From Salinisphaera orenii subsp. orenii MK-B5 (GTDB taxonomy: Bacteria > Pseudomonadota > Gammaproteobacteria > Nevskiales > Salinisphaeraceae), in NCBI RefSeq assembly GCF_003788635.1, contig NZ_AYKH01000017.1, positions 1 through 47,700 on the forward strand: DNA of 47,700 bases, in the 5' to 3' direction. The notes beneath the pieces are model-generated. The model did no database searches and was not told the DNA's origin. It saw only the letters and a list, made by a program, of their open reading frames with translations. Position numbers and translations under genes: made by a program. Positions 1-47,700 of this stretch are shown here, piece after piece. How positions within the stretch are numbered: position 1 is the first letter of the stretch; the number at the start of each line of letters is the position of its first letter.

Positions 1-582
1 GAGCGCGAACTCGCCGGTCTTGCGGCAGAACTTGCGATAGGACCAGCCCGCCTCGGCAGACAGGGCCGGAACGCGGACGCCGACGAGTATCTCGCCGGCC
101 TCGAGCCGGGTCTCGAAGGCCGAGACCATGAATTCGCCGGCGGCGATGCACCGGCTGCCGTTCGGCCCCGTGATGTCCAGGGTCGCACCGAGCGCAGCCA
201 GGGCGGCGATCCAGTCGGCGGCCGGATCGGCGTGGCAGAGGCTGCCGCCGATCGTGCCGCTGTTGCGCACCGCGCGATAGGCGATGCCGCGCGCGACTCG
301 GGCGAGCATGCCCCGGGTCACGTCATCGATAAGCCCGTCCTCGATCGCGGCATGGGTGACCAGTGCACCGATCACCAGGTCGTCGCCCTCGATGCGCGCG
401 CCCTTCAAAGCCTCGATAGACGCGATGTCGACCACGCACTCGGGCTGGGCGAGGCGCAGGTTGAGCATCGGCCCGAGCGACTGCCCGCCGGCGATCGGCT
501 GGGCGAATTCGTTCGCCTGCAGTGCCGCCACGGCGGCGTCGACGCCCGTGGCCGGCTCGATCCGGTAATCAATCGCTTTCAT
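1..582 (-). CDS. FAD-binding subunit of a xanthine dehydrogenase/CO dehydrogenase-family molybdenum hydroxylase (CoxM-like), partial
   Basis: The N-terminal 194 residues or so are visible; the gene runs off the window at base 1. Reading begins MKAIDYRIEPATG. Two FAD-binding signatures of the family are present: AGGQSLGPML near residue 36 and TIGGSLCHADPAAD near residue 108. In this family the medium subunit carries electrons from the molybdenum subunit through 2Fe-2S centres to FAD. Its ATG lies 14 bp inside the end of the upstream large-subunit gene, so the two are very likely translationally coupled. The 2Fe-2S small subunit usually sits beside these two genes and is not in the window, so it is probably just past base 1. 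Family assignment is firm; substrate is unknown. Confidence 0.93.
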   Translation of the reverse strand, partial: MKAIDYRIEPATGVDAAVAALQANEFAQPIAGGQSLGPMLNLRLAQPECVVDIASIEALKGARIEGDDLVIGALVTHAAIEDGLIDDVTRGMLARVARGIAYRAVRNSGTIGGSLCHADPAADWIAALAALGATLDITGPNGSRCIAAGEFMVSAFETRLEAGEILVGVRVPALSAEAGWSYRKFCRKTGEFAL

Positions 583-2929
583 GAGCGGCCTCCCGCAGCG
601 CGGCCATCACCCGTTCGGGACTGATCGGCACGCTGTGAATCTCGGCGCCGAGCGGTGCGAGCGCGTCATTGACGGCGTTGGCGATGGCCGCCGGCGGCGC
701 GATCGCCCCGCCCTCGCCGATGCCCTTCTGGCCGAAACGGCTGAACGGGCTGGGGGTTTCCATATGATCGAGGATCACGGCCGGCATTTCGGCGGCGCCG
801 GGCACGATGTAGTCGGCCAGTGTCGAGGCCAGCGGCTGGGCCTCGCCGTCGAACGGCATTTCCTCGTAAAGGGCGGTGCCGATGCCCTGGGCCAGCCCAC
901 CGAGCAGCTGGCCCTCGACGACCATGGGGTTGAGCAGCACGCCGCCGTCCTCGCAGATGGCGTAATCCAGCAGCTTCACCGCGCCGGTGGCCGTGTCGAC
1001 CTCGGCGACGCAGGCGTGGGTGGCGTAGCTGAAGGTGCCCATGTCGGGCTTCATCTTGTAGCCGGCGACCAGGCCGAGGCCGGCCGGGTCGACGTCGTCC
1101 GGTAGCCGCTGGGGCGCGCGATACCAGGTGTGCGCGATCTCCCTGAGCGTCATCGAGCGGCTGCGATCACCGCTGATCACTTCACCGTTCTCGAAGACCA
1201 GTTCGTCAGCGGCGACATCCAGCAGATGGGCCGCCAGATGGCGCACGCGCCCGGCGAGCTTCTCGCAGGCACTGGCCACCGCGCCGCCGGCCATGACCGC
1301 GCAGCGCGAGCCCCAGGTGCCGGTGGAATACGGCGAGCTCGCCGTGTCGCCGTGCAGGATGCGGACGTTCGCCGGATCGATGCCCAGAACCGTGTTCGCG
1401 ACCTGAGCCATCGTGGTTTCCATGCTCTGGCCGTGCGAGTGCACGCCGATCTGGAGCTCGAGAATGCCGTCGGTCGTCATCCGGGCGTTGCACTGCTCGT
1501 AGCCCGGCACCATCGGAATGCCCCAGCCGTGATAGACCGAGGTGCCGTGGGCGCCCTGCTCGCAGAAGGTCGCCAGCCCCAGACCGATGCGGCGCGCACC
1601 GGTCGTTTCGGCCTGGCGCCTGCGCCAGCCGGGCCAGTCGAGAGCGTCGACCGCGCGGTGCATGCAGGCGATGTAGTCGCCCGAGTCGAACAGTTTGTCG
1701 GTGATGTTCGTGTAGGGCATGTCGTCGGGCCCGACGAGACTCGCCTCGCGCAGCTCGAACGGCTCGATGCCCAGTTCGCGCGCCGCGATATCCAGCATGA
1801 CCTCCAGCGCGAAGCAGACGCCGGTGCGGGCCACGCCGCGATACGGCAGGATCGGCGGCTTGTTGGTGGCCGCCGAGCGCGTATGACAGCTGTAGCTGTC
1901 CATCTTGTACGGTCCCGGCAGGATCGAGCCGACCTGGGCGGCTTCCAGGCAGGCCGAGAACGGATACGACGAATAGGCGCCGGAATCCACGATCGCGTCG
2001 CAGTCGATCCCGGCGAGCCGGCCGCTGCGTTCGACGTGCACGGTGATGTCGTAGGCGTGTTCGCGGCAGTTGGCATTGGCCGACAGATGCTCGCCGCGGT
2101 CCTCGATCCAGCGGATCGGCCGGTCCAGCTGCATCGCCAGCCAGGCGCAGCAGATCTCTTCGGGCAGAAGGATGCCCTTGTAGCCGAAACCGCCGCCGAC
2201 GTCGGGCGAGTCCACGCGCACCCGGCCTTCGTCCAGACCCAGGCATTCCGCCAGCCCGGTCCGATTGATATGCGGCATCTGAGCCGATGTGGTCACCTCC
2301 AGCCGGTCCAGCCGGTGATCCCACCGGCACACGACACCGCGGCCCTCGAGCGGCACCTGGCACTGGCGCGAGGTGGAAAGCTGCCGACGCACGGAGAGCA
2401 CGTCGTCGCCCGGCGAGGTGCCGGCGTCGACCTGGGTTTCGAGAAACACGTTGGAATCCCAGTGCTCGTGCAGCCTGCCCTCGGCGCGACCGTCGGCGGC
2501 GGCGTGCATGTCGGCGACCACGGGCAGATCCTCGTAGTCGACGAACACCTGCTCGGCGAGATCCTCGGCACGCGCCCGGCTCGGCGCGACACACATCGCC
2601 ACCATCTCGCCGACGAAACGGACCTTGTCGCTGGCCAGCGGGTATTGCTCGGACGTCTGGAAGCCCGGCAGCTTAGAGGCCGCCACGATCGGCTTGACGC
2701 CGGCCATGTCCGCCATGGTGTAGACCAGCGACTCCCAGCCCTCGGGCTTGTCGATTCCGGCGATGCGGGCATGCGCGACCGGCGCCCGCACGAACGCGAC
2801 ATCGAGCATGTCGGGCATGCGGATATCCGCGACGTATCGGCCGCGGCCGGCCAGAAAGCGCGCGTCCTCCTTGCGCGCCAGCCGCGCACCGACGCCGCCG
2901 GCCGTGGTGTGTGGGGGCGCGCCGGTCAT
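569..2929 (-). CDS. Molybdopterin-binding large subunit of a xanthine dehydrogenase/aldehyde oxidase-family hydroxylase (CoxL-like)
   Basis: 786 residues from the chosen ATG at 2929. That start gives a 4-bp ATGA overlap with the upstream amidohydrolase stop and begins a normal family N-terminus (VGARLARKEDARFLAGRGRY). The frame is open further upstream but reads as non-family, arginine-rich sequence. Visible hallmarks are the a/b hammerhead domain at the N-terminus, the molybdopterin-contact motif GGGFGYK near residues 243-249, a substrate-pocket segment containing GTWGSR, and the family's catalytic glutamate motif GIGEGGAI near residues 735-742. Enzymes of this fold hydroxylate heterocycles, purines, aldehydes or CO; the CuCoxL-type active-site loop is not evident, so CO oxidation is unlikely. 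Its neighbours (amidohydrolase, amidase, HpxW-like hydrolase) point to a nitrogen heterocycle or cyclic amide. Confidence 0.92.
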   Translation of the reverse strand: MTGAPPHTTAGGVGARLARKEDARFLAGRGRYVADIRMPDMLDVAFVRAPVAHARIAGIDKPEGWESLVYTMADMAGVKPIVAASKLPGFQTSEQYPLASDKVRFVGEMVAMCVAPSRARAEDLAEQVFVDYEDLPVVADMHAAADGRAEGRLHEHWDSNVFLETQVDAGTSPGDDVLSVRRQLSTSRQCQVPLEGRGVVCRWDHRLDRLEVTTSAQMPHINRTGLAECLGLDEGRVRVDSPDVGGGFGYKGILLPEEICCAWLAMQLDRPIRWIEDRGEHLSANANCREHAYDITVHVERSGRLAGIDCDAIVDSGAYSSYPFSACLEAAQVGSILPGPYKMDSYSCHTRSAATNKPPILPYRGVARTGVCFALEVMLDIAARELGIEPFELREASLVGPDDMPYTNITDKLFDSGDYIACMHRAVDALDWPGWRRRQAETTGARRIGLGLATFCEQGAHGTSVYHGWGIPMVPGYEQCNARMTTDGILELQIGVHSHGQSMETTMAQVANTVLGIDPANVRILHGDTASSPYSTGTWGSRCAVMAGGAVASACEKLAGRVRHLAAHLLDVAADELVFENGEVISGDRSRSMTLREIAHTWYRAPQRLPDDVDPAGLGLVAGYKMKPDMGTFSYATHACVAEVDTATGAVKLLDYAICEDGGVLLNPMVVEGQLLGGLAQGIGTALYEEMPFDGEAQPLASTLADYIVPGAAEMPAVILDHMETPSPFSRFGQKGIGEGGAIAPPAAIANAVNDALAPLGAEIHSVPISPERVMAALREAAHESD

Positions 2930-4200
2930 GCCGAAGCGGCCTGCGCCGGCGCGAAGTTCGGCAGCGTGGGCGCATCGGCGTCGAAGCGCTCGCCGCGACG
3001 AAGACAGAAACGCGGCGTGAGCATGCGCTCGGCGGTCACGCGGTGATCTTCGTTGTCGCGCAGCGTCCACTGTCCGCGCTCGTCGTTGAGCACGGAGACA
3101 TCGCCCACCGCACCCGGGCGCAGGTGGCCGATCTCGTCAGCCATGCCGAGCATGCTCGCGGCGTTGGCGGTGACCATTGGCACGACCTGCTCCAGCGTGA
3201 GCCCGAGCGCGAGCATGCTCGTCATCGCCGATGTCAGCGAGAAACGCACGGCGCCGGCGAACATGTGATCGCCCTCCTCGGGGTCGGAGTGGACGTCCGG
3301 CGTGCCCGGCGGTGGCGCCACGCGCGTGTTGTAGCCGTGCATGTCCGCGCCGAGGGTGTTCGGGACGATGCCCGCGTCGAGGACCTTGCGGGCGACGTCG
3401 AAACTGAAGTGCGAGCCGTGGCCGACATCGATCTTCACGCCCTTGTCGATGACGTCGCGGATGAGTTCGTGCACCTGGCCGTGCTTGTCGACGAAGCCGC
3501 CCGGATGACGCGTGAACGGATGCGCCAGCACGTCGCCGGGCTTGACCAGCTCCAGCACGCTCGGAAAGATCGTGTCTGGATCGATGTCCATCGGATCTTC
3601 CGGCGAGGGCCAGAGCTGTCCGAAATGCAGATAGACGGGCATGTTCGACTGGCGTCCGATCTGCGCGGCCAGCTTGATCACGTCCATGCCCCAGCGCTGA
3701 AAGCCGCCCAGTTCGGCATGCGCCTTGATCCCCTTGACCAGATCGGGATTGGCATCGACCGACTTCGCGGTCGCGTCGATGTTCAGACACTCCGGCTGAT
3801 AGAGCTGCGGGTAGTAGTGGCCTTCGAGCCCGCCGACGAGATAGGCGGAGATGAATGCCAGCACGCGGGTCTTGGCCGGCTCGGCGATGAAATGCCGAAA
3901 GCCCGGCAGCGTCATGCAGCTCGGCCCGCCCTGATCGACCAGCGTGGTCACACCCGAACGCACGCCCACCATGTCCGGGTCGAGGCCGAAGCGGCCAGTA
4001 ACATAGCGATAGATATGGGCATGGGTGTCGATCATGCCGGGCAGCACGAGATTGCCCGTGCAGTCGATGACCTCGGCGTCCTCGGCGTAGGGCGCGTTCA
4101 GGCCGGTGACGATACCGTTCTGAATGACCAGGTCGGCCTGCTCATCCGTACCCGTTGCCGGGTCGACCACCCGACCGCCTTTCAACACCGTTGTCGACAT
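2926..4200 (-). CDS. Metal-dependent amidohydrolase (amidohydrolase/deacetylase family, urease superfamily)
   Basis: 424 residues. The beta-sandwich N-terminus (VLKGGRVVDPATG) leads to the first metal motif DTHAH, giving H60 and H62. Other probable metal or catalytic residues are K159 (GIKAH, candidate carboxylated lysine), H192 (YLHFG), H227 (LAHPF) and D286 (LGADMHG). The superfamily hydrolyses cyclic amides, hydantoins and acyl-amino acids at a one- or two-metal centre. An AGGAG ribosome site lies about six bases before the ATG. It is the first gene of a run with the Mo-hydroxylase subunits, overlapping the large subunit by 4 bp, so it may open a ring that the hydroxylase has oxidised. That role is inference; related proteins are often annotated as dihydroorotase or N-acyl-amino-acid deacetylase. 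Confidence 0.85.
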   Translation of the reverse strand: MSTTVLKGGRVVDPATGTDEQADLVIQNGIVTGLNAPYAEDAEVIDCTGNLVLPGMIDTHAHIYRYVTGRFGLDPDMVGVRSGVTTLVDQGGPSCMTLPGFRHFIAEPAKTRVLAFISAYLVGGLEGHYYPQLYQPECLNIDATAKSVDANPDLVKGIKAHAELGGFQRWGMDVIKLAAQIGRQSNMPVYLHFGQLWPSPEDPMDIDPDTIFPSVLELVKPGDVLAHPFTRHPGGFVDKHGQVHELIRDVIDKGVKIDVGHGSHFSFDVARKVLDAGIVPNTLGADMHGYNTRVAPPPGTPDVHSDPEEGDHMFAGAVRFSLTSAMTSMLALGLTLEQVVPMVTANAASMLGMADEIGHLRPGAVGDVSVLNDERGQWTLRDNEDHRVTAERMLTPRFCLRRGERFDADAPTLPNFAPAQAASA

Positions 4201-4328
4201 TCTCGCTCCTGCCTATCCGAATCCTCGATGGGCCGGATAGCGCAAGGGCTGTGCCAGAGCGACTCGCTGCGGTCCTCGCAGACACCACAAGCAACTGATC
4301 AAAAAAGATTAAAATATTTAGAAAATAA

Positions 4329-4346
4329 GTGGTATACCCCGCATTT
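4329..4346 (+). promoter_or_regulatory. Candidate operator, copy 1 (GTGGTATACCCCGCATTT)
   Basis: Matches copy 2 (4423-4440) at 15 of 18 positions; the consensus is GTGGTNNACCCCGNATTT. The core GGTATACC is a perfect 8-bp palindrome, typical of a dimeric regulator site. It lies at the edge of the AT-rich block upstream of the amidohydrolase operon and 207 bp downstream of the MarR-family gene, which is the obvious candidate to bind it. Binding is inference. Confidence 0.5.
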
Positions 4347-4422
4347 GATTGCTAAAGGCCGAGTGAAGGTCAGGTCATACATGCGCCAAAACAACGCCGC
4401 TGCACCAGCATGGGGGAACTAT

Positions 4423-4440
4423 GTGGTGCACCCCGTATTT
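4423..4440 (+). promoter_or_regulatory. Candidate operator, copy 2 (GTGGTGCACCCCGTATTT)
   Basis: Second copy of the 18-bp element, same orientation, 94 bp from copy 1. Its core GGTGCACC is again a perfect 8-bp palindrome although the two central bases differ (GC instead of AT). Keeping dyad symmetry while changing the centre is what selection for protein binding would leave. Confidence 0.5.
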
Positions 4441-4552
4441 CGACAGAGCTTCGATCACGCGGCGGGGAGGTGCTGGTGAAACGATCAGACGATTCGACGC
4501 TCGGCCATCGCCGAAGCCCGCCCAAAGAACGGGCCTGGCCAGAACGGCCGAC

Positions 4553-5053
4553 CTAGCGCAGACGGAAAGGCACTGTACCCAACTCGTTGTTCGCTTCGAC
4601 CAGGCGCGCGAGGTACAGGACGAACAGGTCACGATCGGGGCCGTCGAGCGCTTCGATCGTGCGCTCGTGGGCGCGTGCTACCGCCTCGGTCATCCGGCGC
4701 ACATGATTGCGCCCCTGGCGGGTTGCGCGGGTCAGACGTACGCGCCCGTCTTCGCGGCTTGGGCGGCGTTCGACGAGCTCGCGCTGCTCGAGCCGGCGCA
4801 GCACTTCGCCCACGCTCGTGCGTTCAAGCCCGATCTCGTGGGCCAGCGTCATCTGATCCATCTCGCCATGCTCGGCAAGAGCGGTGAGCACGCTGTATTG
4901 AACCGGGGTGATGTTGAAGCCCTCGGTTTCCTTGGTGAACAACGCGCTGTGAATCTGGTGCAGACGTCGAATGAGAAACCCCGGTCGAACCAACAGCGGC
5001 GAGCGCGCTTCGATATGAGCGAGTTCTTCGGCAACGTCGAAAGGATCGGGCAT
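4553..5053 (-). CDS. MarR-family transcriptional regulator
   Basis: About 166 residues from the ATG at 5053 (MPDPFDVAEEL). A GTG 41 codons upstream (5176) would add an arginine-rich stretch unlike the family and is less likely. A winged helix-turn-helix is visible: ITPVQYSVLTALAEHG, then recognition-helix region GLERTSVGEVLRRLEQRELV, then the wing SREDGRVRLTRATRQG. MarR proteins are usually ligand-responsive repressors of nearby catabolic genes and bind short palindromes as dimers. It sits between the amidase/AtzH-like pair and the amidohydrolase operon, all on one strand. Likely targets are the paired 18-bp elements at 4329 and 4423 and/or the mirror elements at 6895 and 6961. Confidence 0.9.
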   Translation of the reverse strand: MPDPFDVAEELAHIEARSPLLVRPGFLIRRLHQIHSALFTKETEGFNITPVQYSVLTALAEHGEMDQMTLAHEIGLERTSVGEVLRRLEQRELVERRPSREDGRVRLTRATRQGRNHVRRMTEAVARAHERTIEALDGPDRDLFVLYLARLVEANNELGTVPFRLR

Positions 5054-5196
5054 GGCAAGGGAGCACGCGTGGGGCAAAAGGTCGTCGACACCGCGACAGT
5101 CCAAAAGCCCGAACCGGGGCCGGGTGGTCGCGAATGCTCGGATAATCCGTCGGCGCTGCTTCGTCGACGGACTCACCCCGCGTTTTTACACACCCG

Positions 5197-5598
5197 TCAA
5201 TTCTTTGGCAACGCAGACACGTGCGCCGAGACCACCCGCCAGCCGACATCGAAACGTACCCAGCACTGGCTCTGCCGGCCGATCGATACGCCGTTCTCGC
5301 TATCGCGCTCGAATTCGATACTGGCGGTCGCAAAATCCTCGCCGAACGTCGTGATAGCGAGCCGCCGTATCCGGCGATCGAGATTGGCGGGATCACGCGA
5401 CTGGCGAAATGCCCGGATCTCGTCGTGGCCGTAGAGCATCTCGGTCGCCCCGTAGCGCACGGTGTGCTCGCTGGTCCAGAACAGCTCGTCGAGCGTATCG
5501 ACATCGTTGCCGGTGAGCGCGGCTTCGTAGCGCATGAGCGCATCGGTGACTTCGGCAACGACGTCGCGCCGGTTGATCTGATCGGGCGACTGACTCAT
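5197..5598 (-). CDS. AtzH/HpxZ-like NTF2-fold protein (DUF3225 family)
   Basis: 133 residues starting MSQSPDQINRRDVVAEV; the start overlaps the amidase stop by ATGA. The sequence matches the cone-shaped NTF2-like family that includes AtzH of cyanuric acid catabolism and HpxZ of the hpx purine cluster: ELFW, VRYGATEMLYGHDEI and the closing GRQSQCWVRFDVGWRVVSAHVS. In known clusters it travels with an AtzE/HpxY amidase and often with HpxW. AtzH has been described as acting on carboxylated urea derivatives; whether this protein is catalytic or assists the amidase is open. Coupling to the amidase gene is the strongest evidence for a joint role. Confidence 0.85.
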   Translation of the reverse strand: MSQSPDQINRRDVVAEVTDALMRYEAALTGNDVDTLDELFWTSEHTVRYGATEMLYGHDEIRAFRQSRDPANLDRRIRRLAITTFGEDFATASIEFERDSENGVSIGRQSQCWVRFDVGWRVVSAHVSALPKN

Positions 5599-6809
5599 GC
5601 CAGCGCCATCTCGGGCGGCACCGGCACCCGGGGGCATACTCGCCCGGCCAGCTCGATCAGGCGCATGTCGCCGTTGCGACGCGTCATGATCGACAGCCCC
5701 AGTGGCAGACCCTCCTTCATCGCCAGCGGCAGACTCATCTGCGGCAGACCCGCCAGGCCCGCGCTGCACAGCAGCGACATTGCCTGGAACCGATATGTGG
5801 TTTCCAGGGCGGCATCGCCGCCACCGCGCGGCGGGGCCGGACGCGGTGTGGAGGGCAACACCACGACGTCATCTTCTCCGATCAGCGAATCCAGCCGGAC
5901 CGTGATCTCGGCCCGGTGCGCCTGGGCGGCACGCAGCTCGACTTCATCGATGTGGGCTGCCTGTTCGATACGCTCACACACACCGGGGCCGAGTGCGGGC
6001 CGGGTCCGGGTCACCCAATCGCCAAGCGCCGACCACACGTCGGCGGCCTGAATGATGCGAAAGGTCTCGAACCAACGATCCAGCCCGTCTTCGGAAAGGC
6101 GCACTTCGCCTACTTCGCCGACCTCGGCGGCGAGTGTTTCCAGCGCCGGCGCGAAGGCCTCGGCAATCTCGTCGTCCACGGCTTCGAAAGCATCGGTGGC
6201 AATCAACACGCGTTTGAAGGGCCCATGCTCGCGCGCCTCGGGCAACAGCACACGTGCGACCCGTTCAAAGATTTCCGCGTCGCGCGCGAACCAGCCGATG
6301 CAATCGAACGCGTTGGCAAACCGCAGCAAGCCGTCTGTCGGTACGCGCCCGTGGGTGGTGCGCAGACCCAGCAGGCCGCAATAACTCGCCGGCACGCGGA
6401 CCGAGCCGCCACAGTCCGTGCCGAGCGCGAAATCGACGAGCCCCGCGCACGTCGCCGCGGCCGAACCGCTGGACGAGCCGCCGCTCAATCGGTCGAGGCC
6501 CCAACTGTTGACCGGCGCCCCGTAATGGACGTTGTCGCCGGTCAGCGAATAGCACAGCTCGTCGGAGATCGTGCGGCCCACCAGTTCCGCGCCAGCGCCC
6601 AACAGTCTATCGATAGCGTCCGCGTTGGCCCGGGCCGGCGGATGCGATGCCAACCAGTCGGGCTGGCCGAACCCCGTACGTGTGCCCGCGATCTCGAATA
6701 CATCCTTGGCCGCAAAACGCAGCCCGTCCAGCGCGCCGTCGCCGGTGGGCGCCAGTGCCGCCGGATTGTCGCGGCAGAAGGCGTGGACGGTATCTTCGAT
6801 GACTGACAT
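5595..6809 (-). CDS. Amidase-signature family hydrolase (AtzE/HpxY-like)
   Basis: 404 residues from ATG 6809 (MSVIEDTVHAF); the open frame extends upstream but reads as non-family sequence through the promoter region. The Ser-cisSer-Lys triad is intact: K35 in FAAKDVFEI, cis-serine S112 in LSGGSSSGSA, nucleophile S136 in LGTDCGGSVRVPASYCG. At 404 residues it is shorter than AtzE-type enzymes of about 450-470. It overlaps the AtzH/HpxZ-like gene by 4 bp. AtzE needs a small partner (AtzG; HpxX in hpx clusters), and I see no AtzG-like gene next to it. The enzyme should cleave a small amide or ureide; the substrate is not deducible from sequence. Confidence 0.88.
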   Translation of the reverse strand: MSVIEDTVHAFCRDNPAALAPTGDGALDGLRFAAKDVFEIAGTRTGFGQPDWLASHPPARANADAIDRLLGAGAELVGRTISDELCYSLTGDNVHYGAPVNSWGLDRLSGGSSSGSAAATCAGLVDFALGTDCGGSVRVPASYCGLLGLRTTHGRVPTDGLLRFANAFDCIGWFARDAEIFERVARVLLPEAREHGPFKRVLIATDAFEAVDDEIAEAFAPALETLAAEVGEVGEVRLSEDGLDRWFETFRIIQAADVWSALGDWVTRTRPALGPGVCERIEQAAHIDEVELRAAQAHRAEITVRLDSLIGEDDVVVLPSTPRPAPPRGGGDAALETTYRFQAMSLLCSAGLAGLPQMSLPLAMKEGLPLGLSIMTRRNGDMRLIELAGRVCPRVPVPPEMALA

Positions 6810-6894
6810 AGGGCTATCCAATGATTGCGCGCGGTGCACAGCGGGCGAGCAGGCCCGGTAGGCGTTCGATCTGGTCAAGCAAACGCGCCTATCC

Positions 6895-6914
6895 GGCACG
6901 TCTATTGCTAGCAA
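6895..6914 (-). promoter_or_regulatory. Candidate operator facing the amidase operon (TTGCTAGCAATAGACGTGCC on the minus strand)
   Basis: On the minus strand this matches 15 of 20 positions of the plus-strand element at 6961-6980, with GACGTGCC and TTG...GCAA conserved. It starts with the perfect palindrome TTGCTAGCAA (6905-6914). Placed like its mirror partner, TTGCTA could act as a -35 with a 17-bp spacer to TAGGCG, a poor -10, so an activator may be needed or the true promoter may differ. Confidence 0.5.
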
Positions 6915-6960
6915 AGCCCGCGATGCGCCAACGCGCCGCGTGACGTCTCTGCACGCGGCG

Positions 6961-6989
6961 TTGTATGCAACCGACGTGCCAGCTACATT
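6961..6989 (+). promoter_or_regulatory. Candidate promoter and overlapping operator of the HpxW-like gene
   Basis: TTGTAT (6961-6966), a 17-bp spacer and TACATT (6984-6989) fit a sigma70 promoter at moderate strength. The -35 is embedded in TTGTATGCAA, a near-palindrome, followed by CCGACGTGCC; the 20 bp 6961-6980 repeat the inverted element at 6895-6914. A regulator bound here would cover the -35. The leader to the ATG at 7103 would be about 107 nt. Confidence 0.5.
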
Positions 6990-7102
6990 AGCGGCCGGCC
7001 GGAGGCATGTATTCGCGTCCGGCGGCGCGACAACCGTCCGCTCGCCGCTCAATCCGTGGCACGGTCCGTTCGACCGGCCCTGCAAGAATTGAAGGATTTT
7101 CC

Positions 7103-8686
7103 ATGCTGCACAGTGCGAAAGGCCGTTACGGCTGTGTCACCGCTCCCCATCTGTCGGCGGCCCTGGCCGGGCGCGACGTGCTCGCGGCCGGCGGCAGCGC
7201 GATCGAGGCGATGGTCGCAAGCGCGGCCACGATTGCGGTGGTCTACCCGCACATGAACTCGATCGGGGGCGACGGTTTCTGGTTGATCCGCAAGCCCGGC
7301 CAGGCGCCGATCGGCATCTCGGCCTGCGGTCGCGCGGCCGCGCTGGCCACGCCGGACTGGTATGCCGGCCGCGGACACCACGAACAGATCCCGGCCCGCG
7401 GCGCGCAGGCGGCGCTGACCGCACCCGCGACGATCGCCGGCTGGCAAGCGGCACTGAACCAACTCGAACGCGAGCCGATGGCGCTGGACACACTGCTGGC
7501 ACCGGCGATCGCCCATGCCCGCGACGGCTTCGTGACGACCGGCAATCAGGCCGCCTGTACGGCCGCCAAGGCCGACGAACTGCGCGACGTGCCGGGGTTC
7601 GCGGATAGCTTCCTGCCGGGCGGCAACGCCCCGCGCGAAGGCGATATCTTCTATCAGCACGCGCTGGCCGATACGCTCGAAACACTGGCCCGCGAAGGGC
7701 TGGACAGCTATTACACCGGCTCGCTGGCACAAACGCATGCCGCCTATCTGGAGGCGATGGGCTCGCCCCTGCGCGCGGCCGACCTGGCCCAATGCGCGGC
7801 CGACATCGCCGCCCCGCTGTCGACCAAACTCTCGGTGGGCACGATCTACAACATGCCGCCGCCGACCCAGGGCGTGTCGTCGTTGATGATCCTCGCCCTG
7901 TTCGACCGTCTGAAAGTGGCAGAGGCCGAAGGCTTCGATCATCTGCACGGCCTGATCGAGGCGACCAAGCAGGCGTTCATTCTGCGTAACGCCGAACTGG
8001 GCGACCCCGATCATATGAGCCGCCCGGCCGAGTCCTGGCTGGAAGCCGCACATCTCGATGAGTTGCACGCGGCGATCGACCCACGCAAGGCGCTCGACTG
8101 GCCGTACGAAGCCAAACGCGGCGACACCATCTGGATGGGCGCGACCGATCGCGACGGCACCATGGTGAGCTTCATTCAGAGCGTGTTCTGGGAGTTCGGC
8201 TCAGGGCTGGTGTGCCCGGACACCGGCGTGGCCTTTCAAAACCGCGGCGCCGGCTTTTCACTCGCGCCGGGCGCCAACCAGCTCGCGCCCGGCAAGCGCC
8301 CGTTCCATACCCTGAACCCGGCCATGGCCGAACTCGACGACGGCCGCGTGATGGCCTACGGCACCATGGGCGGCGAAGGCCAGCCGCAGACCCAGGCGGC
8401 GGTATTCTCGCGCTATGCGATGTACGGGCAGGGCCTGCAACGCGCGGTGACCGCGCCGCGCTGGCTGCTCGGCAAGACCTGGGGCGATGCCACCACCAGC
8501 CTCAAGCTGGAGAATCGTTTCGATCCGGCGTTGGTGGACGAACTCATCGCGACCGGCCACCAGGTGGAAATGATCGATGCATTCTCCGATCTGGCCGGCC
8601 ACGCCGGCGCGGTCGTGCGTCATCCCAACGGTTACTGCGAAGGCGCCAGCGACCCACGCGCCGACGGTGGGGCCGTCACGCTCTAG
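7103..8686 (+). CDS. HpxW-like Ntn-hydrolase (gamma-glutamyltransferase family; candidate oxamate amidohydrolase)
   Basis: 527 residues from ATG 7103, preceded by GAAGGA seven bases upstream. The N-terminal large-subunit region shows GGSAIEAMVASAATIAVVYPHMNSIGGDGFW, and the autocleavage point is best placed before T342 in RGDTIWMGATDRDG. Classical gamma-glutamyltransferases have a TTH-type motif there; GDTIW instead resembles the HpxW branch, whose characterised Klebsiella member hydrolyses oxamate. No signal peptide is seen, so it should act in the cytoplasm, again unlike periplasmic GGT. It is divergent from an operon encoding HpxZ-like and HpxY-like proteins, which strengthens the HpxW reading. 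Generic GGT-family hydrolase is the fallback call. Confidence 0.82.
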   Translation: MLHSAKGRYGCVTAPHLSAALAGRDVLAAGGSAIEAMVASAATIAVVYPHMNSIGGDGFWLIRKPGQAPIGISACGRAAALATPDWYAGRGHHEQIPARGAQAALTAPATIAGWQAALNQLEREPMALDTLLAPAIAHARDGFVTTGNQAACTAAKADELRDVPGFADSFLPGGNAPREGDIFYQHALADTLETLAREGLDSYYTGSLAQTHAAYLEAMGSPLRAADLAQCAADIAAPLSTKLSVGTIYNMPPPTQGVSSLMILALFDRLKVAEAEGFDHLHGLIEATKQAFILRNAELGDPDHMSRPAESWLEAAHLDELHAAIDPRKALDWPYEAKRGDTIWMGATDRDGTMVSFIQSVFWEFGSGLVCPDTGVAFQNRGAGFSLAPGANQLAPGKRPFHTLNPAMAELDDGRVMAYGTMGGEGQPQTQAAVFSRYAMYGQGLQRAVTAPRWLLGKTWGDATTSLKLENRFDPALVDELIATGHQVEMIDAFSDLAGHAGAVVRHPNGYCEGASDPRADGGAVTL

Positions 8687-8863
8687 GCTGTCGAATTCGT
8701 CGCGTTGTATGGATCTGGCGGCCCAGTCGGCTGCGCAGGCGTCGAAGGTTCCACTACCAAATTCGCCGTTGTCCCAAGCGACCGCGCTTCTTTCAAGCAA
8801 TCGCTAAGCGAACCCAGCGATCGGGCCGACCGTCTTTTTCGATAACCGCGGGCGAACGCCACG

Positions 8864-10687
<1,824 letters not shown>

Positions 10688-10739
10688 GCCTATGGGCCTC
10701 GTGAAAACGTTTCAGGTGGATCGGGCGGACGCGCCGCCG

Positions 10740-12116
10740 TCACTCGTGTTCGGGACTGTCCTTGGTCGGCCGCTGCCAGCCGGGCAGCGAGACCTGGCGC
10801 GCGCGCGACAACGTAAGCTGCTGCGCCGGCGCGTCCTTGGTGATCGTCGACCCGGCGCCGATGGTCGCACCGGCGGCCACGGCCACCGGCGCGACCAGCT
10901 GGACGTCGGAGCCGATGAAGGCGTCGTCGCCGATGGTGGTCAGATGCTTGTGGGCGCCGTCGTAGTTGCAGGTGATCACGCCCGCACCGACATTCACGTT
11001 GGCGCCGATCTCGGCGTCGCCCACGTAGCTCAGATGGTTGACCTTGCTGCCCTGACCGAGCGTGATCTTCTTGGTCTCGACGAAGTTGCCGATCTTGGCA
11101 CGGTCGGCCAGACGGGTGTCCGGGCGCAGCCGCGCGAAGGGGCCGATCTGGCAACGCGCGCCGATTTCGGCGTGTTCGATCACGGTATGCGACAGCACCT
11201 GCGTATGGTCGCCGATGGTGCAGTTGCGCAGCACGCAGTAGGGGCCGATGTGCACGTTGTCGCCGAGGACCACTTCGCCCTCGATCACCGCGTCGATGTC
11301 GATGCGGGTGTCACGCCCCGCATGGAGCGTACCGCGCAGGTCGAAGCGCTCCGGATCGCGCAGGGTCAGTCCCGCCGCCATCAGCGTGTCGGCCTGGCGC
11401 CGCTGGAGCATGCGCTCCGCGCAGGCCAGATCGCGCTTGTCGTTGATGCCCTGGGTCTCGGCCACACTGCCGGCCTGGCCGGCCACGACCGGCACGCCGT
11501 CGGCGGCGGCCATGGCGATGCAGTCCGTGAGGTAGTACTCGCCCTGGGTGTTGTCGTTGGTCAGCCGCGACAGCCAGTCCCGCAGATGGCGCGCCTGCGC
11601 GCACATCAGCCCGGTGTTGACCTCGCGGATGTGGCGCTCGTCGGCGCTGGCGTCCTTGTCCTCGACGATGCCGACCACGCGGTTGTCGTCGCCCCGCTTG
11701 ATCCGGCCATAGCCGGCGGGATCGTCCAGCAGCACGGTCAGCAGGGCGAGGTTGTCGGTACCCGCGGCCTCGACGAGATGCGAGAGCGTGCCCGGGCGGA
11801 TCAGCGGCACGTCGCCGTAGAGCACCAGCACGCGGGCGTCGTCCGGCACGGCATCGATCGCCTGCATGACCGCGTGCCCGGTCCCCAGCTGCTGCGCCTG
11901 GAAGTCCCAGTCCACGTCGAGATAGCCGAGCGCGGACTGGACCTGCTCGGCGCCGTGACCGTAGACCACGTGGATGCGCGCCGGGTCCAGCGCCTGGGCG
12001 GACTCAACCACATGCTTGAGCAGCGGCCGATCGCCCAGCGGCTGCAACACCTTGGGCAGCGCCGAATTCATGCGTTTGCCCTTGCCGGCGGCAAGGACGA
12101 CGATATGTAGGCTCAT
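10740..12116 (-). CDS. glmU: Bifunctional UDP-GlcNAc pyrophosphorylase / glucosamine-1-phosphate N-acetyltransferase
   Basis: 458 residues. The N-terminal nucleotidyltransferase signature VLAAGKGKRMNSALPKVL (residues 6-23) and GDVPLI lead to a C-terminal left-handed beta-helix with hexapeptide repeats (VIEGEVVLGDNVHIGPYCVL, IGNFVETKK, VNHLSYVGDAEIG, NYDG). It completes UDP-GlcNAc synthesis in the cytoplasm. Only 28 bp separate it from mdoH upstream, so glmU-glmS is probably transcribed from mdoGH or from a promoter inside mdoH. In many gammaproteobacteria glmU instead follows atpC directly. Confidence 0.98.
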   Translation of the reverse strand: MSLHIVVLAAGKGKRMNSALPKVLQPLGDRPLLKHVVESAQALDPARIHVVYGHGAEQVQSALGYLDVDWDFQAQQLGTGHAVMQAIDAVPDDARVLVLYGDVPLIRPGTLSHLVEAAGTDNLALLTVLLDDPAGYGRIKRGDDNRVVGIVEDKDASADERHIREVNTGLMCAQARHLRDWLSRLTNDNTQGEYYLTDCIAMAAADGVPVVAGQAGSVAETQGINDKRDLACAERMLQRRQADTLMAAGLTLRDPERFDLRGTLHAGRDTRIDIDAVIEGEVVLGDNVHIGPYCVLRNCTIGDHTQVLSHTVIEHAEIGARCQIGPFARLRPDTRLADRAKIGNFVETKKITLGQGSKVNHLSYVGDAEIGANVNVGAGVITCNYDGAHKHLTTIGDDAFIGSDVQLVAPVAVAAGATIGAGSTITKDAPAQQLTLSRARQVSLPGWQRPTKDSPEHE

Positions 12117-12144
12117 GCGTCCTTCGACTCGTTTGTTGCGGCGA

Positions 12145-14655
12145 CTATACCGTGCCGACCGGGGCTTGCGTAGCCGTGCCGCGGTGCGGCTCGAGCGGCT
12201 CGTCGGGGGCCGAGGCCGTCAGCCGATCGGCCCAGGCCGCGGGCGCCTCGGCCCAGACCCGGCGATGCAGCCGATCCATGCGCGCCGGGTCGGCGAGCAG
12301 GATCCGCGTTTCATCCGTCGAGAGTGCGCCGGGCCCGTTTTCCAGAACCTGAACGAGCAGATCGTCGCGATAGCTGTCGAGCTCGGCGGTCAGCCGCCGC
12401 GCTCGACCCTGCAGACCGACATGCAGCGCATTGAGGGTAGGGTCGACGACGACCGCGGCGAAATCGGGCTCCACCGGGGCGTCGGCGAGCAGCGCCACCA
12501 GGCGCGACAACTCCGGGGGCGGATTGCGCTCCTCGGGGATCAACTGCAGATCGTGATCACGCAGCCAGACGCCGAGATCCGTGCGCGAAGTCAGTACGGT
12601 GATCGCCGGCGCAATCAGCAGCGGCACGAGGATCGGTGCCAGCCACGGCGCGAAACCGGGCGTGTACCAGAGCAGCAGCCCGCCCCATACGGCGGCAAGC
12701 ACCATCCCCGGCAGATGAAAACGCAGCGCCCTAAGCCAGGCCACCTGGGCGTCCGCTCGCTGCTGGCTGTTCCATTTGACCTGCCGGCCGAGCAGCGTCG
12801 TGAACACGAACCGGGTGTGCGCCAGCATACGGATCGGCGCCAGCAACGAGGTGAGCACGATCTCGATCAGGGTGGAGCCGATCAGGCTGCCGACGCCGCC
12901 GAAATCGGCCTGACGCCCCCGCGCGATGATCATGGCCATGCCCAGGATCTTGGGCAGGAACAGCACGATCAGCGTCGCCACGAACAGGCTGACGGCCCAG
13001 ATCGGCTGCCAGACCGGCCACTGCGGGAACAGCGCCCCGGCTACCGGAAAATAGTCCGGCGTGCGCAAGGCCTCGAGCACGGCCTCGCCGCTGGACAGCA
13101 GCAGGAAGATGAACCAGATCGCCGCCGACGTGTAGGCCATCACCCCGTTGGCGAACAGGGCGCGGTGGGCGGGCGCGAGATTGTCCGAGAACAACAGCCG
13201 GATATGCTGGATGTTGCCCTGACACCAGCGTCGATCGCGGCCGAGTTCCTCGAGCAGCGTGGGCGGGACCTCTTCATAGCTGCCCGGCAGATCGTAGGCG
13301 ATATAGACCCCCCAGCCGGCGCGCCGCATGAGCGCGGCCTCGACGAAATCGTGCGACAGGATTTCGCCGGACAGCGCGCCGCGGCCGGGCAGGCGCGGCA
13401 GCGCGCAATGGGCCATGAACGGCGCGATCCGGATGATCGCGTTGTGGCCCCAGTAGTGGGCGTTGTCCAGGTGCCAGTAATGCAGGCCGGCCGCGAACAT
13501 GCGGCCGTAGACCCGGGTCGCGAACTGCTGCACGCGCGCCAGCAGACTGGAGCGATTGACCGCGGTCGGCGGCGTCTGGATCAGGCCGGCGCCGGGGTTG
13601 GCCTGCATCCGGTCGACCAGCTGCGTGAGCGTCGAACCCGTCATGATGCTATCGGCATCGAGCACGATCATGTAGCGATAATGGCCGCCCCAGCGCCGAC
13701 AGAAGTCGGCCAGATTGCCGCTCTTGCGCTTCACCCGTGCGCGCCGACGGCGATAGAACAGCCGGCCGAAGGCGTCGAGCCCCTGGCAGGCGTCGGCCCA
13801 GGCCCGCTCCTCGGCGGCGACGGTGTCCGGCTTGATCGAGTCGCTGAGCACGAAGAAATCGAACCCGTCGAGGCGACCGGTGGCCTCGAGCGACTCGTAG
13901 ATCGCCCGCAGCCCCGCGAAGGTTCGTGACACGTCCTCTTCGTAGATGGGCATCACGATCGCCGTGCGGGCGCCGTCGTCGGGCACGGCCTCCGGCTCGG
14001 CTCGCACGAGATAGCGATCCCCGCGCCAGAGCACGAAGAACCCCGACAACGCCGTCCAGAAGCCGACGAGGATCCAGGCGAACAGGAGAAAGGCGGCACC
14101 CAGGATGACGCCCTCGAGCAGCGTGGCGCCGCGGTGGGGCAGCACCGTGGCCATATAGGCTGCAGCTCCGGCGGCCGGCAGCGCGATCATCAGCGCGAGC
14201 AGGATCTGGCGCCGGCGCACCACCGACTTCAGGCGGCTGGGCACCGCCCGTGGCAGGCGCCGCTGCGCCCGGCGCAGCCCCGGCCAGACCCGGGACAGGA
14301 AACGCCAGGGGCGGCGATCCACATCCGCCGGGGACATGGGCCACCGGTTCAAGCCCGGCATCGATGCGCCGCGGAACAGCCCGGCGCGCGAACGGCCCGC
14401 CGCCCGCGAGCGCAGCCCCGGGTAGGCGCCGTCCAGGCGCGCGGCCACGTCACGATCGTGGCCGTCGGCCGACGCTTCGTCGCAGGTGGCCGCGAGATGT
14501 CGGTACAGGCAGTCGAGGGCCTCGGCCCGATCGGCCGGGGCGTCCGCAACGACGCGTGCCCGCAGCTCGCGTCTGCGCGCGTCGCCGAGCCTCAGACGCG
14601 AGAGATAATCATCGACGGCCGCGAGGGGCGCAGCGCTGGCGGCGGCATCGGTCAC
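12145..14655 (-). CDS. mdoH: Osmoregulated periplasmic glucan glucosyltransferase H (inner membrane)
   Basis: 836 residues. An N-terminal cytoplasmic region precedes membrane segments near residues 165-235 (LALMIALPAAGAAAYMATVL; LFAWILVGFWTALSGFFVLW). The GT2 catalytic domain has DADSIM near residue 333 and the family's RDRRWCQGNIQH (QxxRW equivalent) near 470, followed by several membrane helices to about residue 680. MdoH polymerises UDP-glucose into the glucan backbone and extrudes it to the periplasm. Its start overlaps the mdoG stop by ATGA, the usual mdoGH coupling. Confidence 0.97.
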   Translation of the reverse strand: MTDAAASAAPLAAVDDYLSRLRLGDARRRELRARVVADAPADRAEALDCLYRHLAATCDEASADGHDRDVAARLDGAYPGLRSRAAGRSRAGLFRGASMPGLNRWPMSPADVDRRPWRFLSRVWPGLRRAQRRLPRAVPSRLKSVVRRRQILLALMIALPAAGAAAYMATVLPHRGATLLEGVILGAAFLLFAWILVGFWTALSGFFVLWRGDRYLVRAEPEAVPDDGARTAIVMPIYEEDVSRTFAGLRAIYESLEATGRLDGFDFFVLSDSIKPDTVAAEERAWADACQGLDAFGRLFYRRRRARVKRKSGNLADFCRRWGGHYRYMIVLDADSIMTGSTLTQLVDRMQANPGAGLIQTPPTAVNRSSLLARVQQFATRVYGRMFAAGLHYWHLDNAHYWGHNAIIRIAPFMAHCALPRLPGRGALSGEILSHDFVEAALMRRAGWGVYIAYDLPGSYEEVPPTLLEELGRDRRWCQGNIQHIRLLFSDNLAPAHRALFANGVMAYTSAAIWFIFLLLSSGEAVLEALRTPDYFPVAGALFPQWPVWQPIWAVSLFVATLIVLFLPKILGMAMIIARGRQADFGGVGSLIGSTLIEIVLTSLLAPIRMLAHTRFVFTTLLGRQVKWNSQQRADAQVAWLRALRFHLPGMVLAAVWGGLLLWYTPGFAPWLAPILVPLLIAPAITVLTSRTDLGVWLRDHDLQLIPEERNPPPELSRLVALLADAPVEPDFAAVVVDPTLNALHVGLQGRARRLTAELDSYRDDLLVQVLENGPGALSTDETRILLADPARMDRLHRRVWAEAPAAWADRLTASAPDEPLEPHRGTATQAPVGTV

Positions 14656-16256
14656 GGCTTGAGCGCGTAGCTCCAGGTCTCCGTCAACGCGCCACCCTCC
14701 TTGCCGGCGAGGTAGGCGCGCAGCTCGAGGGGCGAGTCCAGCGAATCGGTCGGTACCAGAAACGTCAGGCGCCAGCCGCCGGTGTGGGGATTGCGCACCG
14801 CCTGAATGTTGTTGATGGTGGCGTCCCGTAGCGCGTTGACCCGGGGCTGCACGGCCGCGGAATCCTCAAGACCGCCGAGCTCACCGCCGACGAACTCGAT
14901 CGCCACGCGAATGGTGTTGCGCGGCTGGCCCGGCACCGTCGCAGCCCGGCCGATGCGCGAGGCCTGCGCGTGGCCGAGCGAATTCGGGACCACGCCCTCG
15001 GTGCTCCACTTGATGTCATAGGCGTAGTGCAGCCGCTGGCCGGCCTTGACCGGCGCCTTCGGGATCCAGTACAGCGCGATGTTGTCGTTGACCTCGCTGT
15101 CCGAGGGGATCTGGACGAGTTCGAGGCGCCCGGCGCCCCAGTCGCCGTCGGGCGTGATCCAGGCATTCGGGCGCCGCTCGTATTCGTAGTCCAGATCCTG
15201 GTAGTGATCGAAATCGCGATCCCGCTGCAAAAGCCCGAAACCGCGGACGTTCTCCGCCGAGAACTGATTCATCCACAGCGTCTGCGGATTGACCAGCGGC
15301 CGCCAGAACCATTCGCCGTTGGCCGCCGATATCAGCAGGCCGTCGGAATCGTGCGCCTCCGGCCGATAGTCGTCGAGCCGGGACAGGCTGTTCTCGCCCC
15401 ACATGAACATGCTGGTCAGCGGCGCGATGCCGAGCTTGTCGATCGCGTTGCGCGTGAACAGCGTCATCTCGACGTGCGTCACGGTCGCATCGCCCGGGTC
15501 AAGTTCGAAGCGATAGGCGCCCGCCACGCTCGGCGAGTCCAGCAGCGCGAACACGGTCATCGTGTCGTCGCCCGCGGCCGGCTCCACCAGCCAGAAGTCG
15601 GTGAAGGCCGGGAACTCCTCGCCGTCGTTGGACCCGGTATCGATGGCCAGACCGCGCGCCGACAGGCCGTAATGCTGGTCGGCGCCGAGGCCACGGAAAT
15701 ACGAGGCGCCGAGAAAGGACAGCACCTCGTCCATCTTCCCGGGGTGGTTGAGCTCATGCAGCAGCTTGAAGCCGGCATAGCCCAGGTCATCCGGAATGCG
15801 CTCGCGCATCTGGTCGTCCGGATAGCTGAACCGGTTCTTGTCGAAGGCGAAGCGGCCCTCGCCGTTGGCATTGATCAGCCGAATCGAGACCGGGTGGGTG
15901 TAATAGGAGCCGGGATGATAGAACATCGCCTCGAACGGACGGTCGCTGTCATGCCACAGCGCCTGGTCCCGCTTGAACTGGATGCGGTCGAGGCCGGCCC
16001 AGTCCAGCTCCTTGAGAAAATCGGGAATGCTCGGTGGTGCGGCATAGGCCTTGTCGGCCCGCGCCTTGGCCTTCGCCACCACCGCCTCGTAGCCGAACGC
16101 CTCTCCGGTGGCGCCGGCCTCGGACGCCGAGCCATCGCCGCTCTGGCCCTGCTCGGCGGCAGCGGACGAATCCTGCGCGATCGACAGCGGCGCGATCGCC
16201 GCCAGACCGAACACGACACACCCCCACAGCAGGCCACGTGACCAACGCCTTTTCAT
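14652..16256 (-). CDS. mdoG: Glucan biosynthesis protein G (periplasmic)
   Basis: 534 residues from ATG 16256 (MKRRWSRGLLWGCVVFGLAA); an ATG four codons upstream is possible but would spoil the short basic N-region. A Sec signal peptide ends near AIAPLSIAQD, followed by a low-complexity Ser/Ala/Gly linker and then the OpgG domain (ARADKAYAAPPSIPDFLKEL, FYHPGSYYTHPVSI, FRGLGADQHYGLSARGLAID, FWLVEP). The protein is needed for osmoregulated periplasmic glucan assembly, probably modifying the beta-glucan. Forms a two-gene unit with mdoH, with the outer-membrane-like gene 112 bp upstream. Confidence 0.96.
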   Translation of the reverse strand: MKRRWSRGLLWGCVVFGLAAIAPLSIAQDSSAAAEQGQSGDGSASEAGATGEAFGYEAVVAKAKARADKAYAAPPSIPDFLKELDWAGLDRIQFKRDQALWHDSDRPFEAMFYHPGSYYTHPVSIRLINANGEGRFAFDKNRFSYPDDQMRERIPDDLGYAGFKLLHELNHPGKMDEVLSFLGASYFRGLGADQHYGLSARGLAIDTGSNDGEEFPAFTDFWLVEPAAGDDTMTVFALLDSPSVAGAYRFELDPGDATVTHVEMTLFTRNAIDKLGIAPLTSMFMWGENSLSRLDDYRPEAHDSDGLLISAANGEWFWRPLVNPQTLWMNQFSAENVRGFGLLQRDRDFDHYQDLDYEYERRPNAWITPDGDWGAGRLELVQIPSDSEVNDNIALYWIPKAPVKAGQRLHYAYDIKWSTEGVVPNSLGHAQASRIGRAATVPGQPRNTIRVAIEFVGGELGGLEDSAAVQPRVNALRDATINNIQAVRNPHTGGWRLTFLVPTDSLDSPLELRAYLAGKEGGALTETWSYALKP

Positions 16257-16368
16257 TCGACACTCCAATGATGTGTGGCCCCCCGCATACCCGCGGCGCG
16301 ATCGACTCGGCTCCGCCGGATTCAGCGCTCAATCTAACAAATTCGTCGATTCGAAGGGCGCGCGCCGC

Positions 16369-17601
16369 TCAATAGCGCGGCACCCACGGCAGGCGCAGGG
16401 CGCGAGCCATCGAGTGGAGTCGCGGGACGAGGGCGGCCGTGCTCTGGCTGTAGTTGAGCATCAGCTGCACATCGCCGTCGTCCTCCGGCGTCGCGCCCCA
16501 GCCGTCGCTGAGATAATCCACGCTCAGGTCGACACGATCGATCCGATCCGCGAGCCCCAGCGTGAAGCCGGCGCGGCCACCGTATTCCCGATCGTCGAAA
16601 CGACTGCCACCGACGGCGAATCTCGGCGAGACTTCCGCCGACAGACCGCCCAGGCTGAGTCCGCGCGTGGCCGAGACCCGCCACATCGAGCCGCTGACCG
16701 GCAAGCCGCCGGGCGCGGCCATCACCGGGTCGTACCAGCCGACGCTCGTATCCAGACGCCAGTCGCTGACGCGTACGGTTGGCACCAGCAACTGCAGTGC
16801 CATCGGCGCATGGCCCGCGTGCGTGCCCAGACCGGGGTTGCCGACTTGCGCGCTGAACCGCCAAGGGCGGCCGATGTCAGTGAGCCGCGCGTTCCGCGAC
16901 AGCCGCCATTCCTGTACCAGCCCGGCCTGCGATCGCAGCGCGGTCGCCTGATGCAGGCGCAGCGTCTGCGACAATTCCCAATCGCCGCCGACGGCCTGGC
17001 TGCCGCCGACTTCGAAGCCCGCATCGCCGGCACGTACCGAACTCCCGAGGGCGTTGAAGGTCGGATCCGCCTGGAAGAAGCCGAGACGATAACTCTGGGT
17101 GTCGAAGGTTTCGGCCAGAGCCAGGCGCGCCGCGCGACCGCCCAGCGTCGGGGCATCAGCCATCCGGCTGTTGCTCACCTGAGCGACTTCCGTTTCGAGC
17201 GTGGGCAGAAACCAGCGTTCGCCGAGGTCCAGCCGGTTGGCCGCGCGCATCAGGGTTTGGCTGCGGCCGAGCTCACCGCTGCGACTCTCGGTCCGGAGCG
17301 CCGACATGCGAACGACGGGCGTCCCGACGACATCCGAACGCCACTGGAGCCCGCTCGTCAGGTACTGCTGACTGGCGTTGCTCAGCGCATCCAGACCGGC
17401 GAACGCCCGCGCATGGCCAAGATTCCGCCCGGCCAAGGAGAGATCGAAGTCCCGCGCCTGGCCGTGGACCGTGCGATTGAGCGACGCAGAGACGAACGGT
17501 GAGATCGTCTGTGGTGGCGCGGCGCCGGCGCTCGTCGCGCAAACCATGATCAGCCCTGCCAGCAGAGCCGGACCGATACGGTGTGGGACGACGCGGAGCA
17601 T
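16369..17601 (-). CDS. Predicted outer-membrane beta-barrel-like exported protein, function unknown
   Basis: 410 residues from ATG 17601 (MLRVVPHRIGPALLAGLIMV); signal peptide cleavage is likely after ATSAGA. The mature protein is rich in alternating polar/hydrophobic stretches of 9-11 residues ending in Tyr, Trp or Arg (for example LDTSVGWYDPV, FTLGLADRIDRVDLSVDYLSD) and ends in PWVPRY, with a terminal aromatic as many barrels have. I do not recognise a family. It is the gene immediately upstream of mdoGH and downstream of the ATP synthase terminator, with its own candidate promoter. A role with periplasmic glucans or envelope stress is only a guess from position. Confidence 0.7.
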   Translation of the reverse strand: MLRVVPHRIGPALLAGLIMVCATSAGAAPPQTISPFVSASLNRTVHGQARDFDLSLAGRNLGHARAFAGLDALSNASQQYLTSGLQWRSDVVGTPVVRMSALRTESRSGELGRSQTLMRAANRLDLGERWFLPTLETEVAQVSNSRMADAPTLGGRAARLALAETFDTQSYRLGFFQADPTFNALGSSVRAGDAGFEVGGSQAVGGDWELSQTLRLHQATALRSQAGLVQEWRLSRNARLTDIGRPWRFSAQVGNPGLGTHAGHAPMALQLLVPTVRVSDWRLDTSVGWYDPVMAAPGGLPVSGSMWRVSATRGLSLGGLSAEVSPRFAVGGSRFDDREYGGRAGFTLGLADRIDRVDLSVDYLSDGWGATPEDDGDVQLMLNYSQSTAALVPRLHSMARALRLPWVPRY

Positions 17602-17644
17602 GACGCGGATGATGGATCGGCACGGTGGATCGCTGCAGCGCACC

Positions 17645-17673
17645 AATCTAGTCGCGATTCGCTGAAACCGCAA
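17645..17673 (-). promoter_or_regulatory. Candidate promoter for the exported barrel-like gene (and possibly mdoGH)
   Basis: On the minus strand: TTGCGG (17673-17668), 17-bp spacer, TAGATT (17650-17645). Hexamers match consensus at 3/6 and 4/6, so strength is moderate; the optimal spacer and the position just after the atpC terminator support it. Confidence 0.4.
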
Positions 17674-17701
17674 GTTAGCGCCGATAGTTGACGCGTATTG
17701 T

Positions 17702-17724
17702 GAAAAGCGCGCTCAGGGCGCGCG
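17702..17724 (-). terminator. Rho-independent terminator of the atp operon
   Basis: On the minus strand, just after the atpC stop: stem GCGCGC, loop CCTGA, stem GCGCGC, then TTTTCA. The stem is perfect, the U-tract short. It separates the ATP synthase operon from the barrel-like gene and mdoGH. Confidence 0.65.
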
Positions 17725-17729
17725 ATGCG

Positions 17730-18143
17730 TCAGTGGCCCGAACGCAGCTTCTGGACAATGCTCAGCCGTGCCGCGGCTTCGGCGAGCTCCGCCTGAGCCC
17801 GTGCCATATCGACGCGGTCGTGCGCCTCGGACATCGCCTCTTCGGCGCGCTTCTTGGCCTTCTCGGCCTCGGCCTCGTCGATGTCCGCGGCGCGCTCCAC
17901 GGTGTCCGCGAGCACGGTGACCAGATGCGGCTGCACCTCAAGCACCCCGCCCGAGACGAAGAACGTGACCTCGTCCTGGCCTTCCTGCTGCACGCGTACC
18001 TGACCGGGGCGCATCCGCGTCAACAGCGGCGCGTGTCGCGGCGCGATGCCGACCTCGCCGAGTTCGGCGGCGACGAACACCATGGAGGCGGATCCCGAAT
18101 AGATCTCGCCTTCCGCGCTCACAACGTCGACATGTATTTTCAT
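17730..18143 (-). CDS. atpC: F1Fo ATP synthase epsilon subunit
   Basis: 137 residues. The N-terminal beta-sandwich (MKIHVDVVSAEGEIYSG, GEVGIAPRHAPLLTRMRPGQVRV, FVSGGVLEVQPHLVTVLADT) is followed by the C-terminal helical hairpin rich in Glu/Ala/Lys (residues about 90-135). Epsilon couples the rotor to F1 and its C-terminal helices can inhibit hydrolysis. Last gene of the operon, 63 bp after atpD and followed at once by a hairpin terminator. Confidence 0.97.
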   Translation of the reverse strand: MKIHVDVVSAEGEIYSGSASMVFVAAELGEVGIAPRHAPLLTRMRPGQVRVQQEGQDEVTFFVSGGVLEVQPHLVTVLADTVERAADIDEAEAEKAKKRAEEAMSEAHDRVDMARAQAELAEAAARLSIVQKLRSGH

Positions 18144-18206
18144 AACCCTGCCCTGTGGCGCGCGCGGCCCGTACGGCCGCGCGCCGATGCGCGATCCAAG
18201 ACGGCC

Positions 18207-19670
<1,464 letters not shown>

Positions 19671-20531
19671 CTACGACACGGCGGCGGCGCCCGCCACGAT
19701 CTCCGAAAGCTCCTGGGTGATCGCGGCCTGGCGCTGCTTGTTGTACTCCAGCTGGAGGTCGTCGATGATGTCGCCCGCGTTGTCGGAGGCCGACTTCATC
19801 GCGACCATGCGCGCCGCCATCTCGCAGGCGACGTTCTCCACCACACCCTGATAGACCTGGGCCTCCACGTAGCGCACGAGGATGTCCTCGAGCAGCTCGG
19901 CCGGTTCCGGCTCGTAGATGTAGTCCCAGTGATCGGGCAGGTCGTTGTCATCCGCCGGCTGCACCGGCAGCAACTGCTGGCTCTCCGGCTTCTGGGTCAT
20001 CGTGTTGACGAAGCGGTTGCCCATCAGGAACAGCCGGTCGGCGTTGCCTTCCCGGTAGTCGTCCAGCATCACCTTGATGGTGCCGATCAGGTCGTCGATG
20101 TGCGGGCGATCGCCCAGATCCACGACCTCGGCCTTGATGTCGGTCAGCCGCCGGAAGAACGACGCCGCCTTGCGGCCGATGACCACGAGCTCGACCGGCA
20201 CGTTGCGCTCTTCCCAGTGACGCATCTCCGCCAGCACCTGCCGGAACAGGTTGATGTTGAGACCGCCACAGAGCCCCCGGTCGGTCGAGATGACGATCAT
20301 GCCGACGCGATTGACCTCGCGCTCGACCATGAACGGATGCTCGAAGTCCGGGTTGGCCTCGGACAGATGCCCGATGGTGCGACGGATCTTCTCCGCATAG
20401 GGCCGCGCCGCCTCGACGCGCTCCTGGGCCTTGCGCATCTTCGATGCGGCGACCATCTCCATCGCCTTGGTGATCTTCTGCGTATTCTCTACGCTCTTGA
20501 TCTTGCCCTTGACTTCCTTTGCGCCGGCCAT
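19671..20531 (-). CDS. atpG: F1Fo ATP synthase gamma subunit (central stalk)
   Basis: 286 residues. The N-terminal helix has the family start ([36 protein letters not shown]) and the C-terminal signature ends [30 protein letters not shown] lies near residue 85. The two long helices form the coiled rotor shaft inside the alpha3beta3 ring. Forty-three bp downstream of atpA. Confidence 0.98.
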
Positions 20532-20574
20532 TCGGAAACTCCGTTAAACGATGCCAAAAAGACGCCCGGTGTCG

Positions 20575-22116
<1,542 letters not shown>

Positions 22117-22187
22117 TGACCTTGTCCTCTGTGTCCTTGTCGCCGCGGCGCCTGCCGCCGGCGGATGATCGCCTGTAAGAGCCGGGC

Positions 22188-22724
22188 TTAGTGCGCCAGT
22201 GACTGCCGCATGCGCTCGAGCTGGGCGCGCAGCGACCCGTCGATGATCAGATCGCCCGCCCGGATGACCGCGCCGCCGATCACGCTCTCATCGCGCTCGA
22301 AGCTCAGGCGCACGGTGCGCGCCAGCCGCTGCTCGAGCGACTGCGCGAGCGCGGCCTGCTGGTCGTCCGAGAACTCGACGGCGGAGGTCACGCTCACGTC
22401 GACCCGGTTCTCGGCCTCGGCCTTGAGCGACTCGAACTGGTCGGCGATGTCGGGCACCAGACGGAGCCGGGAATTCTCGACCAGCAGACGCACGAGATTG
22501 CGTGCCCCGTCGTTGAGGTCGTCGTCCGCGATGCCGATGATGGCATCGGCCAGCACGCGATCGTCGATCTCGGGATTGTCGAGCACCGCAGCCACGTCCG
22601 GATTGCGGACCACGGCCGAGAGCGCGGCCAGCGCGTTGGACCACGCATCCAGCGTGCCTCCGGCCTGTGCGATCTCGAAGACGGCCTCCGCATAGGGCCG
22701 TGCCAGCGTCTGGATCTCGGCCAT
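22188..22724 (-). CDS. atpH: F1Fo ATP synthase delta subunit
   Basis: 178 residues. N-terminal helical domain ([22 protein letters not shown]) that binds the alpha N-termini, and a C-terminal domain with the family signature region [23 protein letters not shown] and [31 protein letters not shown]. It joins F1 to the peripheral b2 stalk. Three bases separate its start from the atpF stop region, so the two are tightly coupled. Confidence 0.97.
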
Positions 22725-22727
22725 GGC

Positions 22728-23201
22728 TTAGCGGATCTCCGTGACGAGATCGTCGATGATGTCGTTGTGCGCTTTGGCGTCGATCTCGCGCTTGAGAATG
22801 CGCTCCGCGCCGACGACGGCCAGCTCGCCGACCTCGCGCCGCAGGTCCTCCTTGGCCGAGGCGACCGCCTGGTCGACCTCCTCTCGGGCTGCGGCGACGA
22901 TTCGATCGCCTTCCGCACGCGCTTCGTCGCGCGCCCGATCGAGGGTCTCGTTGGCCTGACGCTGAGCGTTGGACAGGATCTCCTGCGACTGCTCGCGTGC
23001 CTTGCCGACCATTTCCTCGGCCTTGGCGGTCGCCTCGTTGAGCTCGCGAACGCCGCGCTCCGCGGACGCCAGACCTTCGCTGATCCGCTTCTGACGGTCC
23101 CGCATGGCCTGCATGATCGGCGGCCATACGAACTTCATGGTGAACCAGACGAAGATCGCGAAGACGATCATCTGGGCCAGCAGTGTGGCATTGATGCTCA
23201 T
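22728..23201 (-). CDS. atpF: F1Fo ATP synthase b subunit (peripheral stalk)
   Basis: 157 residues. One N-terminal membrane span ([20 protein letters not shown]) is followed by a long charged helix rich in Ala/Glu/Arg that dimerises as the peripheral stalk ([28 protein letters not shown]). A single b gene, not a b/b' pair, matches the gammaproteobacterial type. Located between atpE and atpH. Confidence 0.97.
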
Positions 23202-23257
23202 GGGTTACCCCGGGCTTGCTTAACTCGACTCAAGGCGGTGGCGAAAAAGTCCGCGAC

Positions 23258-23542
<285 letters not shown>

Positions 23543-23585
23543 CTACTCTCCGTTTACGAGTCAGTGGGGTCAGTGGGTTGGTCGA

Positions 23586-24858
<1,273 letters not shown>

Positions 24859-24929
24859 CTTAGAGAATCCCCCACCGCGGCGACCGTCCCGACACATTCT
24901 CTCCTCGTGTCGGTCACGGCGCTCGACGG

Positions 24930-24958
24930 ACTATAGACAAAGGAAAAACGAAGGTCAA
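24930..24958 (-). promoter_or_regulatory. Sigma70-type promoter of the atp operon
   Basis: On the minus strand: -35 TTGACC (24958-24953), exactly 17 bp, -10 TATAGT (24935-24930). Each hexamer matches consensus at 5/6. This is the best-formed promoter in the window, placed between the parB terminator and atpI, with an expected start point near 24923. Confidence 0.75.
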
Positions 24959-24963
24959 TTGCA

Positions 24964-24990
24964 GCAAAAAGCTGCCTGATACAGGCAAAT
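24964..24990 (-). terminator. Rho-independent terminator after parB
   Basis: On the minus strand: GCCTG, loop TAT, CAGGC (24986-24974), then AGCTTTTTGC. Short stem with a good U-tract, 6-30 bp past the parB stop. An alternative hairpin GCAGC/GCTGC overlaps the U-tract (24961-24975). Confidence 0.6.
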
Positions 24991-24995
24991 GCCGA

Positions 24996-25853
24996 TTATT
25001 TGAGCCGTTCCAGCAGCGCTTCCAGCTCGCCGGCACTGGCGTAGTCGATCACCACACGGGCCCGACCGCCCCGCTGCGAGCGCACGGTGACGCGGGCGCC
25101 GAGCGTATCCCCGAGCTCGCGCTCGAAGCGCACCAGCCGGTTGCTCTGGCGTGGCGCCGTCTCGCCGTCATCGTCCTCGGCCATGGCCGAGGCCACGAGC
25201 GCCTCGGTCTGGCGGACGGTCAGCTGACGGGCGGCCACCCGGGCCGCGAGATCGGCCTGCAGCGCGGCCGGCGCACCGAGCAGTGCCCGCGCGTGCCCCA
25301 TCTGGATGTCGCCGCTGCGCAGCAGCGCCTGGGCCTCGGGCACCAGCTCGGCCAGGCGCAGCAGATTCGACACCGCCGCGCGCGAACGACCCACCGCCTC
25401 GGCGCAGGCGGCATGGGTCAGGCCGCATTCCTCGATCAGCCGGCGCAGCGCCTCGGCCTCTTCCAGCGGATTGAGATCCTCGCGCTGGATGTTCTCGATG
25501 AGCGCGACGGCCATCGCGGTCTCGTCGGGCAGCGCCCGCACGACCACCGGCACCGTCTCCAGCCCGGCCAGCCGCGCGGCCCGCCAGCGGCGCTCACCGG
25601 CCACGATCTCGTAGCCGTCGCCGGTGTCGCGCACGACCAGCGGCTGGACCACGCCCTGCGAGCGGATCGACTGCGCGAGCGACTCCAGCGCCTCGGCGTC
25701 CATGTCGCGGCGCGGCTGATAGCGGCCCGGCCTAAGCGCGTCGAGGCCGACCTCGGTGAGCTCGGCGGCGACGCCGGCCTCGGCGGCCTCCTCGAGGTCC
25801 TTGGACAGCAGCGACTCCAGCCCCCGGCCGAGCCCGCGTTTCTTCTGTGCCAT
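24996..25853 (-). CDS. parB: Chromosome-partitioning protein ParB (CTPase, parS binder)
   Basis: 285 residues. The N-terminus [14 protein letters not shown] is typical. The CTP-binding region shows [28 protein letters not shown] and [19 protein letters not shown]; the helix-turn-helix region holds [24 protein letters not shown]; a C-terminal dimerisation helix ends the protein. It loads on parS sites near the origin; no parS was found in the window. Pairs with parA 24 bp upstream. Confidence 0.97.
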
Positions 25854-25877
25854 AACTGCGTCTTCCCGATGAGACCG

Positions 25878-26720
25878 CTAGCGCGCGCGCCGCCGCCGAC
25901 CGAACAGCGACGACACCGCGCGCCGCGCGCCGGATTGGGGGGCCCCGACGATCTCGCTGTCGTCGCGGCCGAGGATCTCCGCGGCCAGCGCACGATAGGC
26001 CGCGGCCCCGGTTGCGGCGTTATCGTAATGCATGATCGGCAGGCCGTAACTCGGCGCCTCCGCCAGCCGCACGTTGCGCGGGATCACGGTCTCGTAGACC
26101 GCATCGCCGAAATACTCGATCAATTGATTGGAGACGTCCCCGGTCAGGCGGTTGCGGGCGTCGTACATGGTGCGCAGCACGCCCTCGATGGTCAGCTCGG
26201 GATTCATCATCTGGCGCACGCTCTCGATCGTCTCCAGCAGCGCCGACAGCCCCTCCAGCGCGTAGTACTCGCACTGCATGGGTATGATGACGCCGCGCGC
26301 GGCGGCCAGCGCGTTGATCGTGAGCATCGACAGGGCCGGCGGGCAGTCGACGACGACATAGTCGAAGCTGTCCGAGATCTCGGCGATCGCGTGCTTGAGC
26401 GCGAGACGGCCGTTGCGCCGATCGCGCAGACCGACCTCGGCGGCGGTCATGTCGCCGTTGGCGCCCAGCAGATAGAACGCGCCGTCGAGCACGACCTCCA
26501 GGGCCTCGGCCACGCCCTTGTCGCCGAGCAGGAAATCGCAGACCGTGGCCTCGAGCGCGTTCTTGTCGACGCCCACGCCCATGGTCGCGTTGCCCTGGGC
26601 GTCCATATCGACGAGCAGCACCCGCTGCTCCGCCTCGGCGAGCGCGGCGGCCAGATTGATCGCGGTCGTGGTCTTGCCGACGCCGCCCTTCTGATTGGCG
26701 ATGGCGATGATGTTGCTCAT
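25878..26720 (-). CDS. parA: Chromosome-partitioning ATPase ParA/Soj
   Basis: 280 residues. Deviant Walker A KGGVGKT at residues 11-17, switch motif DMDAQGNATMG near 40 and Walker B region FDYVVVDCPPALSML. Drives origin segregation together with ParB on the nucleoid. The C-terminal tail is rich in Arg and Ser. Upstream neighbour rsmG is 75 bp away, the common rsmG-parA-parB order. Confidence 0.97.
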   Translation of the reverse strand: MSNIIAIANQKGGVGKTTTAINLAAALAEAEQRVLLVDMDAQGNATMGVGVDKNALEATVCDFLLGDKGVAEALEVVLDGAFYLLGANGDMTAAEVGLRDRRNGRLALKHAIAEISDSFDYVVVDCPPALSMLTINALAAARGVIIPMQCEYYALEGLSALLETIESVRQMMNPELTIEGVLRTMYDARNRLTGDVSNQLIEYFGDAVYETVIPRNVRLAEAPSYGLPIMHYDNAATGAAAYRALAAEILGRDDSEIVGAPQSGARRAVSSLFGRRRRAR

Positions 26721-26795
26721 GAGCGCGTATCCTAAAGCACGATGCGACCCGCGCGCCGACCCGGGCGGCCCGGCGCGCGCGCATCCGGGCAGCGA

Positions 26796-27455
26796 TCAGG
26801 CCCGAACGGGCTCGAGAACGACCAGATGCCGCGCGGCATCCAGCCCGGGCACCGTCAGCGCGCGCGTCTCGCGATGCCGGAACGCCGGCGGCAGCGCCCC
26901 CAGTTCCGCGGCCGGGTCCCGCCCCTTCATCAGCAGGAAGCGCCCGCCCGGGCCCACCAGATGGCCGGCCAGGCGCAGGCAGTCGTCCGCCGCGGCAAAG
27001 GCGCGGCAGATGACGCAATCGAAACCGGTCGCGGGCGCATGGGCCTCCACGCGGGCCCGCACGACCTCGACGTTGGCGAGCTGCAAACGTCGGCGAACGT
27101 GACGCAAAAAGGCCGCCTTCTTCGCGCTCGACTCGATCAGCGTGACCGCGATCTCCGGCCGCGCCAGCGCGATCACCAGCCCCGGCAGCCCGGCGCCGGT
27201 GCCTACATCCGCCAGCCGCGGGCCCGTCACCGCCTCGAGCACGGCCAGGCTATCGAGCAGATGCCGGGCCACCATCGCCCGCGGCTCGCGTACGGCCGTG
27301 AGGTTGTGGGTGGCGTTCCAGTTGGCCAGTTCGGCGAGATAATCCAGCAACCGCGCGCGCACGCCCGTGCCCAGCTCGAGGCCGAGCGCGGCCGCACCCG
27401 CGGCGAGTTCGCGCTCGCAGGCGGCCCAGTCCGTCGGCGCCGTGGCGCGAGGCAT
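26796..27455 (-). CDS. rsmG: 16S rRNA (guanine527-N7)-methyltransferase
   Basis: 219 residues from ATG 27455 (MPRATAPTDWAACERELAAG). The family signature NWNATHNLTAVREPRAMVARHLLDSL and the SAM-binding motif LADVGTGAGLPGLVIALARP are intact, with FDCVICRAFA and RFLLMKG later. It methylates G527 of 16S rRNA; loss gives low-level streptomycin resistance in other bacteria. Eleven bp after glnS and upstream of parA; in many genomes mnmG holds the position glnS has here. Confidence 0.96.
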   Translation of the reverse strand: MPRATAPTDWAACERELAAGAAALGLELGTGVRARLLDYLAELANWNATHNLTAVREPRAMVARHLLDSLAVLEAVTGPRLADVGTGAGLPGLVIALARPEIAVTLIESSAKKAAFLRHVRRRLQLANVEVVRARVEAHAPATGFDCVICRAFAAADDCLRLAGHLVGPGGRFLLMKGRDPAAELGALPPAFRHRETRALTVPGLDAARHLVVLEPVRA

Positions 27456-27466
27456 CGGCACAGCCC

Positions 27467-29173
27467 TCAGCGGCCGTCGTCGATCTTCGACCAGCTGTCG
27501 CGCAGCGGCACCACCCGGTTGAACACCGGCGCCCCGGGCAGGTGATCGAAGCGATCGGCCACGAAATAGCCGATGCGCTCGAACTGGACACGCTGCTCGG
27601 CCTCGACCTCGGCCAGGCCGGGCTCGATCCAGCAGCCGGCGTGGACCTCGAGCGAGGCCGGGTTGAGATCGTCCAGAAAATCGCCCGTCTCGCGGCCGGG
27701 ATTCGGAGTCGCGAACAGCCGGTCGTAGGCGCGCACCAGCGCCCGCCGGCCGTGGCTGGCCGAGACCCAGTGGATCACGCCCCGCGGTTTGACGCCGTCG
27801 GCGGGGTTGTCGCCGAGGGTGTCCGGATCGTAGCGGCAATGGACTTCGATCACTTCGCCGGCGTCGTCGCGGACCACGTCCGTGGCCTCGACGACATAGG
27901 CGTTGCGCAGCCGCACCCGCTTGCCGAGCACCAGGCGCTTGTACTTCTTGTTCGCCGACTCGCGGAAGTCGGCCTTCTCGATGAAGACCTCGCGCGTGAA
28001 CGGCAGCGTGCGCGCGGGCAGATCGTCGCGGTTCGGGTGGCCCGGGGCGGCGAGCATCTCGACCGCCTCCTCGGGGAGGTTGGTGATGACCAGCTTGAGC
28101 GGGTCCATCACGCACATCGCGCGCGGCGCGTTGTGGTTGAGATCGTCGCGGACCGCGTTCTCCAGCACCGCGGTGTCGACCACGCCGTCCGAGCGCGACA
28201 CGCCCACGGTCTCGCAGAAGGCGCGGATCGAGGCCGGGGTGTAGCCGCGCCGGCGGATGCCCGACAGCGTCGGCATCCGCGGATCGTCCCAGCCGTCGAC
28301 GATGCCGGCATCGATGAGCCGCCGGAGCCGGCGCTTGCTGGTGATGGTGTAGTTCAGATGCAGCCGGCCGAATTCGTACTGGACCGGCCGCGCGGGCACC
28401 GGCAAGTGCTCGATGAACCAGTTGTACAGCGGCCGATGGTCCTCGAACTCGAGCGTGCAGATCGAGTGGGTCACGCCCTCGATCGCGTCCGACTGGCCAT
28501 GGGCGAAGTCGTAGGACGGATAGATGCACCAGGCGTCGCCGGTCTGGTGGTGCGCGGCGTGGCGCACGCGATAGATGATCGGGTCGCGCAGATTCATGTT
28601 GCCGGCGGCCATGTCGATCTTCGCGCGCAGGGCGGCCTCGCCCTCGGCGAAGCCGCCGGCCCGCATCTTCTCGAAGGCGGCCAGATTGTCCTCGACGCTG
28701 CGCTCGCGATAGGGGCTGTCGGTACCCGGGGTGTTCCAGTCGCCGCGGTATTCGCGCGCCTGCTCGGAACTCAGTTCATCGACATAGGCATGGCCCTGCT
28801 CGATCAGGTGCAGCGCGTAGTCGTAGAGCGTATCGAAGTAGTCGGAGGTGAAGCGCACCGCGCCTTCCCAGTCGAAGCCCAGCCAGTGCACGTCCGCCTG
28901 GATCGAGTCGATGTACTCCTGCTCCTCCTTCTCGGGATTGGTGTCGTCGAAGCGCAGCCGACACTTGCCGCCGAAGTGTTCGGCCAGCCCGAAATTCAGG
29001 CAGATCGACTTGGCGTGGCCGATGTGCAGATAGCCGTTGGGCTCGGGCGGAAAGCGCGTCACCACCTCGCCGTGGTGCTCGCCGCGGGCGATCTGATCGG
29101 CGATCAGCTGGCGCAGGAAGTTGTGTCCGCCCCGGGGTTCGGCCCGGGACGCGTCAGAGGCGTTGTCGGTCAT
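27467..29173 (-). CDS. glnS: Glutaminyl-tRNA synthetase
   Basis: 568 residues from ATG 29173 ([20 protein letters not shown]). The class I HIGH motif is H50-H53 in [12 protein letters not shown], and the KMSKS equivalent is [27 protein letters not shown] and the C-terminal anticodon-binding beta barrels match the family. Its presence means Gln-tRNA is charged directly, as usual in gammaproteobacteria. It heads the glnS-rsmG-parA-parB run. A TATACT-like -10 lies at about 29234-29239 on the minus strand without a convincing -35. Confidence 0.98.
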
Positions 29174-29379
29174 ACCAGGCGGCTCGCGCCCGAGGGGGCG
29201 CATGGTTGCGAAGTCAGGTCCATTGCCGCGTCAGTATAGCGTTTCGAGGCGAACCCGCCGTGACCGGGCGGCCCCGCCCCGGGATTCGGCCTCCCAATCG
29301 GCGCCGGTCCGGGCGCCGCGCGCTGGGCAAGCCGCGCCCAGTGCGCAAGAATGCGGACAGGGCCACCGGAGGGCTTTCG

Positions 29380-30153
29380 ATGAGCGACAAGATCGTACCC
29401 GTGGATTTCAGCAGCGCGCGGCGCGGCGCGGATGCCGCCCGCCCGGACGCCAACCGGCCGCCGGTCCCGCGGGTGCCGGATTTCGCCCACGCCGACGCGA
29501 TCTGGCCGCGGCCCGGCGATATCGCCTTCCTGCTCGCCGCCGCCGGCCACCCGAGCGACGACGACAGCCTGCTCGCCCCGGGCGCCTCGCCGGCGGTGGA
29601 GGCGCTGATCGAGGGCGAGGCGGTCTATCGGCAGGTCACCGGTGCGGCCGGCGGCTGGCTCGACATCTCGCCCCAGCTGTATTTCCACGTGCTGCTGCGC
29701 CGCCACCTGCCACGGCCGCGCACCTATCTGCAGCGGCGCGTGCAGCGCTATCTCGCCAATCTCCTGAGTCTGTTCGTGCGCACCGACCGGCTCTACCGCA
29801 TCCAGCCCGGCGAGCACGAGACCTTCGAGTATCTCGTCGACCTCATGGCCGAAGCCGCGGAAAGCGGGCCCGAACGGCAGTTTCTGGTGCACGCGCACAT
29901 GGGCAACTATGCGCTGTATCTCGCCGGCATCGGCCGCGGCTGGATCGAACACCGCCAGCGCTACGGGCGCAGTGCGCTCGGGCTCGACTACTACCGCGAC
30001 ATGGGCTGCAGCGCCTACCAACGCGCCGCCGACCATCGTCTGGCGCGGGAGCTGGACATCGCGCCCATCCTGGAACATCTGGCGCAGCGCTTCTCGGGCT
30101 ACGCCGGCGCCCTCCAGCGACTGCAGCCCGGGGGGCCGCCGGGCAACGGCTGA
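29380..30153 (+). CDS. Conserved hypothetical protein, mostly helical
   Basis: 257 residues from ATG 29380, preceded by GGAGGGC at a good distance; the open frame upstream is arginine-rich and not credible. The N-terminal 75 residues are low-complexity. The core (about 80-245) is helical with conserved-looking blocks: YFHVLLRRHLP, YLANLLSLFVRTDRLYRI, FEYLVDLMAEAAES, FLVHAHMGNYALYLAGIG, LDYYRDMGCSAYQRAADHRLA, LEHLAQRFSGYAGALQRL. No membrane span, signal peptide or catalytic motif is recognised. Tyr/His-rich motifs could suggest a metal or cofactor, but that is a guess. Divergent from glnS. Confidence 0.75.
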   Translation: MSDKIVPVDFSSARRGADAARPDANRPPVPRVPDFAHADAIWPRPGDIAFLLAAAGHPSDDDSLLAPGASPAVEALIEGEAVYRQVTGAAGGWLDISPQLYFHVLLRRHLPRPRTYLQRRVQRYLANLLSLFVRTDRLYRIQPGEHETFEYLVDLMAEAAESGPERQFLVHAHMGNYALYLAGIGRGWIEHRQRYGRSALGLDYYRDMGCSAYQRAADHRLARELDIAPILEHLAQRFSGYAGALQRLQPGGPPGNG

Positions 30154-30178
30154 GCACCCCGCCGGCGCGGATCCGCCC

Positions 30179-31111
30179 TCAGGGCGTCACCTGCCCGGGC
30201 AACGAGTCGTCGCCGGCGAAATGGGCCGCGAGGCTAGCCAGCCCCTGGGTCACCATCTCGTCGAATGCGACCGCCGACAGGCCGCCGACGTGGGGCGTAC
30301 AGATGAGATTGGGCAGGGTACGACAGGCCGCGGGCACGTCGGGCTCGCCCTCGATGACGTCCAGCGCCGCCCCGGCGATGCGCTCGTTCTCGAGCGCCGT
30401 GACCAGCGCCTCGGTGTCGACCACCGAACCGCGGGCGACGTTGACCACACAGCCGTTCGGGCCCAGCGCCTCGAGCACCGCCGCATCGACCAGATGGTGC
30501 GTCGCCGGCCCGCCGGGGCAGCAGAGCACGAGCAGCTCGCAGCGCTCGGCCAGCTCGATCGGCGAGGCGGCGTAGTCGGCCACCCTGGCCTCGGCCGGGC
30601 GCCGGGCGTGATAGACGATCTCGCAGTCGAATCCCTGCAGCCGTCGTTCGATCAGGCGGCCGATGCGGCCGAAGCCCAGAATGCCCACCCGACGGCCGGT
30701 CAGCACCGGCTCCAGCTCGCGCACGGCCAGCCACTGGCCGTCACGCACGCAGCGATCGTAGTGCGGCACGCGGCGCAGCAGCGACAGCAGCAGCGCCATC
30801 GCGTGGTCGGCCACGGTGGTGCTGTTCACGCCGCGCCCCGCCACCACCGGAATGCCGCGCCGCTGCGCCGCCGCCCGGTCCACGCCGTCATGGCCCACGC
30901 CCTGGCAGACGATGATCTCCAGCGCCGGCAGCGCCGCCATGGCGGCATCGGACAGCCCCACCATGCCGTTGGTCCAGACCACCGCCGCGCGCCGGCACAG
31001 CGGATTGTCGGGCACGATCTCGCCCGGGGCGAGGCACGCCAGCTCGTAACGGTCGGCGATCCGTTGCCGATAGGCTGCCGGCAGGTCGACGATGAGGAGT
31101 ACCAGGGGCAT
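30179..31111 (-). CDS. D-2-hydroxyacid dehydrogenase (NAD(P)-dependent)
   Basis: 310 residues. Rossmann motif GFGRIG at residues 146-151 in GRRVGILGFGRIGRLIE. Catalytic residues appear as R227 (NVARGSVVD), E256 (DVIEGEP) and H274 (CTPHVGG). Resembles the branch annotated as hydroxypyruvate/glyoxylate or hydroxyphenylpyruvate reductase; substrate cannot be fixed. The residue after the nucleotide-binding sheet (YHARRPAE) has arginines instead of an acidic residue, which favours NADPH over NADH. It stands alone, convergent with the hypothetical gene. Confidence 0.9.
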   Translation of the reverse strand: MPLVLLIVDLPAAYRQRIADRYELACLAPGEIVPDNPLCRRAAVVWTNGMVGLSDAAMAALPALEIIVCQGVGHDGVDRAAAQRRGIPVVAGRGVNSTTVADHAMALLLSLLRRVPHYDRCVRDGQWLAVRELEPVLTGRRVGILGFGRIGRLIERRLQGFDCEIVYHARRPAEARVADYAASPIELAERCELLVLCCPGGPATHHLVDAAVLEALGPNGCVVNVARGSVVDTEALVTALENERIAGAALDVIEGEPDVPAACRTLPNLICTPHVGGLSAVAFDEMVTQGLASLAAHFAGDDSLPGQVTP

Positions 31112-31781
31112 GTCCGTTCCCGTTTCTTAACGCGGGCGCGACCCCGCACCGTCATGCGTGCCGACCTCGCCCGGCGTCGCCGATGACACCGGATCGCGAT
31201 AAAACCCGGCGATGTCCGGCGCCGGCGCAGCTCGCTGTCGTGGCGTGGTCGGCCACGAGGCCGCCGAGCATCGCGGGGTTCCCGGCCGCGATCCCGAAGG
31301 CCGGGACGCGGAGCAAGAACCTTCCGTGACCGCGATGACGCCCGCATATTCGGTCGACGGTCGACCGCATGATACACCGATACCGTCTCGACCCGGCTGC
31401 CGCGGCACGGCGACACCCCGATGCGGCGCGGGGCGGCGACGAGGCATTCCCCCGGACCGCGCTCGGCCCCGACGACCGTCCGGCCGCGTGCGTGCATCGA
31501 CATATCGATCGGCGGCCGCCGGGGCGTCGCCACCGCGCCCGGGCTGCCCGGACTCGGCGGCGCAGTCGGGTACCCCGGCCAGCGTCGCGCCTTTCGCAAT
31601 CGAACCGACGTGCTCGGCGCAGGCCGGCCCCACGAGCACCGGCCGCCCCGAACGCACGTTCCAGCCGGCCGGTGGCGCGCGGTTGCGGTGCCTCGGCACG
31701 GCGATACGGGGCCACGCGTGGCCGGAACGCACGCCGCCTGCCTAGGCCGGGGTTCGGGACCGGCCGCCCGGCCGCGCGACC
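31112..31781. other. Gene-free GC-rich stretch between the dehydrogenase and the wax-ester synthase
   Basis: 670 bp with frames open only because the GC content is high; their translations are Arg/Ala/Pro-rich, lack conserved-looking blocks and have no good ribosome sites. It contains a perfect 17-bp palindrome at 31351-31367, listed separately. I see no IS ends, tRNA or clear gene fragment. Confidence 0.5.
31351..31367. repeat. Perfect 17-bp palindrome CGGTCGACGGTCGACCG
   Basis: Arms CGGTCGAC and GTCGACCG around a single central G. It lies in the gene-free stretch, 240 bp upstream of the dehydrogenase start. Size and symmetry suit a TetR- or LacI-type operator, but no regulator gene is adjacent. 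Confidence 0.45.
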
Positions 31782-33236
31782 TCAGCCGCGCGGCGAGCGC
31801 CGGCTCGGCTGCTTGCGTCGCGGCGCGTCGCCGGCGCCGTCCAGATAGAGCGCCTTGAGTTCCGCCATCGCCTCGCCGGCATAGACCGCGACGTTCTGCA
31901 TCGAAGGCAGGCTGTCGTGACAGCCGATGAAACCGAAGCCCATGGTGTCGGCATAGCCGTGCACGGTGATGTTCAGCGCCTGGCCGTGGGTGACCAGCGA
32001 GGTGGGATAGAAGGCCTCCATGCGCGCACCGCGGATGTAGAGCGGCTTGCGCGGGCCCGGCACGTTGGAGACCGTGACGTTGAACACCGGCCGGGTACGC
32101 CCGGCCATGCCCGAGACCAGCGACAGCACGTAGGGCGCCATGAGCGCGACCGTGTACTGGGTGATCGCGGCGGCCGAGAGCTTCTCCAGGTTCTGCTTGG
32201 CCTGGCGCGTGGAGGCGGACACGATCTCGAGCCGCTCGCGAATGTCGGCCACGTCCGTGGCCAGGCTCGCGATGATGAAGGTGATGGCGTTGCCGCAATC
32301 CTCGTCGTCGGCCGGGCGCACGGACACCGGGATCCCGGCGGTGAGCGGCTTGGCCGGCAGTTCGCCCAGCTCGCGCAGATAGCGGCGCAGCGCGGTGCCG
32401 CAGATGGTGAGCACGATGTCGTTGACGGACACGCCCGCGGCCCGCGCCAGCATGCGCAGCTCGGACAGCGGATAGAGCTGGGTCGCATAGCGCCGGGTGG
32501 CGTCGATCCGGCCGTTGAGGATCGACTGCGGCGCGGCGAAGGGCAGGCCGAGGCTGCGCGTCTTCGAACGCGCGGCACTGAGCATGTCGCGCAGAACGCT
32601 GGCGAAGCCGGGCAGCGAGGTGACCTGCTCGCGGGCGCCCGAGGTCAGTTCGGCCACGGCGCGATACAGCCCCGGCGGCGTCTCCTCAGGCGCCTTCTTC
32701 CAGCGCCGCTGCTTCGGCTCGATGGCCCAGAACGGCGGCCGCTCGGGCTCGTCCGGCGTCTCCGCCAGCGCGCGCGCCAGCAGCCGCATGCCGGCGACAC
32801 CGTCGATCAGGGAATGGTGCATCTTGAGGTAGATCGCGAAGCGCTCGTTCTCCAGCCCCTCGATCAGATGGCATTCCCAGGGCGGACGCGAGAAATCCAG
32901 CGGATGGCTGTGCAGGCGCGAGGTCAGCGTGCCGAGCTCCAGCTCGCCGCCCGGCGCGGGCAGCGCGGAATGGCGGAAGTGATAGTCGACGTCGATGGTG
33001 TCGAGCAGCTCCCATTCGGGCGACAGATAGTTGAACCGACCGGGACGCAGCCGCTGGTTCCACGGCCGGTAGGCCGCGCTGTGGCTGCGCCAGGCATCGA
33101 CGACCTGCTGGCAGAAGTCCGCCGGCGCATCCGCCGGCTTGTGGAAGGTCAGCAGGCCGCCGACGTGCATCGGCGCGCGCGCCGATTCCACCCGCAGCCA
33201 GGCCATATCGACCAGATTGAGTCGCTTGGTCCGCAT
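31782..33236 (-). CDS. Wax ester synthase / diacylglycerol acyltransferase (WS/DGAT)
   Basis: 484 residues from ATG 33236, with GAGGAG at a good spacing. The catalytic HHxxxDG motif is H140-H141-S-L-I-D145-G146, and PLDFSRPPWE (112-121) and the C-terminal VSNVPGP are diagnostic of the family. It esterifies acyl-CoA to fatty alcohols or diacylglycerol, making storage lipid at the inner membrane face. This supports a host that stores neutral lipid, as Alcanivorax, Marinobacter and Salinisphaera relatives do. It is a single gene flanked by gene-free DNA on both sides. Confidence 0.95.
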   Translation of the reverse strand: MRTKRLNLVDMAWLRVESARAPMHVGGLLTFHKPADAPADFCQQVVDAWRSHSAAYRPWNQRLRPGRFNYLSPEWELLDTIDVDYHFRHSALPAPGGELELGTLTSRLHSHPLDFSRPPWECHLIEGLENERFAIYLKMHHSLIDGVAGMRLLARALAETPDEPERPPFWAIEPKQRRWKKAPEETPPGLYRAVAELTSGAREQVTSLPGFASVLRDMLSAARSKTRSLGLPFAAPQSILNGRIDATRRYATQLYPLSELRMLARAAGVSVNDIVLTICGTALRRYLRELGELPAKPLTAGIPVSVRPADDEDCGNAITFIIASLATDVADIRERLEIVSASTRQAKQNLEKLSAAAITQYTVALMAPYVLSLVSGMAGRTRPVFNVTVSNVPGPRKPLYIRGARMEAFYPTSLVTHGQALNITVHGYADTMGFGFIGCHDSLPSMQNVAVYAGEAMAELKALYLDGAGDAPRRKQPSRRSPRG

Positions 33237-33756
33237 CTCGCTCCTCTCGCACCCCTGAAGGGCGCCGCATGCAAAAGCCGATGACACCGCCCCGGGGCGA
33301 CGCCGATCCCATCCCTCGCTCGTAGTGCTCTTGTCGTTCGATTTTTCATCGGCGACCCGGCGTGCCGGGCCACGACCACGATCGAGCCGGCGTGTACCGG
33401 CCATCCTGCATGATAGCGATCCCCGAGCGCGAAGGGCATGACGCCGCGCGTTCCGGACGCTCGGCGGCCGAGGCGAGGCGCCGAAGCGACCGACCGGCGA
33501 TGCGACAGCTCGGTCATGCCTCGTGAGCCCGGCCGGGCGCCGCCGTGCGCCCCGGGCCCGGAGCAGGGCGTCAAACCGGGGCGATCGGGCGGCCGTGCCC
33601 GCAGCATCGAAACGAATCGAGCATCGGCCGGTCCGCGCCCCGACCCGGGCCTCGGAAGGGCGGCAACGAAAGTCCACCGGCCCGAACATCGCCGGGCCAC
33701 CCGTCAGGCGCGCATCGCGCGCGCGGCGCGGGCGTTCGCCCGGGCGCCGCGACGCC
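33237..33756. other. Gene-free GC-rich stretch upstream of the wax-ester synthase
   Basis: 520 bp with no credible gene; open frames read as Arg/Pro/Ala-rich. It must hold the WS/DGAT promoter, which I could not locate. The inverted repeat CCCGGC-GT-GCCGGG (33356-33369), 120 bp upstream of the start, is a weak operator candidate. Confidence 0.45.
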
Positions 33757-34158
33757 CTAGCCGATCGCGGCGACCAGAAACAGCGCGATGGTGCAGGCGG
33801 TGGCACCGAACCAGACGAGACTGCGCGCCGTGGCCCGATCGGTGATATAGCACCAGCCGTAGGCAATGCGCAGCAGCACGAACAGCACCGCAAAGACGTT
33901 GATCGCGCCGATCGAGCCGCCGGAGATCACCGCGATGATCACGCCCGCGGCGAACGCCGGAAAGGCCTCGAACGAATTGAGCTGGGCCCAGTAGGCGCGT
34001 TTCTGCGCGCCCTCGGTCTGCTCCAGCCACGCCCGCGGGTGGTGGTTATCGGCCAGATCCATCCGCCGCGAGCCGCCGGCGAACTTCGCATAGGCGACGA
34101 AGGCCACCGGCATGAACGCCGCGATCAGCACGCACCAGTACGCCAGAATCATCTGCAT
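33757..34158 (-). CDS. MAPEG-family membrane protein
   Basis: 133 residues, four predicted helices. The family pattern is clear: a first helix with YWCVLIAAFMPVAFVAYAKF, the polar loop NHHPRAWLEQTEGAQKRAYWAQLNSFEAFPAFAAGV and a third helix with LLRIAYGWCYITDRATARS. MAPEG members act in glutathione-dependent or eicosanoid metabolism in eukaryotes; bacterial ones of this short type are mostly uncharacterised. Located between the citrate-synthase-like gene and the gene-free stretch, same strand. Confidence 0.88.
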   Translation of the reverse strand: MQMILAYWCVLIAAFMPVAFVAYAKFAGGSRRMDLADNHHPRAWLEQTEGAQKRAYWAQLNSFEAFPAFAAGVIIAVISGGSIGAINVFAVLFVLLRIAYGWCYITDRATARSLVWFGATACTIALFLVAAIG

Positions 34159-34234
34159 CTCCCCGCCGCCGATTGATCGCTCATGGGCCCGAGACTACCG
34201 GGTGCCACGCCCGCCGGGAAGCGGGCGCCGCATT

Positions 34235-35368
34235 CTATGACCCGCGCTGATCGATCGGGCGGAAGTCGCGGATCTCCGGGCCCACGTATTCCGCGTTCGG
34301 CCGGATCAGCCGGTTGTCGGCGCGCTGCTCGAATATGTGCGCGCCCCAGCCCGTCAGCCGCGAGATCACGAAGATGGGCGTGAACAGGTGCGTCGGAATG
34401 CCGAGGAAGTGATACGCCGTGGCGTGGTAGAAGTCCGCGTTCGGAAACAGCTTCTTCTCGTCCCACATCACCTGTTCGATGCGCTCGGAGATCTCGTAGA
34501 GATTGCGCTTGTAGGCATCGTCGCCGGCGAAGTGCTTCGACCATTCCTTGATGATCGGATTGCGCGGATCGTGCGTCTTGTAGACGCGATGGCCGAAGCC
34601 CATGATCTTTTCCTTGCGCGCCATCATCTCCTTGAGGCCCTTCTCCGCCGCGTCGGCGTCCTCGAAGGTCTGGATCAGTTCCATGGCCTTTTCGTTGGCG
34701 CCGCCGTGCAGCGGGCCGCGCAGGGCGCCGATGGCGGCGGTGACCGCGCTGTAGAAGTCGCTCAGCGTTGCCGTGACCACGCGCGCGGTGAACGTCGAGG
34801 CGTTGAACTCGTGCTCGGCGTAGAGGATGAGCGAGGTCGACATCGCCTTGGTGGCGTCCGCGCTCGGCTTCTCGCCGTGCAGCAGATGCAGGAAATGGCC
34901 GCCGATCTTGTCGTCATCGGTCTCGACGTCGATGCGCTTGCCGCTGTCGGTGAAGTGATACCAGTACAGCAGCATCGACGGGAAGCTCGCCAGCAGGCGA
35001 TCGGCGACATCGTGCTGCTGGGCCTCGGGATCGTTCTCCTGTTCGACGGTGCCCAGCACCGAGGCGCCGGTGCGCATGACGTCCATGGGATGCGCGTCGC
35101 CCGGCGTGAGCTCGAGCGCCTTCTTGACCGCATCGGGCAGGCCACGCATGCCGATCAGGCGCTGCTTGTAGGCGTCGAGCTGGCTCTGGGTCGGCAGCTC
35201 GCCGTAGAGCATGAGGTAGGCGACCTCCTCGAACTCGGCCTTCGCCGCCAGGTCCTCGATCAGATAGCCGCGATACGTCAGGCCCACGCCTTTCTTGCCG
35301 ACCGTGCAGACAGCCGTCTTGCCGGCGGTGACGCCGGCCAGGCCGGCGCTGTTCTCGTTGTTGCTCAT
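34235..35368 (-). CDS. prpC: 2-methylcitrate synthase (citrate synthase family)
   Basis: 377 residues, the shorter type typical of PrpC rather than the roughly 430-residue hexameric citrate synthase. Catalytic residues are visible in GPLHGGANEKAM, GFGHRVYKTHDPR and NADFYHATAYHFLGIP. N-terminal GLAGVTAGKTAVCTVGKKGVGLTYRGY also fits PrpC. It condenses propionyl-CoA with oxaloacetate. prpB and the dehydratase are not adjacent; instead an AcuI-type reductase lies 37 bp upstream on the same strand. Citrate synthase activity cannot be excluded. Confidence 0.88.
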   Translation of the reverse strand: MSNNENSAGLAGVTAGKTAVCTVGKKGVGLTYRGYLIEDLAAKAEFEEVAYLMLYGELPTQSQLDAYKQRLIGMRGLPDAVKKALELTPGDAHPMDVMRTGASVLGTVEQENDPEAQQHDVADRLLASFPSMLLYWYHFTDSGKRIDVETDDDKIGGHFLHLLHGEKPSADATKAMSTSLILYAEHEFNASTFTARVVTATLSDFYSAVTAAIGALRGPLHGGANEKAMELIQTFEDADAAEKGLKEMMARKEKIMGFGHRVYKTHDPRNPIIKEWSKHFAGDDAYKRNLYEISERIEQVMWDEKKLFPNADFYHATAYHFLGIPTHLFTPIFVISRLTGWGAHIFEQRADNRLIRPNAEYVGPEIRDFRPIDQRGS

Positions 35369-35405
35369 CCCAAACTCCTCGTGATCAAAGATGGCCGGAT
35401 GCCGC

Positions 35406-36392
35406 CTAGGCCTGGATATCCACCACCGTGCGGCCGGTGTTGCGGCCCGCCATGATGGCCTCGCACACGTCGAAAACGTCGCGCAAGCCTACGGTTTGCG
35501 TTGCAATGCTGTCCAGATGAGACGGTTTGTCCGCGCCGGCCATGGCGGCCCAGATCTGCTCGCGCCAGGCCGGCGGACATTCCACCGAATGGATGCCCAG
35601 CAGCGACACGCCGCGCAGGATGAAGGGCAGGACCATGGTCGGCAGCTTGGGGCTGCCCGCCAGGCCGATGGCCGCGACGTTGCCGTAGGGATGCACGTGG
35701 CCGAGCAGATTGGCCAGCAGCTCGCCGCCCACGGCGTCGATGCCGCCGGCATAGACCGGCTTGCCCATGGGCTTGCCTTCGAGATCGAGCGCCTCGGGGC
35801 CGATCACGTCGGTCGCGCCGAGCTGACGGAGGAAATCGCCGTGCTGCTCGGCCTTGCGCGACACCGCGATGACCTCGTAGCCGGCACCGGCGAGCATGTC
35901 GATGGCGAACATGCCGACGCCGCCGGTCGCGCCGGTGACCACGACCGGTCCCTGCTCGGGCGCCTGGAAGTTGTCGCGCATGCGCTTGATCGCCATGCCC
36001 GCGGTGAAGCCGGCGGTGCCGATCGCCATGGTCTCCCAGAGGCTCAGGCCCTCGGGCCGGGCGGTCACGCAGTCGGCCGGCACGCGCACGTATTCGGCCA
36101 GGCCGCCGTCGCGGGTCTCGCTGAGAAACCAGCCCGTCACCAGCACCTCGTCGCCGGGTGAAAAGCGCGCATCCTCGCTCGATTCGACCGTGCCGGCGAC
36201 GTCGATGCCAGCGTTGAGCGGGCGCTTGCGCGCGATCTTGCCCTGGCCGGTGATCGCCAGCGCGTCCTTGAAGTTCAGCGACGAATAGCGGGCCTTGATG
36301 ACCACATCGCCTTCGGAGAGGGTATCGAGGGCCACATCGGTCAATTCGCCGCGGGTGCCGTCATCGGTGTCGACTATGCGCAGTGCTTTCAT
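35406..36392 (-). CDS. AcuI/YhdH-type acrylyl-CoA reductase (zinc-free MDR family)
   Basis: 328 residues from ATG 36392 (MKALRIVDTDDGTRGELTDV). Family features: SSLNFKDALAITGQGKIARKRP, GIDVAGTVESS, the NADPH motif VVTGATGGVGMFAIDML, and LLGIHSVECPPAWRE near the C-terminus. No zinc ligands are present. AcuI reduces acrylyl-CoA to propionyl-CoA; YhdH is the same family. The downstream 2-methylcitrate synthase would consume that product, so the pair makes metabolic sense. Divergent from dodecin. Confidence 0.87.
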   Translation of the reverse strand: MKALRIVDTDDGTRGELTDVALDTLSEGDVVIKARYSSLNFKDALAITGQGKIARKRPLNAGIDVAGTVESSEDARFSPGDEVLVTGWFLSETRDGGLAEYVRVPADCVTARPEGLSLWETMAIGTAGFTAGMAIKRMRDNFQAPEQGPVVVTGATGGVGMFAIDMLAGAGYEVIAVSRKAEQHGDFLRQLGATDVIGPEALDLEGKPMGKPVYAGGIDAVGGELLANLLGHVHPYGNVAAIGLAGSPKLPTMVLPFILRGVSLLGIHSVECPPAWREQIWAAMAGADKPSHLDSIATQTVGLRDVFDVCEAIMAGRNTGRTVVDIQA

Positions 36393-36541
36393 GCCGGGCT
36401 CGCGAAAAGGATGAAAAACGGGCCGCTTTTGTACCATATCGAGCGCTTGCTCGGCATCGCGGCCCGGCGTGCCCGCGTTCTTGAGCGCGAACGACGCGCG
36501 GCGTAGGCTAAGCGCCAAATCCGTTGCAACCGACTTTCATC

Positions 36542-36751
36542 ATGACCGACAACGTCTACAAGACCGTCGAGCTCACCGGCTCCTCCGAGACCAGCCAGGA
36601 AGACGCCGTGCGCAAGGCGATCCGGGAGGCCTCGAAGACGATCAAGCACATGCGCTGGTTCCAGGTCACCGAGACCCGCGGCCACGTCGAGGGCGGCGAG
36701 ATCGCGCACTGGCAGGTCTCCGTGAAGGTCGGCTTCACGCTCGAGGACTAG
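36542..36751 (+). CDS. Dodecin (flavin-storage protein)
   Basis: 69 residues from ATG 36542 ([18 protein letters not shown]). The flavin-stacking tryptophan is W39 in [33 protein letters not shown], and EDAVRKAI gives the helix. Dodecins form 12-mers that bind FMN, FAD or lumichrome. No clear Shine-Dalgarno precedes the start; an ATG six codons upstream (36524) is less likely. Only five bp separate its stop from pdxH, an FMN enzyme. Confidence 0.93.
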
Positions 36752-36756
36752 CCCGC

Positions 36757-37398
36757 ATGAGCGACGCGCCGAGTGCCTGGCAGGGCGATCTCGACCGCGA
36801 CGACCTCAACGAGGACGCGGTACCGGCCCATCCGTTGGCCCTGTTCGGCCACTGGTACGAGGCCGCCCGCGGCTGCGGGTTGAAGGAGCCCAGCGCCATG
36901 ACGCTGGCCACCATCGATCCGGACGGACGGCCCTCGGCGCGCATCGTGCTGCTCAAGGGGTTCGACGCCGACGGCTTTCGCTTCTACACCAACTACGAAA
37001 GCCGCAAGGGCGCGGCCCTGGCCGTGCACCCGGATGCGGCCCTGGTGTTCTGGTGGGAGCCGATCGAGCGCCAGGTCCGGGTGACCGGCACGGTCCACAA
37101 GCTCGGGCCCGAGGACGCGGACGCCTATTTCGCCCGGCGCGCACGCATCAGCCGGATCGGGGCCCACGCCTCGCCGCAGAGCGAGGTCATTCCCGGCCGG
37201 GCCGAGCTGGACCAGCGCCTGAGCCGGGCCGAGGCGCAGTTCGAGGGCCGGGACGTCCCCCGCCCGCCGCACTGGGGCGGCTATGCGCTGGTCGCCGACA
37301 GCATCGAGTTCTGGCAGGCCCGGCACGGCCGCCTGCACGACCGGCTGCGCTACCGTCGCGACAACGATGCCTGGGCCCTCGAACGGCTCGCCCCCTAG
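36757..37398 (+). CDS. pdxH: Pyridoxamine/pyridoxine 5'-phosphate oxidase
   Basis: 213 residues. FMN-binding segments are evident: AMTLATIDPDGRPSARIVLLKGFDADGFRFYTNYESRKG and ALVFWWEPIERQVRVTGTV, and the C-terminus has PPHWGGYALVADSIEFWQARHGRLHDRLRYRR, the PdxH signature. It makes pyridoxal phosphate in the cytoplasm. Probably co-transcribed with dodecin. Confidence 0.97.
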   Translation: MSDAPSAWQGDLDRDDLNEDAVPAHPLALFGHWYEAARGCGLKEPSAMTLATIDPDGRPSARIVLLKGFDADGFRFYTNYESRKGAALAVHPDAALVFWWEPIERQVRVTGTVHKLGPEDADAYFARRARISRIGAHASPQSEVIPGRAELDQRLSRAEAQFEGRDVPRPPHWGGYALVADSIEFWQARHGRLHDRLRYRRDNDAWALERLAP

Positions 37399-37497
37399 AC
37401 CGGGCTCGCGGGCGCGGGCACGCGGATCCGGGTTAAAGTCACGATACCTGAACCGCATCGTGCCACCTCGCCACGCCGCCTCCGACGGAACGACGCT

Positions 37498-38439
37498 ATG
37501 ACACTGCGCGCCCTCCGGCCCGCCTGCCTGCTCCTGCTCGCGCTGCTCGCCGCGCTTCCCGCGCAGGCCGCCATCTACGACATGCCCGCCGAAGGCGACG
37601 ATCTCGTCGGCGCACTGCAGCACATCGAGACGCGCGAGGAGGATACCTTCGTCAAACTCGCGCGCCGCTACAACGTGGGCTATCGCGAACTGCGGCTGGC
37701 CAATCCCGAGGTCGATCCCTGGCTGCCCGGCGAGGGCACCGAGGTCGTCATTCCCACGCGCTATGTCCTGCCGGACGTGCCGCGCCGCGGCATCGTGATC
37801 AACATCCCCGAAATGCGGGTCTACTACTTCCCGCCCGAGGGCAGCGAATACGCCGGCCGGGTGGTGACGCATCCGCTGGGCATCGGCCGCGAAGGCTGGT
37901 CGACCCCGCTGGGCAAGACCACGATCGTGCGCAAGAAGGCCGACCCCACCTGGACGCCGCCGGCCTCGATCCGCAAGGAACACGCGGCCCAGGGCGAGGA
38001 ACTGCCGGACGTGGTGCCCGCCGGTCCGGACAACCCGCTCGGCCAGCACGCGCTCTATCTGGGCATGCCGTCGTATCTGCTGCACGGCACGAACAAGCCG
38101 GCCGGGATCGGGCTCAAGGTCTCGCACGGCTGCATCCGGCTCTATCCCGAGGACATCGCGTCGCTGTTCTCGATGGTCGAGCCGGGCACGCCCGTCAACA
38201 TCATCAGCGAGCCCTACAAGATCGGTCGGGAGGGCAACACGCTCTACATCGAAGCCCATCCGCCGGACGCCAGCGGCGATGCGCCGGTGCGCTCCTTCAC
38301 GCCCTGGGTCGAGGCGGTTATCGGCGCTACCGAGTCGCGCCAGAGTTCGCCGGTGGACTGGGACCGCGCCCAGAAGATCGTCGAGACCGCCGACGGCATC
38401 CCCGAGCCGATCGGGGTGGAGATCCGCGACGACGAATAG
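37498..38439 (+). CDS. L,D-transpeptidase (YkuD/ErfK family), periplasmic
   Basis: 313 residues. Sec signal peptide MTLRALRPACLLLLALLAALPAQAA, then a LysM-like segment (REEDTFVKLARRYNVGYRELRLANPEVDPWLPGEGTEVVIP), then the YkuD domain with the catalytic SHGCIRL, nucleophile C212. This architecture matches ErfK/YbiS/YcfS/YnhG, which attach Braun lipoprotein to peptidoglycan or make 3-3 crosslinks. A small lipoprotein ending in Arg-Lys is encoded convergently 68 bp away and is the likely substrate. Confidence 0.94.
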   Translation: MTLRALRPACLLLLALLAALPAQAAIYDMPAEGDDLVGALQHIETREEDTFVKLARRYNVGYRELRLANPEVDPWLPGEGTEVVIPTRYVLPDVPRRGIVINIPEMRVYYFPPEGSEYAGRVVTHPLGIGREGWSTPLGKTTIVRKKADPTWTPPASIRKEHAAQGEELPDVVPAGPDNPLGQHALYLGMPSYLLHGTNKPAGIGLKVSHGCIRLYPEDIASLFSMVEPGTPVNIISEPYKIGREGNTLYIEAHPPDASGDAPVRSFTPWVEAVIGATESRQSSPVDWDRAQKIVETADGIPEPIGVEIRDDE

Positions 38440-38445
38440 CGCCCA

Positions 38446-38476
38446 CGAAAAAGCCCCGCCGAAGCGGGGCTTTCGC
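38446..38476. terminator. Bidirectional rho-independent terminator
   Basis: Perfect 10-bp stem AAAGCCCCGC / GCGGGGCTTT with loop CGAA (38450-38473), flanked by A5 on one side and TTTC on the other. The minus-strand reading (TTTTT) is the stronger one. Serves the convergent L,D-transpeptidase and lipoprotein genes. Confidence 0.85.
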
Positions 38477-38507
38477 GGCGCCCTGAGGCGCTAAGACGCG
38501 GCGCGCC

Positions 38508-38762
38508 TTACTTGCGCTGCGAGGACTCGAACATGCGCTCGATGCGCTGCGAGTTCGCCTGCGAAGCGGACTTGGCCTCCTGGGCGGTCTGCATCGCGCG
38601 GTTAGCCGTACGCTGCGCTTCGTTGGCCGTCGTCTGGGCGGATTCCGCCTTGCGCATGGCCTGGTCGATCTGGGACTGGGTGGCGTCGGAATTGCTCGCA
38701 CAGCCGGCGGCGGCAGTGACCACGCCAATCACGAAAGCGGATTTCAGCAGCGTCTTGGTCAT
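38508..38762 (-). CDS. Lpp/OprI-like small outer-membrane lipoprotein
   Basis: 84 residues from ATG 38762, with AAGGAG nine bases upstream. Lipoprotein signal MTKTLLKSAFVIGVVTAAAGC with lipid-accepting C21, then an Ala-rich heptad coiled coil (QIDQAMRKAESAQTTANEAQ onward) and a C-terminal ...SSQRK. The terminal Arg-Lys matches Braun lipoprotein, whose last lysine is joined to peptidoglycan. A TATGAT/GATAAT-type -10 lies at about 38823-38831 on the minus strand. Divergent from the crotonase gene, convergent with the transpeptidase. Confidence 0.9.
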   Translation of the reverse strand: MTKTLLKSAFVIGVVTAAAGCASNSDATQSQIDQAMRKAESAQTTANEAQRTANRAMQTAQEAKSASQANSQRIERMFESSQRK

Positions 38763-38944
38763 ATCAAAACTCCTTGTTTTGCGTTGGTACGACCGGTGTA
38801 TCGTTCGGTCGGGCACCGACAAATTATCATAGCGTCGCGCGTTTGTAGATTGCAGGCGGGTCGGTGATCGATTTTTCGACACTTGTCCCGTCGTGACAAA
38901 CAGGCCAGCATTCGCCGCGCCGTGCAGCAGGTGATGATCCAGAC

Positions 38945-40066
38945 ATGAGCGACGCCCCCATCCTGTTCGATGAGATCGAGGCCGCCGGCGGCCGTCGGAT
39001 CGGCCGGGTCCGGCTGAACAATCCGCGCACACTCAATGCGTTGACCTTCGACATGCTCGAGCCGCTGTACCGGCAGCTCACCGCCTGGGACAGCGATCGC
39101 ACCATCGGCTGCATCCTGATCGAATCCACGGGCGAGCGGGCGTTCTCGGCCGGTTCGGACATCGTCGCGCTCTACCGGGGCATGACCGGACAGGGCGACC
39201 CCGACTATCCGGCGCGCTTTCTCGCGCTGGAATACCGCCTCTGCCACGCCGTCCACATGCTCGCCACCCCCTGTCTGGCCTGGGGCAACGGCCTGGTCAT
39301 GGGCGCCGGCATGGGGCTGTTCTCGGGCGCCTCGCACCGGGTGGTCACCGCGGCCTCCCGACTGGCCATGCCGGAGATCAAGATCGGATTGTTTCCCGAC
39401 TGCGGCGCGACCTGGTTCTTCAACCGCCTGCCGCCGCGGCTGGGGCTGTTCGTGGCCCTGACCGGCATCACGCTGTCACCCCGGGACGCGCTGGTGGCCG
39501 GACTCGCCGACCGCGCGATCGACCACGGCGCTCACGCCGAGGTCGTCGAGGCGCTCCAGCGCATCGACGACTGGCACCAGCCGCATGCCGCGGTCGACCG
39601 GGTGCTGCGTCGCTTCGCCATCGACCGGCCGGCGGGGTTGGGGCCGTCGCGGCTCGTGGAGCATGTGGAAACCATCCGCGAGGCCACCGATGCGGCCACG
39701 CTCGCGGGCATGGTCGGCGGCATCCGCCGGCTGGCCGATCACCCGGATCCGTGGCTCGCGGAAGCGGCGGCCAATCTCGACGCCGGCTGTCCGGTCACCG
39801 CCCATATCATCTACCGCCAGCTGCGCGGCGGGCGCTATCTGTCGCTCAAGCAGTGCGTGATGCGCGAATTCAAGATCGCGCTGCAGTGCTGCCGCCACCC
39901 CGACTTCGCCGAGGGCGTGCGGGCCCTGCTGGTGGACAAGGACCGGACCCCGCACTGGCATTTCGAGTCGGTCGCCGAAGTGCCCGCGGACTATGTCGAC
40001 GCGCATTTCCGCGCGCCCTGGGACGGCGATCACCCGCTGCGCGATCTGCCCGACATCAAGCCCTGA
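38945..40066 (+). CDS. Enoyl-CoA hydratase/isomerase family, 3-hydroxyisobutyryl-CoA hydrolase type
   Basis: 373 residues, the length of HIBCH proteins rather than the roughly 260 of simple hydratases. Motifs: RLNNPRTLNALTFDM, AFSAGSDI (66-73), MGAGMGLFSGASHRVVT, and the HIBCH-type LAMPEIKIGLFPDCGATWFFNRLP; the C-terminus HFRAPWDGDHPL also fits. HIBCH acts in valine degradation, releasing free 3-hydroxyisobutyrate. Most members have GG where this one has GS at residues 70-71. No other valine genes are adjacent, so related short-chain CoA hydrolysis is possible. Confidence 0.85.
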   Translation: MSDAPILFDEIEAAGGRRIGRVRLNNPRTLNALTFDMLEPLYRQLTAWDSDRTIGCILIESTGERAFSAGSDIVALYRGMTGQGDPDYPARFLALEYRLCHAVHMLATPCLAWGNGLVMGAGMGLFSGASHRVVTAASRLAMPEIKIGLFPDCGATWFFNRLPPRLGLFVALTGITLSPRDALVAGLADRAIDHGAHAEVVEALQRIDDWHQPHAAVDRVLRRFAIDRPAGLGPSRLVEHVETIREATDAATLAGMVGGIRRLADHPDPWLAEAAANLDAGCPVTAHIIYRQLRGGRYLSLKQCVMREFKIALQCCRHPDFAEGVRALLVDKDRTPHWHFESVAEVPADYVDAHFRAPWDGDHPLRDLPDIKP

Positions 40067-40081
40067 TCGCCGGCGCCGCGG

Positions 40082-41599
40082 CTACGAGGAGCAGCTGAGC
40101 ACCAGCCCGCGCGCCCAGTCCGGCGGCAGACGGGCGTAGTCGGCGTTGTCGGGCTGCTCGTCGAAGGGACGCCGCAGTACCGCGTGCAGCCGATGCAGTT
40201 CGCTGTAGTCGCCGTCCGCGGCCCGGTCGATTGCCTGCTGTGCCAGATAGTTGCGCAGCACGTACTTGGGGTTGGTCAGGGCCATGCGCTCGGCGCGGGC
40301 GACGTCGTCGGCCCCGGTGCCGCCGAGACGCGCGCGCCAGCGATCCAGCCAGGCGGCGGCCGCATCGCGGTCGACGAACTCGTCCACGAACGGCGCATTC
40401 GCCGCCGCGGGCGCCGCCGACACATGGCCCAGCGCCCGGAACGTGCGGGTGAAGTCGGCGCCGTCGGCGGCCATGGTCCTGAGCAGATCGTCGACCAGCG
40501 CACGATCGTCGTCGCGGGCGTCCGGCAGGCCGAGCTTGGCGCGCATGCGCTGCATGTAGGCCGCGTCGAACCGGCCGCGATAGGCCTCGAGCAGCGCCTG
40601 GCCGATCTCCACCGCCGCGTCGGGCTCGCCCGAGAGCAGCGGCAGGATCGCCTGCACGAAGCGGCCCAGATTCCACAGCCCCACATGCGGCTGCTGATCG
40701 TAGGTGTAACGCCCCCCGGCGTCGGTGTGGTTGCAGATCCAGTGGGGGTCGAAGCTGTCCATGAAGCCGTAGGGGCCATAGTCGAGCGTGAGCCCGAGCA
40801 CCGACATGTTGTCGGTGTTGAGCACGCCGTGGCAGAAGCCCACGGCCTGCCAGTCGGCGATGAGCTCGGCCGTCAGCGCGATCACGCGCTCGGCCCAGGC
40901 CCGGTAGCGCTCGCCGTCGTCCTCGATCCCGGCCAGTTCGGGAAAATGCTGGCCGATGACGTGATCGGCCAGCGGCGCCAGGGCGTCGAAGTTTCGGTTC
41001 TCGAACAGGATCTCGAAGCTGCCGAAGCGCACCAGACTGGGCGCGACGCGGGTCATCACCGCCGCGGTCTCGGCGGTTTCGCGATAGACCGGCGCATCGC
41101 TGCCCACGATCGCCAGCGCGCGGGTGGTGGGCACGCCGAGCGCGGCCAGGGCCTCGCTGCCCAGATACTCGCGGATGGTCGAGCGCAGCACCGCGCGGCC
41201 GTCGGCGAACCGCGAGAACGGCGTCTTGCCGGCGCCCTTGAGCTGGATCTCGTAGGCCTGGCCGCGGGCGTTGCGCACGTCGCCGATGGTGATCGCGCGA
41301 CCGTCGCCGAGCTGGCCGGCCCAGACGCCGAACTGGTGCCCGCCGTAGCGGTGCGAGACCGGGTTCGTGCCCGCCGGCAGCGCATTGCCGGACAGCGTCT
41401 CGGCGTAGCCCTGCTCGCGCGCGGCCTCGGCGTCGATGTCCAGCAGGGCGGCGACGTCGTCGTTGAACGCGATCGGGTACGGCGCCTCCAGCGGCGTCGG
41501 CGCCTGCGCGAAGAACCAGGGTTCGCCCAGCGCGGCCTGGCGGTTGATCCAGTCCAGCGCGAAGACGTCGCGGTCGCTGACGGTTGCGGCATCGCTCAT
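40082..41599 (-). CDS. selO: SelO protein adenylyltransferase (pseudokinase fold, YdiU)
   Basis: 505 residues from ATG 41599 (MSDAATVSDRDVFALDWINR). Diagnostic segments: SHRYGGHQFGVWAGQLGDGRA, IQLKGAGKTPFSRFADGRAVLRS, FCHGVLNTDNMSVLGLTLDYGPYGFMD, and TNPKYVLRNYLAQQAI. It ends LSCSS; C503 takes the place of the selenocysteine of animal SelO and is thought to be redox-active. SelO transfers AMP to protein hydroxyls and responds to oxidative stress in E. coli. The preferred start keeps the family N-terminus; the frame remains open upstream without family similarity. Confidence 0.96.
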   Translation of the reverse strand: MSDAATVSDRDVFALDWINRQAALGEPWFFAQAPTPLEAPYPIAFNDDVAALLDIDAEAAREQGYAETLSGNALPAGTNPVSHRYGGHQFGVWAGQLGDGRAITIGDVRNARGQAYEIQLKGAGKTPFSRFADGRAVLRSTIREYLGSEALAALGVPTTRALAIVGSDAPVYRETAETAAVMTRVAPSLVRFGSFEILFENRNFDALAPLADHVIGQHFPELAGIEDDGERYRAWAERVIALTAELIADWQAVGFCHGVLNTDNMSVLGLTLDYGPYGFMDSFDPHWICNHTDAGGRYTYDQQPHVGLWNLGRFVQAILPLLSGEPDAAVEIGQALLEAYRGRFDAAYMQRMRAKLGLPDARDDDRALVDDLLRTMAADGADFTRTFRALGHVSAAPAAANAPFVDEFVDRDAAAAWLDRWRARLGGTGADDVARAERMALTNPKYVLRNYLAQQAIDRAADGDYSELHRLHAVLRRPFDEQPDNADYARLPPDWARGLVLSCSS

Positions 41600-41651
41600 G
41601 TGTCGAACGTGGTGACGCCGGCCAGCGGTACAAGCGGACCCGCGGCGGCCT

Positions 41652-42026
41652 CTACCGATCGCCGTCCTCGGCCGGCTGGCAGTAGGTGGCCGCGGGATCG
41701 CCGCTGCCGTCCTCGATCGGCACCTCACGGGAGTCCGCCCGGGCGCGGCATTCGGCCTGGCGACGCCGGGCCTCGGCGCTCAGCCGTTCCTGCTCGTTCT
41801 CGTACTTGCGGCGGGCGTCCTGAAGCCGCTCGATGTCGGTCGACAGATTGCGGCGATCCCGGTCGCTCGCGCCCGGGCGAACCGGCTCGCCGATAGTCTC
41901 GAAGGCATCGATGGGCTCGTCGAGCGGGCCCGGCTGCGCAGGCTCGGGGGCCGTGGTGCAGGCCACGGCGCCGAGACACATCAGGGCGGCGCAGGGCAGG
42001 GCCCAGCGGGTGACGGATACGGACAT
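41652..42026 (-). CDS. Small lipoprotein with coiled-coil segment, function unknown
   Basis: 124 residues. Lipobox region CLGAVACTTAPEP, with the lipidated Cys near residue 23. A proline-rich linker is followed by a charged helix (DRRNLSTDIERLQDARRKYENEQERLSAEARRRQAE) likely to be a coiled coil, with a Cys pair near the end (QAECRA, TYCQPA). I do not recognise the family. Same strand as selO and 52 bp upstream of it. Confidence 0.75.
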   Translation of the reverse strand: MSVSVTRWALPCAALMCLGAVACTTAPEPAQPGPLDEPIDAFETIGEPVRPGASDRDRRNLSTDIERLQDARRKYENEQERLSAEARRRQAECRARADSREVPIEDGSGDPAATYCQPAEDGDR

Positions 42027-42145
42027 GGTTCTCCCCGGACGGCGTTTCGAATCAGTCTAGAACAAAATCCGCGCCGTGCGCGCTCGTCATCGCCGCGTCA
42101 TGCACCGCGGTTACAACGGACGCGTCCATCCCTCGGGAGCGCCTC

Positions 42146-42733
42146 GTGCCGGCATCCGACGCCCGACTGCTCATGCGCCTCTGGCTGCGGGCGCCCTTGA
42201 CCATCGCCACCGCCGCGCCCAGCGGCCGGGCCGTCTGCGCGGCGCTGATCGCCGATGCCCGCGCCGCCGACGGCACCGTCGTCGAACTGGGCGCCGGTAC
42301 CGGCCCGGTCACCACGGCGCTGCTGGCGGCCGGCGTCGCGCCGGAGCGTCTGCTCGCGGTGGAGGCCAATCCGACGCTGCACGCGCGGCTGTGCGAGCGG
42401 GTCGGGGCGCGCGTGGCCACCCTGCACGACGCCACCGATCTGCCCGCCCTGTTCGCCGACCGCGGCGTGCAGCGCGTGGCCGCGATCGTCTCTACCCTGC
42501 CCATCCTCAATTTCGCCCCGACCGCCCAGCGCGCGGTGCTGGACGGCTGCTTCGCCCAGGCCGATCCCGATGCGAGCTTCACCCAGATCACCTACCTGCC
42601 CGGCTCGCCGGTACCGCGCGCCCGGCTGGCGGCCTGGGGCTATCGCGCCGAGGTCGCGCGCTTCATCTGGCGCAATCTGCCGCCGGCCACCATCTGGCGC
42701 TACAGCCGGGCCGAGAACGCGCACACGCGCTAG
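42146..42733 (+). CDS. Class I SAM-dependent methyltransferase (phospholipid N-methyltransferase-like)
   Basis: 195 residues from a GTG start at 42146 with CGGGAG upstream. SAM motif I is VVELGAGTGPVTTALLAAGV, followed by LLAVEANPTLHARL, IVSTLPILNFAP and TQITYLPGSPVPRARL. This arrangement is like the PmtA-type phosphatidylethanolamine N-methyltransferases and related small enzymes, but the substrate is not certain. Followed 33 bp later by an SRPBCC protein, probably in one transcript. Confidence 0.78.
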   Translation: MPASDARLLMRLWLRAPLTIATAAPSGRAVCAALIADARAADGTVVELGAGTGPVTTALLAAGVAPERLLAVEANPTLHARLCERVGARVATLHDATDLPALFADRGVQRVAAIVSTLPILNFAPTAQRAVLDGCFAQADPDASFTQITYLPGSPVPRARLAAWGYRAEVARFIWRNLPPATIWRYSRAENAHTR

Positions 42734-42765
42734 CATGCGCGGGAATCCGCCCGCTCGAATCGATC

Positions 42766-43206
42766 ATGCAGCATCTGCACGTGGCCCGTACCCTGCCCGC
42801 CGACACCGCGACCGTGTTCGCGGTACTCGCCGACCACGCCGGCTACGCCCGCCTGCCGGGCGTGCGCTCGGCCACCCTGCGCCGCCGGGGCGCCGACAGC
42901 CGCGACGGCGTCGGCGCCGAGCGCGTGCTGCGGCTGCCGGGGCTGACGCTCGTCGAGCGCATCACCGAGTACGCCCCCGGGCGGGCGCTGGGCTATCGCA
43001 TCATCGAATCGCCGCTGCCCATCGAGCATCTCGGCGCTCGGCTACTGCTGGAGCCGCGCGGCGACCGGGCCACCCTGGTCGAATGGAGCGCCCGCCTGCG
43101 GGCGACCACGCCCGTCATCGGCGCCGCGGTCGAGCGCGCGATCGCCCGCCAGATGGCGCTGGCCTACGCCACGGCCCTGCGCCTCTGGGCCCGGCGTCTG
43201 CGCTAG
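42766..43206 (+). CDS. SRPBCC-family (polyketide cyclase/START-like) protein
   Basis: 146 residues. The N-terminal pattern HVARTLPADTATVFAVLADHAGYARLPGVRSATLRRRG and ITEYAPGRALGYRIIESPLPIEH match small lipid-binding SRPBCC domains; the C-terminal helix (AVERAIARQMALAYATALRLWA) closes the pocket. It probably binds a hydrophobic ligand. Partner of the preceding methyltransferase by position. Confidence 0.8.
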   Translation: MQHLHVARTLPADTATVFAVLADHAGYARLPGVRSATLRRRGADSRDGVGAERVLRLPGLTLVERITEYAPGRALGYRIIESPLPIEHLGARLLLEPRGDRATLVEWSARLRATTPVIGAAVERAIARQMALAYATALRLWARRLR

Positions 43207-43376
43207 CCCCGAAAGAGACCGCCCGGCAGACGCCCCACCCGCGGTGCGCCGAGCACGCGGGCAGCCTACGCCCGTCGATCGCCAACCCCTGCCCTGGCGG
43301 GCTCGACGGCAGCGGCCGGGCCGGGGCTCGGCTGTGGGTCATCTCGCCGCAAACAGCGTCTGGCGCGACTGGACAC

Positions 43377-44828
43377 CTAGGCCGAACCGCGACCGGCCGG
43401 CGCGGGCAGCGGCGCCCCCGCGCGCAGCACCGCCCCCAGCAGATAGCCGGCGCTGCACAGCAACAGTCCCCAGACGTTGATGCCCAGCGTCTGGGCGTAC
43501 CGGCCGCTGCCGATCGCCAGGGCGTCCGGGATGACCGCCAGGCCGGCGAAATCCTGCAGCACCAGCAGCACCCCGATGAACACGCCCGGCCAGAGCGCGA
43601 GATGGAACGACAGCGCGCCCGCCGACCGAATCCAGGCGAGCAGAAAGATTGGCGCCAGGCCCATGATGGCGGTGCCGCTGATGGTCGTGGCCGCGATCAC
43701 CGCCGGCCCGACACCGTCGATATAGAGCGACAGCAGCGGGATATTGCCCAGCAGGGCGATCGCGATCAGCGCCCGTCGGCCGAAGCGCAGCTGCGGCATG
43801 TCCGGCGTCTCGCGGCTGCGTCCCGGCCAGTCGCGGCTGGCGAACTTGGCGGTGGCACAGAAGGTGGAATCCAGCGTCGAGCCGGCGCTGGTGAGCATCA
43901 CCGCGTTGAACAGCAGCGACATCCACACGCCGATGGCCGCCGGGACGGCGACCGCCACCGACGTCCCGGTCTCCACGCCGACCGCCAGCGCATACAGCCC
44001 GACCACGCTGAACAGTGCGATCAACCCGCCGCCGAACACGGCCGCCAGCACGAAGCCCAGCAGCATCGAACGCGGCGGGCTGATGAAGGCGCGATCGGTC
44101 AGCACCGGGTCGTGAAACCCGTAGGACAGCACCTGAACCAGCGCCAGCGCCAGGAAAGTCAGCCCGCCGGCCTGCATGGCGGGCGTCACGCCCGCGCCCA
44201 CGCGCGGCACGCCGTGGCTGAGCAGGCCCGGCCCGAGCACCGCGAGGGTGGCCACCAGCAGCACGGCGATCAGCAGCATCTGCATGGCGTCGGTGAGGAT
44301 CGAGGAGCGCAGCCCGCCGCGCCAGGAGTAGAAGGCGGTGACCGCGGTGACGATGCCGGCCGCGCTCCAGTAACCCGCACTGCCCTCCGGGCCGAAGAAC
44401 TGGGCCGTGACCTTGGTATTGGACCAGACTTCGTTGAACAGCCGAATGGCGATGACCGCGAGAAACATCTTCGCGGCAAAGCCGCCGTATTTGCAGGTCA
44501 GAAACTCGGCCAGCGACGTGAAACCGCCGCGCGTGCGCAGACAATAGACGGCGATGGCCACCACGATGAAGGCGAGCCAGTAGGCGGCGTAGGCCAGTCC
44601 GCCCCAGAGTCCGAACGCCGCCGACAGGTTCATGGCATTGTCGAGGCTCTTGGCCATGACCCAGGAAATCGCCGCGGACACCCCGAGCAGCAGCGGGCCC
44701 GGCGGCACGCCCCGCTCGGAGCCACCGTCGAAGAAGGCGCGCGGGCCGACCCGGCTCGGACTCATCGCCAGTACCAGCGCACAGTAGGCGAACAGAACCA
44801 GCCAGGGTGCGATCAGCAGCCACTGCAT
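43377..44828 (-). CDS. Sodium:solute symporter (SSS family)
   Basis: 483 residues from ATG 44828, preceded by GGGGAG at 8 bp; a GTG two codons upstream (44834) is too close to that site. About 12-13 membrane helices. Na+-site-like segment LTSAGSTLDSTFCATAKF fits PutP-type transporters, and AISWVMAKSLDNAMNLSAAFG lies in the first unwound helix. Solute unknown; no catabolic genes are adjacent. Carries solute inward with Na+, consistent with a saline habitat. Confidence 0.88.
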   Translation of the reverse strand: MQWLLIAPWLVLFAYCALVLAMSPSRVGPRAFFDGGSERGVPPGPLLLGVSAAISWVMAKSLDNAMNLSAAFGLWGGLAYAAYWLAFIVVAIAVYCLRTRGGFTSLAEFLTCKYGGFAAKMFLAVIAIRLFNEVWSNTKVTAQFFGPEGSAGYWSAAGIVTAVTAFYSWRGGLRSSILTDAMQMLLIAVLLVATLAVLGPGLLSHGVPRVGAGVTPAMQAGGLTFLALALVQVLSYGFHDPVLTDRAFISPPRSMLLGFVLAAVFGGGLIALFSVVGLYALAVGVETGTSVAVAVPAAIGVWMSLLFNAVMLTSAGSTLDSTFCATAKFASRDWPGRSRETPDMPQLRFGRRALIAIALLGNIPLLSLYIDGVGPAVIAATTISGTAIMGLAPIFLLAWIRSAGALSFHLALWPGVFIGVLLVLQDFAGLAVIPDALAIGSGRYAQTLGINVWGLLLCSAGYLLGAVLRAGAPLPAPAGRGSA

Positions 44829-44951
44829 GGACACGTCTCCCCGATTGCGGTGCGTCCGGCCGGCCGCACCTTTGAACTGGCTACGCGCCGCAGAGCATTC
44901 ACGATGCGAAGACCGTCATGGCCCACGGTCGCGCCGCACCGCGCCGATCAC

Positions 44952-45476
44952 TCAACCGCGCGTGGCCGCGCCGCCGCGACGCGCCCGAACACGCTCGGCG
45001 TGGGCCAGCCGGGTCTCGCGGCGCAGACCCGCCTCGGCGTGGCGCGCCCGCTCGGCCTCGGTCTCGGGCGCCAGCGGCGGTACCGTCGCGGGATAGCCGT
45101 CCGCATCCAGCGCCACGAAGGTGGAATAGGCCGAGACCACATGCCGCGACTCGCGGCGATAACTGTCCTCGGCGATCACCCGGCAGCCGATCTCCATCGA
45201 GCTGTCCCAAGCGCGATTGCAGGCCGCGGAGAAGATCAGCGTATCGCCGGTGCGCGCCGGCGCCATGAAATGCACGTCGTCCACCGACGCGGTCACGCAG
45301 ACGCGACCGCTGTGTCGCTCGGCGACCACCAGGCAGATGCGGTCGACCGTGGCCATGATCATGCCGCCGAACACCGTGGCGTTGGCGTTCATGTCGTTGG
45401 GAAAGACCTTGTAGATGTGCGCGTCCACACCCGACTCGGACGGCGTGCGCGCGCGCTCCTCGGCCGCGGTGCTCAT
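44952..45476 (-). CDS. Acyl-CoA thioesterase, hot-dog fold
   Basis: 174 residues. Hot-dog core: [33 protein letters not shown], then [40 protein letters not shown], close to the YciA/ACOT group. The last 45 residues are a charged Ala/Arg/Glu helix beyond the domain. The start overlaps the mscL stop by ATGA, so the two are translationally coupled. Hydrolyses acyl-CoA in the cytoplasm; chain length is unknown. Confidence 0.9.
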
Positions 45477-45901
45477 GGCCCACCGGAATCCGCGGGCCCG
45501 CGCGGCTCGCGCAGGGCATCGCGGATCTCGGTGAGCAGCACCTCCTCGCGCGAGGGCGCCGGCGGCGCGCTGGGCGCCTCGGCCTCGCGCCGCTTGAGGC
45601 CGTTGATGGCGCGCACGACCAGAAAGATCGCGAAGGCGACGATCACGAAATCGAACACGCTCTGCAGAAACAGGCCGTAATCGAGCGTCACCGCCGGCGT
45701 CTGACCGGCCGCGTCACGCAGGGTGACCCGCAGATTGGACAGATCCACGCCGCCGACGAGCAGCCCCAGGGGCGGCGAGATCACGTTGGCCACCAGCGAC
45801 GACACGATCTTGCCGAACGCCGCCCCGATGACGACACCGACCGCCAGATCGACGACGTTGCCGCGGACCGCAAAGGTCTTGAATTCCCGGATCACACGCA
45901 T
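45473..45901 (-). CDS. mscL: Large-conductance mechanosensitive channel
   Basis: 142 residues from ATG 45901 ([20 protein letters not shown]). TM1 has the pore motif [28 protein letters not shown] and TM2 is [22 protein letters not shown]; the C-terminal helix ends in [12 protein letters not shown]. Releases solutes on hypo-osmotic shock, useful in a halophile. The C-terminal linker is Pro/Ala-rich. Confidence 0.96.
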
Positions 45902-45964
45902 GGCCACCCCCGGCATGAAGACACGCCCTGGATGATAGCGCCTTGCGGCCGCGGCCGCCGCTCC

Positions 45965-46268
45965 AGGGCCTGTCAATACGTCCTACGAGCCTGCGCCAAG
46001 CGCTCCTGAAAGGTGACTATGGGCGGCAGGACGAGGCGTCGTACGCGGCGAGCAGTCGTTCTCGCCAGCGTGCGACAACGCTGGATTGCCGCATTCCGGT
46101 CGATTCATGAGCGCCTGGCCCTTCGGGTTGGGCCGCCCATTAAACAATCATGAGGCGCCGCGGCGTTGCCCGTCTGGATCGAGGCGCGCCGCGATCAGCG
46201 ACTTGCGCGTCGCCGCACACGATGTGCGGTCTCCAACGCGGCGCTTTTATGAAGTGTTGACGGGTCCT
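45965..46268. mobile_element. Candidate MITE or IS remnant with 26-bp terminal inverted repeats
   Basis: The ends 45965-45990 (AGGGCCTGTCAATACGTCCT...) and 46243-46268 (minus strand AGGACCCGTCAACACTTCAT...) match at 19 of 26 positions, outside any gene. The interior is 250 bp with no credible coding frame and two short hairpins, at 46212-46228 (CCGCACA/TGTGCGG) and near 46117-46134. The right end reaches the last bases of the universal stress gene stop codon. No clear target-site duplication was found, so it may be old. I cannot name the IS family. Confidence 0.55.
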
Positions 46269-46701
46269 AACGCACGAGAACGACCCGACAGTCGGCGGCG
46301 TGCAGCACGCGATAGGCGACGCTGCCGAGTATCAGGCTGGACAGGCGGCTCGCGCCGCGGCTGCCGATCACGATGGCGTCCACGCCCAGGCGCCCGGCCT
46401 CGTGCACGATGGTGTCGCTGGGCGCCCCGGCCTTGACGTCGAACTCGACGTTGTCGGGCGCGACACCGGCCTCCTCGATCGCCCGCTGCAGCAGGCTCTC
46501 GCCGTCGCTTTTCGCTGCCTCGCTGGCCTCGGCGGGCGCGCTCGCGGCACGGCCGAGCAGATCCTGCGTGTTGCCGACCGACGGCTGGACGTTGAGCAGA
46601 TAGACACGGCCCTCGGGACGGCTGATCAGTTCGGCTGCCAGCTCCACGGCGACATGTGAGTGCGCCGATCCATCGACCGGCACGAGAATCGACTGGTACA
46701 T
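46267..46701 (-). CDS. Universal stress protein (UspA family, ATP-binding type)
   Basis: 144 residues from ATG 46701; an in-frame GTG immediately precedes it. The fold begins YQSILVPVDGSAHSHVAVELA, and the ATP motif G2xG9xG(S) is complete in GSRGASRLSSLILGSVAYRVL. ATP-binding USPs respond to stress and energy limitation. Its stop codon (TAG) coincides with the edge of the inverted-repeat element, which may have altered the original C-terminus. Confidence 0.93.
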   Translation of the reverse strand: MYQSILVPVDGSAHSHVAVELAAELISRPEGRVYLLNVQPSVGNTQDLLGRAASAPAEASEAAKSDGESLLQRAIEEAGVAPDNVEFDVKAGAPSDTIVHEAGRLGVDAIVIGSRGASRLSSLILGSVAYRVLHAADCRVVLVR

Positions 46702-46771
46702 CACTACCCCTGTGCAGAACGTCGAATCGACATGTCCAAACCTAACACGGCGGCCGGGGCGCGGCGGCGGC

Positions 46772-47194
46772 TCAGTCCCAGCCCACCGGCTCGTAGCCCC
46801 GCTCGCCCAGACAACGGTTCACGTAGGCGCGGTAGACCGGCGCCGGGTCGTTGCGATCGAACAGGCCCCGGATCAGCCCGGCCGTGGCCCCGCCGGCGGC
46901 GCCCGCGGCCGCGCCGCGGCCGACGTTGCCGTAGATCGCACCGGCCACGGCTCCGCCGGCGCCACCGACCGCACCGCTCTCGGCGGTGCGTCGCGCCACG
47001 CCGCCCTTCGAGTAATCGAGTCCGGCCGCCTCGGCCCGCCGCTGGCAGGCGTCGATGGCCGCCTGGCCGGCGTCCTCGCCCTGGCGGGACAGGGTGTCGT
47101 TGGGATAGAGCACCGGCCGCTGATGGGCGCAGCCGACCAGCGCCGCAGCCAGCAGCAGCAGACCCAGCGCCCGGGCCGTCGTGAGCATTTTCAT
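46772..47194 (-). CDS. Glycine-zipper lipoprotein, function unknown
   Basis: 140 residues with GGAGGAG upstream of the ATG. Lipobox LLAAALVGCAHQ, lipidated Cys near residue 22. The middle is a glycine zipper (AVGGAGGAVAGAIYG, GAAAGAAGGATAGLIRG) and the end YRAYVNRCLGERGYEPVGWD is a recurrent C-terminus of this family. Such proteins are associated with the outer membrane; precise function unknown. A Cys in the N-terminal helix (IDACQRR) may pair with the C-terminal one. Confidence 0.88.
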   Translation of the reverse strand: MKMLTTARALGLLLLAAALVGCAHQRPVLYPNDTLSRQGEDAGQAAIDACQRRAEAAGLDYSKGGVARRTAESGAVGGAGGAVAGAIYGNVGRGAAAGAAGGATAGLIRGLFDRNDPAPVYRAYVNRCLGERGYEPVGWD

Positions 47195-47700
47195 GGCGCC
47201 TCCTCCGCCGTCGGGCGGCCGTCGATGTCGTACCGGTAGTCAGCATAGCGGCGGATCCGCTCCGCGTCGCGCCCGGGCCCGGATCCGGAGTGGCCGGCTG
47301 TCCCGACTGCGGGCGGCCCGGCTCGAGCGCGCCTGTCCGCCGCGGCGAGCCTTGGCCCTGCTCTCCGACAGCTGTCTGCGTCGCCCTGCGCCCCGGCCCC
47401 GTAGCGGATGCCAGCGTCCGGCCCGCGCCACGCGGCGACCGATTTGCGCGGGCGCGGGATCGACCGCAGCGCCAAGACCGCCGCATGCCTCGAGGCCGGC
47501 GCCAACGCGGAGCCGGAGACGCCCCGGACAGGCAGTGATATCGGGCGCGACGCACACCGGCAACACCGCCCGGAGACGGGCGCGATGCGGACGGTCGGGC
47601 GAGCCGCGCGACGCACCGTATCGGCAGGCTCGTCGATCCGTAGTGAAAGCCGACGCGGCCCGCCGATCCCGCGGGCCGCGATGGGCGGGGGGCGGGGCCG
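47195..47700. other. Stretch without a confident gene at the window end
   Basis: 506 bp. A minus-strand frame ends RYADYRYDIDGRPTAEEAP and overlaps the next gene start by ATGA, but its upstream part is Arg/Ala/Pro-rich and no start with a ribosome site was found, so I do not call it. A hairpin at 47654-47680 is listed separately. Confidence 0.4.
47654..47680. repeat. Perfect 10-bp inverted repeat (hairpin)
   Basis: CGCGGCCCGC and GCGGGCCGCG separated by 7 bases. The stem is strong but no T-tract follows on either strand within view, so a terminator call is weak; it may terminate a gene that lies beyond the window. Confidence 0.4.

Follow-up and report, generated by a model that had tools for sequence, protein, structure and literature searches.

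In Klebsiella, hpxWXYZ constitutes the oxalurate and oxamate part of purine catabolism. The window, a 47,700-nucleotide stretch of DNA from the salt-loving bacterium Salinisphaera orenii subsp. orenii MK-B5, resembles that system in encoding an HpxW-like protein, an HpxZ-like protein and an amidase-signature enzyme. It differs in that the amidase belongs to PRK08310, no gene the size of HpxX was seen beside the amidase, and the set adjoins genes for a cog3964 amidohydrolase and for a Mo-hydroxylase from a different subfamily, with no purine genes recognised beside it. The cyanuric acid pathway (AtzD, AtzE(G), AtzH and AtzF) is similar in that HpxZ belongs to the AtzH family and an allophanate hydrolase is encoded near the module in the alphaproteobacterium G421; unlike that pathway, the window amidase is not AtzE, and inspection by eye of the sequence flanking the unit in three Salinisphaera genomes showed no recognisable AtzD-type gene. 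The AllG family (PF06545) is shared with AllFGH and AllK of E. coli, whereas the genome of strain MK-B5 lacks AllH and a real carbamate kinase.

The two remaining enzymes also have described counterparts. The Mo-hydroxylase is like those of the quinoline 2-oxidoreductase type in having three subunits, a similar large subunit and a CoxG neighbour, but its large subunit scores below all cut-offs listed, and its usual partner here is the amidohydrolase, a pairing that depends on the search since the loci were found through the amidohydrolase. The cog3964 amidohydrolases 2ogj, 2ics, 8je0 and 8wzy share the fold and the conserved metal-site residues of the window enzyme, although identity in the fold alignments is 22-25% and the genomic partner in most loci examined is a Mo-hydroxylase. 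The cog3964 enzymes assayed so far favour acyl esters over cyclic amides.

Gene content of the locus

The window belongs to contig C17 of a draft genome of 3.67 Mb in 44 contigs and starts at the first base of that contig. The nearest named relative found in the genome scan was Salinisphaera shabanensis, with an amidohydrolase identity of 95%. Genes on the minus strand read in the order amidase (5595..6809), HpxZ/AtzH-like protein (5197..5598), MarR-family regulator (4553..5053), cog3964-type amidohydrolase (2926..4200), molybdopterin-binding large subunit of a Mo-hydroxylase of the xanthine-dehydrogenase family (569..2929) and FAD-binding subunit of the Mo-hydroxylase (1..582). The HpxW-like Ntn hydrolase of the gamma-glutamyltranspeptidase superfamily (7103..8686, plus strand) is divergent from the amidase. 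Overlaps of 4 bp join the amidase to HpxZ and the amidohydrolase to the large subunit, and one of 14 bp joins the large and FAD subunits. Open reading frames and profiles verified the places, common direction, divergent HpxW and overlaps of 4-14 bp given for these genes in the original prediction. The FAD-subunit gene starts with ATG at 582 and encodes the first 194 residues (PF00941, 150.9 bits), the rest being lost at the contig end; for the MarR gene (PF01047, 54.6 bits) a GTG at 5176 is a possible upstream start. The arrangement is more than chance, since it recurs in other lineages.

The best solved match of the HpxW-like protein was 5hft (270 and 256 bits for the two chains), which ranked above other entries of the GGT fold and which we take to be the structure of HpxW, the record itself being labelled gamma-glutamyltranspeptidase. 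The predicted nucleophile, Thr342, aligns with residue 1 of 5hft chain B, the small chain, and the protein scored under the gamma-glutamyltransferase cut-off (304.7 versus 357.85). The HpxZ/AtzH-like protein exceeded the NCBIfam equivalog cut-off for HpxZ (NF033625, 179.7 versus 135 bits) and matched PF11533 with 181.1 bits. The amidase, which pairs with HpxZ, cleared the curated cut-off of PRK08310 (484.9 versus 391 bits), and its motifs with the Lys, cis-Ser and Ser residues are all present. Scores against AtzE-family models were far under the cut-offs (178 versus 461 and 171.8 versus 425.75 bits), and in the tree the amidase fell in a clade distinct from the AtzE and HpxY types with support of 100/99. 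The HpxY label originally attached to the amidase therefore fails. The AtzG protein is about 70 residues long; minus-strand open reading frames confined to the gap preceding the amidase encode at most 38 residues, so no gene of HpxX or AtzG size was found beside it, and HpxZ overlaps the 3' end of the amidase on the side opposite that gap.

The large subunit of the Mo-hydroxylase contains PF20256, PF02738 and PF01315 and a GEGG motif. Among solved structures, quinoline 2-oxidoreductase (1t3q, 496.7 bits) is nearest to it in sequence. The subunit reached no cut-off among the 13 curated models listed and was far under those for xanthine dehydrogenase (358.7 versus 780 and 181.1 versus 849.5 bits). 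The amidohydrolase scored above the cut-off of PRK09237 (403.4 versus 371 bits), the cog3964 family. Its candidate metal ligands are H60, H62, K159, H192, H227/H232 and D286, which are invariant in 11 aligned sequences of identity down to 46%. The predicted structure had a mean pLDDT of 82.7 with 8wzy, 8je0, 2ogj and 2ics as best Foldseek matches.

These fold matches bear on a reading in which the amidohydrolase would work as an esterase or deacetylase, with the Mo enzyme acting on an aldehyde or an aromatic ring and no cyclic-amide step in the route. In assays, 2ogj-type enzymes hydrolyze acyl esters, and the presence of an alpha/beta hydrolase between the two genes, seen in Methylobacterium and in one member of the Geminicoccaceae, would fit such a role. 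The nearest solved Mo enzyme, on the other hand, is an N-heterocycle hydroxylase, and amide nitrogen is suggested by the linkage with genes for HpxZ, amidase, HpxW and AllG-like proteins. An esterase role is judged quite unlikely, and opening of a cyclic amide is the reading followed below.

Probable continuation of the locus and recurrence of its core

The 2Fe-2S subunit and transporter expected before base 1, where the contig ends, were both located on a second contig of this genome, at the end of C42. A domain search of the genome located the 2Fe-2S domain in six places and AllG in one, and one of the 2Fe-2S genes and the AllG-like gene sit together at that contig end. Read inward, C42 encodes a C-terminal part of a FAD subunit, the 2Fe-2S subunit (C42:160826-161344), a CoxG protein, a DUF1116/AllG-like protein, a fused amino-acid-type ABC permease-ATPase (C42:157195-158823), a DUF1989 protein (C42:156491-157114; PF09347, 204.3 bits), a binding protein and an oligopeptide-type ABC transporter. 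The partial FAD subunit that closes C42 is the C-terminal part matching the truncated FAD gene of the window. The same order is uninterrupted in S. shabanensis and in a third Salinisphaera genome (G016), in both of which the permease-ATPase and binding-protein genes lie too close together for a DUF1989 gene to fit between them. Based on gene content and these relatives, we infer that base 1 of C17 and the end of C42 are neighbours, and the operon very probably continues from one onto the other. The block stops at HpxW in all three Salinisphaera genomes, with different outer neighbours in each (glmS, an Asp/Glu-racemase-family murI-like gene, and TRAP-transporter genes). Chances are about even that a single catabolic unit of approximately 20 kb exists here, with the locus as its left half.

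Searches for the amidohydrolase, in which E-value limits differed between samples, detected it in 3 of 17 genomes from the strain's own family, in 2 of 369 genomes sampled across the class (strain MK-B5 included), in 19 of 385 sampled Alphaproteobacteria and in 9 of 268 genomes from the family to which Bordetella genomosp. 4 belongs (counting that genome itself). It was also present in 18 of 72,556 plasmid records, 10 of which were fetched. The genome scan gave 20 amidohydrolase loci, one of which (L023) was dropped as a match of 59 residues only. The final set comprised 58 distinct fetched loci, 53 of them with at least 50% amidohydrolase identity. A core pair, defined as a Mo-hydroxylase large subunit of at least 50% identity within 15 kb of the amidohydrolase, occurred in 42 of these 53 loci and in none of the five below 50%. 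The 11 loci lacking the Mo-hydroxylase were nine from the genome scan (five titled Reyranella; two short or cut), Komagataeibacter and G846; locus L147 carries the amidohydrolase with DUF1116, the Mo-hydroxylase being absent. The loci are non-independent, including three from Salinisphaera, three from Azospirillum and two from Paraburkholderia largidicola.

Within 17 kb of the 42 cores, in fetched DNA that mostly extended about 10 kb per side, genes were found for the FAD subunit (34), 2Fe-2S subunit (33), CoxG (32), MarR (30) and DUF1116 (26). Hpx-type genes within the same distance in the fetched DNA were fewer: HpxZ (7), amidase (7) and HpxW (6). An alpha/beta hydrolase gene lies between the amidohydrolase and Mo genes in Methylobacterium and one Geminicoccaceae bacterium.

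Association with Hpx-type genes and relation to purine catabolism

A joint neighbourhood query recovered the full set in three Azospirillum species and, with the exception of HpxW, in Caballeronia. Plasmids of Azospirillum brasilense Sp7, A. ramasamyi and A. argentinense encode all seven window functions plus DUF1116, together with CoxG-like and 2Fe-2S proteins and a branched-chain-type ABC transporter, and their HpxW relatives are 58-59% identical to the window HpxW. On the plasmid of Caballeronia sp. M1242, a single run with overlaps comprises the amidohydrolase, Mo subunits, CoxG-like protein, DUF1116, hpxZ and amidase; every window function but HpxW is present there. An amidase-HpxZ pair lies approximately 13-14 kb from the amidohydrolase in G421, with a 62%-identical oligopeptide binding protein and the allophanate hydrolase within 10 kb. 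In three possibly closely related genomes, G603, G693 and G771, an HpxW relative lies 20-22 kb from the amidohydrolase. Genes for nicotinate (nic) lie downstream of the unit in A. brasilense and A. argentinense; they were set aside as a pyridine clue to the substrate since A. ramasamyi carries the same unit without them.

HpxZ was present in 19 of 26 core-bearing genomes versus 1 of 15 comparison genomes free of the amidohydrolase (Fisher p = 5e-5), or 1 of 7 comparison genomes when limited to those of at least 3.4 Mb (p = 0.008); the test is rough since the comparison genomes, 15 of 20 listed with no match, were hand-picked and are all Alphaproteobacteria. HpxZ genes directly downstream in Bordetella and G389 were considered and rejected, as they lie on separate contigs (contigs of 84,127 and 39,481).

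These distributions bear on the possibility that two separate units lie side by side, with HpxW, amidase and HpxZ serving ureides and the Mo-hydroxylase and amidohydrolase serving an unrelated substrate. Among the non-Salinisphaera genomes searched, HpxZ was found in 9 of 10 but always on another contig than the amidohydrolase, and 35 of the 42 core clusters have no Hpx group in the DNA examined. Trees united neither the Salinisphaera and Azospirillum copies of HpxW nor those of HpxZ as sisters; shared descent of the recruited copies is therefore unsupported, and recruitment may have been separate. The two groups are nonetheless interleaved with short gaps on the Azospirillum plasmids and joined in an overlapping run in Caballeronia, and the whole block keeps together in three Salinisphaera species despite the three different outer neighbours. 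Independent units are considered unlikely. The one catabolic unit originally proposed gains from this linkage in Azospirillum and Caballeronia and from the 2Fe-2S and transporter genes that follow unbroken in two other Salinisphaera genomes.

The remaining alternative is that the cluster is a urate/allantoin branch, in which the Mo enzyme, or at least HpxW and HpxZ, serve purines. The six 2Fe-2S places of the genome correspond to six Mo-hydroxylases, namely that of the window, two PaoC-like enzymes and three of another build lacking PF01315; the four non-window enzymes scanned with NCBIfam were all below the xanthine dehydrogenase cut-off, the one on C12 having been scanned with Pfam only. The Mo enzyme at approximately 186-189 kb of C23 adjoins genes for 8-oxoguanine deaminase, hydroxyisourate hydrolase and a xanthine permease, with urate oxidase, OHCU decarboxylase, PuuE and ureidoglycolate lyase further on. 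Judged by its gene content, the genome has purine catabolism in this separate cluster with a Mo enzyme of its own. Urate oxidase and allantoinase are both encoded on C23 rather than beside the window unit, and inspection of the adjacent genes by eye revealed no recognisable urate oxidase, allantoinase or cyanurate hydrolase, in keeping with the view that the cluster is not simply one of the known pathways.

The C23 cluster weighs for and against a purine role about equally. Since it has its own Mo enzyme, permease and lyase end, the window unit is not needed for purines, and ending in ureidoglycolate lyase it yields no oxalurate. The window, however, holds the only HpxW and only HpxZ found in the genome, and these may have a role in purine breakdown. 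Relatives of HpxW and HpxZ also occur within purine clusters of G693 and G389, and in the amidase tree the copy nearest that of Salinisphaera is the purine-linked one of G389, the neighbours of which include allantoicase and OHCU decarboxylase. The second HpxW of S. shabanensis is located in a purine cluster, a finding that connects the family with purines but also gives that organism an HpxW separate from the unit. With the window Mo subunit far below the xanthine dehydrogenase cut-offs and the purine genes on another contig, the purine pathway is disfavoured as the whole answer, and a purine role is considered very unlikely.

Proposed route and substrate

The unit is real, recurs and is built from known enzyme families. 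The direction of its chemistry is suggested by G693, in which an HpxW relative of 53% identity lies beside genes for carbamate kinase, FdrA/AllF, AllG and AllH, a context that ties the HpxW group to oxamate; xanthine dehydrogenase, PuuE and guanine deaminase are encoded near the same neighbourhood. For AllFGH of E. coli, PMC11326118 describes the conversion of oxalurate into oxamate plus carbamoyl phosphate, and PMC12625717 names HpxY oxalurate amidohydrolase and HpxW oxamate amidohydrolase. In G754, a D-hydantoinase above its cut-off is encoded approximately 11 kb from the amidohydrolase, and hydantoinase/oxoprolinase-like genes and an NCS1-type permease, all below their cut-offs, are also present, as is an Asp/Glu/hydantoin-racemase-family gene. 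The G693 context, the AllFGH chemistry and the G754 hydantoinase together favour ring opening toward oxalurate or oxamate. A search of the MK-B5 genome for AllH gave no match (0 of 1; the E. coli control was positive), and the best carbamate kinase score was 22.8 bits versus a cut-off of 358.25, whereas S. shabanensis has a carbamate kinase above the cut-off. With neither AllH nor a real carbamate kinase in MK-B5, the reaction of DUF1116 is expected to differ from that in E. coli.

In the route proposed, a small nitrogen heterocycle or a cyclic ureide would enter through the amino-acid-type and oligopeptide-type ABC transporters. The three-subunit Mo-hydroxylase, aided by CoxG, would oxidise a ring carbon next to nitrogen to give a cyclic amide or imide, and the cog3964 amidohydrolase would open the oxidised ring to an N-acyl or N-carbamoyl product of the oxalurate or oxamate type. 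DUF1116, the PRK08310 amidase with HpxZ, and HpxW would then strip the remaining nitrogen, the last by converting oxamate to oxalate and ammonia, with MarR as the likely switch. Gene content, unbroken order in relatives, recurrence, family membership and conserved catalytic residues are the observations on which the route is built; its reactions and their order are deduced from these, and as one explanation running from import to oxalate it is about equally likely to be right or wrong. Our guess for the substrate is a five-membered 1,3-diazole of the hydantoin, imidazolone or creatinine type, degraded via a parabanate-like ring. An oxidative route shared by several bacterial classes, in which the Mo-hydroxylase makes the parabanate-like ring from a five-membered N-heterocycle, the amidohydrolase opens it to oxalurate-type products and the lone DUF1116 protein, independent of AllH and carbamate kinase, is a new enzyme for these products, is a doubtful extension of this scheme.

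A literature search found no description of the cluster or of an assigned substrate, and as far as the searchable literature goes the cluster is undescribed; with most subscription papers out of reach, this argues weakly for novelty. The set is present in Azospirillum brasilense, a plant-root bacterium amenable to genetics, in which the substrate question is directly testable. If the proposed route is true, it would provide a natural substrate class for cog3964 amidohydrolases and for stand-alone DUF1116 proteins, and would represent a nitrogen-scavenging route common to marine, soil and plant-root bacteria.

Arrangements of the amidohydrolase and Mo-hydroxylase genes

In a Geminicoccaceae bacterium and in Methylobacterium radiotolerans (loci L135 and L136), a gene encoding an alpha/beta hydrolase separates the amidohydrolase from the Mo subunit. 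The Mo large subunit is found together with the amidohydrolase in L088 and L090, and no match to an FAD or 2Fe-2S gene was obtained in the DNA fetched for these two loci at the limits used. A nicotinate-type (nic) gene run follows soon after the amidohydrolase in two of three Azospirillum species (L137, L153); the amidohydrolase of A. ramasamyi (L150) has no such run after it.

Amidohydrolases 63-65% identical to that of the window were encoded without a related Mo-hydroxylase in L006-L009, L011, L013, L019, L021 and L022; inspection by eye revealed TauD-like dioxygenase and aldehyde-dehydrogenase-like genes near several of these. Locus L147, also without the Mo-hydroxylase, contains the amidohydrolase (63%) together with the AllG-like DUF1116 protein (38%) and an oligopeptide binding protein (56% identical).

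Transporter genes on contig C42

A single protein of 542 residues (C42:157195-158823, L031) carries both the permease and the ATPase of an amino-acid-type ABC transporter, and a similar fusion, 62% identical, is encoded alongside the module in gammaproteobacterium G278 (L051). Between the permease-ATPase and binding protein genes of the window strain lies a UAAP2-like DUF1989 gene (C42:156491-157114, L031), the product of which scored 234.1 with the UAAP2 model, below the cut-off of 284.7. The matching position in the other two Salinisphaera has no space for this gene. Carboxyguanidine is a substrate of DUF1989 relatives.

Purine-related genes elsewhere in Salinisphaera

A second HpxW relative (47%) is encoded on contig C34 of S. 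shabanensis (L116), where it shares a cluster with OHCU decarboxylase, a member of the HIUase family and a subunit resembling that of xanthine dehydrogenase, which scores 743.6 against a cut-off of 849.5. The purine-catabolism cluster of the window genome is located on contig C23 at about 186-205 kb (L154, L157), with a BhcA-type aminotransferase nearby. The cluster includes a Mo-hydroxylase lacking the PF01315 domain, adjoining 8-oxoguanine deaminase and hydroxyisourate hydrolase; this Mo-hydroxylase is a candidate for an unusual xanthine-oxidising enzyme.
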